Virus record (IMG/VR): IMGVR_UViG_3300034072_000606
Span: 1-53,818 of that record
Direction: 5' to 3' (one strand)
DNA length: 53,818 nt
Source of the DNA: a virus
Below are positions 1-53,818 of the stretch, piece by piece. The notes beneath the pieces are model-generated. The model made no database searches. It was not told where the DNA came from and saw only the letters and a program-made list of their open reading frames with translations. Each line of letters starts with the position of its first letter. Positions within the stretch are counted from its first letter, which is position 1. Made by a program: the position numbers and the translations under genes.

Positions 1-153
1 GAGCCCAGGCCTGAAGAAACTGGATTGATTCGGATGTATTTCCCTTGATAGTCATTTCGTTCTCTTGTAACAAGAAGCCCAATAGGCAAGATCGGTCGGG
101 TTTTGAAAGACGCGGTAACATTCGCGTCTGATCGTTTCTTCAGTCGGCGCGTC
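1..153. repeat. Terminal direct repeat, left copy
   Basis: Bases 1-153 recur at 53666-53818 with two substitutions (positions 127 and 130). This shows the contig wraps on itself: a circularly permuted, terminally redundant genome or an assembly overlap. Both differences fall in third codon positions of the VRR-NUC gene and are synonymous (Arg AGA/AGG, Ile ATC/ATA). That fits natural variation between molecules better than random error. Confidence 0.95.
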
Positions 154-477
154 GGTTCCGTGAACCCAGACCAGCCGAACCTTCCAGCCTTCAAAGACGA
201 ACCATTCCTTGCCGACCCGCAATACAAGGAAGACGAAGCCGCCGGAATGCCACCGGCGATACAGCCACGCCTTCTGCTGAGGGGTCGGGGGGTGCTTGAG
301 CCGGAGCGGTCCCCCGCGAGGTGGCCAGCGGTCGGCGTGTTTCAGCTCAAACCAGCCTTCCTTGAAGTTGACGTCAGGGGTTCCGGGGAAAGCGGGGTTT
401 TCAACCCTGACCGGGTCAAGGTTGAAATTCTGCATAGGCGTCCGCAACGCCTGCCACATCTGCGATTCACTTGGCAT
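52..477 (-). CDS. VRR-NUC domain nuclease
   Basis: A 141-aa protein that fits a stand-alone VRR-NUC nuclease of the PD-(D/E)XK fold. The core is visible: an N-terminal helix, PGTPDV at about residues 32-37, the E-x-K pair in WFELKH at about 42-47, then a conserved Q and a GG-FVFLVLRV strand. Such phage enzymes are thought to cut branched or flap DNA during replication or recombination. The start overlaps the stop of the MazG-like gene (TAATG). The stop overlaps the ATG of the primase gene (ATGA) once the genome is closed through the terminal repeat, so the two are translationally coupled across the contig junction. Substrate is inferred from the family only. Confidence 0.85.
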   Translation of the reverse strand: MPSESQMWQALRTPMQNFNLDPVRVENPAFPGTPDVNFKEGWFELKHADRWPPRGGPLRLKHPPTPQQKAWLYRRWHSGGFVFLVLRVGKEWFVFEGWKVRLVWVHGTDAPTEETIRRECYRVFQNPTDLAYWASCYKRTK

Positions 478-908
478 TATTCGAATGAATCCCTTGGGTA
501 CATAGAAAAGTCTTTATGATTGTTTTTGTTGGTTTCCCCCACGTAGTCCCCCGGAACAGCGCGGGTTGCGCGCTTCGCCTTAATCTTCGCCATCACTTCG
601 GGGCTCTGAACTCTGGCGAGCTCAGACACAGAGGCGTGGTTAAGGTCGATCCCCGCCGCGCTACAAAGAGCCGCAAGCGTGAGTGCGACGCCGCCAACTT
701 CCTGTTCCGGTTGACCTACGGGACGATTGAAGACGTAATAGACCAGCCCCTGAGCTTCGTCAGATGTACAGTCCATCGACTGAAACAACTCCAAAGCTTC
801 TTCAAGAAGCCTGAATGCCCGCTCGCGTTTGTTGGTGACGGTTTCGGGCGTGAAGCATTCGTCCATCCACTTCTTGACGCCTGCCTGATAGATATTGATG
901 CTGCTCAT
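477..908 (-). CDS. MazG-like nucleotide pyrophosphohydrolase
   Basis: A 143-aa all-alpha NTP pyrophosphohydrolase-like protein. The MazG-type signature is the ERAFRLLEEALELFQ helix (E-x2-E-x2-E pattern) in the N-terminal third and EVGGVALTLAAL in the middle; these acidic residues should bind Mg and phosphates. I chose ATG 908 because it overlaps the dCMP deaminase stop (ATGA at 905-908); an in-frame start at 944 would lie deep inside that gene. Sitting between dCMP deaminase and a nuclease, it probably trims dNTP pools. In a phage that may replace thymidine, hydrolysing dUTP or dTTP is an attractive but unproven role. Confidence 0.8.
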   Translation of the reverse strand: MSSINIYQAGVKKWMDECFTPETVTNKRERAFRLLEEALELFQSMDCTSDEAQGLVYYVFNRPVGQPEQEVGGVALTLAALCSAAGIDLNHASVSELARVQSPEVMAKIKAKRATRAVPGDYVGETNKNNHKDFSMYPRDSFE

Positions 909-1327
909 TTCAAACCCTCCGGTTCTTTCACTTCCACTCCGCAAAGCCGGAATAGCTCAGCGGCCTTCTCCACGGTTTCGATCACCGCCGGATCGTCGCG
1001 CCACGGACCCGGCGGACAAACCACGCACTTGATCCCGAAGCCGATTATGAGCTTGGCGCATTCCTTACAAGGGTGAGCCGTCACCGTGAGCGTAGCCCCG
1101 GCGGCGAGACGACTGGCGCCAATCAAAGCCACGGCTTCAGCGTGGACAACTGCCTGATATTTCTTCTCGCGGTCTCCCCACCAGTCTTCTGGTACGCCTT
1201 CCGGAAATCGGTTCCATCCGGTACTGATGACCCCAAATCGTTTATCGTGGACGACCGCACCTACTTTGGTTGAGGGGTCGCGGCTGAATTTTGCTGCGTT
1301 CTGAGCTTCTTCAAAGAAAATGTCCAT
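905..1327 (-). CDS. Deoxycytidylate (dCMP) deaminase
   Basis: A 140-aa zinc-dependent dCMP deaminase converting dCMP to dUMP. The catalytic HAE (His62, Glu64) and PCKEC (Cys87, Cys90) zinc motifs are intact and the length is normal. It is the first gene after a promoter at 1351-1379 and has a strong ribosome site (GGGAGAACCA before ATG). dUMP is the substrate of the ThyA-like enzyme at 4632-5744, so this gene probably feeds the thymine-modification pathway. It overlaps the MazG-like gene by 4 nt. Confidence 0.95.
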   Translation of the reverse strand: MDIFFEEAQNAAKFSRDPSTKVGAVVHDKRFGVISTGWNRFPEGVPEDWWGDREKKYQAVVHAEAVALIGASRLAAGATLTVTAHPCKECAKLIIGFGIKCVVCPPGPWRDDPAVIETVEKAAELFRLCGVEVKEPEGLK

Positions 1328-1350
1328 TGGTTCTCCCTTTCTGGGTCCTC

Positions 1351-1379
1351 AGATTATCCCCGCTTCGGCCCGGGGTCTA
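1351..1379 (-). promoter_or_regulatory. Promoter P1 (dCMP deaminase to primase operon)
   Basis: Minus-strand sigma70-like elements: -35 TAGACC (1374-1379), 17-bp spacer, -10 TAATCT (1351-1356). A CGGGGATAA box overlaps the -10. The spacer also forms a GC-rich hairpin (CCCCG/CGGGG) right after the polymerase stop codon, so the same bases may act as terminator and promoter. It should drive genes 905, 477, 52 and, across the junction, the primase at 53720. Confidence 0.6.
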
Positions 1380-1382
1380 GCC

Positions 1383-3434
1383 TCATCCCATTGATGCGCC
1401 CCAGCTCTCGCCCAGCTCAACATCGACCTTAAATGGGACGTGTGTTTCCAACACGTTCTCCATTATCTCAGCCCCAAACTTCGCTTCTTCCGGGGTCATA
1501 GAGCCGTCGATTTCATCGTGGACCTGGAGCTGAACATAGAGCCCTGCCGCATCCATTTCCACCAGCGCCATCTTCGTCTGGTCGGCTGAGCCGCCCTGAA
1601 TGCGGCGGTTGAAAGCCTTGTGGAGCCAATCGAAGCTGCCGTCATCCTTTTGCGGGAACCGGCAACGCCGTCCGCCGATTGTTTCGATGAAGCCCTGCTT
1701 CTCAGCGAGCTTCTGCATATAGTTCGCCATCTTGCGGACGAACGGCACCTGACGGTCAAACATATCAATCAGGGCTTGGCCTTCGGCCCCGGCACATTCC
1801 CAATAGCGCACGTCATACCCGGCCTGACGACCCGCGTTAGCTTTCGCGACAACTTCTGCGTAAGTTTCGAAGTCCTTCTGCTTCCGGGCGCGACCCTCTT
1901 TCCACGTCAGTCTCCAAGCCGAAGGCAAACCCAAATCGCCGCACAGCTTAGCGCCTCCCATGCCGTAGGAAAGTCCCAGGAAGATGTTTTTCGCGTACTT
2001 GCGTTTCTGACTGAAAGCGGCTTTGCCGTGAAGTTCAAGATAGTCGTCACCGTTGATCATACGGGTCATCATATCGTGGAAGTCCATCGTGGGGTCTTCC
2101 CGATACCGCCGCGCTGCTTCCAGAGCGCTTTCATACGCAGCTGAGCCTATCGCTTCAGGGCCGGTCTCGATTGCCGAGTTGACGGCCTGTCTGGGCTCCT
2201 GCTGGGAGTAGTCGAGAGCGGCCCAAGGCACGCCGTTGTCCGGGACGTAAATGGATCGCCACATGGGTCCAATCTCGGGATCGCGAGCGGGTTGATTTTG
2301 AAAGTTGAAGTTGGCAGAACTCAGACGCCCAAAAGCAGCGCCTTCGGTCTCGCCGCTTTCATCGTCCTTCTGGCGACGGAGCTGATTGAACGTACAATGA
2401 GCTCGACCGTTGGTGAGATGCTCCTTGACGCTGTCGCAGAACGTGGATCGCAGCGTGCTCATCTTTTTGGCTCGCCGGAGGTGATCACCGATAGGATGGT
2501 CAAGGCTGTCGAGAACCTTAGCCGTCACGCTATCCTTGCCGGACTTCGCTGTTTTGGGCAGATCGATACCCAGCTCCCGGAGGACGGAAGCGAGGACGGC
2601 AGTGTTGGTGATATCGCCGAAGCTCAGGCGACGACCTGAATGAACGGAGTTGGCTGCGTCAATCGCCTTCTGCTGCTCAGAGCGGGCCCAAGCATCGACC
2701 TGCTCAAGCCGGTCTTCGTCAACCTTCACGCCCCGGCGGCGCATCTTCACCAGAACCGGAAGGACCCGGCTTTCAAGGTTGAAGACCCTCCAGAGGTCCT
2801 GATTTTCAATCTCGCGTTCCTGTCGCCGGAGGATTTGAAGGGGCAGGCGGGCGTCCTGCTCACCGTAGGGGCCTACCAGCTTGGCAGGGAGCGCCCAAAT
2901 ACCGCCTTTAGCGGCCTTGCCTGTGTAACCGTATGCCGCGAGCGCCTCGCGCAATAGGGTCTCATCCTTGCCGGGAAGGTTCCACCGCTCGCTGATTGAC
3001 TCAAGGCTGTAGCTGTAGTGGAGCTCATTGATGAGGGGGTCGGCCACTTGAACATCACGGAACCACTTGACATTAGGGAACACAATTCCCTCTTCTTCAA
3101 GAAAGTCCAGATCGTACCCGAGATTGGCGCCGACTAGGATGCCGTCAAATTTCGCTGCGCAGTCCCGGAGGTACGCAATCACCTGCGCCGGGGGAAGGTT
3201 TCCGCCCCCGGCGTGGCGTATCGGAAGATAAAAGCAGGGGCCGTCCTCAATCGCGATTGAGATGCCGGCAATGTAAGCCCCCCGGCGAACCCCGGGACCC
3301 ATTTTGGTCAGAAGGTCGTCCCGGTTCTCCGTATCAATCGCAACCCGACCCGATCCCCAGGAGGTCGGGAGGTCGGAAAGGTTAGGGGCGGTCCACGAGC
3401 TTTCTGGCTCAAACAGGGGCAATTGCGCGTACAT
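1383..3434 (-). CDS. DNA polymerase I-like, family A, with 3'-5' exonuclease domain
   Basis: A 683-aa replicative family A polymerase. The N-terminal third is a DnaQ-like exonuclease: AIDTENR (about 32-38) is Exo I, a GANLGYDLDFL block is Exo II, and YGEQDARLPL is Exo III. The polymerase domain has motif A LDYSQQEPR, motif B KRKYAKNIFLGLSYG and motif C VHDE at about residue 638. All catalytic Asp/Glu residues are present. The Q-E pair in motif A, rather than the bacterial I-E, is common in phage enzymes. There is no 5'-nuclease domain. The start lies 26 nt inside the DnaA-like gene, indicating coupling. It presumably copies the genome with the phage helicases and primase. Confidence 0.95.
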   Translation of the reverse strand: MYAQLPLFEPESSWTAPNLSDLPTSWGSGRVAIDTENRDDLLTKMGPGVRRGAYIAGISIAIEDGPCFYLPIRHAGGGNLPPAQVIAYLRDCAAKFDGILVGANLGYDLDFLEEEGIVFPNVKWFRDVQVADPLINELHYSYSLESISERWNLPGKDETLLREALAAYGYTGKAAKGGIWALPAKLVGPYGEQDARLPLQILRRQEREIENQDLWRVFNLESRVLPVLVKMRRRGVKVDEDRLEQVDAWARSEQQKAIDAANSVHSGRRLSFGDITNTAVLASVLRELGIDLPKTAKSGKDSVTAKVLDSLDHPIGDHLRRAKKMSTLRSTFCDSVKEHLTNGRAHCTFNQLRRQKDDESGETEGAAFGRLSSANFNFQNQPARDPEIGPMWRSIYVPDNGVPWAALDYSQQEPRQAVNSAIETGPEAIGSAAYESALEAARRYREDPTMDFHDMMTRMINGDDYLELHGKAAFSQKRKYAKNIFLGLSYGMGGAKLCGDLGLPSAWRLTWKEGRARKQKDFETYAEVVAKANAGRQAGYDVRYWECAGAEGQALIDMFDRQVPFVRKMANYMQKLAEKQGFIETIGGRRCRFPQKDDGSFDWLHKAFNRRIQGGSADQTKMALVEMDAAGLYVQLQVHDEIDGSMTPEEAKFGAEIMENVLETHVPFKVDVELGESWGASMG

Positions 3435-3684
3435 CGGTCACCAGTTTGTCTGCTTGCTGATCGGATAAGAGACGGCGAACCTTTTTGACGCCGTGACTCA
3501 CTGTCGTGCGGTCTCGCTGAAGCTGGAGACCGATTTGCGTGAAGTTGTTCTGCTCCATCCACATCAGCCACATCACGATCTGACGGGCCCAAGCAACCTC
3601 CGGGGAGCAACGGGTGGAGCAGAGAAGCTGAGCCCGGGAAACCCCGAACTCAGCCTCAACAACCTTGAGAACGGTCTCAAGCAT
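3409..3684 (-). CDS. DnaA domain IV-like DNA-binding protein
   Basis: A 91-aa protein resembling the C-terminal origin-binding domain of DnaA without the ATPase. Visible are the helix ARQIVMWLMWME, the helix-turn-helix TQIGLQLQRDRTTVSHG and the DnaA-signature-like DRTTVSHGVKKV. I chose ATG 3684 because GAGG lies 6 nt upstream; an ATG at 3696 has no clear ribosome site. It overlaps the DUF3310 gene upstream and the polymerase gene downstream. Plausible roles are binding the phage origin or sequestering host DnaA sites; the sequence does not decide. Confidence 0.75.
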   Translation of the reverse strand: MLETVLKVVEAEFGVSRAQLLCSTRCSPEVAWARQIVMWLMWMEQNNFTQIGLQLQRDRTTVSHGVKKVRRLLSDQQADKLVTDVRAIAPV

Positions 3685-4078
3685 GGATCGCCTCATAAGC
3701 GTCGATCATCTTTTCCAGATAATGGATCGCCCGGTCAATATCATCGTGATCCAACCAGCAATCGATCATCGTTATCGCCACGGCGTCGTCGCTGTTCAGA
3801 TCGATCCCGTTGGACTTCAGGAAGTCATAACGGCGATGATCAGACCGCATTGGACGATTGAAGGCCGGAGGGCAATAAGTAATCCCCAGAGCTTTGATCT
3901 TCTGGAGATAGGTGATTGCCTTCTTGAGGCCCTGAACGCCGTCCTTCTTGCGCCAGCGGGTGACGTATTTGGTGGCGCAGCCCTCCAGATACCCGAGACC
4001 GGTTTCAGCGGCCCAGTCCCAGTGCTGATACGTTGCTTCGTAGTGATCCCCGCCGACCTGTTCAACGTGAGCGTTCAT
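3677..4078 (-). CDS. DUF3310 family protein (T7 gp1.7-like domain)
   Basis: A 133-aa protein with the DUF3310 signature: GGDHY near residues 9-13, HWDWA, and LEGCATKYVTRWRKKDG followed by an LKKAITYLQKI helix. T7 gp1.7, which carries this domain, has been described as a nucleotide kinase, so a nucleotide-metabolism role is possible. The C-terminal half has a similar helix (DRAIHYLEKMID), which may be an internal repeat of the first. It is coupled to its neighbours by a 4-nt overlap upstream (ATGA at 4075-4078) and an 8-nt overlap downstream. Confidence 0.8.
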   Translation of the reverse strand: MNAHVEQVGGDHYEATYQHWDWAAETGLGYLEGCATKYVTRWRKKDGVQGLKKAITYLQKIKALGITYCPPAFNRPMRSDHRRYDFLKSNGIDLNSDDAVAITMIDCWLDHDDIDRAIHYLEKMIDAYEAIHA

Positions 4079-4506
4079 CGGCTCGCCTCCTCAGCGAGAC
4101 GTTCAACCAGCTCATCCCAGGACGTCATCAGTTCAACGTCCGGGAGGGCAGTGAACACGCTTTCGTGACCCGGGGGAAGATGGTCGTGACCACCCTTACG
4201 CGGATCAAGGTCCAGCACCGCAATCGTGCGATGACCGAGTGCGTGGGCGTAGCCGAACTCAAACCATCGACCGCCGCCCCGGTTCTCAGACGCCTGCGGC
4301 TCGCCGATGAAGACGAGCGTATCAGCGCGGCGAACGTCTTCCACGTCTCGGATCGCGTGATACTGGATGTTGTCGCCAGCGGCTTCATCATCCCAAATCC
4401 AGCCGCCGGTGATCTCGTAACCGGCGGCTTGAAGCTTCGCCGCGACTTCCCGCAAGGCGAACCTCTGGGCATATTTGGCCGCAATGTAAATCTTACGCGT
4501 TTTCAT
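4075..4506 (-). CDS. Nucleoside 2-deoxyribosyltransferase-like protein
   Basis: A 143-aa Rossmann-like protein of the nucleoside deoxyribosyltransferase superfamily. Evidence: the first strand and loop KIYIAAKYAQR, YEITGGWIWDD, the acidic loop DVEDVRRADTLVFIG, and the GGRWFEFGYAHALG motif, which holds the expected catalytic Glu. It may exchange or hydrolyse the base of a (deoxy)nucleotide. Its place beside the thymidylate synthase homologue suggests nucleotide salvage or modification. I chose ATG 4506; it overlaps the upstream 57-aa gene by 14 nt. Confidence 0.8.
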   Translation of the reverse strand: MKTRKIYIAAKYAQRFALREVAAKLQAAGYEITGGWIWDDEAAGDNIQYHAIRDVEDVRRADTLVFIGEPQASENRGGGRWFEFGYAHALGHRTIAVLDLDPRKGGHDHLPPGHESVFTALPDVELMTSWDELVERLAEEASR

Positions 4507-4666
4507 CAATTATCACCGTGATGGTCTGTGGCGGCTTCTCTTTGAAAGCCGACCGTTTGATGTAGATTGACTCAAGGCCGCCGTCACCGGCCTTGAAACC
4601 ATATCGATAGCTGTTCTTGGGCTGGCGGTCGTCAGCCAGCAGCTCCATTTTGATTTTCAGCAGCAT
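4493..4666 (-). CDS. Small conserved-looking protein, 57 aa
   Basis: A 57-aa ORF with ATG at 4666 and GGAG six nt upstream. It begins inside the 3' end of the ThyA-like gene and ends inside the start of the deoxyribosyltransferase gene, filling the only gap in this operon. The predicted protein is short and beta-rich, with a mixed charged N-terminal half and a TITVII strand near the C-terminus. I recognise no domain. The overlaps and good ribosome site support it being real. Confidence 0.65.
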   Translation of the reverse strand: MLLKIKMELLADDRQPKNSYRYGFKAGDGGLESIYIKRSAFKEKPPQTITVIIDENA

Positions 4667-5744
4667 GATTCACTCCGTCATCCGCCGCCCGGGATCGCGA
4701 GCGAGCCCGGTTTGTGAGCCAAAGTGTGGCCCCCACCCTCCAGTCGTTGTCGGCTGGGATTTGTTCCAGTATCTCGGATGCGTCCAAAATACCGGTCTTC
4801 TTGCTCGCCTTGAAGGCCCGGTGAGCCATAACCATCGGGCAGGCGACCTTGCGCAGGAACGGCGAGCGAATGCCGATCCGGGCCGGGTCTTCGAAGAACA
4901 TGTTGATGTCTTCCAGGATTTCCTTTTCAGACTGCCCAGAGAACATATCCATCGGGCGCACGACATTGCGGCCATACGGGTCCTGGATCGGCTGACCGGC
5001 GGTCGGGTGAACCTTCGAAACACCCCACGGCCATTCGACCGGGGCCTTGTCCAGCGTGGACAGATAGGCGTGATAGTTGTTCGCCACCTGCCAATAGTAG
5101 CCCATCGGCACGCCGATCATCGCGGCAAGGTATTCCTGAAGGACGGAGAAGTGAACGGCGTTGGCGCCATAGGCCCCCCAGACCATATCGTTGGATCGGT
5201 TGAAAACGGTTAGGTTCAGCTTCCCGTCAACGATAGCCGGCAGGGCCATCAGGTTACACGGAATATCCTTGCCGCCGCGATCCGCAGCAGGCTGATCGGT
5301 TTCCGCGTCGTACATCTGGATGACAACGCGGCGGTCACTGGGGTCTTCCTTCAGGCGACGGATCGCCCACGCGAGCTGATCAAGCGTATTCAGCCGGGGA
5401 CTGTCGGCAATGAAATGCTTGCGCCAGCGGTGGCCATAGGCCCCGGGGACCGTCTTGCCATCATCGCTATAGCGCCCGAAGTCGGCGACGTAAGGCGTCA
5501 GGGCCTTGAGGTCGTTGCGACCGGCGATCATCCAGAGCGATTCAACGAGATGGAAGAAGGGGTTGGCATCCCGGACCTCGTTGAACAGGACGCGCTCCTG
5601 CGGGCAGGTGTAGAACGTGGACACCGGGCCAGGAAGAACCAGCACCGGGCCGTTCCGGGTCTCACTCTGGACGCCGTATTGGCGGATGATGTTAGCCCCC
5701 GACCAAAGGGCGTCGTTCACGTTGCGGGCTTCGATAGTGATCAT
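4632..5744 (-). CDS. Thymidylate synthase homologue, probable dUMP hydroxymethylase
   Basis: A 370-aa ThyA-fold enzyme. YGHRW (103-107), DRRVVIQMYD (138-146), the nucleophilic Cys163 in KDIPCNLMA and the FNRSND...AYGAN segment (181-195) are all visible. Asn195 aligns with the ThyA Asn that reads uracil (Asp in dCMP hydroxymethylases), so dUMP is the likely substrate. The active-site context differs from canonical ThyA PPCH, and the neighbours are DNA-thymine modification genes. I therefore infer that it makes 5-hydroxymethyl-dUMP rather than dTMP. ATG 5744 is chosen: it has AAGGAG upstream and overlaps the stop of the 50-aa ORF (ATGA). An ordinary thymidylate synthase is the alternative. Confidence 0.85.
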   Translation of the reverse strand: MITIEARNVNDALWSGANIIRQYGVQSETRNGPVLVLPGPVSTFYTCPQERVLFNEVRDANPFFHLVESLWMIAGRNDLKALTPYVADFGRYSDDGKTVPGAYGHRWRKHFIADSPRLNTLDQLAWAIRRLKEDPSDRRVVIQMYDAETDQPAADRGGKDIPCNLMALPAIVDGKLNLTVFNRSNDMVWGAYGANAVHFSVLQEYLAAMIGVPMGYYWQVANNYHAYLSTLDKAPVEWPWGVSKVHPTAGQPIQDPYGRNVVRPMDMFSGQSEKEILEDINMFFEDPARIGIRSPFLRKVACPMVMAHRAFKASKKTGILDASEILEQIPADNDWRVGATLWLTNRARSRSRAADDGVNHAAENQNGAAG

Positions 5745-5893
5745 TTCTTGTCTGTCTCCTTGGTCTTCTTGACCTTTGGTTTGCGACACAACGCAGGGAA
5801 ATTGTGGCGGTGTCTCGCTTCTTCGATTGCCGACCGGGAGACGTGGCCGCAAATACAGCCCCACGTCATCCGCCAATATGCAGAACGGCCCAT
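5741..5893 (-). CDS. Small putative zinc-binding protein, 50 aa
   Basis: A 50-aa ORF joined to both neighbours by ATGA overlaps (5741-5744 and 5893 region). It carries a C-x-C-G-H motif near residues 13-17, a further H-x-H and a Cys at 36, and a Lys-rich tail. This looks like a small Zn-binding or nucleic-acid-binding protein. Its position inside the modification cluster, between the ThyA homologue and an HMUDK/AADT-type gene, makes it a candidate accessory factor. No family recognised. Confidence 0.65.
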   Translation of the reverse strand: MGRSAYWRMTWGCICGHVSRSAIEEARHRHNFPALCRKPKVKKTKETDKK

Positions 5894-6870
5894 CAGTAGC
5901 CCCTCCCCGGAATGTATTGGGCTCTTGGCTTGCCCTCCCCGTTCTTAACCCGGAGGTATTTGTCCACTTCGCAGCAACAATTCTGAATGTCGCTGAGGTC
6001 GATATGCGGAACCCAAGGGGCGCGGAAGCGGTCCTGCTCCTCGTAAATCTGCCTCATTTCGTCCAGCCCCTGATCCTGAGACAGGTTGAAATTCACGTCG
6101 CGACCGGCGAGCCGATTGAGGCCGCGCCGGGACCCCGGGCCGACTGCGGCCCAAGTATTGATATCAGGCGCTCCCCGGAGATAACGGGTGTGGCGCATAT
6201 CCACGCAGACCTGATAGGCCATAAAAGGCCCCCAGCCGATATAGCGGGGGTGCTGGAACCTTGCCCAAACAGACTCCATAGCCAAGCCGCCTTCGGGCTG
6301 GTCTTCAAGGATCGCTTCCCATTCGTGACGATCCTCCCACAGGCGACCGATGACGATGCGGGCGACGTACTGCTGCTTGGTCCAGCTGTACCATTCCGCT
6401 TTCGGGTTGCTCTCAGCCCGGATCATATACGCCCCGGTGTAGACCTTCTCGCCTTGCTTCGACCACCAGTCAAGAGCCCTGCCGAGATTAGAGGGGCTGA
6501 AGATCGAAGAAGTTGGCCAAGGGTAGCCGCTCGCAATCAAAAACTGGAGCGTCTGCGGCCAGTTGATGTAACGCCCAATCGCGAGCATCAGCCAGAGGTG
6601 GCGGTCATCGGCGTAGGGATCGCGGATGTGCTCCTTGATCCATGCCGTCACGCGGTCTAACTCCCGGAAGACATTACAGAAGCGGTACGCCTTGAGGATC
6701 GGGTCGGCTGTAAAGACCCCGGACGGCAAGCCCATGTATTCTTCAGTGAACACTTCTTGGTTCACCGGCCATTGTAAAAGCTCGTTGCCGGCAGCAGCTT
6801 CTTTGCGCAGATAGATCGCGTGGCGCTCGTTGACCCAATTCCAGAGGGGCGCGGTGTCAAGGTTTGCCAT
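5893..6870 (-). CDS. 5-hmdU DNA kinase helical domain / amino-acid:DNA transferase-type protein
   Basis: A 325-aa mainly helical protein resembling the HMUDK-helical / aGPT-PPlase group found in phage thymine-hypermodification loci. Features: Trp- and Arg-rich helices, the FCNVFRELDRVTAWI segment near residues 65-80, and GWGPFMAYQVCVDMRH near 220-235, reminiscent of DNA glycosylase-type helix-hairpin-helix folds. These proteins are fused to or partnered with the P-loop kinase acting on 5-hydroxymethyluracil in DNA; here the two are separate genes. ATG 6870 has AAGGGG about 10 nt upstream. Whether it is the kinase's DNA-binding half or a transferase cannot be settled from sequence alone. Confidence 0.7.
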   Translation of the reverse strand: MANLDTAPLWNWVNERHAIYLRKEAAAGNELLQWPVNQEVFTEEYMGLPSGVFTADPILKAYRFCNVFRELDRVTAWIKEHIRDPYADDRHLWLMLAIGRYINWPQTLQFLIASGYPWPTSSIFSPSNLGRALDWWSKQGEKVYTGAYMIRAESNPKAEWYSWTKQQYVARIVIGRLWEDRHEWEAILEDQPEGGLAMESVWARFQHPRYIGWGPFMAYQVCVDMRHTRYLRGAPDINTWAAVGPGSRRGLNRLAGRDVNFNLSQDQGLDEMRQIYEEQDRFRAPWVPHIDLSDIQNCCCEVDKYLRVKNGEGKPRAQYIPGRGY

Positions 6871-7156
6871 TGATCTTAACCCCTTCAAAACCCAACCCCG
6901 TCATGAAGCAGCAAGCATGACCTTCTGTTTCCGGCGGCGTGACTCCGGGTTTGTTGGACAAGGCGTAACCGGTCGCAGAACAAAACAGACGCTCCGCGAT
7001 GGTCAGAGGACTCATTTCCGAAACCGCCGCCAATTCTATAACGGTCGGATGGTCGGAAAGATCGCAAATCATTCTGACGACCTTCTCGCCAAGGGGGAGT
7101 ACGATCTGAGCGACCTGTGAATTGGTCTTGGCGCTGAAGTCTTCGGCCTTGAACAT
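6857..7156 (-). CDS. Hypothetical protein in the modification cluster
   Basis: A 99-aa protein of unknown family. It has a central helical stretch (KVVRMICDL, TVIELAAVSEMS) and a Cys pair (HACCF) near residue 80. Start ATG 7156 overlaps the kinase stop (TGATG); a GTG one codon upstream is also possible. It overlaps the helical-domain gene by 14 nt, so all three are translated together. It may be a subunit linking the P-loop kinase to its helical partner; that is inference from position. Confidence 0.6.
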   Translation of the reverse strand: MFKAEDFSAKTNSQVAQIVLPLGEKVVRMICDLSDHPTVIELAAVSEMSPLTIAERLFCSATGYALSNKPGVTPPETEGHACCFMTGLGFEGVKINGKP

Positions 7157-7764
7157 CACGTCCTCCCGGACTTGAACGCAACGTAAGCCTTGAGGTCCTC
7201 AAAGGCGCGGTCGTGGCGTAGGTTGACGGTATCGATGCCGGCAGCATCGAATTTGGCACGGGTGGCGTTGATCGCCTTGATCTTGTCCCTGACCAGATCA
7301 ACCTTGATTTCCCGGGTCTCGCCCTTGGCCGCGATCTGACGAGCCCGGATGCGCTCAAGGCAAAGCTCCAGCGGCGTGTCGAGATAGGCGATGAGAACTT
7401 GCTCGTGATGAATCCGGTTGTTGTCCCGGAAGAAATCCAGCCAGCTCCCGGCAACGGTCGAAGCCAGAACGCCTTCGCAGAGGACGTGTTCAACCGAGCA
7501 ACCCAACTCCAAGGCATATTGGATCGCGCCCTGCTGGATAGCGAAAGATGGAATTGTGTCCATTCCTCCGCAGCCTTGTTTGTAGGACCCGATGGCCATC
7601 ACGCCGTTACCGGCGTAGCCTTCGACCCGAAGACGGCGCGACGGGTCTTTCTTGGTCGGCGCGTCGTAAAAGTTGAGGTCAACCGGGTCCGGGTTCTCGC
7701 CGATCATTTGACGGGCGAGGTGGGTCTTGCCTGACCCGTTTGTTCCACGAATATTGATGATCAC
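7156..7764 (-). CDS. P-loop kinase, probable 5-hmdU DNA kinase
   Basis: A 202-aa P-loop kinase. Walker A is GTNGSGKT (residues 7-14) right at the N-terminus; LCEGVLAST supplies a Walker B-like acidic site and LERIRARQ a lid arginine region. Small kinases of this form act on 5-hydroxymethyluracil in DNA in phage hypermodification pathways, making a pyrophosphorylated base for later amino acid transfer. Start is GTG 7764 with AAAAGGAGAACCAAC upstream. Promoter P2 (7788-7816) lies directly ahead, so it heads the transcription unit running down to the polymerase. A nucleotide monophosphate kinase is the alternative. Confidence 0.75.
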   Translation of the reverse strand: MIINIRGTNGSGKTHLARQMIGENPDPVDLNFYDAPTKKDPSRRLRVEGYAGNGVMAIGSYKQGCGGMDTIPSFAIQQGAIQYALELGCSVEHVLCEGVLASTVAGSWLDFFRDNNRIHHEQVLIAYLDTPLELCLERIRARQIAAKGETREIKVDLVRDKIKAINATRAKFDAAGIDTVNLRHDRAFEDLKAYVAFKSGRT

Positions 7765-7787
7765 GTTGGTTCTCCTTTTCTGATCCG

Positions 7788-7816
7788 ACCTTATCCCCGG
7801 AGTGGATAACAGTCAA
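7788..7816 (-). promoter_or_regulatory. Promoter P2 (kinase / ThyA / polymerase operon)
   Basis: -35 TTGACT (7811-7816), 17-bp spacer, -10 TAAGGT (7788-7793) on the minus strand. A CGGGGATAA box overlaps the -10, as at P1, P4 and P7. The -35 overlaps the last codons of the upstream transferase gene. The spacing and box match the other promoters in this genome. Confidence 0.65.
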
Positions 7817-8649
7817 GCCTTGCCAGTTGGGTAAACTGCGAGTAGGTCTTGGGCTCCCCAAGCGGCCAGCTCGCGGCGATGGTCCTGGGTGTCTTTCCCG
7901 ATGAAGTAATGACCCTTCCGGGCGCTCTTCCACTTACACAGGACGGTCTCAACCTCCTGGATGTTACAAAATCGGGAACTGGATTTGCCTTTGAAACCGG
8001 GGGCTAAAATCCCCGCGTAAGCATCAAGCAACATCTCAACAACTCTCTGAGGCGTCATACCCAAGTTGCCAGTAGGGTCGAAAATGGTTGACATCATTTC
8101 AGCCCCCTCTCGGGGGTCCTTGTAGAGCGTGACCAACTCCTCTGGAAACGTGATTGGAACGCCCAAAACACGCTCAAGCATATCAGCGGCCTTGAACGCG
8201 ATCCACGGGCCGAACTGAGGCCAGTCCATAGCCTTGTTGACCTGTTCAAGTGTCCGGCAACCCTCAAGGCTGATCACCGCCTCTTCAGGGTGATTGAACC
8301 GGGACCTAAGCCATTCAACGCTGTCAACGCATTTCTGGCCGCGCCAGTGCCGACGCTCGTGCGCTCTGGGCCAACGAGCGCCGCCGCCCGGGATGCCTTG
8401 GGATTGAGGCCCGCATCCATCCGGGTTTTCTGCGGCAAGATGAAGATATTGCCAGAACCGAGTGCCGGAGTGATCGCTGATCCAATAGCTCGCGCCGACC
8501 GAATAGCAGCACCAGTAGGCGAGCATAAAGCGACGAAGGCGCGAGCCCTTGACATCCCATTCCGTCAGGCCGACATAAAGCGGGTCATGGTCATTGGTAA
8601 GAATGAGTTTCCGGCCCCATTCAACGGGGTTGTTGATCAGGTCTGTCAC
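7813..8649 (-). CDS. Putative amino-acid:DNA transferase (aGPT-PPlase superfamily)
   Basis: A 278-aa protein resembling the alpha-glutamyl/putrescinyl-thymine pyrophosphorylase group, now viewed as amino-acid:DNA transferases. Recognisable are the N-terminal RFMLAYWCCYSVGASYWI block, FWQYLHLAA near residue 65, a basic stretch ARWPRAHERRHWRG near 91-104, and FGPWIAFKAADMLERV near 147-162. By analogy it displaces pyrophosphate from activated 5-hmdU in DNA with an amino acid, glycine in characterised cases. Start is GTG 8649, overlapping the FAD gene stop (GTGA). It is a second member of the superfamily next to 5893-6870. Confidence 0.7.
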   Translation of the reverse strand: MTDLINNPVEWGRKLILTNDHDPLYVGLTEWDVKGSRLRRFMLAYWCCYSVGASYWISDHSGTRFWQYLHLAAENPDGCGPQSQGIPGGGARWPRAHERRHWRGQKCVDSVEWLRSRFNHPEEAVISLEGCRTLEQVNKAMDWPQFGPWIAFKAADMLERVLGVPITFPEELVTLYKDPREGAEMMSTIFDPTGNLGMTPQRVVEMLLDAYAGILAPGFKGKSSSRFCNIQEVETVLCKWKSARKGHYFIGKDTQDHRRELAAWGAQDLLAVYPTGKA

Positions 8650-9479
8650 GTCAAAGCCTCCAATAGCTTGGCAGCGGCCCAGCCGGCAGCTGCGGTTCCG
8701 TTCTTCCCTCCGCCCGTCAGGCTCCAGAGCCCCGGGGCAACTTCTTCCAGCGCCGCCGGATCGCTTGTCTGGGCGAAGGGTCTGACGCCGATCCGAACCT
8801 CACCGCCGCCTTGACCGGCGAAGTCGGATATGCGCTTGGTGGATTGCTCTTCCCGCAACCCGTCCCAATTCTTCTCAAGGATCGCCGTGCCGTCCCCGGC
8901 CCAGTGGAAGCCGTCACAGGAGAACCGAACCAGCTGCTTGTACGGAGCCCAAACAGATATCCGGTTGTCTTCAACTTCCTTGAAGAGGCGCAGGCTCAAG
9001 CCGACCTTGCCGACGACCGGGACGCCGGTGATGAGCTGACGGGTCCAAGCGCCGCAGGCGACGATGACGTGTTTGGCGTTCGCGTGGTCAAGAGGGTTAT
9101 CGGGATTCAGAAACCTCACCCGATTGCCCCCGGGGTATGTCGAAACTTTTATTACCTTTCGCCCTATCCAATCAGGCCATTTCGCGTCCCGATCCATCAC
9201 CACGTCCGGGTTGATCCATTCCGCGTTCACGGAAACCGGGCCAGCTTTGAGCGAGACGGTGCGCAGACCATACAGCCTGTCTAGGAGCCTGAAAGATCGC
9301 TCCACGTTGTCCTTGCCCATCTTCTGGAGCCAGGACGGTTTCATCAGGCACCCGGCGGCGCGAGACCCGGAGCGGGGCCGACCGTCATCAATGATCAACA
9401 CGTCCATTCCTGCGTCCCGGAGCGCCGCCCCGGCTATGGAGCCGAAGAGGCCCCCGCCTACGATGATGACGTCACGCAC
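8646..9479 (-). CDS. FAD-dependent oxidoreductase/lyase of the modification pathway
   Basis: A 277-aa FAD enzyme of the DAO (glycine/amine oxidase-like) fold. It has an N-terminal dinucleotide motif IIVGGGLFGSIAG (5-17), an acidic strand end (VLIIDD), HVIVACGAWT (about 138-147) and a C-terminal WSLTGGGKNGTAAA that closes on the FAD. DAO-like flavin lyases in phage thymine-modification loci act on the amino acid attached to the base, releasing an aminomethyl group. That fits its coupling to the transferase gene. Start is GTG 9479 with AAAAGGAGAACCAACA upstream. Free amino acid oxidation is an alternative. Confidence 0.8.
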   Translation of the reverse strand: MRDVIIVGGGLFGSIAGAALRDAGMDVLIIDDGRPRSGSRAAGCLMKPSWLQKMGKDNVERSFRLLDRLYGLRTVSLKAGPVSVNAEWINPDVVMDRDAKWPDWIGRKVIKVSTYPGGNRVRFLNPDNPLDHANAKHVIVACGAWTRQLITGVPVVGKVGLSLRLFKEVEDNRISVWAPYKQLVRFSCDGFHWAGDGTAILEKNWDGLREEQSTKRISDFAGQGGGEVRIGVRPFAQTSDPAALEEVAPGLWSLTGGGKNGTAAAGWAAAKLLEALT

Positions 9480-9820
9480 TGTTGGTTCTCCTTTTCTGAC
9501 CTCCGGCGATCCATGCGCCGGGATTGGTTGATTTCCTTCGGGACGTATTCAAGGCAATCCGGGTTGACGCACAGGCTGAAGACGCACTTGTGATCCCGGT
9601 CGTGACCTTTAGGGAGCGGCCCCTTTTTCCCGATCACCTCACACGCGAAGCGATGAGCCCGGACGCGACCGATCTTGCGGTTGACATAGAATGTCCCGTA
9701 CCACTTCTTGTTTCCCTGACCCCGGCTACGAGCCCCTGTCCAGAACCAGCACCCGCAAGGGAGCTTGTCCACGTGCTTCATAAACCGATCTATTTCGGCT
9801 TGGGTTGCTTGGATGGTCAT
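9458..9820 (-). CDS. HNH endonuclease
   Basis: A 120-aa HNH-type nuclease. The zinc-finger/HNH pattern is clear: CGCWFWTG near the N-terminus, AHRFACEVIGKKGPLPKGH, DHKC and the CVNPDCLE motif near residue 90, followed by a basic tail. Such free-standing nucleases in phages are often homing endonucleases. ATG 9820 has AAAAGGAGCACTAC upstream. It overlaps the FAD gene by 22 nt and sits at the upstream edge of the modification cluster, so it may have moved in or may help spread the cassette. Confidence 0.85.
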   Translation of the reverse strand: MTIQATQAEIDRFMKHVDKLPCGCWFWTGARSRGQGNKKWYGTFYVNRKIGRVRAHRFACEVIGKKGPLPKGHDRDHKCVFSLCVNPDCLEYVPKEINQSRRMDRRRSEKENQQCVTSSS

Positions 9821-9844
9821 GTAGTGCTCCTTTTCTACTGCCTC

Positions 9845-9872
9845 AGCCCCCGCACTCAAAGAGCCGGGGGCT
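9845..9872 (-). terminator. GC-rich hairpin between membrane protein and HNH genes
   Basis: AGCCCCCG at 9845-9852 pairs with CGGGGGCT at 9865-9872 (8 bp, 12-nt loop). It lies 24 nt after the membrane-protein stop and just ahead of the HNH leader. There is no T tract, so it may be an attenuator or an mRNA-stabilising stem rather than a full terminator. Confidence 0.45.
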
Positions 9873-9895
9873 GCGACAGTTCAATCAGGCGTCAG

Positions 9896-10117
9896 TCAGA
9901 TGGTACTCGGAACCGGCTCATCAGTGCGCGCCAGGAGGCGCTTCAGGAAAGAACGGGTCGGGGCCGGAGACGACCGGGCGACAGTGATCAGAGCGGCGAT
10001 GCCGGCGGCGAGGAAAAGGGTCTCAGCGGTGGGCTTGAAGGCAAGGACACTCAGCACCAGCGAGACGGTACTGATGAGCGTGATCAGAAAGTAACTGCGG
10101 AAATAACGGCGAACCAT
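9896..10117 (-). CDS. Small membrane protein, two transmembrane segments
   Basis: A 73-aa protein with a basic N-terminus, a hydrophobic segment YFLITLISTVSLVLSVLAF (about 8-26), a second segment AETLFLAAGIAALITVA (about 30-47) and a basic C-terminal tail. The N-in hairpin topology is holin-like, but it lies in the early region far from the lysis genes. ATG 10117 follows GGAGGCCATC. It is the first gene after promoter P3. Possible roles are superinfection exclusion or membrane remodelling; none can be shown. Confidence 0.7.
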   Translation of the reverse strand: MVRRYFRSYFLITLISTVSLVLSVLAFKPTAETLFLAAGIAALITVARSSPAPTRSFLKRLLARTDEPVPSTI

Positions 10118-10173
10118 GATGGCCTCCAAGTTGTTTGCGGTTGAAAGACGGGGACAACCCCATCAGCGGTATT

Positions 10174-10202
10174 AAGCTAACCCGGGATCGCGCCCGGGTC
10201 TA
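10174..10202 (-). promoter_or_regulatory. Promoter P3 with embedded palindrome
   Basis: -35 TAGACC (10197-10202), 17-bp spacer, -10 TAGCTT (10174-10179). The spacer contains an ACCCGGG/CCCGGGT inverted repeat, immediately after the stop codon of the Toprim gene. As at P1, one element may end the upstream transcript and start the next. It should drive 9896, 9458 and the FAD and transferase genes. Confidence 0.5.
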
Positions 10203-10207
10203 GCGCC

Positions 10208-11107
10208 TCAGTCCTGTCCTCCAAGCATCTCCATTGCGAGTGCGATCTGGTCTTTCTCCTCGACCTCGCGCAACAGGGACGCATCCCATATTGCCTCGTC
10301 GCGGATCATCTTCACGTTCCGCTCGATAAGGCGTTCAATGTATTTGGGGTCCAGTGCGTCAAGCTCCCAAGAGTGATCGCCGAACTCACGCCGATAGTCT
10401 TCAAACCGGCTATCAGTCTCCTTAGCCGGGTTTGGGGGCGGTTTGATTTCCTCAATCTGGTCCATGTTCAAGGCGAGACGTTGAACAGTGACAGGGGTGC
10501 CGGCAAATAGGCTCAGGCGCTCCCGGTTATCCCGCGTCATATCAAGCCCAGAGGGGTCGTGATCCCCGAGATGGAAGACGATGGGCCTCTGACCCTTTCG
10601 AACGTAATTGGCGAACCGTTGACCGGCCCTCCACTGCTCGCTCTGGCTGTTGTAGCCCTTGATAGCGAAGAAATTGACCCGTAGCTTGTTACAAATCCCG
10701 GCGATCACGCCCTCAAGCGCCTGCTTCTCGACCCAGACTTCAGGACGCCATTCTTGATCCGCCCACAAGTCCCGACGATAGGAATTATGAACGGCCTCCA
10801 GAGCTTGATTCGGATGCGTGTAGGTTTCGAGCCCCTTGAGGTTGCGGCCACGGTCTTCAATCGCCGTCCAGCTGACGAGACCCGCCATGCGTCCTTTGTT
10901 GATGACCGATCCAAGCATATTGTAAGATTGCTGCTTGTTCGGGATAAGGTCGCGAGCAACAAACTGATAGTACAGCTGACGCAGGGTCAGGGAGTAGCCT
11001 TGGGCCTCGTAGCTGTCGATGATCTGGTTCGCTTGTGCGATTAGATTGAGGGTGTCCTGCCGGAAGTTGGAGGACTCATAAGCCCTGAAGTGACCTTTCC
11101 CGCTCAT
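10208..11107 (-). CDS. Toprim-domain protein related to TopoVI-A/Spo11
   Basis: A 299-aa protein with a predicted Toprim fold: the acidic Glu127 in WVEKQALEGV and the D-x-D pair in GDHDPSGLDM (Asp182, Asp184). The N-terminal SLTLRQLYYQFVARDL segment resembles the winged-helix region of topoisomerase VI A subunits, where a Tyr attacks DNA; Tyr46/47 are candidates. No B subunit is present here. It may nick or process DNA in replication or recombination. It overlaps the DUF2786 gene by 4 nt (ATGA), so the two are probably co-translated. Confidence 0.7.
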   Translation of the reverse strand: MSGKGHFRAYESSNFRQDTLNLIAQANQIIDSYEAQGYSLTLRQLYYQFVARDLIPNKQQSYNMLGSVINKGRMAGLVSWTAIEDRGRNLKGLETYTHPNQALEAVHNSYRRDLWADQEWRPEVWVEKQALEGVIAGICNKLRVNFFAIKGYNSQSEQWRAGQRFANYVRKGQRPIVFHLGDHDPSGLDMTRDNRERLSLFAGTPVTVQRLALNMDQIEEIKPPPNPAKETDSRFEDYRREFGDHSWELDALDPKYIERLIERNVKMIRDEAIWDASLLREVEEKDQIALAMEMLGGQD

Positions 11108-12105
11108 TTCAACCTCGCAACACCGGAGGACTTGTGAGCGGTTTGGGGATCGATCCCGACTTTCTCAGCTGCGTCGTACCCGGCCCAATAGGTGCTGGAA
11201 TCAACATCCGACTTCGGCGAAGCGCGGCGACCGCCCCGACGACGAGCCCAATAAGCCTCATCCGCCTTGCGTTGCTTCTCCTCTTCCTTGCGCGCCTCCT
11301 CCGGGTTCGCTGCGGCCCATTCCGCATAAGCCTTCTCAGCCGCAGCGGCTTCTTCAGCGGCTTTCCGGCGAGCTTCGGCCTGCTTGGCGCTCCAGCCCTC
11401 GCCATAGATGAAGTCCATGTTGGCTTCCCGCTCGCTCTTGCGAACGTCCGCAATCGTCAGAGTGGTCGCGGTCGATACCCCGGCGCGGGCGGCTGCGTGC
11501 TCAGCCTTGCGCTTGCGTTCGGCTTCCTCTTCCTCCAGCTGGTCGCGGCGGTCTTGAACCTTCTCGATGATACGGGCAGCAGCACCCTTGCGATAAGACA
11601 CGGCCCAACGGGAGAACCGCTGAGTGTTGTCGTTGTCGAGCCGCTCCATGACAAGCCGCTCAATCGTCTGCTCAAGATAGGAAGCCATGGATTGAGTGAG
11701 CTTAACGTTGACGATGCGACCAACAACGCGGTGCTGGTATTGGATCGACCAGACGTCATCCTTGTAGGTTGTACCGTCCCATTGCTTCCGGTTGACCTCG
11801 CGGCGGTGCCATTTCCGGCTCGTCCAGTACACGCAGAAATTCAGCTCAGAGACTGCGCGCCAGAGGTCACGCTGGTAGAGATACACTCCTCCCTTATGCT
11901 TTGCGTCCTCGCGCCGCCCTGACGTGCCGGAGCCCTGCTCAACCATCGCCATATCGATGTTGTAAGCCGCGAGCATCTCCTGGGCCTTGGCAGCAGCTGC
12001 GGCGGCTTCGGCCTCGTTTCCCTTCTGCCGGTTGGCGAGAGCCAGAAGTTTCTCAACCTTCTGGATGATCTTGATTTGTTCTTCGCTGAGGTCTTGCTGG
12101 CTCAT
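11104..12105 (-). CDS. DUF2786 domain protein with Ala/Glu-rich coiled coil
   Basis: A 333-aa protein. The N-terminal about 60 residues match DUF2786 (KIIQKVEKLLALANRQKG, then AKAQEMLAAYNID). The middle holds a YLYQRDLWRAVSELNFCVYW block typical of the domain following DUF2786 in phage proteins. Residues about 190-300 are highly charged and Ala-rich (coiled coil). The ribosome site AGAAATGGAGCACGAG precedes ATG 12105; the upstream in-frame ATG at 12117 is part of that leader and is rejected. Function unknown; linkage to the Toprim gene suggests a shared DNA-metabolism role. Confidence 0.75.
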   Translation of the reverse strand: MSQQDLSEEQIKIIQKVEKLLALANRQKGNEAEAAAAAAKAQEMLAAYNIDMAMVEQGSGTSGRREDAKHKGGVYLYQRDLWRAVSELNFCVYWTSRKWHRREVNRKQWDGTTYKDDVWSIQYQHRVVGRIVNVKLTQSMASYLEQTIERLVMERLDNDNTQRFSRWAVSYRKGAAARIIEKVQDRRDQLEEEEAERKRKAEHAAARAGVSTATTLTIADVRKSEREANMDFIYGEGWSAKQAEARRKAAEEAAAAEKAYAEWAAANPEEARKEEEKQRKADEAYWARRRGGRRASPKSDVDSSTYWAGYDAAEKVGIDPQTAHKSSGVARLK

Positions 12106-12130
12106 CTCGTGCTCCATTTCTGCGCTGGTG

Positions 12131-12157
12131 GAAGGAAAAGGGGGCTCAAGCCCCCTT
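12131..12157 (-). terminator. Rho-independent terminator after the 12146 gene
   Basis: On the minus strand, AGGGGGC-TTGA-GCCCCCT is followed by TTTTCCTT. The perfect stem covers 12138-12157 and includes the last codons and stop of the 12146 gene. It precedes the leader of the DUF2786 gene, so that gene depends on read-through or an undetected start. Confidence 0.75.
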
Positions 12158-13123
12158 CTTTACCGTGTGGGGAACCGGGGCGGTCATACCGGACGGCAGA
12201 ACCAGGTGATAACAATCTTCTTCAAAGCGCTTGACGGTGCGGATGCCGTAGCCCTTGACCTTGTTCATATCCCAGTTCATACCGGACTTGACGCTGACTT
12301 CCTTCCAGGGCTTCGCGCCGCCGGAAAGGGCCTCCAACAGCTCCCGCATAGTTGCGCCTTGAACGCGGGAAAGCATATCGACCAGAATGGCCTGCTTGGA
12401 ACCGGCGCGGCAGGGGTACGCCTTCTTCATCGGGGGAAGGTTGATGCCGGTGCCGCGACGGGGGGCGACCGGGGCGGCTTTCTTCGCCGGGGCCGGGATC
12501 GGGGCTGCGTTTTTGGCGTCTGCTTCCTTGATCGATTTGGCGATTGATACCGCGAGCTGCTCAGCGCGAGCTTCGGCAAGGTCCTGGAGATTTGCCCAAA
12601 GGCGCTTAACACCTGCGTCCTTGGTGGCGAAGCGCGAGACTTCGGCGATACCGGTGTTGAGCTCCTTGGCGGTCGTGTTGTAGAGCGCGACGAGCTGAGG
12701 GCCGGTGAGGTCGTTGAGGTCTTCCTGAGAAGCAGCAACATAATGGTCGGTTGAGGAAGCAACACCCGCGTTGTCGGTGAACTGAACGGCGAGATTTGCG
12801 AGGTCGATGATTGCGATATTCTTGGTCATTTTCGGGTTCTCCTTTTCTTCGGTGACGTAGTGAGCGATGAGGTCGAAAGACCGAAGGGCCTTTGCGTACT
12901 GCTCGGGGGTGCGGTTAGCCTTGAGATAAGCGAATTGCGACCGAACCTCTTCAATGTAGCTTTCGGTCATCTGGTCGTCTTGCTCTGCATTTTCAAATCC
13001 AGCAAGGTCCCAGCAGGTCGGGCAGGTCTTGGAATCAGTGCCCTGCTCGCCGGTCCAACGCGTGAGGTGGTCGCAGCAAGAGCAGGTGAAAGTCGAGGAA
13101 CCTTTTACGAAAGTCGAAACCAT
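12146..13123 (-). CDS. Zn-finger plus DUF3489-like protein, possible two-gene fusion
   Basis: A 325-aa protein. The N-terminus has a treble-clef-like zinc site (CSCC near 14-17, CPTC near 34-37). The C-terminus, about residues 240-300 (SKQAILVDMLSRVQGATMREL, then a WDMNKVKGYGIRTVKR segment), resembles the DUF3489 winged-helix domain. An Ala/Pro/Lys linker separates the parts. At 12829 an in-frame ATG is preceded by AAAAGGAGAACCCGAAA, the same leader used by other genes here. So a 227-aa C-terminal protein is probably also made, or two genes have fused in frame. Start ATG 13123 has AGAAATGGAGAACGACA upstream. It may be a DNA-binding regulator. Confidence 0.7.
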   Translation of the reverse strand: MVSTFVKGSSTFTCSCCDHLTRWTGEQGTDSKTCPTCWDLAGFENAEQDDQMTESYIEEVRSQFAYLKANRTPEQYAKALRSFDLIAHYVTEEKENPKMTKNIAIIDLANLAVQFTDNAGVASSTDHYVAASQEDLNDLTGPQLVALYNTTAKELNTGIAEVSRFATKDAGVKRLWANLQDLAEARAEQLAVSIAKSIKEADAKNAAPIPAPAKKAAPVAPRRGTGINLPPMKKAYPCRAGSKQAILVDMLSRVQGATMRELLEALSGGAKPWKEVSVKSGMNWDMNKVKGYGIRTVKRFEEDCYHLVLPSGMTAPVPHTVKKGA

Positions 13124-13167
13124 TGTCGTTCTCCATTTCTAAGCCGGTGTCCACCGGGGATAAGAAC

Positions 13168-13196
13168 AACTTAAAGCAGTTTGACGATGAAGTAAA
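13168..13196 (-). promoter_or_regulatory. Promoter P8
   Basis: -35 TTTACT (13191-13196), 17-bp spacer, -10 TAAGTT (13168-13173), then 4 nt and an inverted TTATCCCCG box. The -10, gap and box have the same geometry as at P6. It drives 12146 and downstream genes. Confidence 0.6.
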
Positions 13197-13198
13197 GA

Positions 13199-13228
13199 GG
13201 CCCGGAGCAAAATAATTCGCTCCGGGCC
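13199..13228 (-). terminator. Terminator after ribonucleotide reductase
   Basis: A perfect 10-bp stem, GGCCCGGAGC (13199-13208) with GCTCCGGGCC (13219-13228), and a 10-nt AT-rich loop, 13 nt beyond the reductase stop. The minus-strand 3' flank is CTCTTTACTT, a weak T tract. The opposite flank is AAAAAATTTT, so it could work in both directions. Confidence 0.75.
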
Positions 13229-13241
13229 AAAAAATTTTACG

Positions 13242-14996
13242 TCAGGCGCATTCCCGCCGCCCGCTTTCGGGATCGATTGTACAAGAAGTCTGGACCGGAT
13301 CGGCATATGAGTTGGTGCCGCCGTCCTCCTCCTTCGGCTTGTCGCTCTTGCCTGTCAGCAGGGCCATGCGCTTGCCGTCAATATTGAACGTGGTACAGCC
13401 CTTGGCGCCACCTTCCCAAGCGGCCCAATAGAGCCCCTTGAAGTCCTCCCAGCTCATCGACCCGTCCATGTTACAGGTCTTGGAGACTGCGGAATCAACC
13501 CACTTCTGAACGGTCGTCAGGACAGCGATATGCTCCTGGGCCGTTACTTCCGAAGCGCGACGACCCCGGACGCCGAAGTTGGCAACGCCGTAATCTTCAA
13601 TTTCGACAAGCTCCTGACCGGCGGGCGTGTTAACCGGACGGGCAGTGATGTAGTCGAATACCGGTTCACAACCAGAGCTGACGTTGTCGGCGCAAAGGCT
13701 GATGGTGCCGGTCGGCGCTTCGGAAGTCAGATGGGAGTTGCGGATGCCGTGACGCTCGATAAGAGCTTGAACGTCGCCGGGAAGCTGCTTGATGAACGGG
13801 GCGTCCAGATAGCGATGATCGAAGAGCGGGAACGGACCCTTTTCAGCGGCGAGAAGAGCCGAAGCACGATAGCACTCAACCGCGATTGTCTTGAACACTT
13901 CTTCCGTCCAAGCGAGGAACCCCGGGGAGCCGTACACGTGCCCAAGGGCCTCGCCGGCATTCGCCAGACCGGTGACGCCGAGACCCATGCGGCGCTTCTC
14001 CTTGGCCTCTCGTTCCTGCTCCGGGAGCGGATAGCGGGCGCGATCCACAACGTTGTCCATAGCGCGGACAACGTGCGGGATATCGGCTCGCAGCTGCTCC
14101 CAATCGAAGTCCCAGGATGCTTCGTCCAGCGTTCTGACGGTCTTCGGGACGATGTATTTGACCAGATTGAAGGAACCGAGAAGGCAAGCGCCGAACGGGG
14201 GCAGGGGCTGCTCACCGCAAGGATTGGTCGCCGCGAGGGTTTCGCAATACTTGAGGTTGTTCATGTTGTTGATCGTATCGATAAACAACACGCCGGGTTC
14301 AGCCCAGTCCCATGTCGAGCGCATAATGGCTTCCCACAGGTTGCAGGCGTCCACTTCCTTGTAGACTTCACCGCCCCACCGGAGATGGAACGTGCGACCG
14401 TCACGGACGGCTTCCATGAATTCATCGGTGACAGCGATTGAGATGTTGAACCCGGTTAGCTTGTCCGTGTTCTGCTTGGCGTGAAGAAATTCTTCGATGT
14501 CCGGGTGATCGACCCGCAACACGCCCATCTGAGCACCGCGACGATGCCCAGAGGAGGCGACGCAACGGCAGATCGCGTCGAAGACCTCCATGAAGGAGAC
14601 CGGGCCGGAGGAATGTGATTGAAGCTTCCTGATGAGAGCCCCTTTGGGCCGGAGCTTGCTGAAATCGTAACCGATCCCGCCGCCCATTCGCATCGTCGCA
14701 GCTGCCTCGGTCGCACGCTGCATAATATTGCCGTCGCCGTGAACGAAGCTGTCTTCAATCGTCCCGGACACGAAGCAATTGTAAGGGGTTGTGGATCGTA
14801 TCGACCCCATAGCCGATTGAACGCGGCCTGCCGGCATAAAGCGCATGTCCATCGCGATATCGCGGAAAGCGTGGAAATGCTCGTCATTGTCTTTCATCGC
14901 ACTGCTGAATCGGTTGACGCCTTCTCTGAAATCCTCGCCGTCGCCGCGATACTTCATTGAGTGGAAATAGTCACCCACTCTGGTCTTCGGTCCCAT
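13242..14996 (-). CDS. nrdJ: Class II (adenosylcobalamin-dependent) ribonucleotide reductase
   Basis: A 584-aa ribonucleotide reductase converting ribonucleotides to deoxyribonucleotides. The redox Cys74 (YNCFVSG) and the active-site NPCGEQ (Asn258, Cys260, Glu262) are intact, with GGGIGYDFSKLRP near residues 105-117. There is no small radical-generating subunit gene nearby and no N-terminal ATP cone, which fits the monomeric B12-dependent class. No intein interrupts it. ATG 14996 is chosen (AGGAG upstream); ATG 15002 would abut the ribosome site. The host must supply cobalamin. It overlaps the preceding small gene by 26 nt. Confidence 0.92.
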   Translation of the reverse strand: MGPKTRVGDYFHSMKYRGDGEDFREGVNRFSSAMKDNDEHFHAFRDIAMDMRFMPAGRVQSAMGSIRSTTPYNCFVSGTIEDSFVHGDGNIMQRATEAAATMRMGGGIGYDFSKLRPKGALIRKLQSHSSGPVSFMEVFDAICRCVASSGHRRGAQMGVLRVDHPDIEEFLHAKQNTDKLTGFNISIAVTDEFMEAVRDGRTFHLRWGGEVYKEVDACNLWEAIMRSTWDWAEPGVLFIDTINNMNNLKYCETLAATNPCGEQPLPPFGACLLGSFNLVKYIVPKTVRTLDEASWDFDWEQLRADIPHVVRAMDNVVDRARYPLPEQEREAKEKRRMGLGVTGLANAGEALGHVYGSPGFLAWTEEVFKTIAVECYRASALLAAEKGPFPLFDHRYLDAPFIKQLPGDVQALIERHGIRNSHLTSEAPTGTISLCADNVSSGCEPVFDYITARPVNTPAGQELVEIEDYGVANFGVRGRRASEVTAQEHIAVLTTVQKWVDSAVSKTCNMDGSMSWEDFKGLYWAAWEGGAKGCTTFNIDGKRMALLTGKSDKPKEEDGGTNSYADPVQTSCTIDPESGRRECA

Positions 14997-15216
14997 TTTC
15001 ATCTCCTGGGTTTGCCTGGGTCAATCCCCCTACCCTATTCCCACTGGAACTAGGGGTCAACACTCTCCTGATGGTGTTTGCGGACTCATCAAGGAGTTGT
15101 AAGGCCGCTTCCAAAGCGACCCGTTTCACCTGACGCTTTTCGAGCATCAGAGCTAAAAGCCCGGTGGCCCGGGCGGCGGCTTTGTGAGCCGCTTCTAGTT
15201 GTTCACCCGCCGACAA
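14971..15216 (-). CDS. Hypothetical helical protein
   Basis: An 81-aa protein between the SF1 helicase and the reductase. It is predicted helical and Ala-rich (EQLEAAHKAAARATGLLALM), then a second helix (LEAALQLLDESANTIRRVL) and a disordered Gly/Asn-rich tail. The start is uncertain: TTG 15216 overlaps the helicase stop, and no ATG precedes the first helix. The long overlaps on both sides suggest coupling. Function unknown. Confidence 0.5.
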   Translation of the reverse strand: MSAGEQLEAAHKAAARATGLLALMLEKRQVKRVALEAALQLLDESANTIRRVLTPSSSGNRVGGLTQANPGDENGTEDQSG

Positions 15217-16462
15217 CGGTCACAGCGTCCTGAGCGCGTGTGATAGCCGTGTAGAGCCACTTCTGCGCTGAATCGCCGAAGGTCCCGGCCTCGTTGATAA
15301 TGAGCACCCGACCCCACTGAGAGCCCTGAGACTTGTGAACAGTGAGAGCGTAGCCAAAGGTGAACTCTTGAGCCTCGCGCCGCTCCCAATATCCGATCTC
15401 ATCCGGGTCGCCGTTGAAATGCTGAGGATGGGCTGGGATCAGGAGCGGTTCGGCCTCCGGTGCGTCGTCTGGGCGAATGCGCAGGTTGACGAAGCCGCCT
15501 ATCTCTTCGCTGTCGCTCGCGCTGATATGGAGCGTCCCGTTGAGCAGTCCGTGATCCTTGTCGTTACGAAGGCACACCAGCTTCTCCCCGGTCAACGGGA
15601 AATCGGCGTGCGAGTATTCCTTCAGGTCCCGGACGCGGTGATTAGTGGAAAGCCGGGTCCGGTTCCGTCCAACCAGTATCTGGTCTGCTGCGAGAGCCAG
15701 CTCAGGAGTGGCGCGGTGGATGACGGCTGAGTCTCCGTACTCGCCGACCCGCAAACGCTCGCCGTTGCGCACCCTCGTCGCAAGCTCCACAATTGGATTA
15801 TCCCGGGCCTGACGATGAATCTCCGTCAGCATGACATCCGGTTTAGCGTCAGTGAAGTAGCCTGTGCCTCGCACCGGGGGTAACTGCCCAGGATCGCCGA
15901 GAACCAGCACCGGCTTTCCGAAGGACATAATGTCCATCGCCATTTCCTCGTCAACCATGGAGCATTCGTCCACGACCAGCAACTTGGCGTCACGCAACTT
16001 GCTCTCCGGGTTGAGACTGAAGCCGGGGCGCTGATTGTTACGCTCCTCCACCTTGATAGCCGCCTGAAGCTTCGTAATCCGTTCCATCAGATCGCGGCGG
16101 GGCTTGTAGGACGGATCGCCCTGAGCCTCAAGCCGGTCTTCGTGAATCATCTGCTCGACTTCTTCAAGCTCGTCTTTGAGCTCAAGATAGCGTTCCTTGG
16201 ATCGCTCCTTGGGATTGTAAACAAGGCTGTGAAGGGTTTGAGCGTCCCCCGCACCGGATCGCCGGAGGACTGAAGCGGCCTTCCCGGTGAAAGCTGCGAA
16301 GATGACGTGACCGTCAACCCCTTGGGCAAGGTGCTTGGCCAGCGTTGTCTTGCCGGTGCCAGCATACCCGAAAAGGCGGAACAACTGCTTGTCGCCAGGG
16401 TTCTTCAGCCAGTTGCTCACCCGCACCAGCGCCTTGTCTTGCTGAGGAGACCAGATTGTCAT
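15203..16462 (-). CDS. SF1 DNA helicase (Dda/RecD2-like)
   Basis: A 419-aa superfamily 1B helicase. Motif I is GYAGTGKTT (32-40), motif II VDECSMVD, motif III GDPGQLPPV, and motifs V/VI are YALTVHKSQGSQW and WLYTAITRA at the C-terminus. A Lys/Glu-rich insertion (about residues 85-145) sits between motifs Ia and II. Like T4 Dda it would move 5' to 3' and could help origin opening, recombination or protein removal. ATG 16462 overlaps the stop of the upstream Zn-finger gene (TGATG). Confidence 0.93.
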   Translation of the reverse strand: MTIWSPQQDKALVRVSNWLKNPGDKQLFRLFGYAGTGKTTLAKHLAQGVDGHVIFAAFTGKAASVLRRSGAGDAQTLHSLVYNPKERSKERYLELKDELEEVEQMIHEDRLEAQGDPSYKPRRDLMERITKLQAAIKVEERNNQRPGFSLNPESKLRDAKLLVVDECSMVDEEMAMDIMSFGKPVLVLGDPGQLPPVRGTGYFTDAKPDVMLTEIHRQARDNPIVELATRVRNGERLRVGEYGDSAVIHRATPELALAADQILVGRNRTRLSTNHRVRDLKEYSHADFPLTGEKLVCLRNDKDHGLLNGTLHISASDSEEIGGFVNLRIRPDDAPEAEPLLIPAHPQHFNGDPDEIGYWERREAQEFTFGYALTVHKSQGSQWGRVLIINEAGTFGDSAQKWLYTAITRAQDAVTVVGG

Positions 16463-16845
16463 CAGAACGGAACCTTCTCATTTCGGGCCGGGGAAGTTTG
16501 GTGAGCCCCTTCCGGGTATCTCTCCACGTAGCACTTGTAGTGGTATTTGTTAATCCCGTCCCATTTACAAGGATCGCCAGTCAGGGTCGGCTTCCCGCAA
16601 CCGACACACCTGCCTGGGCGTCGTATTGTGACCATACCGTAAACGAGATTTAGCATCACCGTTCCGCTCGCGCCCACGTCTATGCCCAAGCGGTAGCTCC
16701 ATCCAGCCCCGAAGCGAGGCGATGAGCCCGTTTTGGGGCTGGCTTGGTTAAGGGGGGCTGAATGCTTGGAGCCTTTCCAGTTGTAACCTTCTTGCCAAGG
16801 CCACCTGGAAGCGGTTAATTCGAGATTTAGGAAGCGCAAATACAT
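16462..16845 (-). CDS. Hypothetical protein with C-terminal zinc finger
   Basis: A 127-aa protein. The C-terminal part has CVGCGKPTLTGDPC then YHYKC, a plausible four-Cys zinc site, after a hydrophobic beta strand region (TVMLNLVYGMVTI). ATG 16845 is preceded by AGAAATGGAGAACCAA. It is coupled to the SF1 helicase by a 1-nt overlap, so it may be a helicase partner; function is unknown. Confidence 0.65.
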   Translation of the reverse strand: MYLRFLNLELTASRWPWQEGYNWKGSKHSAPLNQASPKTGSSPRFGAGWSYRLGIDVGASGTVMLNLVYGMVTIRRPGRCVGCGKPTLTGDPCKWDGINKYHYKCYVERYPEGAHQTSPARNEKVPF

Positions 16846-16869
16846 TTGGTTCTCCATTTCTGAAAGGGC

Positions 16870-16918
16870 GCTCCCCGCCTTGTCGGTCTGACGGGACAAA
16901 CCTACTGAGGCGGGGAGC
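16870..16918 (-). terminator. Long perfect hairpin between SSB-like and Zn-finger genes
   Basis: GCTCCCCGCCT (16870-16880) pairs with AGGCGGGGAGC (16908-16918): 11 perfect base pairs with a 27-nt loop, and an inner TGTC/GACA pair. There is no T tract. It sits 25 nt upstream of the next leader and may attenuate transcription after the abundant SSB-like gene or protect its mRNA. Confidence 0.5.
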
Positions 16919-16976
16919 TGGACGGGCGCTCCATCACGGCTTTCCCCGTCCTAATTCTGACCAGAGGACGAGATGA

Positions 16977-17849
16977 TCAGAATGGAGGATCGTCCATATC
17001 TTCCTTGGAGCGACCGCCGCCCGACGAACGGGTGTTGCCGCCGGAAGTCTCGCGCTCAGGCAGATCGGGCTGCTCGCCAGCCGCGCCTTCCTGAGACATC
17101 TTCAGAGCGCCTTCGGCCTTCTGACGGACCATCTCCGCACCCATCTGGACAACGGGGTGGTCTGCCGGCAGACGAGCGCCGGTGGCGTCCTTGTTCTCGC
17201 TGTCGAAAGCCGCGTTATAGACGAACCACGACTGGTTGCCGTCCACCTTCTTTTCAGAGGTGATGCGCCAGACGTGGCAGAACCACGGAGCCTTGAACTT
17301 GCGACCGTTGGCGCCGGGAAGCATGATGCTGTCGGAACGGTTGACAATGGACTTGTAAGCCTTGATGCGGGTCGAAGTGAAGGAGATGACCGCCGCGTAG
17401 GGCTCGCCGTCTTCGTCATCTTCTTCCGGCAGGACGAAGCCGAACAGATAGAACGTTTCGATGAGGTCGTTGCCGTTCTTCAGCGTGATCTTGCCGCGCT
17501 GGGACTTGGCCCACTGGCTGATCGGCTCTTGGAGGCCATAGGAAGCAACGAGACCGCCGCCGCTCTCGACCGGAACCCATTCCACGTACATGTGGTCACG
17601 GCAGGCCGGAACGAAGCGGAACCCGGACGGGTAAAGCTGCTGCGTCGCCGTGTTGATGAACATGCCGGCTTTCGCGCCGTCCACGGTTTCGATTTCCGGG
17701 CTGTTCTTTTCCAGAACCTTGATGAACGGAATTGATCTGTCAGAACTGTCCAGATCGTCAAGACCCTGACCTGCGTATTCCTCCAGCCCCGCGTATTCCG
17801 CCGGGAGCTGAGCCTGCTGCTTGGTTACTGCTGTCGTCTGCTTTGCCAT
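16977..17849 (-). CDS. Putative single-stranded DNA-binding protein
   Basis: A 290-aa protein. The core (about residues 35-230) is beta-rich, with SIPFIKVLEKNSPEI near the start and a FYLFGFVLPEEDDED strand. The last residues, KEDMDDPPF after a Gly/Ser-rich linker, copy the acidic, Phe-terminated tail by which bacterial and phage SSBs recruit partners. Together with its place between replication genes, this supports an SSB role; I cannot identify the fold more precisely. ATG 17849 follows AAGGAGAGCCATA; a longer in-frame start lies in non-coding-looking sequence. Confidence 0.65.
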   Translation of the reverse strand: MAKQTTAVTKQQAQLPAEYAGLEEYAGQGLDDLDSSDRSIPFIKVLEKNSPEIETVDGAKAGMFINTATQQLYPSGFRFVPACRDHMYVEWVPVESGGGLVASYGLQEPISQWAKSQRGKITLKNGNDLIETFYLFGFVLPEEDDEDGEPYAAVISFTSTRIKAYKSIVNRSDSIMLPGANGRKFKAPWFCHVWRITSEKKVDGNQSWFVYNAAFDSENKDATGARLPADHPVVQMGAEMVRQKAEGALKMSQEGAAGEQPDLPERETSGGNTRSSGGGRSKEDMDDPPF

Positions 17850-18032
17850 TATGGCTCTCCTTAAAGTGAGGCGGTTTCCAGGCACCGGCTCTAGCCCTCT
17901 TCGTCCAGCAGACGAACCTCTCACCACTCACCCAGGTGACGGGAACTTTTGGCGTCTGGCGTGGTTCTGCCCCACATTCGGCTCGCGGTGATCAACCCGG
18001 TTGCCAGCACTATGCCATACCAAACGCGTGAA
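17850..18032. other. Intergenic leader of the SSB-like gene
   Basis: 183 bp without a supported gene. It holds the AAGGAG ribosome site of the SSB-like gene, a CTAGAGCCGG segment at about 17886-17893 like those in P1 and P3, and a possible GTG-started reading frame of about 31 codons with one hydrophobic stretch. I do not call the latter a gene: no ribosome site is clear. Confidence 0.4.
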
Positions 18033-18584
18033 CTATTTGGGCTTCACCACGGCCTGCTTCCACATATGGACGCCGAGCAATTCAAGTGGCACGTCCTCGC
18101 CCTTCGAAAGCTTCTCGCGCACCAGAGACCCGAGTGTCTGCCAGTGGACCGACTGCTTGTGAAACGCCTTGGTCAGACCGGCGGCGCGCAGCGCGTCAAC
18201 GGCCTTCTTGATTTCTTCTTCCTTGGCCTTGCCGAGATCAACGTTGATCTCACTCTTGATGATCCCGCCGTTGCCGCCGTCCCGGAGCCACTTGAACGCC
18301 TCGCGTTCCTTCTCCTTCGTGGGCTGACCGCGTACCATATCGGTGATCGACACCTTGAGGCCGTCAATCGTGGTGAGCTCTTCCTGACCAGCCGCCGCCA
18401 TCAGCTCCGGCATAACGTCTTCCTGAAGCGTCTTCAGGTGTTGCTTCGCCTGACGCAGAGCCTCTTCGGCCTCGTCAACCGCGATCTGGGCCGCGAGGAT
18501 ATCCCGCGCCACGCCCGCGATCTGGGCCAGAATGTTATCGGTCTTGAGGGGTGCTTGGGCAAGTTGTTCGTAACTGGCAGTCAT
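18033..18584 (-). CDS. Conserved tailed-phage protein with N-terminal coiled coil
   Basis: A 183-aa protein resembling a family common in phage replication regions. It has a long Ala/Glu/Gln coiled coil (about 25-60), a DGLKVSITDMV strand region, REAFKWLRDGG, and a C-terminal HWQTLGSLVREKL...LLGVHMW module. The length is usual. It is encoded next to the SSB-like protein and may act on or beside ssDNA, but no activity is established that I can name. ATG 18584 has AAAAGGAGCACCACT upstream and promoter P4 ahead of it. Confidence 0.7.
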   Translation of the reverse strand: MTASYEQLAQAPLKTDNILAQIAGVARDILAAQIAVDEAEEALRQAKQHLKTLQEDVMPELMAAAGQEELTTIDGLKVSITDMVRGQPTKEKEREAFKWLRDGGNGGIIKSEINVDLGKAKEEEIKKAVDALRAAGLTKAFHKQSVHWQTLGSLVREKLSKGEDVPLELLGVHMWKQAVVKPK

Positions 18585-18609
18585 AGTGGTGCTCCTTTTC
18601 TACAGTGAG

Positions 18610-18638
18610 AGATTATCCCCGCTTCGGGGCGTTGGCTA
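18610..18638 (-). promoter_or_regulatory. Promoter P4
   Basis: -35 TAGCCA (18633-18638), 17-bp spacer, -10 TAATCT (18610-18615) with the CGGGGATAA box joined to the -10. The spacer forms a CCCCG/CGGGG hairpin as at P1. It overlaps the end of the 18613 gene and drives 18033 and the replication genes below it. Confidence 0.6.
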
Positions 18639-18975
18639 CTTCGAAGACTTGGGCTTCAATAGGTGTATACACCTTCTGGCGACCGTTCCACTGAAGAAAC
18701 CGAATGCGACCCTTGTTCACATCACATGCGACCGCCGCTGCGAGACCGCAGAGAACCGGGTTGCCGACCATCAAGAGGTAATCGTCATCACCGAAGTCCT
18801 CAAGAGCGTCCCAGAGGTCATTGATGATCGAGTCAGTTGCCCAAGGGGCAGCGGTGGGCGTGAGAAGAAACTTGAGGTCTCCGAATTTCTCAGCCGGGGT
18901 CAGATCGTAAACGGGCACATACGATCCGGTGGCCGTATCGTAACGCCTATGGTCTTGTACAACAAACACAGTCAT
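18613..18975 (-). CDS. Conserved phage protein of unknown function
   Basis: A 120-aa protein with a TVFVVQDH strand, YDLTPAEKFGDLKFLLTP, then DDDYLLMVGNPVLCGLAAAVACD and GRIRFLQWNGRQ. I recognise this arrangement from replication regions of many tailed phages but know no proven function. ATG 18975 overlaps the helicase stop (ATGA). A GTG three codons upstream is rejected as it lies further inside the helicase gene. Confidence 0.75.
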   Translation of the reverse strand: MTVFVVQDHRRYDTATGSYVPVYDLTPAEKFGDLKFLLTPTAAPWATDSIINDLWDALEDFGDDDYLLMVGNPVLCGLAAAVACDVNKGRIRFLQWNGRQKVYTPIEAQVFEVANAPKRG

Positions 18976-20453
18976 CTGATCCACTCCTTCATTTTGTCCC
19001 CGAGAATCACGCTGGCAACTTCAAGTTTCTTGACGAGCGCCTCAATCGCGTTTTCGTCCCGGGTTCCCGCGCAAACCAGATCGGTGTAGTCAACATGGTC
19101 AACTTGGCCGATACGGTGATTGCGGTCTTCGCTCTGAAGCCGCATGCGCAGATTGTAGTTATTGTTGAAATAGATAGTGGACTTGGCTTCGTTCAAAGTC
19201 AAGCCCTCGCACATTGAGACGTTCGCCACGAAGTCCGTTGCGTCGCCCTTTTTGAAATCGTCCTTGGCCTTCTGAAGCTCGTTGGACGACCGGGTGCCGT
19301 CATACCGGACGGGCTTGCGACCCATCTTCTGAAGGGTCTCCATTATCATCTCAACGTCCCGGGTCCAAACAGCCCAAGTGATCGCCTTCCCGGGGGTGTC
19401 TTCGATCTTTTCCTGATAGGCGCGCAGGCGAGGGTTGCGGGCGCGGTCGATTAGCTCAACCGGCTCCTGCCCGGCCTCGACCGGGAGATAACCGCAAAGG
19501 ACCTGCTGCATGCGGAGAAGACGGACGATTGCCAGAGGCGCGGCAATAAGCTCACCGCTCTCAAGGAACGTCATGAACTCCTCGTCAAGCTCCTTGTACA
19601 TCCGCGCCTGCGTCGGTGTCATCTCGTAATACCGCTTGCTGTAGAGCTTCTCCGGCAAGTCTAGGACCTGATCCTTGGTGACGCGACTGCTGATAAGCTT
19701 CAGAGCTGTGTACAACTCCTCAAGATTATTGTAGCAGTCTAGGATCGGATATTCAATAGTCTTCAGCCGACCCTTCACCATCTGTTTCGTGAAACCAACG
19801 TCCCACACACCGAAATATGCTTTGAAGGCCGTGAAGCTGTCAATATCAAGCTCTCGCTGCCAGAAATCCGGGTCCAGGAATTTCACCTGACTGTAAATGT
19901 CAAACGGTCCATTCGGAACCGGCGTGCCGGACATGATGCGACGATAGGCCGCGTGCTTGCCCCCGGCGAGGATCGACATTGTGGACTTCGCAGATGGCGT
20001 TTTGACGCGATGGGACTCATCAAGGCCGCAGAACACCCGGCGCTTCTTCATCATCTGCCAAACGGCCTTCTTCCCCATATCCGTCTGCCACGCCTCGTAG
20101 CTGATCGCGAGAAGCGGGAAGCGGTTGGTGTTGAGAAGGTTGCGGACCTGCTCCTGACGGTATTTTACCCCCGGGGTGTCGGGGTGGTAGGCGTGAAGCT
20201 CCATACCCTCCAAAAGCTCCGGCGGAAGATGGGTTGGCAACTCATCGGTGATCCAGTTGCGGTGAACACCGTTCGGGGCCACAATAATGGCTCCTTGAAT
20301 TTCCCCTTCAGTCCACAGGTGAGCGATGGTGTCAATATTGGGCTTCGTCTTGCCGCAACCCTGCTCCCAGAAAAGGGCGTAGTTTTCTGAAGACTTGTGC
20401 TCTTCAAAATGCTCTGCTTGGTGCTGGAAAGGCTTCGTGTAAGGGACGTACAT
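18972..20453 (-). CDS. SNF2-like DEAD/DEAH-box helicase
   Basis: A 493-aa SF2 helicase of the phage SNF2-like group. Walker A is EQGCGKT (30-36), Walker B DESH (145-148), motif III SGTPVPNGPFD, and motif VI RLQSEDRNHRIGQ in the C-terminal RecA domain. Both RecA-like domains are complete. Such proteins remodel protein-DNA complexes or branched DNA. The start is ATG 20453 with AGAAATGGAGCATCCA upstream; the ATG inside that leader (20465) is rejected. It is the first gene after promoter P5 and the TTAACTT array. Confidence 0.92.
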   Translation of the reverse strand: MYVPYTKPFQHQAEHFEEHKSSENYALFWEQGCGKTKPNIDTIAHLWTEGEIQGAIIVAPNGVHRNWITDELPTHLPPELLEGMELHAYHPDTPGVKYRQEQVRNLLNTNRFPLLAISYEAWQTDMGKKAVWQMMKKRRVFCGLDESHRVKTPSAKSTMSILAGGKHAAYRRIMSGTPVPNGPFDIYSQVKFLDPDFWQRELDIDSFTAFKAYFGVWDVGFTKQMVKGRLKTIEYPILDCYNNLEELYTALKLISSRVTKDQVLDLPEKLYSKRYYEMTPTQARMYKELDEEFMTFLESGELIAAPLAIVRLLRMQQVLCGYLPVEAGQEPVELIDRARNPRLRAYQEKIEDTPGKAITWAVWTRDVEMIMETLQKMGRKPVRYDGTRSSNELQKAKDDFKKGDATDFVANVSMCEGLTLNEAKSTIYFNNNYNLRMRLQSEDRNHRIGQVDHVDYTDLVCAGTRDENAIEALVKKLEVASVILGDKMKEWIR

Positions 20454-20476
20454 TGGATGCTCCATTTCTTAACCGG

Positions 20477-20505
20477 AAGATAGCGAGCCCCGCTCCGGTA
20501 ATCTA
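20477..20505 (-). promoter_or_regulatory. Promoter P5 (helicase module)
   Basis: -35 TAGATT (20500-20505), 17-bp spacer, -10 TATCTT (20477-20482). The TTAACTT repeat region ends 20 bp upstream of the -35. It lacks the CGGGGATAA box, as does P9, the other promoter next to such an array. Confidence 0.55.
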
Positions 20506-20524
20506 GCCCAGAGGCGTGGCGGCT

Positions 20525-20720
20525 CGTCTTAACGTTCTTAACTTAGCCGATCCGGTCACAGCGAAGTTAAGACGCTCAACCCCCCAGCCCCGTTGTCAAA
20601 ATCTTAACTTTCTTATGTTTCTTAACTTAGAAATAGGGGTCTATGAAAATGAAGTTACACCGGCGAATATAAAACCACCTAAGAAAGTTAAGAAGCTAAG
20701 ATTTCCCTGCCCTGGGCATC
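20525..20720. repeat. TTAACTT array, copy A
   Basis: An AT-rich non-coding block homologous to 45342-45540. It holds six or more TTAAC/GTTAA-centred sites in both orientations, including the CGTCTTAAC...GTTAAGACG arms at its left end. A large imperfect inverted repeat (ATCTTAACTTTCTTA against TAAGAAAGTTAAGAAG) surrounds a conserved core, AATAGGGGTCTATGAAAA, then CGAATATAAA. A TTCTTA-N17-TATATT pair is conserved in both copies on the minus strand. Likely an operator/activator array, possibly also an origin. Confidence 0.8.
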
Positions 20721-20735
20721 ACTTATGCGTCTTAA

Positions 20736-21452
20736 CTAGGGAACTGCTTTCTTAGGTTTTCGCAATTTCGAAGTTAAGACGGGAGCTGGCAGAAATCCGG
20801 CAACACGAGCCTCCTCAACCGAAGCGAAGCACCCGCGAGCCTTAACTAGGTCCCTCCAGGGGCTCTCCGGGCCGTGGTAATATTTCGACCCGGAAGCCGC
20901 CCAGACGGTTTGTTCAGACGTACATTCGGCCCAGTGAGCAGGCCGAACTACAAACCGGGGGCGATCCTCCCCGACATATGTGCCCAGAAGGAACGCGCTG
21001 ATCACCGCTGTGATGAAGAGGATGATAAGCCAGACCTGTGACGGCAGACTGTACTTCCCGCGCTCGTCATCCGGGGTTAGATACAAGGCTACGCAACCGC
21101 CGACAAGGAGCAATCGACTGAAATTGGAGGTAGGGGTGCCAAGCCAATCAACGGGGGTGCCAGCTATATTCCAGCAGAGCGTAAAAATGCCCCCGTACAC
21201 CACGGAGGCGGCAACAGCCGGGATGCCTACAGCCCCGAGATGGGCCATCCTGTGCTCAGGGCTTCGTTCCCCGCGCCACAACACGCCGTACCAGCCTTGA
21301 AAGTATTTGAAGATGATCGCAAGACCCACGAGAACGGCGAACACCGAAAGCGACACCGAAAGGATCGGGCCGGGGACATACCAGCCCAAAGACCAGTAAG
21401 CCGCGAGACCCAAACAGATGTTGATCAGGAATTGGTTTTTCGTCACTTTCAT
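20736..21452 (-). CDS. Multi-pass membrane protein at the end of the lysis module
   Basis: A 238-aa protein with about five hydrophobic segments (FLINICLGLAAYWSLGWYV, then ILSVSLSVFAVLVGLAIIF, and others up to LIILFITAVISAFLLGTYV) and a soluble C-terminal domain of about 75 residues. That domain (VWAASGSKYYHGPESPW, then CFASVEEARVAGFLPAP) resembles the small Ada metal-binding-like or excalibur-type modules that end in an alanine-rich -AGF/Y- motif. ATG 21452 has GGAG 9 nt upstream and overlaps the preceding gene (ATGA). It ends inside the TTAACTT region. Role unknown: lysis regulation or superinfection exclusion. Confidence 0.65.
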   Translation of the reverse strand: MKVTKNQFLINICLGLAAYWSLGWYVPGPILSVSLSVFAVLVGLAIIFKYFQGWYGVLWRGERSPEHRMAHLGAVGIPAVAASVVYGGIFTLCWNIAGTPVDWLGTPTSNFSRLLLVGGCVALYLTPDDERGKYSLPSQVWLIILFITAVISAFLLGTYVGEDRPRFVVRPAHWAECTSEQTVWAASGSKYYHGPESPWRDLVKARGCFASVEEARVAGFLPAPVLTSKLRKPKKAVP

Positions 21453-21634
21453 GGGGACTTGCTCCGGCGATTCAATTCCACAATCCCAGACATGGATTGT
21501 AGAACGCGATTTCCAGACTGGATAGCCTGTATAGTTTGGTTGAGCTCTTGCTGTAGCCGGTTCAGCTCTTTTTCCCGCTCCTCGCGTTCCTTTTGAGGGC
21601 GTCCCGGGCGCAAATATTTGGAGATGTTGATCAT
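21449..21634 (-). CDS. Small coiled-coil protein
   Basis: A 61-aa protein, mostly one charged helix (EREEREKELNRLQQELNQT), joined by ATGA overlaps to both neighbours in the lysis module. No membrane segment. It may modulate the membrane proteins encoded on either side. No family recognised. Confidence 0.65.
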   Translation of the reverse strand: MINISKYLRPGRPQKEREEREKELNRLQQELNQTIQAIQSGNRVLQSMSGIVELNRRSKSP

Positions 21635-21867
21635 CGTGACCTCCGGTCGCCCTTGATGAGCTCAACCAAAGTCTCAACGCTGTTTTTGACTTCGGTAGCA
21701 AGCTCCACGACCCGCATGACGTCAGTGCGACGAGCTTCATGTAGGTCGTCTTTTGCTTTCTCAGCAGCTCTCCACTGCTTGACGACCCAGACCAGAGCGC
21801 CCATCAGACCGACGATGATGAAGAGGTCTAGCCGTCCCTTTTCAAGAAAGCCGGTCAATTCAGTCAC
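21631..21867 (-). CDS. Single-pass membrane protein, holin-like
   Basis: A 78-aa protein with one membrane segment (LFIIVGLMGALVWVVKQW, about 14-31) followed by a long amphipathic charged helix. This is the shape of small phage holins or anti-holins of the one-segment type. GTG 21867 follows GGGAGCGTATT. It overlaps the Rz1-like gene by 8 nt. With the two-segment protein at 22202-22451 it could form a holin/anti-holin pair. Confidence 0.6.
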   Translation of the reverse strand: MTELTGFLEKGRLDLFIIVGLMGALVWVVKQWRAAEKAKDDLHEARRTDVMRVVELATEVKNSVETLVELIKGDRRSR

Positions 21868-22102
21868 AATACGCTCCCCGGGCTGCGTTGTTACCGCGCA
21901 CTTCAAGTTGCGTTTGGTCCGTGTCTTTGCTGGAATAGGTTAGAGGCTTCCAAGCCTCGCAAGCGGCTGAAGCCGCCGCTTTGTCTGCTTCAATCCCGGC
22001 GGAACGGGTCGTCAGGGTCTGCTGGCACCCTACCATTGAGAACGTCATCACGAGCGTCGTTAGCGCGGTCAACCCGCTCGCCCTGAAGGGTCTTGAGCTC
22101 AT
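21860..22102 (-). CDS. Rz1-like outer-membrane spanin lipoprotein
   Basis: An 80-aa lipoprotein. A signal helix LTALTTLVMTFSMVGC ends in a lipobox (SMVGC), giving a mature lipoprotein with Cys26. The C-terminal EAWKPLTYSSKDTDQ...VRGNNAARGAYC pattern is typical of outer spanins. The 5' part overlaps the inner-spanin gene in another frame, the classical nested Rz/Rz1 arrangement. It should join the inner spanin to fuse the membranes in the final step of lysis. Confidence 0.85.
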   Translation of the reverse strand: MSSRPFRASGLTALTTLVMTFSMVGCQQTLTTRSAGIEADKAAASAACEAWKPLTYSSKDTDQTQLEVRGNNAARGAYCD

Positions 22103-22205
22103 TGATCAGGTTCCTTTCAATCTCGTGCTTCTCAGCCTGCCGGGCGAACCACGAAGCAAGGCTGAGAAGCATCTTGAGAACGGCGAGAGCCGTGCCAACG
22201 CTCAC
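21990..22205 (-). CDS. Rz-like inner-membrane spanin
   Basis: A 71-aa protein with an N-terminal hydrophobic segment (ALAVLKMLLSLASWFA) and a charged periplasmic helix (EKHEIERNLINELKTL). GTG 22205 overlaps the holin stop (GTGA), and its 3' half encloses the start of Rz1. It is short for an Rz but has the right topology and context. Confidence 0.8.
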   Translation of the reverse strand: MSVGTALAVLKMLLSLASWFARQAEKHEIERNLINELKTLQGERVDRANDARDDVLNGRVPADPDDPFRRD

Positions 22206-22451
22206 TTGACCGGCGGTTGCTCTTTGGTCAGACCCTTGAAGCCGTCTCGAACAACGTTGATCAACATCTTGACGACACCCAGCACGGTGAGGATCGTTGC
22301 GGCGAGGGTCGGGCTCAGAAACTGAATGTTGGAGCATTCAAGCTCGCCATTGGCCAGGGTTGTACAACCCATAGCCGAAAGGACGGCAGTAAGACCGGCG
22401 ATGATGATCATCACCACATTGATGATGTTGTGGATAAGGTTCGTGTTCAAC
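22202..22451 (-). CDS. Holin, two transmembrane segments
   Basis: An 82-aa protein with hydrophobic segments NVVMIIIAGLTAVLSAM (about 11-27) and TLAATILTVLGVVKMLINVV (about 47-66), and a charged C-terminal tail: a class II holin profile. Start TTG 22451 is set by the GAGGAGAGACAAG leader. It lies between the endolysin and spanin genes. It should open the inner membrane at the lysis time. Confidence 0.75.
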
Positions 22452-22461
22452 TTGTCTCTCC

Positions 22462-23271
22462 TCAGAGATTGGCAAACTGGAAATGCATCCAATCGTAATT
22501 TCGTGCGCGGCCCAAAGATAACGCGCCTTGCGCCTCAACGATAGCCCAAAAGGGCTCGTAAACAGGTTTCGCCAACTCTGCGCGGTCACGACCCCACCGA
22601 AGTTGATTCCGCTCCGGGTCCAGATCGTAGGCGATCCCATACCCATGCATGCTAATGGTTTCCCCGCCCCTCATCTTGCGGAGATTGTAGCAACCGCCGA
22701 AGAGGTCAAGCCCCAGCTCGCGACACTTGGTCTCTCCATAGTGTTTCGCTGTCTCAGCGAAGATGGTTGTGAAGGCGTCCGCCACGAGCTTGTGGCAGCT
22801 GAAGCTGGAGACCTTCTGGGCCTTGTTCCAAGCGATCCGAAATGGGAAGGGGAACTGCGCCTTGCCGGCTGTACAATCCGGGTTCCCGGCCTTTCCGAAG
22901 AAATTGGGGACGCCCTTCTGAGTGGGCCAGCGCGTGTTTTTCGGGGGAGCCTTGGAAGGAAGGTCAGGAGCCCGACCGGGGAGCACTTCCTGCTTGCCGG
23001 TCGTGATGAAGTGATCCCAAGCGTTGAACGCCTCCTGGGTGTTGTGCCCAGAGTAGCCGTCTACCTTTCCCGGCTCGTAACCGGCGGCTGTGAGGATGAC
23101 CTGAGCCGCAGCCACGCGCTGACGAGCTTCCGACCACTTGAGAGCTTCCGGCTTATTGCGTTGAAGAACCTTTGACACGGCCTCCTTTGACTTGGGGCCG
23201 AAGTCCCCGTCAAGACCGCCGGCATAGTAACCGGCGGCTTTGAGGAGCCGCTGAATTGAGCGGTTGTCCAT
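22462..23271 (-). CDS. Endolysin: peptidoglycan-binding repeats plus M15 peptidase
   Basis: A 269-aa modular lysin. Two peptidoglycan-binding-like repeats occupy residues 1-90 (AAGYYAGGLDGDFGPKSKEAV and AAGYEPGKVDGYSGHNTQEAF). The C-terminal part is a D-Ala-D-Ala carboxypeptidase/VanY-like M15 domain with His209 and Asp216 in MHGYGIAYD, Glu246 in IVEAQG and His263 in WMHF as zinc and catalytic residues. It should cleave the peptide part of peptidoglycan. There is no signal peptide, so release through the adjacent holin is expected. ATG 23271. Confidence 0.9.
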   Translation of the reverse strand: MDNRSIQRLLKAAGYYAGGLDGDFGPKSKEAVSKVLQRNKPEALKWSEARQRVAAAQVILTAAGYEPGKVDGYSGHNTQEAFNAWDHFITTGKQEVLPGRAPDLPSKAPPKNTRWPTQKGVPNFFGKAGNPDCTAGKAQFPFPFRIAWNKAQKVSSFSCHKLVADAFTTIFAETAKHYGETKCRELGLDLFGGCYNLRKMRGGETISMHGYGIAYDLDPERNQLRWGRDRAELAKPVYEPFWAIVEAQGALSLGRARNYDWMHFQFANL

Positions 23272-23282
23272 TGCTCTTCCTT

Positions 23283-23564
23283 TCAGGAAACGAACACCAC
23301 AGCGTCAAGCGGCGGGTTGTCGAGCATGGCCTGAAGCATCGCCATATTCTTGACGATGTCGTTGGTCACCTTATTGCCGTGACCAGCCCAGTCTTCGTGA
23401 AGCTCGAAATCGACCGCCGCGACCTTGCCAGGCAGAGAGTTGAAAAAGAGGAAGGGCTGGCCGACCCCGGGGACGTTGATGAGGCCCTGAGCGGAAAGCA
23501 CCAGAGTGTTGGTCGCCGTCAAGGTTCGAAGCGTGCCAACGGGAAATTCGCAGATCATCTTCAT
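23283..23564 (-). CDS. Hypothetical protein between tail fibre and endolysin genes
   Basis: A 93-aa, beta-rich protein (TLVLSAQGLINVPGVGQPFLFF) without membrane segments. ATG 23564 is chosen because GGAG lies 8 nt upstream; ATG 23582, which overlaps the previous stop (ATGA), is the alternative. Position suggests a small virion or tail-fibre accessory protein. No family recognised. Confidence 0.65.
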   Translation of the reverse strand: MKMICEFPVGTLRTLTATNTLVLSAQGLINVPGVGQPFLFFNSLPGKVAAVDFELHEDWAGHGNKVTNDIVKNMAMLQAMLDNPPLDAVVFVS

Positions 23565-23578
23565 TTTGTCGTCTCCAG

Positions 23579-24187
23579 TCATGTTGTTGCCCTATAAACT
23601 TGGACGGAAATTTCAGCCGGGTCCACCGGTTGGCCGTCGCTTCCTGAAACAGTGATTTCCATGTAGCTCAGCTGACGATCGGTCACTGTAGCCTGACCGG
23701 AAGAAGGTGTAACCGTGTAGCTATAGCTGTAACTCAGGTCAGGCATTTCTTGAGAGAAGAAAACCCAAATTAACCCCGGACCCATCCAAAGGGCAAACGC
23801 AACCCCGGCGGCAACCCCCACTGTAAAAACTTCCTCGTCCACAACTTGTAGCAAAGCTACGGCAACAAGAGTGGGGACGGGCGGCGGTGGGGGAATTTCT
23901 GGAGTTTGAGGGGGCTGGTCGGTGTATCCATCGTCAGCCGGATTTCCGAGTGAGACGATTTTGACTGGACGGCCTTCTGCGTTCCACCAAGTTTGGCCGC
24001 GATAATCGCTTACTTGGTTCCAATCGGTTCCGTTCCAAACTCGCGCCATACCCTCTTGAGCGGCGGGAGGTTCTACAGTAACCGAGAAAGCGGGAAACAA
24101 AAATTCACCCTCGTTCATCGGGTCGGGATCGGCTTCAGAGCTTCCTACATATTCCCCGGTTTCGGGGAGAAAACTGTAAATCTTCAA
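23579..24187 (-). CDS. Tail fibre assembly-like protein
   Basis: A 202-aa protein directly after the collar-domain fibre gene, the usual place for a fibre chaperone. The N-terminus (KIYSFLPETGEYVGSS, then ADPDP, and ARVWNGTDWNQV...RGQTWWNAEG) matches tail fibre assembly proteins. A Pro-rich linker (about residue 100) leads to a hydrophobic region (VFTVGVAAGVAFALWMGPGL) and a beta-sandwich-like C-terminus, which is unusual for a chaperone and suggests a small adhesin. TTG 24187 follows AAGGGGGCCGAAA. Confidence 0.65.
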   Translation of the reverse strand: MKIYSFLPETGEYVGSSEADPDPMNEGEFLFPAFSVTVEPPAAQEGMARVWNGTDWNQVSDYRGQTWWNAEGRPVKIVSLGNPADDGYTDQPPQTPEIPPPPPVPTLVAVALLQVVDEEVFTVGVAAGVAFALWMGPGLIWVFFSQEMPDLSYSYSYTVTPSSGQATVTDRQLSYMEITVSGSDGQPVDPAEISVQVYRATT

Positions 24188-24198
24188 TTTCGGCCCCC

Positions 24199-25002
24199 TT
24201 AATATTTCATACAAGGCATGAGCGACATATTACGCGGTCTGTTATCCCCAGGTATGACAGCGATATCCACAGGTCCCCCTTGACCGTTGTCAACTACCAA
24301 GTTTCCGTTAATCCAAATATACCGGATAGACTGAACTGCTCCCTCACTTGAATCGCCATCGTCTCGCCCAGCTTGGATGTTGAAATATCCAGCATAAGCG
24401 GCCTGAGTAACGCCCAAGGCGCGCCCAGAGTCAACGCCTCTGGCGTCGTCCCAGAACCGGGGAAACTCGCCCCGAAGATCAGGTATGCGGAAAGTAGTGG
24501 TGGTGTTGCCGGTGGAGAATTTACCGCTATTAGCGGCCCAAGAAGCTTCTGCCACGATGCTCCCTGACGCCTGGGCATAAGCCCAAAGGTCTGGATACGA
24601 AGCCCTTGTCAAAGTAGCCCCATTGAGCTTGATCCATCCCGCCGGGGGAGTTGTCCCGACGAACATGGCGACCATTCCTACAAGATTGGATGCGCGCTTC
24701 AGCTCATTTCCGCCAAGGTTCAGTGGGCCTGACATAGCTTCCGTGCCGTCCTTTTTCAGACGGGCGGCGATAGCGTTGTTGACGGTTGTCGCAAAATTTG
24801 CGTCGTTGCCCAGAGCAGTCGCCAGCTCTTTCAAAGTATCGAGAGCAGCGGGAGAGCCGTTGACGATCAAGTCTGTTACCAGATTGGCGACTTGTTGGAC
24901 GGAAAGGCGCTCCGTAGCTCCATTCAGAATTGCCGGGATTTCATAAGCGAGCGACGGCGATTGGACCGCCGGCAGCGCACTGATTTTGATTCCGTCAACC
25001 AT
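24199..25002 (-). CDS. Tail fibre with phage tail-collar domain
   Basis: A 267-aa protein. Residues about 1-95 resemble the shaft of short tail fibres. Residues about 108-190 carry the tail-collar signature: GWIKLNGATLTRASYPDLW, then FRIPDLRGEFPRFWDDARG and RALG. The end (NRPRNMSLMPCMKY) is typical of collar-domain fibre tips. It is a strong candidate receptor-binding protein. Regularly spaced helices around ALDTLKELATALGND are shared with other fibres. Confidence 0.85.
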   Translation of the reverse strand: MVDGIKISALPAVQSPSLAYEIPAILNGATERLSVQQVANLVTDLIVNGSPAALDTLKELATALGNDANFATTVNNAIAARLKKDGTEAMSGPLNLGGNELKRASNLVGMVAMFVGTTPPAGWIKLNGATLTRASYPDLWAYAQASGSIVAEASWAANSGKFSTGNTTTTFRIPDLRGEFPRFWDDARGVDSGRALGVTQAAYAGYFNIQAGRDDGDSSEGAVQSIRYIWINGNLVVDNGQGGPVDIAVIPGDNRPRNMSLMPCMKY

Positions 25003-25005
25003 GAG

Positions 25006-25959
25006 TTACGTCCTCGCTGCCCAACCCACCCAGATATCGATGTCGCCCTGGCCCCAGACGCCAATTTGATAGCGAGACAGAGGACGAACGCCCGCGCTGA
25101 ATTCGGCTGCGCCGCTAATGTTACCGAGAATAGATTTCGCCCCGTTAGCCCACACATCGTTGATTGCCGTCAAGTAGCACTGAGGTCGTCGCGCCCAATT
25201 AAGGGTGATGGGGTCAAAATTGTTAACGTTAGACGGGGCTGTGTTGTCTTCGTACCCCGTTTGAAAATCCGGGTTTCCTTTCGATCCGCCGCGAGCGTCA
25301 ACGACTTGACCGGAAGCCCGAAGGTCATGAGCGTTCGCCAGAGCGGTGATGGTCGCCACGTTCGTGGAGTTGGTCGTAACTCTGGCAACAAGCATATCGT
25401 CATAGACGCTATCGAACGTTTCAGCCGTCTCGGGAGCCGCTGATGGGTTGTATCCAGAGTTGCTCAAGTCCTTGAGAGAGAAGCCGCCGGAAGGAGACCA
25501 ACGCAGATGGTATGTCTTGTTAGCTTGCGTGTTGAAATCCGTCTGGGCGGTCGTCACCAACGAGATGCCCCTGTGAAGAAAATCCAGACCTCCCGGCACT
25601 CGTACAATACCGGTAGCCGGGGAAATCACGTTGATGCGATAATCCTCAGTTTTGATTTCCGGGAAGATCGGAAGGCGAGCTGACGCCTGACTCATCAGAA
25701 GGTAATTTTCTGTTTCCCCGCCGCCGGTGGCGGTTTCAATCAAGGAGACAATAGCTTTTCGAAGTTGAGCGTAATCGGCGTCAGTCGCCGCCAAACCGGC
25801 ATACGATATGACGTTTCCAACTTCCGATTCAAGGCGATGAAAAAGGCCATTGAACAAAAGCTGATCTGCCGGCCCGCAAGGGAAGCCGTTGATTTTCTCA
25901 TCCGAAGTCGGAACGCGCCGACCGGCTTGACTAGCAAAGGGGGTGCTGAAATCAGCCAT
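25006..25959 (-). CDS. Tail fibre / baseplate appendage protein
   Basis: A 317-aa protein between the DUF2612 baseplate protein and the collar fibre. The N-terminal region (MADFSTPFASQAGRRVPTSD, residues 1-20, then FNGLFHRLESEVGNVI) looks like the helical baseplate-attachment domain of fibre proteins; the rest is beta-rich with Thr/Asn repeats. ATG 25959 has GGAGACCATT upstream. It probably connects the collar fibre to the baseplate. Confidence 0.65.
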   Translation of the reverse strand: MADFSTPFASQAGRRVPTSDEKINGFPCGPADQLLFNGLFHRLESEVGNVISYAGLAATDADYAQLRKAIVSLIETATGGGETENYLLMSQASARLPIFPEIKTEDYRINVISPATGIVRVPGGLDFLHRGISLVTTAQTDFNTQANKTYHLRWSPSGGFSLKDLSNSGYNPSAAPETAETFDSVYDDMLVARVTTNSTNVATITALANAHDLRASGQVVDARGGSKGNPDFQTGYEDNTAPSNVNNFDPITLNWARRPQCYLTAINDVWANGAKSILGNISGAAEFSAGVRPLSRYQIGVWGQGDIDIWVGWAART

Positions 25960-25973
25960 AATGGTCTCCGGGA

Positions 25974-26906
25974 TTAACAATCATAGGGGTGAACATCCAC
26001 TTCGCACATCCATGGAGCCCCTTCGGTACACAGCCAAGCCGCATGCTCTACTAAGGGGCCAGTGTATAGATAGCGTCCATTTTCGTCAAGTATTGGTACA
26101 GCATTTTCGGTGAACAAAGGTAGCCCTTCCGGGATCATGCCTTCACAGAAGCCGCCGTAGTCCTCGCAGAAACCGAAAATCTTTCCTGTGCGACGATACG
26201 CGTCAGTAGCTTGTGTGCGTTCAAGATCATCTTCGCAGAAACCTCCCCAGCCTTCCCCGAAACCGAACACCCTGGTTTCTCCAAAATGGAACATCAACCG
26301 AATGCCCAAAGCTATGGGGAGGACCCTTGGATAAAGTTGAAGTAGCCTGATCTCGCCATCTGTCAGATCGCGTCCCGGGGCCACTACAATTCTCCCCTGA
26401 CCAGAGTAAAGGACGGTTGCTTGAGGTCCAAAAAATTCCCTCAAGCAAATCTCAAGGCTCGACAAGTCGTATTGACGCTCAGCTTGGAAGCGTCGAACCT
26501 TCAGAAAGGTCCTATAAATTTCATCGTCAACCAAGCAAATTTCTGACAAACCCGGCCCACAATCAGCCCAAGAGTAGTTTCCAGCGGACGGGTCGCAATC
26601 TCCCCCGAAGCCAGAAACTGGCCGGAGGGTGATGCCCTCTGGGCAGTCAAACCCGAAAGCAGGCTCTGTGTCGCAAACGCAATGGCACCGGGGCCAGCCA
26701 AGTCGCTTCCCAAGTAAGGTCAGCTGGTCCCCCACGGCAGAGTTTATGTCAAAATAGTCTGGAAGATCACAAACCTGGCGATGAACTCTCGCAGCAGCTT
26801 TGAGGTAGGTTCTCAACATATGAAGAAATTTAGGGCTTTCGCGATATCGCGTCAGAACCCTATCAATTCTAGTCTCAACCAATTCTTCTTCAGTCGGGCA
26901 GCTCAT
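25974..26906 (-). CDS. DUF2612-type tail protein
   Basis: A 310-aa protein. The N-terminal about 215 residues fit the DUF2612 baseplate family found after the J-like gene in phages with this tail type (YFDINSAVGDQLTLLGKRLGW, then LSSLEICLREFFG and GIRLMFHF). The C-terminal part is odd: two Gly/Phe/Cys-rich repeats (VFGFGEGWGGFCED and IFGFCEDYGGFCEG) and a Cys-rich end. It is coupled to the J-like gene by ATGA. Confidence 0.8.
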   Translation of the reverse strand: MSCPTEEELVETRIDRVLTRYRESPKFLHMLRTYLKAAARVHRQVCDLPDYFDINSAVGDQLTLLGKRLGWPRCHCVCDTEPAFGFDCPEGITLRPVSGFGGDCDPSAGNYSWADCGPGLSEICLVDDEIYRTFLKVRRFQAERQYDLSSLEICLREFFGPQATVLYSGQGRIVVAPGRDLTDGEIRLLQLYPRVLPIALGIRLMFHFGETRVFGFGEGWGGFCEDDLERTQATDAYRRTGKIFGFCEDYGGFCEGMIPEGLPLFTENAVPILDENGRYLYTGPLVEHAAWLCTEGAPWMCEVDVHPYDC

Positions 26907-27787
26907 ACCAAGAATACCTCAACGTCAAGATTTGCCATCTCGGTGAAGGAAATCTCAACCGGCACGTTTAGTTGAGGTTCAGCTCCATCGCGACCGGCGG
27001 CGAAGCTGACAAACTCAACCGTGTTGAACGATCCTTCGATAAGACTGCGAAGCTGGTAGGCGTTCACGTCAAGACCATTCTGCCGCTTTTCCTGCCAAAG
27101 AGCTTCAGCGGCAGCTTCGATTGCTACAAGCGATGGAGGCGGACACCCGTTTTTGTCACGATGGAGTTTGACGTTTACAATCGCCTTCACGTCAACCCAG
27201 GCAGGGCGAATAATGCTCATAGAGCGACAAAACCCGTTTACGTTGGTGCTAACCAAGGTGTTGCCGTAAGTACTAACCCCGGGGACCACGTAGGCCCTCA
27301 CTGTGTTGGCAATATCTTCTTCGGACCCGCCTATAACAGCGACCGCCACAAATCCGCGTTCCAACTCTTGGTCAGTCGTCTCTCCTGAGTCATTGACAAA
27401 AACTTGAGCGTAAGTTACACCCGGCAAGCTTCTCAACGCCCCTGACAAATCTTGGATATCGATCCGAGCTTGGCCCTTATTTGTGATGGCCTGACGCATC
27501 TCCGTATCGTTCTTGGCTCCGCGTCGAATAAGGCGCAATGCAGCCAATGTCTCAAGTCTTGTAGATTCAGCTTGGTCGGGATCGTAAGACTGATACAAAT
27601 CCAGATTGCGTTCATCGATTTCGGCAATGAGGTCAGCCATCAAACCATTCAGTTGGCCCAAGGGGCTGACCGAAGTCTGGACGAGACCGGGACCAAATTC
27701 AGTTGCCAAATCCGCTTCGATTTCGGCGAGGATAACCGAAAGGGGCTTTCTCACATAGCCTTGGGGCAGAACGCCATATTCGCTCAT
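26903..27787 (-). CDS. Baseplate J-like protein (Mu gp47 type)
   Basis: A 294-aa baseplate wedge protein. The gp47/J family pattern is present: GYVRKPLSVILAEIEADLA at the start, DLYQSYDPDQAESTRLETL, SLPGVTYAQVFVND, VPGVSTYGNT and the C-terminal VSFAAGRDG. It forms the wedge linking the baseplate centre to the fibres. It overlaps both neighbours by 4 nt. Confidence 0.88.
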   Translation of the reverse strand: MSEYGVLPQGYVRKPLSVILAEIEADLATEFGPGLVQTSVSPLGQLNGLMADLIAEIDERNLDLYQSYDPDQAESTRLETLAALRLIRRGAKNDTEMRQAITNKGQARIDIQDLSGALRSLPGVTYAQVFVNDSGETTDQELERGFVAVAVIGGSEEDIANTVRAYVVPGVSTYGNTLVSTNVNGFCRSMSIIRPAWVDVKAIVNVKLHRDKNGCPPPSLVAIEAAAEALWQEKRQNGLDVNAYQLRSLIEGSFNTVEFVSFAAGRDGAEPQLNVPVEISFTEMANLDVEVFLV

Positions 27788-28158
27788 ATGTTTGCTTCCT
27801 CATCGTATTCCGTCAGCACCGTGATGTTAGACGCCCCGAGCCCTCTGGTCGAGCGATCAAATCTAACGCTGAACGTTGTGATTTCCACAACTCCGTCCGT
27901 GTCTAAAATTTCGGCCTTCAGAACACTTTCTGCCAGCACAGGGTCGTATTGACCGCCCAGAATATCGCGGACCCAAGGCACACCTACATCCGCGTCAAGA
28001 AACCACTCCCCTTCATGGGCCATGAGTCGTTGCTCAACATGCTGAGCAACGGCTTCGGCGTCATGGACGAAAACAAGATTGCCGTTAGCGTCCATGTGGA
28101 TATCCGCCGGAGCCGATCCCTCTCTCTTCAAGCTGAGACCCATTCGACTTAAAGTCAT
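27784..28158 (-). CDS. Baseplate wedge protein, gp25/Mu gp46-like
   Basis: A 124-aa protein with the gp25-like layout: an AVAQHVEQRLMAHEGEWFLDADVGVPW core (residues about 36-62), ILGGQYDP, then VVEITTFSVRFD. This is the small wedge protein that initiates sheath contact in contractile tails. Coupled by ATGA to the spike and J-like genes. Confidence 0.85.
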   Translation of the reverse strand: MTLSRMGLSLKREGSAPADIHMDANGNLVFVHDAEAVAQHVEQRLMAHEGEWFLDADVGVPWVRDILGGQYDPVLAESVLKAEILDTDGVVEITTFSVRFDRSTRGLGASNITVLTEYDEEANI

Positions 28159-28817
28159 AGCTCCATGCTCCTCAGTTTGGACGCAATTTCGGTTGCTTCA
28201 GCAGCCATTGTATGCGAGTATTGTCCAGTGGAGGAGCCTGACGTTACCTTAGTTTCGTGTTGAGCTATGATTTCGGCTAATCGGGCGAGCATTTCAAAGA
28301 AATTGCCGGCGGCTCCCTGGAATTTGAACTTCCCATCCTCACTCATTTCTATTTTGAACGATCCATCAGCCGTTCTAATCTCCATGTTGGAAGAGTTGAA
28401 ATTGGGAATAGGGTCTGTGAGAGCCTCCCCACCTTCCAAAAAAGCCTCCATGTCGCTTAGCGAGAAGCTCCGGGCGTCTTGGTTTGCCGTGTAGTCGCCT
28501 CCTGAGTGAAACTCGTCGCTGGATCGCATCTGGGGTCGAAGCGTGACCTTGTCCCCTGCTTTAACGGGGCTCGTGATAATAAAGCCTCCGGCGCGAGCGA
28601 ACCTAACAGGCACCTCCAAGAGTTGGGGCATGTCAACCGGCTGACCGTTATGGCGAGGCTTGTAGCTTGGTTGAATGGTCGCGGTCTGGGTCGCCGGATC
28701 GAAACTGACTATCGTTCCCGGCATTTCGCCCCACATGGACTCACGTTCGGACTGAGCCTGAACTGCCACGTTCTCCCTTTGGGCGTTGGTCGTCTTTCCG
28801 CGTTTCCCCATGCTCAT
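28155..28817 (-). CDS. Baseplate spike protein (gp138/Mu gp45-like)
   Basis: A 220-aa protein. An OB-like N-terminal domain (GTIVSFDPATQTATIQPSYK, residues about 34-53, then PVKAGDKVTL) is followed by a beta region (EIRTADGSFKIEMSEDGKFKF) typical of the triple-stranded beta-helix spike. It would pierce the outer membrane at contraction. The C-terminal helix (about 175-220) is unusual for a needle tip. Confidence 0.82.
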   Translation of the reverse strand: MSMGKRGKTTNAQRENVAVQAQSERESMWGEMPGTIVSFDPATQTATIQPSYKPRHNGQPVDMPQLLEVPVRFARAGGFIITSPVKAGDKVTLRPQMRSSDEFHSGGDYTANQDARSFSLSDMEAFLEGGEALTDPIPNFNSSNMEIRTADGSFKIEMSEDGKFKFQGAAGNFFEMLARLAEIIAQHETKVTSGSSTGQYSHTMAAEATEIASKLRSMEL

Positions 28818-29698
28818 TTTGAAGCAGACCCTTCGTCAATCTTGCCGCCACTCATAGCTTCGCCGGTGATGCTCATCAAGAAATCGCCGTCCCGGTTATC
28901 GCCGCTAAAATCAATCTGGCTGATACGGTAGGTGTTGTCTTGAGCATTCATTTCCAGAACCTCGCTGCGAACTTCCACAAGTCTATTCGGGCGGGCTCCC
29001 GGGTTGAGCAAAGCTTTTACCTTCACCCCGTTATCGGTGATAGTCGGCGCTCCCACCATACCGGTTTCAGGGCTAATCAAAATCTTGCCCTCAAGATAGC
29101 CGTCGCCGGGTATGATTTCGAATGTCTCGTTTTGTATAGACCAATAAAAGTTGTTACCCCGTCCCAACGTGTCCAGCTCGCGAGTGCACGAACCGCACAT
29201 GCTGTATGGACGCTTGAAAGTTTTCACGTCATCAGGGAATTTTGTCTCTCCCTTAGCGATACCTTGTTTTTCAAGCTCCTTGTACAATTCATCGACTACT
29301 TCTGGGACAGACGCCCCCTTGGGGATTGTCTTGCTGATGGTTGCCCGACGATACGCCAAATCACCATCACCGCAGCTTACGGTGGTGATAATATCCGGCC
29401 CTTCCCGGTCGTGCTGAAAATCTCTGATGCGACCCTTTGCGATGATACCGAGATTGCCGCCGCCCTCCGGGGGAACGTACCCGGCCTCAATTTGAACAGT
29501 TTCAAGCTCTCGCCCTACGGCGTTCCTGTGATCTTTATTAAGGTTGTACAACTTGATATTGAAGGTATTGGGCGATCCTGATATGCCTCGCGACACGTCA
29601 AAAATCACGCGCAGCTCCTGTTGCTCAACCGCATCGCTGGGGTTGACAACAAAACCGCCGGGGAACGTAACCCGGACCTTACGCAGCCACTGCCGCAT
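28814..29698 (-). CDS. Baseplate hub protein (gp27/gpD-like)
   Basis: A 294-aa hub protein. GSPNTFNIKLYNLNKDHRN, then IAKGRIRDFQHDREGPDIIT, and GDGDLAYRR with LGRGNNFYWSIQNETFEII are characteristic of the hub family of this tail type. It forms the cylinder under the tail tube holding the spike. ATG 29698 has AGGAGGAAATTG upstream; it overlaps the plug gene by 20 nt. Confidence 0.82.
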   Translation of the reverse strand: MRQWLRKVRVTFPGGFVVNPSDAVEQQELRVIFDVSRGISGSPNTFNIKLYNLNKDHRNAVGRELETVQIEAGYVPPEGGGNLGIIAKGRIRDFQHDREGPDIITTVSCGDGDLAYRRATISKTIPKGASVPEVVDELYKELEKQGIAKGETKFPDDVKTFKRPYSMCGSCTRELDTLGRGNNFYWSIQNETFEIIPGDGYLEGKILISPETGMVGAPTITDNGVKVKALLNPGARPNRLVEVRSEVLEMNAQDNTYRISQIDFSGDNRDGDFLMSITGEAMSGGKIDEGSASK

Positions 29699-29999
29699 CA
29701 ATTTCCTCCTGGGTGGTATGATACAGCTTAACGATGCCCAAGGGCAGGTTCTCCCGCGTCGGTTCCGCCCCCGTCTCGGAAAAAGCAAACAGCACACCTA
29801 TTCCGAGCCCAAAGGGGGCGAGAAGGTCCGTGCCGGTTACGATCCTCCGGCCTTGTATGACGGGGCCGTCATCAAGAGACAAATCAAATGACCAGCGGTT
29901 GGTGACACCGCTAAACCAAAGCAAGAAAGTGACGCGCCGACCGTTCAGAAGAAGAGAGAATTTTTGCTTGGGTTCGTCTACAATTCGAAATTCAATCAT
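29679..29999 (-). CDS. Baseplate plug-like protein (DUF6983 type)
   Basis: A 106-aa, wholly beta-rich protein. LNGRRVTFLLWFSGVTNRW, then LDDGPVIQGRRIVTGTDLL, matches the small plug-type proteins always found between hub and Dit-like genes in this group. ATG 29999 overlaps the previous stop (TGATG). Confidence 0.78.
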   Translation of the reverse strand: MIEFRIVDEPKQKFSLLLNGRRVTFLLWFSGVTNRWSFDLSLDDGPVIQGRRIVTGTDLLAPFGLGIGVLFAFSETGAEPTRENLPLGIVKLYHTTQEEIDAAVAA

Positions 30000-30562
30000 C
30001 AGAACATCCTCTTCAAGATGGACTGCGTTTTGGCCGGGGCGACCGTAGTTGTAGGATTGTCGCCAGTCTGAACGGTCGAAGCGGCTTTGTCTGCCGTCGC
30101 CGAGTTGGTGGCGGATTTCGCCGTTGGCTTAGAAGAGGTCGTGCTCTTCTTGCCCCCGGGCTTGCCCTTAGATTGCGCCTCGTTGCCGTCTGTAGTCGAG
30201 CCAGTGGAAACGATTAGAACCTGCCGGCAAACAACAGTAGCCCGGAGGATAGTGGAATTAGTCTTATCCCGCGTGGCGTCGATAGAAGCTATCAGCATGT
30301 CCTCATAGACGCTGAGGCCAGTTACCATGTAAAATGGCACCCGGCTTTCCTGAAAGCGCACCAGAGCGTTATAGGTCAAGGCGGCTTTGCTGTCAGCAAT
30401 TTCCAAGACGACCTGCTTGGGCTTGATATACGCGTGGTCGTTGACTTCGGCTCCCGTTTCAATCGGGTTCGCCGTGATCTCGATTTCGGACGTGTGATCC
30501 TCGCTGAGGACACAATCAATCGGCATAGGTCCAATAGCACGGGAGAAGGCAATGACGCTCAT
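29999..30562 (-). CDS. Dit-like baseplate protein
   Basis: A 187-aa protein. The N-terminal about 115 residues form a Dit-like beta domain (SEDHTSEIEITANPIETGAEV, LVRFQESRVPFYMVTG, EDMLIASIDATRD). The C-terminal 70 residues are a low-complexity Lys/Ser/Thr/Ala tail. The Dit-like part would link tube and hub. Coupled to the tape measure by TGATG. Confidence 0.78.
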   Translation of the reverse strand: MSVIAFSRAIGPMPIDCVLSEDHTSEIEITANPIETGAEVNDHAYIKPKQVVLEIADSKAALTYNALVRFQESRVPFYMVTGLSVYEDMLIASIDATRDKTNSTILRATVVCRQVLIVSTGSTTDGNEAQSKGKPGGKKSTTSSKPTAKSATNSATADKAASTVQTGDNPTTTVAPAKTQSILKRMF

Positions 30563-32463
30563 CAGAATGAGGGCTCCGTTTCGATCTGCGACCGCTGCTG
30601 AGCAACGGCACCCTGAACGGCTCCTGCCGTCGCTTGCGCCGCCTGCTTGGGCGCGTCGGTGGCCTGTGTAACTGTCTGATTGACGGTCACGTTGTTCGTC
30701 TGCGGGAAGCTCCGGTTGTCGGCGCGGGCGTCAGTGATCGTCGCGTCAACGGCTGTGTCGGGGGCCATCTTCTGGATGTTGTCGTTGGCGTTCTTCAACA
30801 TCTGCTCCCATTCCTGACGTTGAAGCTCCATCTTGGCGTCCCAAGCATCCTGATCAAACTTGATCGGGGTTTCCGGTCCAGCTGGGGGTGCTTCGCCGGT
30901 CCCGGTAACGGGAGCCCCGGGGACCACCTTTGGATCGGTAGGACCGAAACCGAGATTTTGAACCCATTCGGGAAGCTGAAAGAGGCCCAGGAACCAATCC
31001 TTGATCGCTGCGCCGACCGACTGAAGACCGGCGAGCAGATCATTACCTAGCCGGGTGCCTTCGGCTATCAGGTCGATATTGAAAGCGCCCTTGACGTATT
31101 CGTTGATGCGATTGCCGACCCCTGCCCAGAAGCCGTAAACCCAATCAGCCCATGCGAGGAAGCCCGCCTGAATGCCGCCCGTGATAACGCGGCTCACCGC
31201 GTCCCAGTCAACGCTCTGAACAGTCTGCTTCCACATACCGAGAAGCGAGACAGAGCCGACAACCAGACCAACGATCCCGTCAACGAGAAGCTGACCGGCT
31301 TGCCGCCCTAAATCGCCCCAGTTGATGTTGGAGAGCCAATTTCTAAATGCCCCGGCGGCTTCCATCAGGATAGACGGAAGACGAGAGCACCAGTCTATGA
31401 AGTCGCCGATGACGCTCTCACCGCCTTGGAAATAGGCAATGAGGTCGTCAACCGCGAGACCGATAGCGACGAACGCTGATAGGATCGGGAAGGCCCACAC
31501 CAAAAGAGCCCCGAGCGCGACACCCAAGGAGACAAGAACCGGCTTCAGGCTTTCGAAATTATCGATCAACCATCCGGTTATGGACGCGACCCGCTCACCC
31601 ACAGCCCAGAACATATCCGCGAACCATGTAAGGGTCTTGCTCAGAGCAGCAGCCCACTGGTCGAGCTTCCCGCTTTTGTCCAACAAGTCAATTGTATCGA
31701 TCAAGCCTTTGAGCTTGTTGTTGACACTTTCGAAGAACCCGGATTCACCGATGCGGCGCTGAAAATCAATCCAGCTGTCGCCGATGTTGGACGTCATGCC
31801 CTTGAAAGTCTTGGATTGGCGATCCATCGCGCCGTTGAACCGGTCTCCCATGGTCTCAAGGAGGAATGACCGGATTTCGGTTGCGTTCTTCTTTACAGTC
31901 TTGCTGAGCTCTTTGCCGTTCTTCGTCCAGTTGAAGGTGACGCTGTCGCCTTCCTGCTTGGCCTTGATACCAAATTCCTTCAGACGCTCAAACTCGCCGG
32001 TGGAGGCGTCGGCAAACATCTCAACGGCCTGATCGAGACCCTTGCCCATAGCCGAAGCTGTGTCCCCGAGAATGCGCAGCGTGTCGTTGGCAATCGGGTC
32101 GATGCCGTAAGCCTTGAGCTTGACGAACGCCTCAGTTACTTGGGCAACGTCATAGGGGGTCTTCTTGCCGAAGTCGGCAATCCAGTCGAGCGCCGCCCGC
32201 GCCTTATCGGCGCTTCCCTCAATCGTCTCCAGGGTCGCTTGATAAGTCTCAAATTGGGCTGAGGTCTCGATGACCGACTTGCCAAGGAACGTGAACGCAG
32301 CCGCCGAAGCGGCAGCTGCGATCTTTATACCTGTGCCGATAGCCGCGCCGACCTTTTCAGCGGTCTTCTCAACGCGCTTGAGCGTGTTCTCATAGCGCTT
32401 CGCAGCGTCCTCGCCGGTCAACTCAAAGCCCAGGAGGGCGATCAACTCATCAGCGATTGCCAT
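30562..32463 (-). CDS. Tail tape measure protein
   Basis: A 633-aa tape measure. It has an N-terminal tape-measure domain (ETYQATLETIEGSADKAR, then FGKKTPYDVAQVTEAF), a central hydrophobic region with several membrane-like helices (about residues 290-410), and a disordered Gln/Thr-rich C-terminus. Length usually scales with the tail; at about 1.5 Å per residue this suggests roughly 95 nm, which is inference. It overlaps the frameshift-encoded end of the chaperone by 14 nt. Confidence 0.93.
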   Translation of the reverse strand: MAIADELIALLGFELTGEDAAKRYENTLKRVEKTAEKVGAAIGTGIKIAAAASAAAFTFLGKSVIETSAQFETYQATLETIEGSADKARAALDWIADFGKKTPYDVAQVTEAFVKLKAYGIDPIANDTLRILGDTASAMGKGLDQAVEMFADASTGEFERLKEFGIKAKQEGDSVTFNWTKNGKELSKTVKKNATEIRSFLLETMGDRFNGAMDRQSKTFKGMTSNIGDSWIDFQRRIGESGFFESVNNKLKGLIDTIDLLDKSGKLDQWAAALSKTLTWFADMFWAVGERVASITGWLIDNFESLKPVLVSLGVALGALLVWAFPILSAFVAIGLAVDDLIAYFQGGESVIGDFIDWCSRLPSILMEAAGAFRNWLSNINWGDLGRQAGQLLVDGIVGLVVGSVSLLGMWKQTVQSVDWDAVSRVITGGIQAGFLAWADWVYGFWAGVGNRINEYVKGAFNIDLIAEGTRLGNDLLAGLQSVGAAIKDWFLGLFQLPEWVQNLGFGPTDPKVVPGAPVTGTGEAPPAGPETPIKFDQDAWDAKMELQRQEWEQMLKNANDNIQKMAPDTAVDATITDARADNRSFPQTNNVTVNQTVTQATDAPKQAAQATAGAVQGAVAQQRSQIETEPSF

Positions 32464-32704
32464 GTTTTTCGCGGGCCTTTCTCACCTTCTCTGCTTCAGC
32501 CGCCTTCAGATCAAGCATCTCATGGGCGTCCAGAACATCAGCGATGGTGACCCACTCTCTAAGGTCACGAAGCGTATAAAGTTGAGGCTCAGATAGCACC
32601 GGCCTCATCAACCAAAAATTGAGGTTAGGGGCGACCGCCCTAACCTCTTCCGGGGTCAGCCCCTCACCATCTTCTGAAGGTCGCCAGCTCCCGGCACGTC
32701 TGAG
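32450..32704 (-). CDS. Tail assembly chaperone, -1 frameshift extension (GT-like)
   Basis: An 84-codon frame entered from the chaperone gene by a -1 shift at 32704-32710. It has no start codon of its own before the conserved part (TPEEVRAVAPNLNFWLMRP, then LREWVTIADVLDAHEML), which resembles the small DUF6889-type proteins located here in related phages. The fusion would be 218 aa (134 from frame 0 plus 84). It ends 14 nt inside the tape measure gene. Such G/GT-type pairs chaperone the tape measure; direct evidence here is the slippery site, the open frame and the position. Confidence 0.75.
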   Translation of the reverse strand, partial: LRRAGSWRPSEDGEGLTPEEVRAVAPNLNFWLMRPVLSEPQLYTLRDLREWVTIADVLDAHEMLDLKAAEAEKVRKAREKHGNR

Positions 32705-33105
32705 AAAAAATCCCCCAGCACCTCTTTCAGAACGAAGGCGAGAAGCGGGAAAAGGTCTTTCTTGTGGCTCCGGTCTGTGAAGTCCTGATCCACGTCAACA
32801 GTACCCCATTGACCGCTCTTGGATTGGATTTCAGCGTAAGCCGCGATCCTGGCGATCAATTCAACCACGCCGTCCGGGTCGCACTTGGAGAAAATGTCTG
32901 CCAGAGCGCCTACCAAGGCCGCGTCTGATGCGGCCTTGGCTTCGGGGTCCTCCTTCCCCTTTGTTCCCATACCAGCCATAATGGTAGGAAGGCGATCAAC
33001 GCCACCACCGATCACCTTCAGGAGACTAACCTGAAGCCTGATTGCTTCCGTGGCAAGAACGTCCTTAACCCGGAACAATCTGCCGTTGATCTTCTTCTCT
33101 GCCAT
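32656..33105 (-). CDS. Tail assembly chaperone (G-like)
   Basis: A 149-aa protein between the tube and tape measure genes. It has an N-terminal beta hairpin (INGRLFRVKDVLATEAIRLQ) and helical remainder (AASDAALVGALADIFSKC, LIARIAAYAEI), fitting phage tail chaperones. Near its end the TTTTTTC heptamer allows a -1 shift into 32450-32704. ATG 33105. Confidence 0.82.
   Translation of the reverse strand: MAEKKINGRLFRVKDVLATEAIRLQVSLLKVIGGGVDRLPTIMAGMGTKGKEDPEAKAASDAALVGALADIFSKCDPDGVVELIARIAAYAEIQSKSGQWGTVDVDQDFTDRSHKKDLFPLLAFVLKEVLGDFFSDVPGAGDLQKMVRG
32704..32710 (-). promoter_or_regulatory. Slippery heptamer T-TTT-TTC for -1 frameshifting
   Basis: Reading the chaperone frame, codons GAT TTT TTC give the X-XXY-YYZ heptamer T TTT TTC. 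Slipping back one base enters a frame open for 84 codons. A GC-rich stretch follows within about 10-25 nt (CGTGCCGGGAGCTGGCG), which could supply a stimulatory stem. Confidence 0.72.
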
Positions 33106-33119
33106 TTCAGCTCCTCACG

Positions 33120-33545
33120 TTACGGGGTCGTGACGTTCGGCGTCCAATCGCCGGTAACGACAACCCACTCACGCACCGTTGCGTTGGTGCCCTTTGTGTC
33201 GTCAGGAGCGGTGCGCACAAAGCAATCCGTACCGGTGCCGCCTTCGTTGTTCCCGTTGTCGATGATATCGAACGGGAAGCCCCGGAGGATGCCGGCACGC
33301 TGCGCCCTCCACTTCTCCAACAGCTGACGGTGGGTCGGGCTGTTGGGCTTGAGGCGCAGCGTGATGGTTGCCGACCGGTCAGCCGATTGACTGAACAGGG
33401 GCGTGCCATCCGCTCCAATGAGCATAGTACCGACATCAGCGCCCGGAGACACCTGAATTGCGTTGTCGCCGTCCATAAGCCCAATGACGCGACGACCGTC
33501 AAGTGTCGCCACCACATTGAGCATCGAATATGCGATGGTGGTCAT
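33120..33545 (-). CDS. Tail tube protein (DUF3277 type)
   Basis: A 141-aa beta-rich protein just downstream of the sheath gene. SMLNVVATLDGRRVIGLMDG, then the SADRSATITLRLKPNSPTHR segment and FPFDIIDNGNNEGG, matches the DUF3277 tube family. Expected to be highly expressed; AAGGAGCCTCAAAC precedes ATG 33545. Confidence 0.87.
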   Translation of the reverse strand: MTTIAYSMLNVVATLDGRRVIGLMDGDNAIQVSPGADVGTMLIGADGTPLFSQSADRSATITLRLKPNSPTHRQLLEKWRAQRAGILRGFPFDIIDNGNNEGGTGTDCFVRTAPDDTKGTNATVREWVVVTGDWTPNVTTP

Positions 33546-33557
33546 GTTTGAGGCTCC

Positions 33558-34712
33558 TTAGAAAGTCATCGTGTAGTTGATGGTGGTGTAGTGGACGGCA
33601 CCGGCGTACCGGAACCGGACGGTGATGGCCGGGGCGATACGAGCCTTGCGCTGGCTCTCCGGTACGTCGAAGACGGACGGCACGGTGATCTCAACGGCGG
33701 GCTCGTATTCACCCGTAGTGGGGTTCAAGTCCTTGGCAACGATCCCGGCACGAACGGCCTGAGCCATGATAGCCCGGGGGACGGACGCGAGCTGCTGCAT
33801 GCCCTGATCGGTGTAGGGAATGCGAGCGTTGTTGAGGAACAAGGCCAGAGCCTCTTCCTCAGTGCGCGCAACGATCCAGTCCGTCGCGTGAACCTCGTCC
33901 ACGAAAACGTTCTGGGTGAGCATCGAACCCTCAACCAGGAAATTCTGGTCGCCGATATCGACATAAGTGTTGGCACAATGACCGGAGCTTTCGCTTTGGC
34001 CGATCCCTTCGATGAAGGCCGTCACGGCGGTAACAGCGGCAGAACCGATGTTCACGTTGTTGATGCCGGGGGCCTTCTTGAACTTCAGGGTGTAGGCGCT
34101 GTCAGCATCGTCAAAGACGCGGGTGGCCATGTAAGCGGCCATCGACCCGGCCAGATAGGCGTCGGGGTCGGTATGGTAGAACACGGCTGTGCGCTCCACC
34201 GTACCCTTGTGACGAGCCGCAATGTTGGTCGTGTCAGACGGGTCCTGGAGCTTGACATCATTGCTATCGATCATAGCAATCTTCTGCTGAGCTTCGATCC
34301 AGTCAACAAGGCCGTCCAGATACGGCTGATCGCGCATGGGCTTGTCCACAAGAGCCATATACCAGCTCTGGTCATAATCAAGGATCGCATCCAGAGAAGC
34401 GATGAAGTTGGCCTTCTTCGCTGCGTCGTCAGCACCGGTAGGCGTGGCGGCGAAACCCACCTTAATACGAGCAGGGCGCGGGTTCTGTGAGAAGGCCGCG
34501 AGTGCCGCCGCATAGACGGTCGTGTTGGAAGGGTAATCCGTCTTTACTTCCTCAAGGGAAGCATAGAGCTTGGTGCGGTGCGTCGCATCCACGACCCCGG
34601 CGACGGCGGTGTGGGTGAGGATAAGCTGCGTGCCGAAACCACGTCGCGTCGGGAAGTTGTCGTTGCGCGACAATTTCACGTCTACAACACGGCTATATGG
34701 AAGCTTTGCCAT
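33558..34712 (-). CDS. Tail sheath protein (DUF3383 type)
   Basis: A 384-aa contractile sheath. The DUF3383-like N-terminus (SRVVDVKLSRNDNFPTRRGF), the central ARIKVGFAAT strand and the C-terminal AITVRFRYAGAVHYTTINYT strands, which exchange between subunits, are visible. It establishes contractile-tail morphology together with the wedge and J-like proteins. Confidence 0.92.
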   Translation of the reverse strand: MAKLPYSRVVDVKLSRNDNFPTRRGFGTQLILTHTAVAGVVDATHRTKLYASLEEVKTDYPSNTTVYAAALAAFSQNPRPARIKVGFAATPTGADDAAKKANFIASLDAILDYDQSWYMALVDKPMRDQPYLDGLVDWIEAQQKIAMIDSNDVKLQDPSDTTNIAARHKGTVERTAVFYHTDPDAYLAGSMAAYMATRVFDDADSAYTLKFKKAPGINNVNIGSAAVTAVTAFIEGIGQSESSGHCANTYVDIGDQNFLVEGSMLTQNVFVDEVHATDWIVARTEEEALALFLNNARIPYTDQGMQQLASVPRAIMAQAVRAGIVAKDLNPTTGEYEPAVEITVPSVFDVPESQRKARIAPAITVRFRYAGAVHYTTINYTMTF

Positions 34713-34714
34713 GT

Positions 34715-35200
34715 TCAGGCCCTTTCTCCTGTGAGATTGAAGTCGTACTCCTCAATGACATCGATGACGAAGCCATCACTGGACTTGCCGCGCACGACTA
34801 TGTTCACCTGAGTCCGGGGCTCCCAATCTTCACCCACGAGCTCAGGAATACTATTTGCGGCACTGACCTCATGAATAATGAGATCGGGCCGCAGGGGCTC
34901 CTGGAGTTGGGTCAAGTGAACCGCCGACTGAAGGCGACGCACAAGGTTCTCTCCTTGGGCACCGTAAAGAAACAACAAAAACGTCCATTCAATCTCGAAA
35001 ACTGGGGTGGCCATAACTTCGTCCGTGCCAGTGTATTCGATATCGTCAACGTTATCGTGAATATTGCGCCAATTCGCTAGATCGGTCATTCCGTAAGGCT
35101 TGTTTGGACGGTCAGCCTGCTGACGATCCTTGATCATGGTGACGCCAAGAAGGTCAACCAACCACTCGTTTAAGCGGGTATGGACCTCATTGTTGATCAA
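34715..35200 (-). CDS. Neck/tail terminator protein (LIC_12616-like)
   Basis: A 161-aa protein with the layout of tail terminators placed before the sheath gene: an N-terminal helix (VHTRLNEWLVDLLGVTMI), RPNKPYGMTDL, and beta strands (PVFEIEWTFLLFLYG, QVNIVVRG). It would cap the tail. TTG 35200 follows AGAGGGTCGAAGG and overlaps the upstream stop (TTGA). Confidence 0.75.
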   Translation of the reverse strand: MINNEVHTRLNEWLVDLLGVTMIKDRQQADRPNKPYGMTDLANWRNIHDNVDDIEYTGTDEVMATPVFEIEWTFLLFLYGAQGENLVRRLQSAVHLTQLQEPLRPDLIIHEVSAANSIPELVGEDWEPRTQVNIVVRGKSSDGFVIDVIEEYDFNLTGERA

Positions 35201-35529
35201 CCTTCGACCCTCTTCATTGCGAATTTACAAAACCCGTCTGCCGGGCGAGGCCATACGTGGACAACCCGGAATGTCTCGCCACCATAAACGACTTCCCACT
35301 TGACGGCAACCATGGTTCTTGACCAACCAACCATTGAAACCTCAGACCGGAGCCCCTCCGGGAGGTCCTGGAGCATACGCCCAGAGGAGGGCTGAACAGC
35401 GGCCATGCCGGGAACGGGCGCGGGAGCAGCGCCTAGCACCGCGTCACCGCCCTTCGTGTAGGTCGCTCCAGCCGGGGGCTTGAAAGTGACCGGTACGGCT
35501 TCGTCATCAATCGCTTCAGCTACGTCCAT
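35197..35529 (-). CDS. Putative head-tail joining protein
   Basis: A 110-aa protein between the HK97 gp10-like and terminator genes. It is beta-rich (VPVTFKPPAGATYTKGGDAV, then MVAVKWEVVYGGETFRVVHV), consistent with a head-closure or stopper protein. ATG 35529 follows AGGTGAAACGCTG and overlaps the previous stop (TGATG). Function inferred from order and fold. Confidence 0.6.
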   Translation of the reverse strand: MDVAEAIDDEAVPVTFKPPAGATYTKGGDAVLGAAPAPVPGMAAVQPSSGRMLQDLPEGLRSEVSMVGWSRTMVAVKWEVVYGGETFRVVHVWPRPADGFCKFAMKRVEG

Positions 35530-35963
35530 CAGCGTTTCACCTGCCAAGTTACCTTGCTTCGCATTTCCCCGGTATCAATCAGCGGGTTGTCGGAGCCCTT
35601 CTGCTTGATCGTGCTAGGCGCGTTCGGGGGATCGCGCAGATTGGTGATCTCCTCTTGTATATCCCCTTGGGCTAGGATGCCCAGCTGTCTCATCGCTGTA
35701 TCCAGCGTCATCTCCCCGCGCAGGATTTTCGCGCCGGAGGATTTGAGGAACCGGAGATACTCGCCCCGGTTCTTGCGAATAGCGTTCAGAAGGAAGGGGC
35801 GAGGCGGAATGCCCCGGGAGGTGCCATAATGGTTCCAGATAGCGCGGTCAACGACTGCGCTGGACACCTTCCCGGCGGGGAAGCCGACCTTCACTTGACG
35901 CGGGCCAGATATCGTCTTGGGGATTTCTATATTGCGCTTGCGGCGGATCGTAACCGATACCAC
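35529..35963 (-). CDS. HK97 gp10-like tail completion / morphogenesis protein
   Basis: A 144-aa protein. VKVGFPAGKVSSAVVDRAIW, then NHYGTSRGIPPRPFLLNAI, and KGSDNPLIDTGEMRSKVTW at the C-terminus are the usual marks of the HK97-gp10/morphogenesis family. GTG 35963 begins one base after the upstream stop. It helps join head and tail. Confidence 0.78.
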   Translation of the reverse strand: MVSVTIRRKRNIEIPKTISGPRQVKVGFPAGKVSSAVVDRAIWNHYGTSRGIPPRPFLLNAIRKNRGEYLRFLKSSGAKILRGEMTLDTAMRQLGILAQGDIQEEITNLRDPPNAPSTIKQKGSDNPLIDTGEMRSKVTWQVKR

Positions 35964-35964
35964 A

Positions 35965-36354
35965 TCACACCAGCCCGATGGCGGGCACGTTCAGCTTCAT
36001 GAGCTGTGCGAACCTTCGACCATACACGGTGAGGCTCAGGGAGGAAAGCAAGCCGGAGCCGGTCGCGCCTGCCGTTTGAGCGTATTGTGTGGTAACGTCA
36101 CCGACCTTGCGCATAAGCACCTCCCGCCCAGCGGACGGCGGAACCGGGGCACCTTCAACGCGCTTCGGCCAGCCCTCCATCGAAAGGAGGTGGGCCGTGA
36201 AGGCCATGATTGCCGGCTTCTGGTCGGTCTCAACCCACTCGTCATCGACCATGGGCGAAGCTTCCGCAATCACCATAGTCACAAGCGCATCCGATACCCC
36301 GGAAAACTCGGGGTATCGGGCCTTGACTTCTGACGCCGTGGGAATATGGACCAT
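35965..36354 (-). CDS. DUF4054 head completion/connector protein
   Basis: A 129-aa mostly helical protein: EVKARYPEFSGVSDALVTMV, then KPAIMAFTAHLLSMEG and TVYGRRFAQLMKL near the end. This matches DUF4054 proteins encoded after the capsid gene and thought to act as the head-tail adaptor. Starts on a TGATG overlap. Confidence 0.8.
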   Translation of the reverse strand: MVHIPTASEVKARYPEFSGVSDALVTMVIAEASPMVDDEWVETDQKPAIMAFTAHLLSMEGWPKRVEGAPVPPSAGREVLMRKVGDVTTQYAQTAGATGSGLLSSLSLTVYGRRFAQLMKLNVPAIGLV

Positions 36355-36785
36355 CAGGCCGTCTGTTCCTTCTTGTCGGCGATCATCTTCTTGAGCTTTT
36401 CCGTGCCGGTGTTGGCATTCGGATTCAGGCCCAAATCGCGAGCTTCCTTGAGGAGGGTTTCGCGTTCGTTGGTCTTGGAAACGGCTTCCTGTTCAGCGAT
36501 GGCATCGGCGAGGTCTTCGTCAGACGTGTCGGTGTCGAAGCTGACGCCGAGTTCAAGCGCCTTGGCTTCCAGCACCTGGCGATCCGTCTGACCGTCCTTG
36601 GCGGCTTTCACGTCCACCTTGCCGTCAACGGAGATGACGCCAGCCTTGAGCCACTGCTTGGCCGCGCCGCCCTTGCTCCACTGTTCGAACTTCTTGTCGT
36701 CAATGGTAACAGCGTGGTCTGCGCCGGGGCGGATATCGACACCGGCTACATTGAGCAGGCCGTCATGATGATTGGTAACTTTCAC
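36354..36785 (-). CDS. Hypothetical virion-region protein with LEM/SAP-like helices
   Basis: A 143-aa protein. The N-terminus is a small beta domain (VTNHHDGLLNVAGVDIRPGA), and the C-terminus has two short helix-extended-helix motifs (LEAKALELGVSFDTDTSDED and LLKEARDLGLNPNANTGTEK), as in HeH/LEM modules of phage head proteins. GTG 36785 is chosen: GGAGG lies six nt upstream; ATG 36797 is within the leader. Confidence 0.7.
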   Translation of the reverse strand: MKVTNHHDGLLNVAGVDIRPGADHAVTIDDKKFEQWSKGGAAKQWLKAGVISVDGKVDVKAAKDGQTDRQVLEAKALELGVSFDTDTSDEDLADAIAEQEAVSKTNERETLLKEARDLGLNPNANTGTEKLKKMIADKKEQTA

Positions 36786-36825
36786 TTTATCCTCCATCGA
36801 AGGGTTTGGTTTCTTCTGCTGCCTC

Positions 36826-36850
36826 AGCCCCGGCTTTGGGGGCCGGGGCT
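36826..36850 (-). terminator. Hairpin after the major capsid gene
   Basis: AGCCCCGGC (36826-36834) pairs with GCCGGGGCT (36842-36850): 9 bp, 7-nt loop, 28 nt after the capsid stop. There is no T tract. It probably sets the capsid:downstream ratio by partial termination or by stabilising the capsid mRNA. Confidence 0.65.
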
Positions 36851-36878
36851 TTCAGCCTGGTCAGCTGAGAACGGCGGC

Positions 36879-37820
36879 TCAGATGCCGTCGCTGTAGCGC
36901 ACTTCCTTGGGCAGACGAATGTCCAGGGGACCCAGACGGAAGATGCCAGGGACCTTGTAGGTCAGGCCGACAACCTGAACGGGCAGGAAGCGGTGACGCA
37001 TTGGAATATGCATCTTGAGGACTTCGGGGCTGTTGCGGTAGGCAACCATGCGGGCCGTATTGCCGGCACCGGCGGTGTTGAGACCACGCATGCCGCGAAT
37101 GCGGAGCTGCTGACCGGTTTCAGCCGTGAAGACGTTCGCCCGCTGGAGAAATTCCAGAATGGTGAGCGTTCCGTTGCCGTCGCCGAGACGCTTGGAAGCG
37201 ATATACTGGAGCTTCAGGGAAGGCAGCAGGAGGGTGTCAGCCATAGCAATCTCGTTGGTGGCCGTGTAGACCCCGCTGAGAAGCTCGTTGACATCCGCCA
37301 AAATCTGGTCTTCCGTGGCCGTTGCCCAAGCACCGGTCGAAGCGGCGATTGCCGTGACAGATGCGTTGTTGAACAGACCCTTCCAGCCCTTTTCGGTGTC
37401 GCCGCTGAAGGCGATATTGTCCACGGTGCGTTCGTAAATCATACGAGCAGCCGCCGCCTTTTCGCCGGACAGGTTCATGCCGAGCATGAGAGCCTGATTG
37501 ACCTCTTCAAGGCCATAATCGTAGCCGATGCCGGCCATCTGGATCGCGGTCTCATCCTGCGCCAGCTGAGTGCCGACAACCGGGATATCGCTTGCGCGGT
37601 CGGCAATCCAGTCAGCCTTGCCGGTGACGTTCATGCTGTAGTACGTGACCGTTTTGATCCACTCCGGCGCGGAGTAATCAACCGGGATCAGGCCCGGGTA
37701 ACGGATCGCCGGGAAGCGGGTGCGGTAAACACCGGCTTCCACATAGGCGGTCTGCGATTCAACAAACCCAAGGTTTGCCTGCATCGCATCGCCGATCTGA
37801 AGCTGATTCTGCTGGAACAT
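36879..37820 (-). CDS. Major capsid protein (DUF2184 type)
   Basis: A 313-aa HK97-fold capsid subunit. FVESQTAYVEAGVYRTRFPA at the N-terminus, IAFSGDTEKGWKGLFNN in the middle and GLTYKVPGIFRLGPLDIRLP at the end fit the DUF2184 capsid family. It follows the cement-protein gene and precedes a hairpin, fitting high expression. Confidence 0.92.
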   Translation of the reverse strand: MFQQNQLQIGDAMQANLGFVESQTAYVEAGVYRTRFPAIRYPGLIPVDYSAPEWIKTVTYYSMNVTGKADWIADRASDIPVVGTQLAQDETAIQMAGIGYDYGLEEVNQALMLGMNLSGEKAAAARMIYERTVDNIAFSGDTEKGWKGLFNNASVTAIAASTGAWATATEDQILADVNELLSGVYTATNEIAMADTLLLPSLKLQYIASKRLGDGNGTLTILEFLQRANVFTAETGQQLRIRGMRGLNTAGAGNTARMVAYRNSPEVLKMHIPMRHRFLPVQVVGLTYKVPGIFRLGPLDIRLPKEVRYSDGI

Positions 37821-37832
37821 GTGCTGCGCTCC

Positions 37833-38285
37833 TTACTGCGGCAGGTTGATGCGGATGCGGGCAAGCCCGTTCGCTGCGGCACCGGTGTCGAACACCGCCC
37901 CGGCGACCGCGATGACGCCAGCGGCGACGGCCTTGGTGCCGAAGAGGCCGGTGGCCACGGTGAGGGTGACATCGTCGCCTTCGACCACGGTGCTGTCCAC
38001 CTTGACCCAGATTGGGCCCTTGGTGATGATAGCCGCCGTGTCATTGGCCGGATAAACATCCGGGGACGAAGCGCGAGCGCCGGTGGCCTGCGAGCGGACG
38101 GTGATGCCGTCAACCCGGTCAACCGCAGCCTTCACAGAGTGCTGCTTGGCGCCCTTCTGGACCGCCTTGCCGAAACCGATTTCGGCGTCAACGGTGCGCG
38201 AAAGGATAGTGGCGGGCGACGTGTCCGCAACCTGACCTTCCTGCGCAACTTCGGGGTCGGTGTTGTAGTTTTCGATATACGGCAT
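37833..38285 (-). CDS. Capsid cement/decoration protein
   Basis: A 150-aa protein between scaffold/protease and capsid genes. TVDAEIGFGKAVQKGAKQHS, then a beta-rich remainder (PIWVKVDSTVVEGDDVTL, ARIRINLPQ), matches structural cement proteins that trimerise on the capsid surface. Confidence 0.82.
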   Translation of the reverse strand: MPYIENYNTDPEVAQEGQVADTSPATILSRTVDAEIGFGKAVQKGAKQHSVKAAVDRVDGITVRSQATGARASSPDVYPANDTAAIITKGPIWVKVDSTVVEGDDVTLTVATGLFGTKAVAAGVIAVAGAVFDTGAAANGLARIRINLPQ

Positions 38286-38296
38286 GTCACGAACCC

Positions 38297-38884
38297 TCAG
38301 TTGGCGGACTGGCGATCAACGCCGGTCTGGTCGAAATGAAGAAGCTCATCGAACGCCTGCTGACGAGCCCGCTGGGCGTCGTTCATCTGAGCGTGATGGG
38401 CGACCGGCGACGGACGGGTGTCACCCATCCGGGCCTGCCGGAAGGTGTCCTGCGTCTGGGATGCCTCGTCGGCGAGAATGTCGAAGCGGGCGTCAATATA
38501 CGCCTGATCAGAGACGCGCTCAGCCGGGAGCTTGTCACCGAGCTTGGCCTTGACGACTGCCGCCTTGAGGGCTGCGTCAGAGAGACCGGCGGGCTTCACG
38601 TCCTGCGCGATCTTTGCCGCTGTCGCTTCCAGGGCAACGCGGTCAGCCACCAACTTGCCCAGAGCGTCGGGCGTGAGGACCTTGGAGGTGGCATCGTCAA
38701 GCTTCGCCTGAAGAGCGGAAATCGCCGCATCCTTTGCCTCCAGGTCCTTCTTGTTCTTGCCGTCCTTTTCGTTCATCTGGTCTTCGATCCGCTTGCGGTC
38801 GGCCAGAAGCTTTTCGATGGCCTGGGCACCCTGGTCCGTGGTTTCCACGGACAGCCCATCCACCATCACATTGCGCGTACCCAT
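38297..38884 (-). CDS. Nested in-frame scaffold protein (internal start)
   Basis: An in-frame internal start inside the protease gene: ATG 38884 preceded by AAGGAG at ideal distance. The 195-aa product lacks the protease domain and keeps the coiled-coil scaffold, as with lambda C/Nu3. Evidence is the ribosome site, domain boundary and precedent. Confidence 0.6.
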   Translation of the reverse strand: MGTRNVMVDGLSVETTDQGAQAIEKLLADRKRIEDQMNEKDGKNKKDLEAKDAAISALQAKLDDATSKVLTPDALGKLVADRVALEATAAKIAQDVKPAGLSDAALKAAVVKAKLGDKLPAERVSDQAYIDARFDILADEASQTQDTFRQARMGDTRPSPVAHHAQMNDAQRARQQAFDELLHFDQTGVDRQSAN

Positions 38885-39460
38885 GGGTTTCTCCTTATCG
38901 TGCGCGATGATCGGGGCTGTGCCCCAGTGAGACGCATCGTCACCAATGCGTACATCCTTGCCGGCCCGACCCCGCTGAACAATCGCGACGTGGTTGGCTC
39001 GAATTTTGGTCTGCTTGGCCTGATAGGGCTTTCCATCCGGCGTGACACCGTCTTCCCATACCAAGTCGCAGGTGTAACCGGCGCTCAGCTCGCGCTTCCC
39101 GCTCTCCACCTTCTGGATTGATGCGCCGTCCGCCACCATGAGGCCGACACGCAGAAACTCGCCGTCTCGCCTGATCTCACCATCGGTCTGACCCCGGGCC
39201 AAGTCCTTCCAGTTGTCGGAAGTGACGGCGACTGAGGGGTGATCATCGGTGACGGGGCGGTGAGCAAACGAAGCCATTGCGGCGTCGTTGAAAACTTCTT
39301 CTTCAGGGCGATAGACGTCAACAACCTTCAGATCGGGACGCCCTAGCTCGCTGCCAAGGTACTGCTGAATGCCGGTGCGTGCGACCCGTGCGTCAGCGAC
39401 AAGGTATCCATCCTCACGGCGGCGGGTGCCTACAATCGCAACTGAGTCCGTAAACTGCAT
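38297..39460 (-). CDS. DUF2213 prohead protease fused to scaffold domain
   Basis: A 387-aa protein. Residues about 1-185 are a DUF2213 protease-like domain (DGYLVADARVARTGIQQYLG; RPVTDDHPS with a candidate catalytic His; SAGYTCDLVWEDG; NHVAIVQRGRAG). Residues about 195-387 are a charged coiled coil (RIEDQMNEKDGKNKKDLEAK) like internal scaffolds. An internal ATG at 38884 with AAGGAGAAACCC upstream probably yields the scaffold alone. It overlaps the upstream small gene (TGATG). Confidence 0.85.
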   Translation of the reverse strand: MQFTDSVAIVGTRRREDGYLVADARVARTGIQQYLGSELGRPDLKVVDVYRPEEEVFNDAAMASFAHRPVTDDHPSVAVTSDNWKDLARGQTDGEIRRDGEFLRVGLMVADGASIQKVESGKRELSAGYTCDLVWEDGVTPDGKPYQAKQTKIRANHVAIVQRGRAGKDVRIGDDASHWGTAPIIAHDKEKPMGTRNVMVDGLSVETTDQGAQAIEKLLADRKRIEDQMNEKDGKNKKDLEAKDAAISALQAKLDDATSKVLTPDALGKLVADRVALEATAAKIAQDVKPAGLSDAALKAAVVKAKLGDKLPAERVSDQAYIDARFDILADEASQTQDTFRQARMGDTRPSPVAHHAQMNDAQRARQQAFDELLHFDQTGVDRQSAN

Positions 39461-39639
39461 CAGCTCCTCAGCCCCCTTCTCTGGAGGTAATCCAAAACAC
39501 GTTTCGTTCCTTGAGAGGTAACGGCGGCAACGTCTTGGGCTCCTGTTTTAGCGACAAACTGAACAGCCGTCAAGACCGTTGAAGGCTTCTTGACAGCCTC
39601 AACAATTGCTGTTCTGCGTTCTGCGCACCTACAAGCCAT
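39460..39639 (-). CDS. Small basic protein, 59 aa
   Basis: A 59-aa protein with CRCAERR at its N-terminus and a basic helical remainder (RVLDYLQRRGLRS). ATG 39639 follows GAGGTTTTG and overlaps the head morphogenesis stop (TGATG); its own stop overlaps the protease start. No family recognised; position suggests head assembly. Confidence 0.65.
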   Translation of the reverse strand: MACRCAERRTAIVEAVKKPSTVLTAVQFVAKTGAQDVAAVTSQGTKRVLDYLQRRGLRS

Positions 39640-40451
39640 CAAAACCTCACTATACCTTGAGCGATACAACGGCACTGGATTGGTTGCCCAGGGGGCAGTC
39701 CGTCCTCCGCTCCGGTCGGCTCACCATACTTGTACTGCTTGCCTTCAAGATCACGGTGACGGGGGCGAACGCGCTCATCAGCGCTGGTCCTCCAGATGTA
39801 TTCATCAATCCCGGCCTGCTCATGACGAATGCGGTTTAGATCGGCTGTGAGCTTCCCGGTCTGGTCTCGGGCAATGAGACGGGCGCGGCTATCGCCGATG
39901 TCAAGCTGCTTCTTGAGGCGCTTCTGAAGCTCAGCAACAGATTCACCGTTGATGAGGGCGTTGGTTGTCTCCGTCGCAACACGCTTCAGGATATCTTCGG
40001 CCATGCCCCGGATAAGGGAGGCATTGCGAAGCGCCGCCGCTTCAAGATAGGCGTCAAGGTCCTCTTCGGCGACAACGCTGCTCAAGTCTACACTGAAGGC
40101 TCGCCGCGCCGCCCCCATCCAAGCCTTGGTATGGCGACGACCTTCCAGCTTCAGGAGCTGACTGACCTGTTGCGAAGCGCGACGGATCATAGCGCCGACA
40201 AGCAGACGAAGAGCGTTGAAGCTATCCTCATCCGCGTCGGTCACGAGCCGCGTCTTGTACTTCGGGATGATGATTTCCCGGAGCCCTTGGGCGATGGTCT
40301 GTTCAACCTCGCGTAGCTGGGCCAAGTAGCTCTTCTCAAAGCCCAAAGGGGCGACGATGACGGGTGCGAGCGCCGTTGTCCCGGGGCGGCGACCCCGGAC
40401 CATGTTGGCCAGTCGGTAGGACTGAGGCGTTACGGCGTCACATGCGAACAT
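39639..40451 (-). CDS. SPP1 gp7/Mu gpF-like head morphogenesis protein
   Basis: A 270-aa protein. The gp7-type C-terminus is clear: RLIARDQTGKLTADLNRIRH, then YIWRTSADERVRPRHRDLEG and PPGQPIQCRCIA with its Cys pair. It is encoded right after the portal, as expected for a minor head protein injected or bound inside the capsid. Starts on TAATG. Confidence 0.9.
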   Translation of the reverse strand: MFACDAVTPQSYRLANMVRGRRPGTTALAPVIVAPLGFEKSYLAQLREVEQTIAQGLREIIIPKYKTRLVTDADEDSFNALRLLVGAMIRRASQQVSQLLKLEGRRHTKAWMGAARRAFSVDLSSVVAEEDLDAYLEAAALRNASLIRGMAEDILKRVATETTNALINGESVAELQKRLKKQLDIGDSRARLIARDQTGKLTADLNRIRHEQAGIDEYIWRTSADERVRPRHRDLEGKQYKYGEPTGAEDGLPPGQPIQCRCIAQGIVRF

Positions 40452-40639
40452 TACTTGTGCCTTGGTCGGGGATCGGGCTTATGGGTCCAGTGGATATTCA
40501 TAGGGTTGAAGGCGTCGGAAGGGAAAGGCTTTTCAGCTGGGGCCGATGAGGAGCGGCGCTTTGCCAACTCCCTGACGATGACCTCCGGGGCATTTTCCAG
40601 GTTGGCCTCGTCAATCGGCCTCTTACGCATCACCGCCAT
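40451..40639 (-). CDS. Small protein between portal and head morphogenesis genes
   Basis: A 62-aa, charged, Pro-rich protein; starts at ATG 40639 (AAGG 9 nt upstream) or ATG 40630, 16 or 7 nt inside the end of the portal gene. It ends on the TAATG overlap with the next gene. The C-terminus is His/Pro/Lys-rich. No family recognised. Confidence 0.6.
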   Translation of the reverse strand: MAVMRKRPIDEANLENAPEVIVRELAKRRSSSAPAEKPFPSDAFNPMNIHWTHKPDPRPRHK

Positions 40640-42473
40640 CGCTCACAACCTTCTCGCGCCAATCACCGGTCTCGATTTCCTCATAAATCTCAGGACCCAA
40701 GATGATCTTGCCCTGCCAAGGCTTGACGTTCACCAGATCAAGTTCACCGCCGCGCAGGCTGATCGATATGTGCGGCTGGTAATCGGGGTAATCGCTTGTG
40801 CCGCCGATGTCCTTAGCGTAGCCGTGACGCCACTGAAGCTCGTTGGAGGCGAAGAGGAGCACCAGAACGTCGCCCGCGTCACCAAACTTCTCGCTGATAC
40901 GCGGTCCGCCCTCCGGGATTTCCAGCTGGGCGTCCCAAGGCTGACCCATCTTCATCCAGTCGATAGGCGTCTTGCTGTAGATGATGGTGACGTGCATGCT
41001 TTCCGGGGCGTAAACGTCACTGACGCCCTGATCCTTGTACCACTTGATGATCTCATCTGCGTTGACGACATCACGGCGCATGTAAAGGGTGCGCGGGGCT
41101 GCGTCACCGACCGGTATCTTGGGCTGCGGGTTCTCAAGATTGTTGACTGCGGCTTCCTTCGACCGCATTTCAAGGTCGAATTCAGGCAACTTGTCGCCGT
41201 TCTCCTTGAGAAGGTCGCCAAGGCCGGGGTAAACCCCATCTTCCACCAGCTGATTGCCGACGCTCGTGCGCATTTCTTCAGCAGCGAAGAGACCCAGGCT
41301 GTTGACGATGTTGGCGGTTTCGGCCTTGAGCTTCCCGATTTCAGCCCGCTCCTTCTCACTCATCTGCTCCAGAGGAGACCAAGTGTAGAAAATTTCATCG
41401 GGGCGCGATCCTAGCGCCGACCGGATGAGAGCTTCATCGAGCTTGTACATCGCTGGCTGGATTTCCAGCGTCTGAATGGACGTGACCCGGTCATAATAGT
41501 TCTTCATGTCGTGTTCCCCGGTCGAATTGAGACCGGAGGGGGATTGCCCAACAAGGCGCGTCAACGGGATATCCGAAGCGCCTGAAACGAGAATCAAGAA
41601 CTGCTGGAGAACGTCCGGGAGAGCCGCGAAGTTGATCTGCTTGCGGTCGTATTCCTCATCAGCATCCGTGATGAGGGCCTTGCTGACGGACTTGCCGATG
41701 TTGGCGAGTGAGAAGCGGTCGAGGAGCTTCTGTCGGTAGGGAGCGGCTGAGAGCTGCTCCATCAGGTCCTGAATCTTGAAGACGTCAACGTTGGCTTCGA
41801 AGACAAGACTTGCGATGTTTGCTGCTGTGCTGTCAGTGTTGGCAATCGCCGTGTAGATGGACTGAAGCACGCTATCGCCCCAGCCGGTCGCGGTCACGTT
41901 GCCAATCGGGTTCCACGGATCGGGGAGCGGGTCGCCGACCTGAACAACCAAGCGCGAGGGGTGAATGGTCGTGAAGTCCCGGGCGTTGCTGATCGTGTAA
42001 TCGACCGGCATGCCGTAATGCTCCAGGGTCGGGTCAATCTCCAGCTCACCGGCGATCATCTCCCGGCGGCTCATCACGGTGAGATACTTGATCCCGCCCT
42101 TCTTGATGCCCTCAAAATCAAACTCCTTGGACGCATCACCCCCGTCACCGATGTAGATAGCTGCGCCGCCCCAGAGGCGGGCGAGGGTCTTACACTGAAG
42201 GATTTTCTGCTTGAGGCCCAAGCGGCGCTCTTCAGCCTCGATCAGAGTGATCTGCGACTGATCGGCCTGCCAGTCTCTCCACTTGCGAACGGCGTCCAGA
42301 GCCGGGATATTGACAATCTTCTTCGCCAACCACGTGTTGCGGTAGGCATTGTGAAGCTGAACGTCACTGAGGATCAAGTTTCCGTAAAACACCGCCGCCG
42401 ACTTATCGACAGTCGGATCACCCATGCCGGTGATGAGTGAACGGAGGCTGTCAGCAGTCGGAAGGGTTGTCAT
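40623..42473 (-). CDS. Portal protein fused to Acb1-like 2H phosphoesterase
   Basis: A 616-aa protein. Residues 1-about 440 are a DUF1073/PF06381-type portal (NTWLAKKIVNIPALDAVRKW, then RLWGGAAIYIGDGGD, and VGQSPSGLNSTGEHDMKNYY). Residues about 460-605 form a 2H phosphoesterase: H-x-T at 494-496 (MHVTIIYS) and H-x-S at 568-570 (YQPHISIS). This domain resembles anti-CBASS Acb1, which degrades cyclic oligonucleotide signals. The portal part forms the dodecameric DNA channel. The fusion could deliver an anti-defence enzyme with the virion or after cleavage; this is inference. Confidence 0.85.
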   Translation of the reverse strand: MTTLPTADSLRSLITGMGDPTVDKSAAVFYGNLILSDVQLHNAYRNTWLAKKIVNIPALDAVRKWRDWQADQSQITLIEAEERRLGLKQKILQCKTLARLWGGAAIYIGDGGDASKEFDFEGIKKGGIKYLTVMSRREMIAGELEIDPTLEHYGMPVDYTISNARDFTTIHPSRLVVQVGDPLPDPWNPIGNVTATGWGDSVLQSIYTAIANTDSTAANIASLVFEANVDVFKIQDLMEQLSAAPYRQKLLDRFSLANIGKSVSKALITDADEEYDRKQINFAALPDVLQQFLILVSGASDIPLTRLVGQSPSGLNSTGEHDMKNYYDRVTSIQTLEIQPAMYKLDEALIRSALGSRPDEIFYTWSPLEQMSEKERAEIGKLKAETANIVNSLGLFAAEEMRTSVGNQLVEDGVYPGLGDLLKENGDKLPEFDLEMRSKEAAVNNLENPQPKIPVGDAAPRTLYMRRDVVNADEIIKWYKDQGVSDVYAPESMHVTIIYSKTPIDWMKMGQPWDAQLEIPEGGPRISEKFGDAGDVLVLLFASNELQWRHGYAKDIGGTSDYPDYQPHISISLRGGELDLVNVKPWQGKIILGPEIYEEIETGDWREKVVSDGGDA

Positions 42474-42477
42474 GCGG

Positions 42478-44175
42478 TCATCCCACGTTGTCGAGCGAAT
42501 AGCGGCTGGAGACAGGCCAATAGGCCATCACAACCGCGTCTGCCATATTCGGGGATCGCGTCCCCTCCGGTGTCTTGTTCACCATCAACTTTAACCGACC
42601 CGGGCTCAAAGAGGAAGTAGCTTGGCTGAGCTCTTTGATGAGCTGTGCCAATTCTTCAGTCGTGAAGCTTGCGCTGTCAATGCTGATCAGCTCGTCTGTA
42701 TCGATATCCACGCCTTCGGTCAAGGCGCGGTAGGTCTTCCAGAACCGGGCGCGCAGCTCCCACCAAGCTTGGGCCTTGATGTTGAGATAATGGTCCTTGA
42801 TGAGGGGAGAGCCCTTGTCGCCCCTGATCAGGCGCTTCTCCGGGAAGAGGGGAGGCAGGCCCGCGTTCCAAGCCTCAACCTTCAGGCCGGTCGGCCACTG
42901 AATCTTGCTGGTGTTGGTCTCGCCGCTCTCGTCTAGCCCCCGGAGGCGGTTGAACTCAGCCTTACAACCCGCACCTACACCGATACAGTCATACATCAGC
43001 GAGGTGTCGTGAGGGCGCTTGAGATATTGGATCGCACGGCGAGCCGTCACGCCGGTATCGACCTGACCCCAGACCTTGACGCCTTTCAAGACGACGCCCT
43101 TGCGCTGTGCCAAGGCGTTCCGGTCCCCGCCTCCGTCCGCCACGTCTAGGCCCGCCATCCACTTCCCATCGTCCGTGAACTGGAGCTTGATGTGAGCGTC
43201 AACCGCAGCGCGCACCCAATCATTCGGGATGATGATGCCTTCAACGGAGGCGTTATAGTCGCGGTCCACCTCTTGGGCGAAGATGTGAAGCAGGCCCTCA
43301 TCCTCTGCCTTCTTGCGGCGTTCCTCGTACCATTCGATGGTCTTGGCCGGATGATGGCGCCAATCGAAGATGAAGATATTGGCCTTGCCCTTGACGACTG
43401 GTGCGCCGACCTCCCACTCAACCCCAGCTTCCCGGCGGCGGTGGAACACATTGCCGGTGCCGTTGACTGAGCTGATGTCGATCTGGACGCGGGTGTTGTC
43501 GCCCAAAGCAGCCTCAATCAAGTCGGGGCGCTCATAGTGGGCGCTCTCGTCCTTGAAGTAAATGCGCTTGCGACCGCCACGACCAATGCTGTCGCCCGCC
43601 TCGCCGGTGATGCTCGCCCCGTTCGCCGGGTTGAGCACCCTCATATAGGTCATGTGGTCCTTGAAGCTGAACCCCGGGGGGAGAAATTCCGGGGGCAGAC
43701 CCCGGATGACAGCCCTGATCTTCTCAAAGATGCTGTCCATGTCCCCGATCTTATCAACAAGCTGCTCCTTTCGGGAGCCCCAGCCGATTGACATGCCATC
43801 ATAGAACAACCACAGGTGGACGGATACAGCGACCGATAGCCAAGTTGCGCCCGCGTCACGGCACTTCTCAATCAGGCCGTCCGCTTCGCCCTCAAGACAG
43901 GCGTAAATGAACTGCGTAAGATCGGCCTGACGGGGGAACATGATGAAGGGCATGCGGGTGATCTTCCCCGGCACGCCCGCGTTACGTGGATCGTAGGTGT
44001 CAACCCAGTCGTTGATGAACTCAACTGGGTGATCCTTGTAGTAAATCTTGGCGGCTTGAAGCATAGCCGGGTTGGACCGGAACAACAGCAGCTGTTTCTG
44101 GCGCCAAGCGAACAACTTGACGTAGTTCGGGGGCCAAGCGGTCGTCGCTGATAGGTCCTTGACGTGAGCGTTCAT
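42478..44175 (-). CDS. Terminase large subunit
   Basis: A 565-aa packaging motor. The ATPase has a deviant Walker A KCRDAGATW (104-112) and Walker B IYFKDES (205-211, Glu210). The RNase H-like nuclease has GLDVADGGGDRN (Asp344), YDCIGVGAG and the final acidic NMADAVVMAYW. Both domains are complete. It starts on an ATGA overlap with the small Zn-finger gene. Confidence 0.95.
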   Translation of the reverse strand: MNAHVKDLSATTAWPPNYVKLFAWRQKQLLLFRSNPAMLQAAKIYYKDHPVEFINDWVDTYDPRNAGVPGKITRMPFIMFPRQADLTQFIYACLEGEADGLIEKCRDAGATWLSVAVSVHLWLFYDGMSIGWGSRKEQLVDKIGDMDSIFEKIRAVIRGLPPEFLPPGFSFKDHMTYMRVLNPANGASITGEAGDSIGRGGRKRIYFKDESAHYERPDLIEAALGDNTRVQIDISSVNGTGNVFHRRREAGVEWEVGAPVVKGKANIFIFDWRHHPAKTIEWYEERRKKAEDEGLLHIFAQEVDRDYNASVEGIIIPNDWVRAAVDAHIKLQFTDDGKWMAGLDVADGGGDRNALAQRKGVVLKGVKVWGQVDTGVTARRAIQYLKRPHDTSLMYDCIGVGAGCKAEFNRLRGLDESGETNTSKIQWPTGLKVEAWNAGLPPLFPEKRLIRGDKGSPLIKDHYLNIKAQAWWELRARFWKTYRALTEGVDIDTDELISIDSASFTTEELAQLIKELSQATSSLSPGRLKLMVNKTPEGTRSPNMADAVVMAYWPVSSRYSLDNVG

Positions 44176-44507
44176 ATCATACCCATCTCTTCAAGAAATC
44201 CGTCGAGCCCTTCCGGTTTCTCTCCAGAAACTAGCGGACCCTTGATGAATTGGTCCCAATGCTCAGATAACCGATATTCGCAAACCCTCAAAGCCCTTTT
44301 CATCGGAACTATCTTGAGCTCGTCTTGAGTCCTAGCGATCCGGCGCTGCCAACTCCTGATTTCTTTCCAAAACTGTCTGTGTTCTAATTTCACATGAGCC
44401 GGCAATGCTCGAAAACACTTGCCGCAAATCATTTCTCCAGGAAAATCTTCAGCCTTCCCCGTACAACGACAACTTGGGTTAATACAAGGAGTGCGAGCCC
44501 CTGTCAC
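44172..44507 (-). CDS. Small Cys-rich protein between terminase genes
   Basis: A 111-aa protein with CINPSCRC and MICGKCF (zinc-finger-like) at the N-terminus and a basic helical remainder (EIRSWQRRIARTQDELKIV). GTG 44507 overlaps the previous stop (GTGA). It may bind DNA during packaging; unproven. Confidence 0.7.
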   Translation of the reverse strand: MTGARTPCINPSCRCTGKAEDFPGEMICGKCFRALPAHVKLEHRQFWKEIRSWQRRIARTQDELKIVPMKRALRVCEYRLSEHWDQFIKGPLVSGEKPEGLDGFLEEMGMI

Positions 44508-44755
44508 TGCCCGTCTGCCTTCTTGGTGATAAGCCTCCGCAGCCTAGCAATCTCGCGCTCCATACCGTCGATGAAGGCTACAGCGTCGTGAACCTTCGTC
44601 CCCTCGCTGACGGCGCGGCAAAGTCCGCCTTGGGCTAAAGCCCCGGGGACCGGCGGAACGGAGTAGACTGCGAGAATGAGGACCTTGACGCCTTCCTTCT
44701 CTGCCAGCGCTAGGCTGGCGTTGATTTCGTTCTCAAGGTTCTGTTCAAAGCTCAT
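44504..44755 (-). CDS. Hypothetical protein between terminase genes
   Basis: An 83-aa, mostly helical protein (NLENEINASLALAEKEGVK; DGMEREIARLRRLITKK) with ATG 44755 overlapping the TerS stop. No family recognised; translationally coupled to both neighbours. Confidence 0.65.
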   Translation of the reverse strand: MSFEQNLENEINASLALAEKEGVKVLILAVYSVPPVPGALAQGGLCRAVSEGTKVHDAVAFIDGMEREIARLRRLITKKADGQ

Positions 44756-45285
44756 TTGTTCCCGTCCCGGGTCTGCGCGTAAAGGTCTGCCGCCTCTTCA
44801 GGCGACATGTCGGTGTTGATAGCCTGGATCGGCCCGCCGCCGGGGCCGCTGATTTCCGACTTGTCGGCTAGGCCGAGATCGCGGCTGATGATGTTGGCGT
44901 TCAGGAGACCTGCTGCTGCGGCAACAAACTTTTGATCCCGGATAGTTTGTTCAGCCCATTCTATGACAGACAACAAGTCAGGTCTTGGGTTGATCGATCC
45001 CGGAGTGCGCCACTCACGCCATGTGGTGGCCGCGATATCGATGAACAGGCACAAGCCGCCTATCGTGAAAGCCCGGGTCTTCGGAACACTCTCCAGCCAA
45101 CTGGAACCCTCGTATGAGAACGGCTTAGCCTCCATCAAGGGGTTCTCTTCACACCAAGTGAAGTAGTCCTCGCAGGCTTCCCGAAGCTTTTGAGCCCCTT
45201 CCTCACCCACCGGGAAAGTCGGGTGAACCCCATGCCGGCTTCGCTGCTTCCAAAACTGATTTCCAATACCGAATTTACTGCTCAA
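44752..45285 (-). CDS. Terminase small subunit (P22 gp3-like)
   Basis: A 177-aa protein. GGLCLFIDIAATTWREWRTP, then PDLLSVIEWAEQTIRDQKF and LLNANIISRDLGLADKSE, is the typical gp3-type TerS pattern; the last feature is followed by a flexible tail. It recognises the packaging site. TTG 45285 is chosen because GGAGG lies five nt upstream; GTG 45297 is within the leader. First gene after promoter P9. Confidence 0.83.
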   Translation of the reverse strand: MSSKFGIGNQFWKQRSRHGVHPTFPVGEEGAQKLREACEDYFTWCEENPLMEAKPFSYEGSSWLESVPKTRAFTIGGLCLFIDIAATTWREWRTPGSINPRPDLLSVIEWAEQTIRDQKFVAAAAGLLNANIISRDLGLADKSEISGPGGGPIQAINTDMSPEEAADLYAQTRDGNK

Positions 45286-45309
45286 TGTCGCCTCCACGCG
45301 TGTGAGCCC

Positions 45310-45338
45310 AATATATGCCCAAAGCAGGGGCGCGGCAA
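45310..45338 (-). promoter_or_regulatory. Promoter P9 (structural module)
   Basis: -35 TTGCCG (45333-45338), 17-bp spacer, -10 TATATT (45310-45315), the best -10 in the genome. The TTAACTT array starts 4 bp upstream of the -35. It should drive TerS and the whole structural and lysis block. The array may be bound by an activator giving late timing. Confidence 0.7.
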
Positions 45339-45341
45339 CGG

Positions 45342-45540
45342 CGTCTTAACTTTCTTAACTTAGCACTTCGTGTCACTTCGAAGTTAAGACGCAAAATTGC
45401 CAGCAGGGCTGTCACTATCTTAACTTTCTTATGTTTCTTAACTTTAAAATAGGGGTATATGAAAACTAGTATACACGGGGGAATATAAATCTACCTAAGA
45501 AAGTTAAGAAGTTAAGATATCCCCAGCCCCTCTGGGCATC
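45342..45540. repeat. TTAACTT array, copy B
   Basis: Homologue of 20525-20720. Shared order: CGTCTTAAC...TTCTTAACTTAG, then GAAGTTAAGACGC, then ATCTTAACTTTCTTATG and TTTCTTAACTT, then the AATAGGGGT-TATGAAAA core, AATATAAA, and CCTAAGAAAGTTAAGAAG-TAAGAT, ending in CTGGGCATC. The TTAACTT sites are mostly complete, and several more follow to 45605. Confidence 0.85.
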
Positions 45541-45620
45541 TCATCGCTTAACTTAAATTCACCGTCTTATGTTAAGTTAAGCGATTCACACTTTTTAAGT
45601 TAAGAAGATCCAACAAGAAA

Positions 45621-45649
45621 ATCGGGGACCTTTTTCGAAGACCCCCGAT
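45621..45649 (-). terminator. Terminator of the small-gene operon
   Basis: ATCGGGG (45621-45627) pairs with CCCCGAT (45643-45649). On the minus strand the stem is followed by TTTTCTTG. It lies 51 nt after the stop of the 45700 gene and separates early small genes from the array. Confidence 0.7.
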
Positions 45650-45699
45650 CCACACCCCGAAAATCACGTGAAATCGCTTAGCGAGCGACACGTCAAGAT

Positions 45700-45915
45700 T
45701 CATTTTCTTAACTTCGCGAGCAGTTCCCTAAGATCAATTTTGAGGGCTTCGATAACGCCCTCCTGCGCAATTTGAAATCTCCAACAAGCTGAAGCCATGG
45801 TGTTGAAAACCAATTTATAGGTCTCTTTTTCGTCAGCCCCCTCCGCTATCGCTTGTTTTGCGTCGTCGCGATAAGAGGGGTGAACCTTTTCCCAATCTTC
45901 GTGATTCAGAGTCAT
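45700..45915 (-). CDS. Hypothetical small helical protein
   Basis: A 71-aa helical protein (DDAKQAIAEGADEKETYKLV, then LKIDLRELLAKLRK), last gene of the small-gene operon. ATGA overlap with the upstream gene. No family recognised. Confidence 0.65.
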   Translation of the reverse strand: MTLNHEDWEKVHPSYRDDAKQAIAEGADEKETYKLVFNTMASACWRFQIAQEGVIEALKIDLRELLAKLRK

Positions 45916-46370
45916 TTCTCCTCCACCTCCCGATAGCGCACCCCGCAGCTGTAGTAATCGTGCGGGGCGTTCGGGAACCTACGCCGATCCGGCACGTGAG
46001 GATCGGGCGCGGTAACGGCTTCCAAATCAGCTAGGGCTTGCTCCCGGGTCGGCCAAGCTTTCTCATAGAATAGCGGATAGTCAGCCCCAGGTTGTCGCCG
46101 GTCGTATTGATCGACCTGATACACCTCAGCCACCCACTCACACCGATACGTCTTATGAACGAATTGTGGACCAGTTGGTCCCGCCGCCAGCAATTCGTCA
46201 ATAGTCGGCTCGTCCTTTATAAGCCCAATAGGCTCGCGAATCAGGACAACCGGTCCATGTTTCTTGTCGAACCGGAAAAAGTCCCGTTCATACTCCGGCC
46301 CCAGCGCCTGAATCCGTTTCCAGATATCCGCGTGCGCGGTCGGCGATACTCTCAGCAAGACGACGCTCAT
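45912..46370 (-). CDS. Hypothetical protein
   Basis: A 152-aa mixed alpha/beta protein (GPVVLIREPIGLIKDEPTID; YRCEWVAEVYQVDQYD). No membrane segment or known motif. It is coupled by ATGA to genes on both sides. Confidence 0.65.
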   Translation of the reverse strand: MSVVLLRVSPTAHADIWKRIQALGPEYERDFFRFDKKHGPVVLIREPIGLIKDEPTIDELLAAGPTGPQFVHKTYRCEWVAEVYQVDQYDRRQPGADYPLFYEKAWPTREQALADLEAVTAPDPHVPDRRRFPNAPHDYYSCGVRYREVEEK

Positions 46371-46459
46371 GGGAACCTCGTCAGCACATAGAACAGCATG
46401 GCCCCGACGCCTACGCCGACCGTTCCCGCGATAGTGAGAACTAAGCCCAGATCACTCAT
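46367..46459 (-). CDS. 30-aa transmembrane peptide
   Basis: A 30-aa ORF, nearly all one membrane helix (LGLVLTIAGTVGVGVGAMLF), with ATGA overlaps at both ends (46367-46370 and 46456-46459). Very small but the double coupling makes it credible. Could regulate a membrane process or block superinfection. Confidence 0.6.
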   Translation of the reverse strand: MSDLGLVLTIAGTVGVGVGAMLFYVLTRFP

Positions 46460-46662
46460 AGCCCCGACCCTCCGCAGCGTCTCGGGCACTTGATCCGCCC
46501 CCGGTGAAACGACGCTTCCAGGATCGCGAGAAGCCACACGATGATCCAGATGCCGCAAGTCAGCAGCGACATAATGGCGTGAAGCACGTGGTTGGGACGG
46601 CGAACCTTCACCGATACGATCTGCCCGCACTTGGAGCACGTCCTGAGTTCATGGTGTATCAT
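46456..46662 (-). CDS. Zn-ribbon/transmembrane small protein
   Basis: A 68-aa protein: CSKCG near the N-terminus, a membrane segment (HAIMSLLTCGIWIIVWLLAI) and CPRRCGG at the C-terminus. The Cys pairs could form one zinc site across the helix hairpin. This layout occurs in small phage and host membrane proteins of unknown role. ATG 46662 follows AGGAGTTTCGCT. Confidence 0.7.
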   Translation of the reverse strand: MIHHELRTCSKCGQIVSVKVRRPNHVLHAIMSLLTCGIWIIVWLLAILEASFHRGRIKCPRRCGGSGL

Positions 46663-46949
46663 AGCGAAACTCCTATTGTAGAAAGACCAACTTCGCGGCG
46701 ACGTTGCTTCAAATCCCAAACCTTCTTTTCAAGGTCTCTGATCTCGTCATCATAATGCTTCACAGCCTCCTTGAAGGATTTCAAGGTTTCATCCGGGTCG
46801 TCGGTTTCAACCAGAAATTTATCCCGACCCTTCACGCAATAAGTCTTGCGCCGCCCATACAAATATTGGTAGGTTTTTTCTGTTTCCTGAACCAGCTCGC
46901 CAATATGGCTAAGCGATCCATACGAGAATTGAAACACATGCTTAGTCAT
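46659..46949 (-). CDS. Hypothetical coiled-coil protein
   Basis: A 96-aa protein with a beta-rich N-terminus (VFQFSYGSLSHIGELV) and a C-terminal coiled coil (VKHYDDEIRDLEKKVWDLKQ). ATG 46949 has GGAG upstream. ATGA overlap with the next gene. Confidence 0.65.
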   Translation of the reverse strand: MTKHVFQFSYGSLSHIGELVQETEKTYQYLYGRRKTYCVKGRDKFLVETDDPDETLKSFKEAVKHYDDEIRDLEKKVWDLKQRRREVGLSTIGVSL

Positions 46950-47298
46950 CACAAATCTCCAATTTGTCGATAGCGTCCCGGAGCCCGTCGCCCCAAGTCG
47001 AGGTTTTTGCATTCGATCCGACGACCGACCAATTCTTGGTCGCGTCATCCTGGGATATCTGAACTGAGCCGGAGGTCCCATTCTCCACATACCCGCAAGC
47101 CGCCCTCAGCTTTTCGATCCGCTGCGTGTCCGGGTTCAGGTTCGTGAAAACCTGGTGAACGGCTTGAATAAATTGCTTAGCTATTTCCGGGCTCATCTTG
47201 TTTTCTGTCACCAAGTTGAGTTCCATGAGCTTCTTAGCCTGCTCAACGTCGCCGACTTCGAATTCAACGCCGGCAACCCTCATTCTGACTTTGTCCAT
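46942..47298 (-). CDS. Hypothetical protein
   Basis: A 118-aa protein with a beta start (VRMRVAGVEFEVGDVEQAKK) and helical middle (PEIAKQFIQAVHQVFTNL). No motif recognised. ATG 47298 (GGAG 8 nt upstream) overlaps the lipoprotein stop. Confidence 0.65.
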   Translation of the reverse strand: MDKVRMRVAGVEFEVGDVEQAKKLMELNLVTENKMSPEIAKQFIQAVHQVFTNLNPDTQRIEKLRAACGYVENGTSGSVQISQDDATKNWSVVGSNAKTSTWGDGLRDAIDKLEICDD

Positions 47299-47408
47299 CA
47301 CAGTCTCTCCACTTTATAGCCGGTCCATTTCGGCATGGGGTCGCACCCCGGGTCCAAGGTCGAAGTACAGCACCCTGAGAGCGCGAGCAATACAAACAAC
47401 CACTTCAT
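47298..47408 (-). CDS. 36-aa lipoprotein
   Basis: A 36-aa ORF with a signal helix (KWLFVLLALSG) and lipobox LSGC, giving a mature lipoprotein of about 24 residues with Cys, Pro and Trp. ATGA overlap upstream (47405-47408) and TGATG downstream show translational coupling. It is far from the lysis genes, so it is not the main Rz1. Superinfection exclusion is a plausible role (inference). Confidence 0.65.
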   Translation of the reverse strand: MKWLFVLLALSGCCTSTLDPGCDPMPKWTGYKVERL

Positions 47409-47614
47409 TTGCCGTCCTCCATGACGTACATTTTGGCGCTTACGTCATATCGAATGAAAGGCGGATTGCTTGACATAAATTCCGCTATATCGCTCGAAGC
47501 CACTTGGTGGGTGACGTCGAATTCACGGACGATGTCAGCTCGCCTTATTTGGCCGAATTGTTTGAACGTTGCGGCAATAAATTCCTGACGCCGTTTCTTG
47601 AACCAATCGCTCAT
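47405..47614 (-). CDS. Putative winged helix-turn-helix protein
   Basis: A 69-aa protein: KKRRQEFIAATFKQFG, then IRRADIVREFDVTHQVASSD (helix-turn-helix) and FIRYDVSAKMYVMED (wing). The pattern is that of a small DNA-binding domain. It is a candidate regulator for the CGGGGATAA or TTAACTT sites. ATG 47614 follows GGAGAGTGAA. Confidence 0.65.
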   Translation of the reverse strand: MSDWFKKRRQEFIAATFKQFGQIRRADIVREFDVTHQVASSDIAEFMSSNPPFIRYDVSAKMYVMEDGK

Positions 47615-47907
47615 TTCACTCTCCATTTGCGCCGTTCAAGCGCCGCTTCTTTGCGACGCTGCTTACGGTTCTTCCCCGGCTCCAGGACGACTTTCAGTCC
47701 AGAGCCGTCATAGGGATCACCATACAGGTACGATTCATCCATGTACAGCTCCTGGTGCTTGTTCACCTCGTCAGGGTCCATAGCAGTGGTCAGCACCTCT
47801 ATCATCTGGCGTTCCTCAGCCTGACGAAGCGCAGCCACAAGAGCCTTCGAAACACCCGAGAAACCGACGCCGACGAGCGCCACCTTAGGCGCGTTCCGCT
47901 CCGTCAT
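47611..47907 (-). CDS. Hypothetical basic-tailed protein
   Basis: A 98-aa protein starting with a hydrophobic glycine-rich strand (KVALVGVGFSGVSKALVAAL) and ending in a very basic tail (KNRKQRRKEAALERRKWRVK). ATG 47907 follows GAGGACGATCCA. The same frame is open further up (to 48192), but third-position GC there favours the overlapping small membrane ORF. Confidence 0.6.
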   Translation of the reverse strand: MTERNAPKVALVGVGFSGVSKALVAALRQAEERQMIEVLTTAMDPDEVNKHQELYMDESYLYGDPYDGSGLKVVLEPGKNRKQRRKEAALERRKWRVK

Positions 47908-48044
47908 TGGATCGTCCTCACGCACGTCGCATAGCTCGCGCTCTGCTGGCAGATTTCCATCGCCCTCGCGTGCGACGACGCCACTATCCAGATGATCAGC
48001 GACACTGCCGCCCCGATCATTACCCACTGAATCATCTTGTTCAA
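47904..48044 (-). CDS. Small membrane or secreted protein, 46 aa
   Basis: A 46-aa ORF with Lys near the N-terminus, a hydrophobic segment (VMIGAAVSLIIWIVASS) and a SHARA-type cleavage-like site, then two Cys. TTG 48044 with AAGGA upstream, or ATG 48035. It ends on an ATGA overlap. Third codon positions are GC-rich, unlike the competing frame. Confidence 0.5.
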   Translation of the reverse strand: MNKMIQWVMIGAAVSLIIWIVASSHARAMEICQQSASYATCVRTIQ

Positions 48045-48115
48045 GTCCGTACATCCTTATCCAAGCCTCGCGTTGCCAGCGAGAAACCTCAATTAAAGCC
48101 AGCTCGTGCGCCTCA

Positions 48116-48346
48116 TCAGGAGACACGGACGGTCTCCACGACTTTGAGACGATCCGGGTTGTCCATAGCCTGAAGCACGCGCTGAAATTCATTGCCGCCG
48201 CTGTACAGACCCTTGTACATATCTTGTTTGGTCCAGGTCGCGACTTCCCCGGCTCCGTTCAGAAGGGGCATATTGCGCCCCTCCCGCACCACCGAGAAAA
48301 ACCGCGACCCGTCCGGGACCGTACCCACAAGAACCTTGTCTTTCAT
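48116..48346 (-). CDS. Hypothetical protein
   Basis: A 76-aa beta-start protein (KVLVGTVPDGSRFFSVVREG) with a helical end (FQRVLQAMDNPDRLKVVE). ATGA overlap with the gene upstream. About 70 bp after it are without a clear gene. No family recognised. Confidence 0.65.
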   Translation of the reverse strand: MKDKVLVGTVPDGSRFFSVVREGRNMPLLNGAGEVATWTKQDMYKGLYSGGNEFQRVLQAMDNPDRLKVVETVRVS

Positions 48347-48594
48347 ATCGCGCTCCCCGGGAAAGACTGTTTCCAGTCTCTTTCCATTATGTTGAGAAGT
48401 TTGGTAGCAGCGGCCAATTTACCACCTACGGACACCGAACACCGCAACCCATCATACCCTACTCCAAAATCACCGGCTGGATACACTACGATAAGGCGCT
48501 GGCCTTCATCCAAAAATCGTCCGCACATAGGATGAGATTGAATCTCAACAACCTTTTCACTCCAACGGAGAACGTTTTCTTGAACGTCCTTCAT
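48343..48594 (-). CDS. Hypothetical protein
   Basis: An 83-aa mixed alpha/beta protein (LRWSEKVVEIQSHPMCG; QRLIVVYPAGDFGVGYDGLR). ATG 48594 overlaps the upstream stop (TGATG), with AGGGG upstream; GTG 48597 is the alternative. No family recognised. Confidence 0.65.
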   Translation of the reverse strand: MKDVQENVLRWSEKVVEIQSHPMCGRFLDEGQRLIVVYPAGDFGVGYDGLRCSVSVGGKLAAATKLLNIMERDWKQSFPGSAI

Positions 48595-48806
48595 CACATA
48601 AACCCCTCTGCTTCAAGATCGCCGATCATACCGCGAATATTGCCGGTGGAAACTATGACGTACCATTCGTCATATTCAAACAAGAGCGACAATTCGTCCC
48701 CGCGAGTTTCCAGGATGATTTGCGTTTGCTTCATCTTGTCTCTCAGACGAACGGCCTGATCGTAATTGTCGCAGCGAAAGGGAATAGTGGAAAGCTTGAT
48801 TTTCAT
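48594..48806 (-). CDS. Hypothetical protein, first gene of the small-gene operon
   Basis: A 70-aa protein with helical (YDQAVRLRDKMKQTQIIL) then beta (LSLLFEYDEWYVIVSTG) parts. ATG 48806 has AGAAATGGAGCAACAGAA upstream and promoter P6 ahead. No family recognised. Confidence 0.65.
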   Translation of the reverse strand: MKIKLSTIPFRCDNYDQAVRLRDKMKQTQIILETRGDELSLLFEYDEWYVIVSTGNIRGMIGDLEAEGFM

Positions 48807-48849
48807 TTCTGTTGCTCCATTTCTAAGCCGCCTCAGCGGGGATAACGCC

Positions 48850-48878
48850 AACTTAGACCTTATCCCCGCTGAAGTCAA
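48850..48878 (-). promoter_or_regulatory. Promoter P6 with operator-like inverted repeat
   Basis: -35 TTGACT (48873-48878), 17-bp spacer, -10 TAAGTT (48850-48855). A perfect 11-bp inverted repeat, AGCGGGGATAA (48835-48845) with TTATCCCCGCT (48860-48870), brackets the -10: one arm in the spacer, the other 4 nt downstream. This is a classic operator layout. Confidence 0.7.
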
Positions 48879-48896
48879 TACCAGTCGAGCAACTTT

Positions 48897-49727
48897 TTAT
48901 GCGGGTCGATCCGGTTGAGGACCCTTGCCTGCTTTCCAGCTGGAGAAAGCCGCGTGTAAGCTTGCCTTCTCCTCACTGCTAGCCGCTTCCCGGCGCAAGG
49001 CGCGGTCAGCCTCTTCGCCCCGGCGATACACGGAGCCGTCATCCGACATCATGTACCACCAATCGTGTCGCTCCAGCTTCTCATAGAACAACAGCAATTC
49101 CGACTTCGCTAAAGGTTCCGTCTCGGTTATTGTTCCCGAGCTGGCAGCAATGGTCTCCTGCCGTTCCTCCTCCCCGGCGGGAGACCCCTTCAGCTCACGA
49201 TAGCAACGCGCCACGAACAAAGCCTGAGCCTTACAATCCGAAAGCGCGTTGTGCGCCAGCTCCGGTTCCACCCGACCGACTGAAGGCGCGAGCCACTTCA
49301 TCGTCCGCACGTCAAGAACGTTGTTGTACTGCCAAGGAATGTCCAGCCGGCACCGGCGATAGGCGTTTTCCAGTATCGGGGGATCGAACGCAGCACCGTT
49401 CGCCCAAATCTTCGCCCAGCGCCCGCCGTTCGCGTTGACGAAGCCACTCAGCTCTTTCAGAGCAGCGCTCAGCAGGAGCCCTTCCCCCGGCGCGGCGAGC
49501 GTCTGGAAGGCGTCTGGCTGGCTAAGCCACCAGTGAAGCGTTGACCAGTCGATACGCAGGCCCGCGTCCATCACGGCTTGGGGATCGACGTTCAGGCAGA
49601 TACCGTCCCCAATCAACACGCCCGCGTCGTCTGCGGTTGGGTCGAAGACTTGGGCCCCGATCTGAATGATACCCGCGTCAGGGGCGGTCGAAAGCGTCTC
49701 CAGGTCCACCATAATATGCTGAGCCAT
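48897..49727 (-). CDS. RNase T-like 3'-5' exonuclease (Rv2179c type)
   Basis: A 276-aa protein. The exonuclease fold is visible in residues 1-about 180: Exo I HIMVDLETLSTAP (Asp8, Glu10), WWLSQPDA, IWANGAAFDPPIL (Exo II) and ELAHNALSDCKAQA with the catalytic H-x4-D (Exo III). It resembles 3'-5' exoribonucleases in phages, perhaps processing host RNA or DNA ends. The C-terminal 80 residues are charged and of unknown role. ATG 49727 overlaps the upstream stop (TGATG). Confidence 0.85.
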   Translation of the reverse strand: MAQHIMVDLETLSTAPDAGIIQIGAQVFDPTADDAGVLIGDGICLNVDPQAVMDAGLRIDWSTLHWWLSQPDAFQTLAAPGEGLLLSAALKELSGFVNANGGRWAKIWANGAAFDPPILENAYRRCRLDIPWQYNNVLDVRTMKWLAPSVGRVEPELAHNALSDCKAQALFVARCYRELKGSPAGEEERQETIAASSGTITETEPLAKSELLLFYEKLERHDWWYMMSDDGSVYRRGEEADRALRREAASSEEKASLHAAFSSWKAGKGPQPDRPA

Positions 49728-50290
49728 CACTCGCCCTCCAAGCATTCGATAAGTGAAGAGACACTCTCGCCGCGAGCCCAGAGCATCATAGCGAGATTGG
49801 CAACGTCAAGCGGGTCGCCCTTCTCCACGTGCTCCCGGAGGAGCGTTGAGAGCCATACTTGAGAGCAGTTTTCCTTATCGTCCCAGCCGCTCCGGCCTTC
49901 GGCTCGCTTCTTAGCAAGCTTAGCCTTCATAGCCACCGCGCACTGGTCCACGGCGATATCGTCTGGGTCGGCCCGCGTTGCCGATGACCAAGCGGGACCT
50001 TCAACCAGAGCTTCCATAAGCTCGCAGCCCTGCTTGTGACCCCAAGCGCTCGCGACGAACTCGTTGGGCTTCCCTTTCAAGCCCCGACATATAGGGCAAG
50101 AGGAATACCAAGAGCCGTTGTTGGCACCCATCGACGTGCCCTGACCTTGAGTGCGTCCAGACCACTCCAGCTTCCGCAAAAGCTCCTTGACATTTGAATC
50201 AGGAGAAGGGGCTGGTTTCGCCGGGGCGGGGTTCTTAGCCTCCCGACGCCGGTCAGCTTCAATCTCGTGTCTTCCGTAATGGTCGCCCAT
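49727..50290 (-). CDS. Zn-ribbon protein with C-terminal phage-common domain
   Basis: A 187-aa protein. SSCPICRG near residues 63-70 and a later C-x-n-C pair suggest a zinc ribbon. The C-terminal NCSQVWLSTLLREHVEKGDP then DVANLAMMLWARGE is a motif I know from phage nucleotide-metabolism proteins. It is coupled to the MazG-like and exonuclease genes. ATG 50290 has GAGGAGGAACGG upstream. Confidence 0.65.
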   Translation of the reverse strand: MGDHYGRHEIEADRRREAKNPAPAKPAPSPDSNVKELLRKLEWSGRTQGQGTSMGANNGSWYSSCPICRGLKGKPNEFVASAWGHKQGCELMEALVEGPAWSSATRADPDDIAVDQCAVAMKAKLAKKRAEGRSGWDDKENCSQVWLSTLLREHVEKGDPLDVANLAMMLWARGESVSSLIECLEGE

Positions 50291-50291
50291 A

Positions 50292-51077
50292 TCACCGTTC
50301 CTCCTCATTCATGCCCAGAACCCCGCTGAGGTCTGGCTTGACGTAGTTCGGTCCCTTGACGACCCGGCCCGCGTCGCAGAGGATCGGCTTGCCGTCCGGT
50401 CCCAGCTTCGACATATTGGAGGCGTGAACCTCCGCATAGGCCGCGAGCTTGTAGTGGCCGAGACCCAGCGTCAGGTAGGTCCCATCGCAGACGTAGGACA
50501 TATCAGTCAGCGCGTCCAAGCACTCCACGATATCCCGGTTGAGAATGCCCTCAGCGAGCTCAGCAAGCTCTTCCTGGCAAAGCTGAAGGCGAATGAGGGC
50601 GAGCGAGCCTCCCTCATCGTTATACTCAAGGCACTCAGCCGCGTAAGCCTTGAGGTCCTCGCCTAGCTTCGCCGCCGCGCTCATATAGTCGCGAAGGTGG
50701 ACAGCGGCCACAGGGCCGTATTCCGGCACTTCAGGGGTCGGATTGATATGCGCCCCGAATGCCCCGGCGAACTCAGCGACGTGATCCAGACCCGGATCGA
50801 AGTAATGACCGTTGGAGGGCCGAACCTCCACCCGCGTTCCCGCCGAGACGATGCGCAGGGACGGGTCCAGGGTCAACGCGGCATTCAGCGCTGTAGCCAG
50901 ACGCAGGATGCGCCCTTGGGCCGTCTCCTTGCCCCGTACTTCATGGACCTCGTCGTGGAGTTTGAGAAGCATTTCGATGTCAGCCGCGTCCTGACGGCTT
51001 CCCACGGCTCGCTCTGCTTCGATATTTGCCTCAACCCGTTTCCGGGCTTCAGGGGTTAGTTTGATTGATGGTGTCAT
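50292..51077 (-). CDS. MazG-superfamily pyrophosphohydrolase-like protein
   Basis: A 261-aa protein. The C-terminal half has the all-alpha NTP-PPase pattern: LQLCQEELAELAEGILNRD, then ECLDALTDMSYVCDGTYL (D-x2-D), and ASNMSKLGPDGKPI...GRVVKGPNY. The N-terminal half is helical and unassigned. It is the second MazG-like enzyme here and may hydrolyse dNTPs or alarmones. ATG 51077 follows AAAAGGAGAACTAGA; promoter P7 lies just upstream. Confidence 0.8.
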   Translation of the reverse strand: MTPSIKLTPEARKRVEANIEAERAVGSRQDAADIEMLLKLHDEVHEVRGKETAQGRILRLATALNAALTLDPSLRIVSAGTRVEVRPSNGHYFDPGLDHVAEFAGAFGAHINPTPEVPEYGPVAAVHLRDYMSAAAKLGEDLKAYAAECLEYNDEGGSLALIRLQLCQEELAELAEGILNRDIVECLDALTDMSYVCDGTYLTLGLGHYKLAAYAEVHASNMSKLGPDGKPILCDAGRVVKGPNYVKPDLSGVLGMNEEER

Positions 51078-51100
51078 TCTAGTTCTCCTTTTCCGGGGAC

Positions 51101-51129
51101 AGCTTATCCCCGGTTACTCTTAGAGGCAA
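51101..51129 (-). promoter_or_regulatory. Promoter P7
   Basis: -35 TTGCCT (51124-51129), 17-bp spacer, -10 TAAGCT (51101-51106), with the CGGGGATAA box joined to the -10 as at P1, P2 and P4. It overlaps the end of the 51104 gene and drives 50292, 49727 and 48897. Confidence 0.6.
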
Positions 51130-51346
51130 TCAGCCCCAGTTGACGCAGCAAGCGTCTTATCCCCGCTCGCGTGTTTTCTATCGACCTATTCGTTGCGCCG
51201 GTCGTGATGCCGCAACAATACAGATGATCCTTGCCGCCGTGACTGACCCACACTTTCGCGTGCTTCTTCACTTCGATCCGGTACTGAGCCCCGGCGGCGA
51301 TAAGCTCTTTCTCAATGACCGCGATACAATCAAAACGGCGTGTCAC
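51104..51346 (-). CDS. Small protein with HicA/dsRBD-like fold
   Basis: An 80-aa protein: helix (FDCIAVIEKELIAAGA), three strands (YRIEVKKHAKVWVSHGGKDH) and a final basic helix (TRAGIRRLLRQLGLI). This alpha-beta-beta-beta-alpha order resembles small dsRBD/HicA-like phage proteins. GTG 51346 has AAGGAGACCGAAA upstream and overlaps the primase stop by 17 nt. Confidence 0.65.
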   Translation of the reverse strand: MTRRFDCIAVIEKELIAAGAQYRIEVKKHAKVWVSHGGKDHLYCCGITTGATNRSIENTRAGIRRLLRQLGLIASKSNRG

Positions 51347-53720
51347 TTTCGGTCTCCTTGAGCTCGCCTTGTTCTTCGGCCTCTTCAGCAACGCTGACAT
51401 CAGGCCACTGATAAGGCCCGCCGAAGCGCTCATCAAAGTGAGCTCGCGCCTCATTCAGACCCGGGAAGGCGTAAAACCACGACTTGGTCTTCCGGTAGGT
51501 CGGATGCCCAAAGCGGTCGATCACCTCAACTTCAGCCATCTTCTGGAAGGTCTGCGGAAAGACCCCGGGGAGGACCTTCTTGAGGAACTTGCCCAGACCG
51601 GTCGGGGAGGCGCGGCGGTTGATCTTCTGCCGTTCGCAATACGCAAGATAGTCCTTCTGAAGGTCGAGCTTGGTGACTTCCGGCTTCCAGAAATCGCCAA
51701 TCAAATGTCCTTCGTTGAGCTTCTCGAACCACCACTGCTCCTCCGGGCTCATGGACATAATCTTCTGGTCCTGAAGGGCCTGGGTCTTGGGGAATTTGCG
51801 GACTTCGAAGTTGCTCAGGTCCCGGGTCTTCAGCAGATGAAGCAGGGCCTCGCGACCACCATTGTCCATCTGCTTCTGGATCGCGGCGAAGTAAGCCCCG
51901 TTCTGCATCGCCGTATCGCCAACGTCAATGATACAATAGCGCCGCTCGTCAGACCCGGCTGGCACCACCCAATCATCGTTGGAGGCCATACCAAGATGAA
52001 CGAAGTTGGAGGCCATTTCAGCGTCCACGCCCTTACTTTCGACCATCAGCAGGTCTTCAGTGATCAGCGTCTTCATGATGCTCTCGTGCTTCTTGTCGCC
52101 GGCATAGAAAGCCTCGTCGCCGAAGAGGAACACGCAGTCACGAAGGTGTGAGTTGAAGTTACCGACAAGATGTTTTGAGTCAGACACGTGAAGGTAATGA
52201 CGTCCCCAGAGCGATCCGAAATGCTTGAAGACGACGCCCTTGCCGGCACCCATTCGACCGCGCAGCACTAGCGCGACTTGGCCGGGGCTGTCGGGCTCCT
52301 GAACGGCGCGAGCCATCCAGTTGATGACGTATTCGCTCAGTTCCTCGTTGCCTTGGCAAACGTTCTCCTTGATGTGCTTCAGGAGCAATCCGCAATCGCC
52401 GGGGCGGGCCTCGCAAGAGAACCCCTGCCACAGATTGTAACTGTCAGAGACCTCCTTGCCCGGGGCGAAGACAATCGTGCGATATTGGCGGCGGTTCGTG
52501 TTTTCAAGCCACCACTTGCCCAAGGGCTTGCGCACGTCATTGCCGTCCTTGTCCTGACCCACGACAACCTGGATATGCATATAGCGGTTGCGGAAGTCGT
52601 CAAACGACTGACGGGATAGGCGGTGACGCTTGAGGGCCGGGTCCCAGACCTCACTCACCACGCGACATTTACCGCCGATGTCCTCAATCACGGCGTGTTT
52701 CTCGTTCAGCTCGCGCAGCCAAGGGTCAATGGCGTCTTCCTTGGCTCGCTGAATTTGACGAGCGAGGTATTGCTGGGGCCGGGGCTGGTCCAGGACGTGA
52801 CCGCTGATCAAATAGTCCGGGTCCAGGAAGATCGAAGCAATCTGATCATCTGTACAACCGTTGCGCACCAGCTCGCACATCACGTGCCAAGTCGCTTCCG
52901 ACCGCGAGCCCCACCGGGTCGGGTCGTCAGGATCGTCACCGTTGACGATGAGAGCCTTGGTGCGAGCCGTAACGGCTGAAGGCAGGTCGTCAAGGTCGAT
53001 GGTCGGAAGGTTGCCGCTGATCTGAACCTGCGGGCCGCTGCTGGTGGTCGTTGAGCCGGGGGTTTGGACGCGGGCGGCGGCTGTGAACTGCTTCAGGCTA
53101 TAGACCCGATCCCAATCAGCCTCCACGATACAGGCCAGATAGGTCCCGCGACCCTTCTTGCGCTTCTTCGCATTCGGCACGTTGATCGTACCGGGCAGGC
53201 GCATAATGCGGTCGATGTTGTGGCAGGAGTCAGCCTGCGTCAACACTTCGATCTGGAGATTGTACGCCTCCAGCTCTGCGGATCGGTCAAGGTCGCCGTC
53301 AGTGCGTTGCTCCTCGTCTAGCAACCAGAAGCCCTGATAGCCGCCGCCTGAATCAATGATTACAGTCGGTGGCGGCGTGAACCCCCTCAACAGGGATAGC
53401 GCCCGCTTGCGCTCGCTCTCCATCTCCTCGCCGGGTCGCGGATCGATATCCACGTGGAGCGCCGCCATAGCCCGGATATCTTCTTTTTTGGGCTTCATGT
53501 TCATCGGGCGCAGGAGCGGATTCACCGTGAAATAGATATTCTCCCGGCCTTGACGGTCGTCAATCCATTTACGGGCGTTCTTAGCGCGGTCGGGACCGGG
53601 TTGAAACGTCACTGTAATAATCTTGCCGTCCGGCACAATAGCGGTCAGCTGCCAGTTGTCTTCAGGAGCCCAGGCCTGAAGAAACTGGATTGATTCGGAT
53701 GTATTTCCCTTGATAGTCAT
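51330..53720 (-). CDS. DNA primase-helicase (AEP-like primase plus SF3-type helicase)
   Basis: A 796-aa bifunctional replication protein. HVDIDPRPG (89-97) is an archaeo-eukaryotic-type primase motif, with a DRIMRLPGTINVPNAKK segment near 170-186. The C-terminal helicase has Walker A RGRMGAGKG (487-495), Walker B FGDEAF (533-538) and an ASNDDW sensor motif, as in DUF5906/D5-like helicases. It should prime and unwind the phage genome for the family A polymerase. The start is ATG 53720, which overlaps the VRR-NUC stop (ATGA); an upstream in-frame start at 53786 lies inside the VRR-NUC gene. Confidence 0.92.
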   Translation of the reverse strand: MTIKGNTSESIQFLQAWAPEDNWQLTAIVPDGKIITVTFQPGPDRAKNARKWIDDRQGRENIYFTVNPLLRPMNMKPKKEDIRAMAALHVDIDPRPGEEMESERKRALSLLRGFTPPPTVIIDSGGGYQGFWLLDEEQRTDGDLDRSAELEAYNLQIEVLTQADSCHNIDRIMRLPGTINVPNAKKRKKGRGTYLACIVEADWDRVYSLKQFTAAARVQTPGSTTTSSGPQVQISGNLPTIDLDDLPSAVTARTKALIVNGDDPDDPTRWGSRSEATWHVMCELVRNGCTDDQIASIFLDPDYLISGHVLDQPRPQQYLARQIQRAKEDAIDPWLRELNEKHAVIEDIGGKCRVVSEVWDPALKRHRLSRQSFDDFRNRYMHIQVVVGQDKDGNDVRKPLGKWWLENTNRRQYRTIVFAPGKEVSDSYNLWQGFSCEARPGDCGLLLKHIKENVCQGNEELSEYVINWMARAVQEPDSPGQVALVLRGRMGAGKGVVFKHFGSLWGRHYLHVSDSKHLVGNFNSHLRDCVFLFGDEAFYAGDKKHESIMKTLITEDLLMVESKGVDAEMASNFVHLGMASNDDWVVPAGSDERRYCIIDVGDTAMQNGAYFAAIQKQMDNGGREALLHLLKTRDLSNFEVRKFPKTQALQDQKIMSMSPEEQWWFEKLNEGHLIGDFWKPEVTKLDLQKDYLAYCERQKINRRASPTGLGKFLKKVLPGVFPQTFQKMAEVEVIDRFGHPTYRKTKSWFYAFPGLNEARAHFDERFGGPYQWPDVSVAEEAEEQGELKETESDTPF

Positions 53721-53818
53721 TTCGTTCTCTTGTAACAAGAAGCCCAATAGGCAAGATCGGTCGGGTTTTGAAAGACGCGGTAACATTCGCGCCTTATCGT
53801 TTCTTCAGTCGGCGCGTC
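53666..53818. repeat. Terminal direct repeat, right copy
   Basis: Second copy of bases 1-153 with two substitutions. See the left copy. Confidence 0.95.
53717..53818 (-). CDS. VRR-NUC nuclease, 3' part (repeat copy, partial at contig end)
   Basis: The same gene as 52-477, cut by the contig end. Only about 33 C-terminal codons are present. Two synonymous third-position differences from the left copy are in the Ile-Arg-Arg segment. It should be merged with the left copy on circularisation. Confidence 0.85.
   Translation of the reverse strand, partial: DAPTEETIRRECYRVFQNPTDLAYWASCYKRTK

Follow-up and report, generated by a model that had tools for sequence, protein, structure and literature searches.

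The pathway that leads from Nα-glycyl-thymidine (Nα-GlyT) to 5-aminomethyl-deoxyuridine (5-NmdU) is that of Pseudomonas phage PaMx11, and its biochemical details are reportedly given in Lee 2022 and Wen 2024. Two of the PaMx11 enzymes correspond to solved structures: gp46 is 100% identical to the chain of PDB 8z2m, named 'Glycinyltransferase', and gp47 to that of 8z2o/8z79, named 'Flavin-dependent lyase'. In Pseudomonas phage M6, of the 5-NedU type, a radical-SAM enzyme and a PALP enzyme act on a glycine-derived group.

A comparable cluster is found in the window, by which we mean the whole stretch of 53,818 nucleotides analysed. The record is probably complete, because its final 153 bases repeat the first 153 at 98.7%, and the source phage is a member of the Pam3/Rhizobium-phage lineage. 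The thymidine hypermodification genes lie at positions 4632-9479 on the minus strand, exactly where a first-pass annotation had placed them. In the direction of transcription they encode first a DAO-type flavoenzyme and an amino acid:DNA transferase (AADT), next a P-loop 5-hmdU kinase and, after a small helical protein, the HMUDK helical protein, and last a 50-residue ORF and a ThyA-like protein. The AADT, FAD lyase, P-loop kinase, HMUDK_hel and TS are orthologues of those in PaMx11 (gp46-gp51, NC_028770), with 31-44% identity, and are likewise contiguous and co-directional.

Core enzymes of the locus

The genes named in the first-pass annotation (ThyA, P-loop kinase, HMUDK-helical, AADT and DAO) are all present, as seen from matches to the Pfam families Thymidylat_synt (PF00303, E = 6e-18), HMUDK_HMUD1 (PF18748, E = 6e-9), HMUDK_hel (PF18723, E = 8e-42), ADDT (PF18724, E = 1e-17) and DAO (E = 3e-11). 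The core genes all fall into the HMUDK, ADDT and TS families.

The predicted FAD-dependent lyase of DAO fold (8646-9479, minus strand) matches PDB 8z2o/8z79 with E = 1.5e-58 over 273 residues, and the AADT (aGPT-Pplase2; 7813-8649, minus strand) has its best PDB match in 8z2m, with E = 1.2e-47. Both are full-length homologues of the PaMx11 enzymes, at about 38-42% identity. In the flavoenzyme alignment, the FAD-binding GxGxxG, CLMxPSW, WAPYxQ and TGGxKNGT motifs are invariant among six phages. Homology to the gp47 lyase is established in this way, and lyase activity is predicted from it. A PADLOC scan gave nothing beyond one spurious FAD-domain match.

The P-loop 5-hmdU DNA kinase subunit (7156-7764, minus strand) carries the Walker A motif GTNGSGKT and keeps the same position in nearly all loci compared. 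The label 'terminase small subunit' that it receives from phrog_800 is a misnomer. Its counterpart, the HMUDK helical protein (aGPT-Pplase1; 5893-6870, minus strand), is the predicted DNA-binding part of the kinase. Both proteins match their families above the cut-off, in agreement with the separate P-loop kinase and HMUDK-helical protein described earlier.

The AlphaFold model of HMUDK_hel has a pLDDT of 89, and its fold search returns RSL1, PhiW-14 and the SP10 5-hmdU DNA kinase, followed more weakly by AADT proteins. The earlier view of two 'AADT-type' proteins needs correcting here: the first of them supplies the kinase with its helical part, and in SP10 the two are apparently fused, though its fold does resemble that of AADT. 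When the sequence profiles of HMUDK_hel and AADT were compared, the match was not significant, although the folds are alike. As a side observation, HMUDK_hel against the PDB gave only weak matches to the OGG1 glycosylase (E = 0.8, TM 0.32), a hint rather than a result.

Nucleotide supply and small accessory genes

The ThyA homologue (4632-5738, minus strand) belongs to phrog_5131 (E = 1.5e-113), and its best PDB match is CMP 5-hydroxymethylase (E = 7e-17), ahead of every thymidylate synthase. The altered active-site context noticed at first reading is real: where classical ThyA has Cys-His, a Cys-Asn pair follows the proline, unchanged in all 78 aligned phage homologues that span the site. RSND, Asn, His and Tyr are conserved in the phage homologues as well. 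We predict that the protein is a dUMP hydroxymethylase.

A dCMP deaminase-like protein (905-1327, minus strand; PF00383, E = 1.2e-17) likely supplies dUMP; it has orthologues in RHph_TM26, RHph_I65, Pam3 and PaMx11. Next to ThyA, a protein of the nucleoside 2-deoxyribosyltransferase family (NDT; 4075-4509, minus strand) is recognised by PF05014 with E = 3e-4, and its homologue in locus L039 scores above the cut-off; a solved-structure search with the window protein gave no match. The gene fills the slot in which relatives have a YfbR-like 5'-deoxynucleotidase (HD gene). The two are mutually exclusive across 58 loci, with the HD-slot genes detected by custom profiles, as PF01966 missed most of them, and the slot named from PF12917. 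The NDT-family protein possibly removes dTMP (or dNMP).

Two small genes noted earlier in the cluster are both real and conserved. The one between the kinase and the helical protein (6857-7156, minus strand) is 81-82% identical in locus L006, with differences by codon position of 10, 8 and 37, concentrated at third positions; similarity in RHph_TM26 and RHph_I65 is weak (22%). Its model has three confident helices and a disordered C-terminus, and it found no family match among Pfam and PHROG profiles and no fold match in the fold search.

The other (5741-5893, minus strand) is a zinc-ribbon-like ORF of 50 residues with the motif CxCG...EARHRHNxPxLC. Its counterpart occupies the same slot in RHph_TM26 (71% identity, E = 2e-8), and a similar protein occurs in RcSimone-Hastad (59%, E = 1e-4). 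In both the window and the RHph_TM26 copies, its ATG overlaps the stop codon of HMUDK_hel (TGATG). We asked whether it could be what is left of the Nmad5 gene found in this slot in Pam3 and in locus L007, and rejected this: the ORF is intact and conserved, and inspection revealed no visible similarity to Nmad5. An extra step, or the adjustment of an existing one, could come from these two small genes.

Predicted pathway and its alternatives

No radical-SAM enzyme and no PALP-type PLP enzyme was found in the record by the same search that detected those of M6, Pam3 and I65 as positive controls, confirming the first-pass description of a flavin enzyme without either. No PLP family appeared among those window proteins that were put through the Pfam scan; a PLP decarboxylase, with a serine-derived side chain, characterises the ViI-type 5-NeOmdU system. 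The GNAT acetyltransferase family PF00583 was not found in the record, nor was a homologue of gp48. With no radical-SAM, PALP or GNAT enzyme, unacetylated 5-aminomethyl-deoxyuridine is therefore the predicted end product. This product had already been put forward; it equals the PaMx11 solution, and the homology of flavoenzyme and AADT to gp47 and gp46 supports it.

We propose that the cluster constitutes a complete PaMx11-type thymidine hypermodification pathway ending in 5-NmdU, a reading to which we assign a probability of roughly 80% and in which substrates, order and product are deduced from homology. The ThyA homologue would convert dUMP, provided by the dCMP deaminase, to 5-hmdUMP, and 5-hmdU would take the place of T in replication. 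The P-loop kinase and its helical partner would phosphorylate some of the 5-hmdU in DNA; AADT would then swap the phosphate for glycine, creating Nα-glycyl-thymidine. Finally, the FAD lyase would strip the glycine carbons as glyoxylate, leaving 5-NmdU, whose positive charge would hinder restriction enzymes and 5-hmdU glycosylases. Some thymines of the phage DNA should in this way become 5-aminomethyl-deoxyuridine, which would probably weaken the attack of host nucleases, by analogy with the protection seen in other hypermodified phages (PMC6449724).

Glycine is predicted as the amino acid from the family and from the nearest solved homologue. It is quite improbable that AADT installs another one (e.g. 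serine or alanine), with the flavoenzyme then releasing 5-NmdU or a different product. AADT family members in other phages, such as ViI, do use other amino acids, and identity to gp46 is only about 40%; however, the best PDB match is precisely a glycinyltransferase, and the AADT clade of the window includes M6-type partners (radical-SAM and PALP).

Slightly less probable again is a flavoenzyme that oxidises differently or inefficiently, so that Nα-glycyl-thymidine, 5-hmdU or 5-formyl-dU would predominate in virion DNA. Most DAO enzymes act as oxidases, and related loci without a recognised tailoring gene (L085 and L049) may stop at glycyl-thymidine, but the motifs are invariant along the whole length between the window protein and the PaMx11 enzyme, which bears the name of a lyase. 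The least credible alternative, that 5-NmdU is converted to a new nucleoside by one or both small proteins (6857-7156, 5741-5893) or by some gene that escaped recognition, draws on their conservation within the operon with no family match, yet they have 50-100 residues and no catalytic family, different small proteins occupy the kinase-to-helical slot in other phages, the 50-residue protein also occurs elsewhere with no annotated cluster alongside, and their zinc-ribbon and helical-bundle character points to proteins that bind DNA or other proteins.

Exchange of the final enzyme among related phages

The gene set had been called unusual; it is instead a common arrangement, as a flavin lyase without radical-SAM occurs in 36 of 91 distinct AADT loci, and radical-SAM and/or PLP enzymes in 47. 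Flavin and radical-SAM enzymes are carried by 38 and 48 loci, respectively, and together by only 2, where about 20 would be expected if independent; the loci are related and were partly chosen for carrying AADT or FAD, so these figures do not come from independent loci. Within the clade to which the window belongs, the tailoring enzyme has been swapped, being radical-SAM in 16 cases and flavin in 4. Same-clade phages with 54-71% identical AADT carry either one, and the two Rhizobium sister phages do not share this enzyme: TM26 has the flavin type and I65 the radical-SAM type. Such a choice is expected if both enzymes act on the same glycyl-thymidine.

An HNH endonuclease gene (9458-9859, minus strand; phrog_1872, E = 4e-20) adjoins the tailoring gene, and its orthologue (74%) adjoins the radical-SAM gene in Pam3, making it a possible agent of cassette exchange. 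A broader, tentative reading, which we consider rather doubtful as a whole, would combine two ideas: that an NDT-family N-glycosidase has taken the place of the YfbR-like 5'-deoxynucleotidase in the window and in three relatives and destroys dTMP by base removal, enabling 5-hmdU incorporation, and that the final step is a swappable cassette beside an HNH endonuclease, whose exchange switches members of one phage lineage from 5-NmdU (flavin) to 5-NedU (radical-SAM) chemistry or back.

The chemistry itself is already known; the lineage is new, and within it related phages have repeatedly exchanged the last enzyme. The flavin-lyase (5-NmdU) branch extends from the PaMx11 group to the Pam3-like lineage, where near relatives retain the installation core (kinase, AADT and hydroxymethylase) and trade the enzyme deciding the final base. 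TM26 and I65, for example, form a natural matched pair for the effect of one DNA-base change on restriction and host range.

The predicted flavin step resembles the flavin half of MnmC, a DAO-type flavoenzyme that converts cmnm5U, with its glycine-derived side chain, to nm5U, an aminomethyl-uracil; MnmC acts on tRNA, whereas the window system is predicted to act on DNA. PaMx11 gp47 scores 26.6 bits against TIGR03197 (MnmC1), with a cut-off of 174.2, and in the FAD-binding N-terminus only; this family is not among the 25 best listed for the window flavoenzyme. Compared with PaMx11, the window has neither the acetyltransferase gp48 nor the HD gene gp52, adds the two small genes and the NDT-family gene, and places FAD before AADT rather than after it.

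The nearest annotated complete cluster is that of RHph_TM26 (MN988465), with 68% nucleotide identity over 81%; in the literature examined we found nothing on its DNA chemistry. It shares the FAD enzyme (72%), the small genes and the NDT gene, but an additional P-loop kinase-like gene separates AADT from FAD, and no HNH gene adjoins FAD. RHph_I65, Pam3 and M6 have the same core of kinase, HMUDK_hel, AADT and TS, with radical-SAM and PALP enzymes where the window has its FAD lyase.

Gene content and predicted product

The record, 53,818 bases long, carries a terminal repeat of 153 bases (1-153 against 53666-53818, 98.7% identical) and is therefore probably a complete genome. Among the relatives found, the nearest are two Rhizobium phages, RHph_TM26 and RHph_I65, and a cyanophage with a contractile tail, Pam3 (PMC9382816).

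In transcription order, the minus-strand cluster begins with an HNH gene (9458-9859), followed by a DAO-type flavoenzyme (8646-9479; Pfam DAO), an amino acid:DNA transferase (AADT, 7813-8649; ADDT), a P-loop kinase (7156-7764; HMUDK_HMUD1), a small protein (6857-7156), the predicted helical part of a 5-hmdU DNA kinase (5893-6870; HMUDK_hel), a 50-aa ORF (5741-5893), a ThyA homologue (4632-5738; Thymidylat_synt) and, next after it, a nucleoside 2-deoxyribosyltransferase (NDT) family protein (4075-4509). All five Pfam families score above their cut-offs, bearing out the HMUDK, AADT and DAO assignments of the first-pass annotation. The strongest family evidence is the match to solved structures. 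PDB 8z2o/8z79 ("Flavin-dependent lyase") aligns with the flavoenzyme along its entire length at E 1.5e-58; for the AADT the corresponding hit is 8z2m ("Glycinyltransferase", E 1.2e-47). With proteins of Pseudomonas phage PaMx11 as queries, gp47 and gp46 are letter for letter chains 8z2o and 8z2m. Their presumed source paper is Wen et al. 2024, whose title names Nα-GlyT and 5-NmdU hypermodifications (10.1093/nar/gkae784).

Radical-SAM and PALP-type PLP enzymes were both detected in M6, Pam3 and RHph_I65; neither was found in the window, three further loci (L006, L007, L008), TM26 or PaMx11, nor was radical-SAM found in ViI. The window also yielded no GNAT acetyltransferase, and a Pfam scan of about 30 of its proteins, mostly outside the structural region, no PLP family. 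The cluster would make up a complete pathway of the PaMx11 type, with 5-aminomethyl-dU as its most likely end product; this product, already proposed from the sequence, holds in view of the PaMx11-type set and the radical-SAM and PALP enzymes not found. Resistance to many restriction enzymes is documented for the modified DNAs of M6, ViI and PhiW-14 (PMC6449724); by analogy, the window phage DNA may share it.

Predicted early steps and accessory genes

The top solved match of the ThyA homologue is a CMP 5-hydroxymethylase, ahead of any thymidylate synthase. All 78 aligned phage homologues covering the site show the catalytic Cys followed by Asn, with the RSND, Asn, His and Tyr positions retained, which together support a predicted dUMP hydroxymethylase.

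The slot downstream of the ThyA gene was compared in 58 loci with room there. A YfbR-like/HD gene occupies it in 42, none of which has an NDT-family gene; conversely, the NDT-family gene lies shortly after ThyA in the window, L006, TM26 and L039, none of them with the HD gene. The NDT-family protein of L039 scores above the PF05014 threshold, and the HD protein of I65 slightly below the YfbR-like one (24.5 vs 25.9 bits). It is a reasonable idea, drawn from four related loci, which are few, that the NDT-family gene is a predicted non-homologous replacement for dTMP removal.

A model of the helical kinase protein, built on 22 sequences (pLDDT 89, pTM 0.87), has as fold neighbours among viral predicted structures the RSL1 and PhiW-14 HMUDK helical proteins together with the SP10 5-hmdU DNA kinase, then AADT proteins, and after these endonuclease III-like folds. 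At 637 residues, the SP10 kinase appears to hold P-loop and helical parts in a single chain, so the two window proteins are best read as putative parts of one 5-hmdU DNA kinase. Judging from the models, HMUDK_hel and AADT have a fold in common. PHROGs family 800, whose N-terminal region matches the window P-loop kinase, goes under the name "terminase small subunit", a label also given to the kinase genes of the PaMx11 and M6 records. Three tandem P-loop kinase paralogues occur in L008 (11148-13028), and the L007 contig has an additional HMUDK_hel gene (18275-19084). An extra P-loop kinase-like gene adjoins the tailoring gene (the flavin or radical-SAM enzyme of the final step) in both TM26 (9855-10346) and I65 (9974-10462), hence with either tailoring type.

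A conserved counterpart of the 6857-7156 protein occurs in L006, the nucleotide differences lying mostly at third positions, and a weakly conserved one in TM26 and I65; the window protein, modelled as three helices, gave no match in a fold search. The 50-aa ORF has the pattern CxCG...HxH...C, overlaps the HMUDK_hel stop, and is present in TM26 and in RcSimone-Hastad, there without an annotated cluster adjoining. For both small proteins a binding or regulatory role is more probable than a catalytic one.

Exchange of the final-step enzyme

About 110 loci from viral contigs were gathered by AADT and flavoenzyme alignments, and two more from bacterial MAG contigs; one of these two, L138 on a Gammaproteobacteria MAG contig, holds a whole cluster. 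The core of kinase, HMUDK_hel and ThyA homologue is near-constant. With duplicates removed, 36 of 91 AADT loci have the flavoenzyme without radical-SAM (10 of these also an acetyltransferase), 47 radical-SAM and/or PALP, two flavoenzyme plus radical-SAM and six none of these, counts drawn from loci that are related, often fragmentary and partly picked via the flavoenzyme or AADT. Both enzymes adjoin AADT in L044 (8863-13494) and L084 (8962-14097), a combination that could give a different product. A Rossmann-like "HIEGMG" protein, a candidate new tailoring enzyme, lies in AADT clusters lacking known tailoring genes (L074, 5326-6276, where it has no Pfam match; L104, 9609-10748).

On a quick AADT tree (branch support SH-aLRT only), the flavin/radical-SAM label changes at least 15 times, five changes being forced by strongly supported branches. 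The window clade (20 rows, support 100) comprises 16 radical-SAM and four flavin members, and radical-SAM-bearing RHph_I65 and flavin-bearing RHph_TM26 are sisters (support 99). Within this clade the flavoenzyme genes are 69-88% alike, and the tailoring gene of either type precedes AADT. The pattern fits a common intermediate, glycyl-thymidine, and a last step that can be exchanged. Of 85 loci, 17 have an HNH gene no more than 500 bases away from the tailoring gene, whichever type the latter is, and the window HNH is 74% identical to that adjoining the Pam3 radical-SAM gene; the endonuclease is a possible agent of cassette exchange. The pathway type itself is already known, and the informative pattern is the enzyme exchange in the window lineage, where the tailoring gene stands before AADT, whereas in M6 and PaMx11 it follows.
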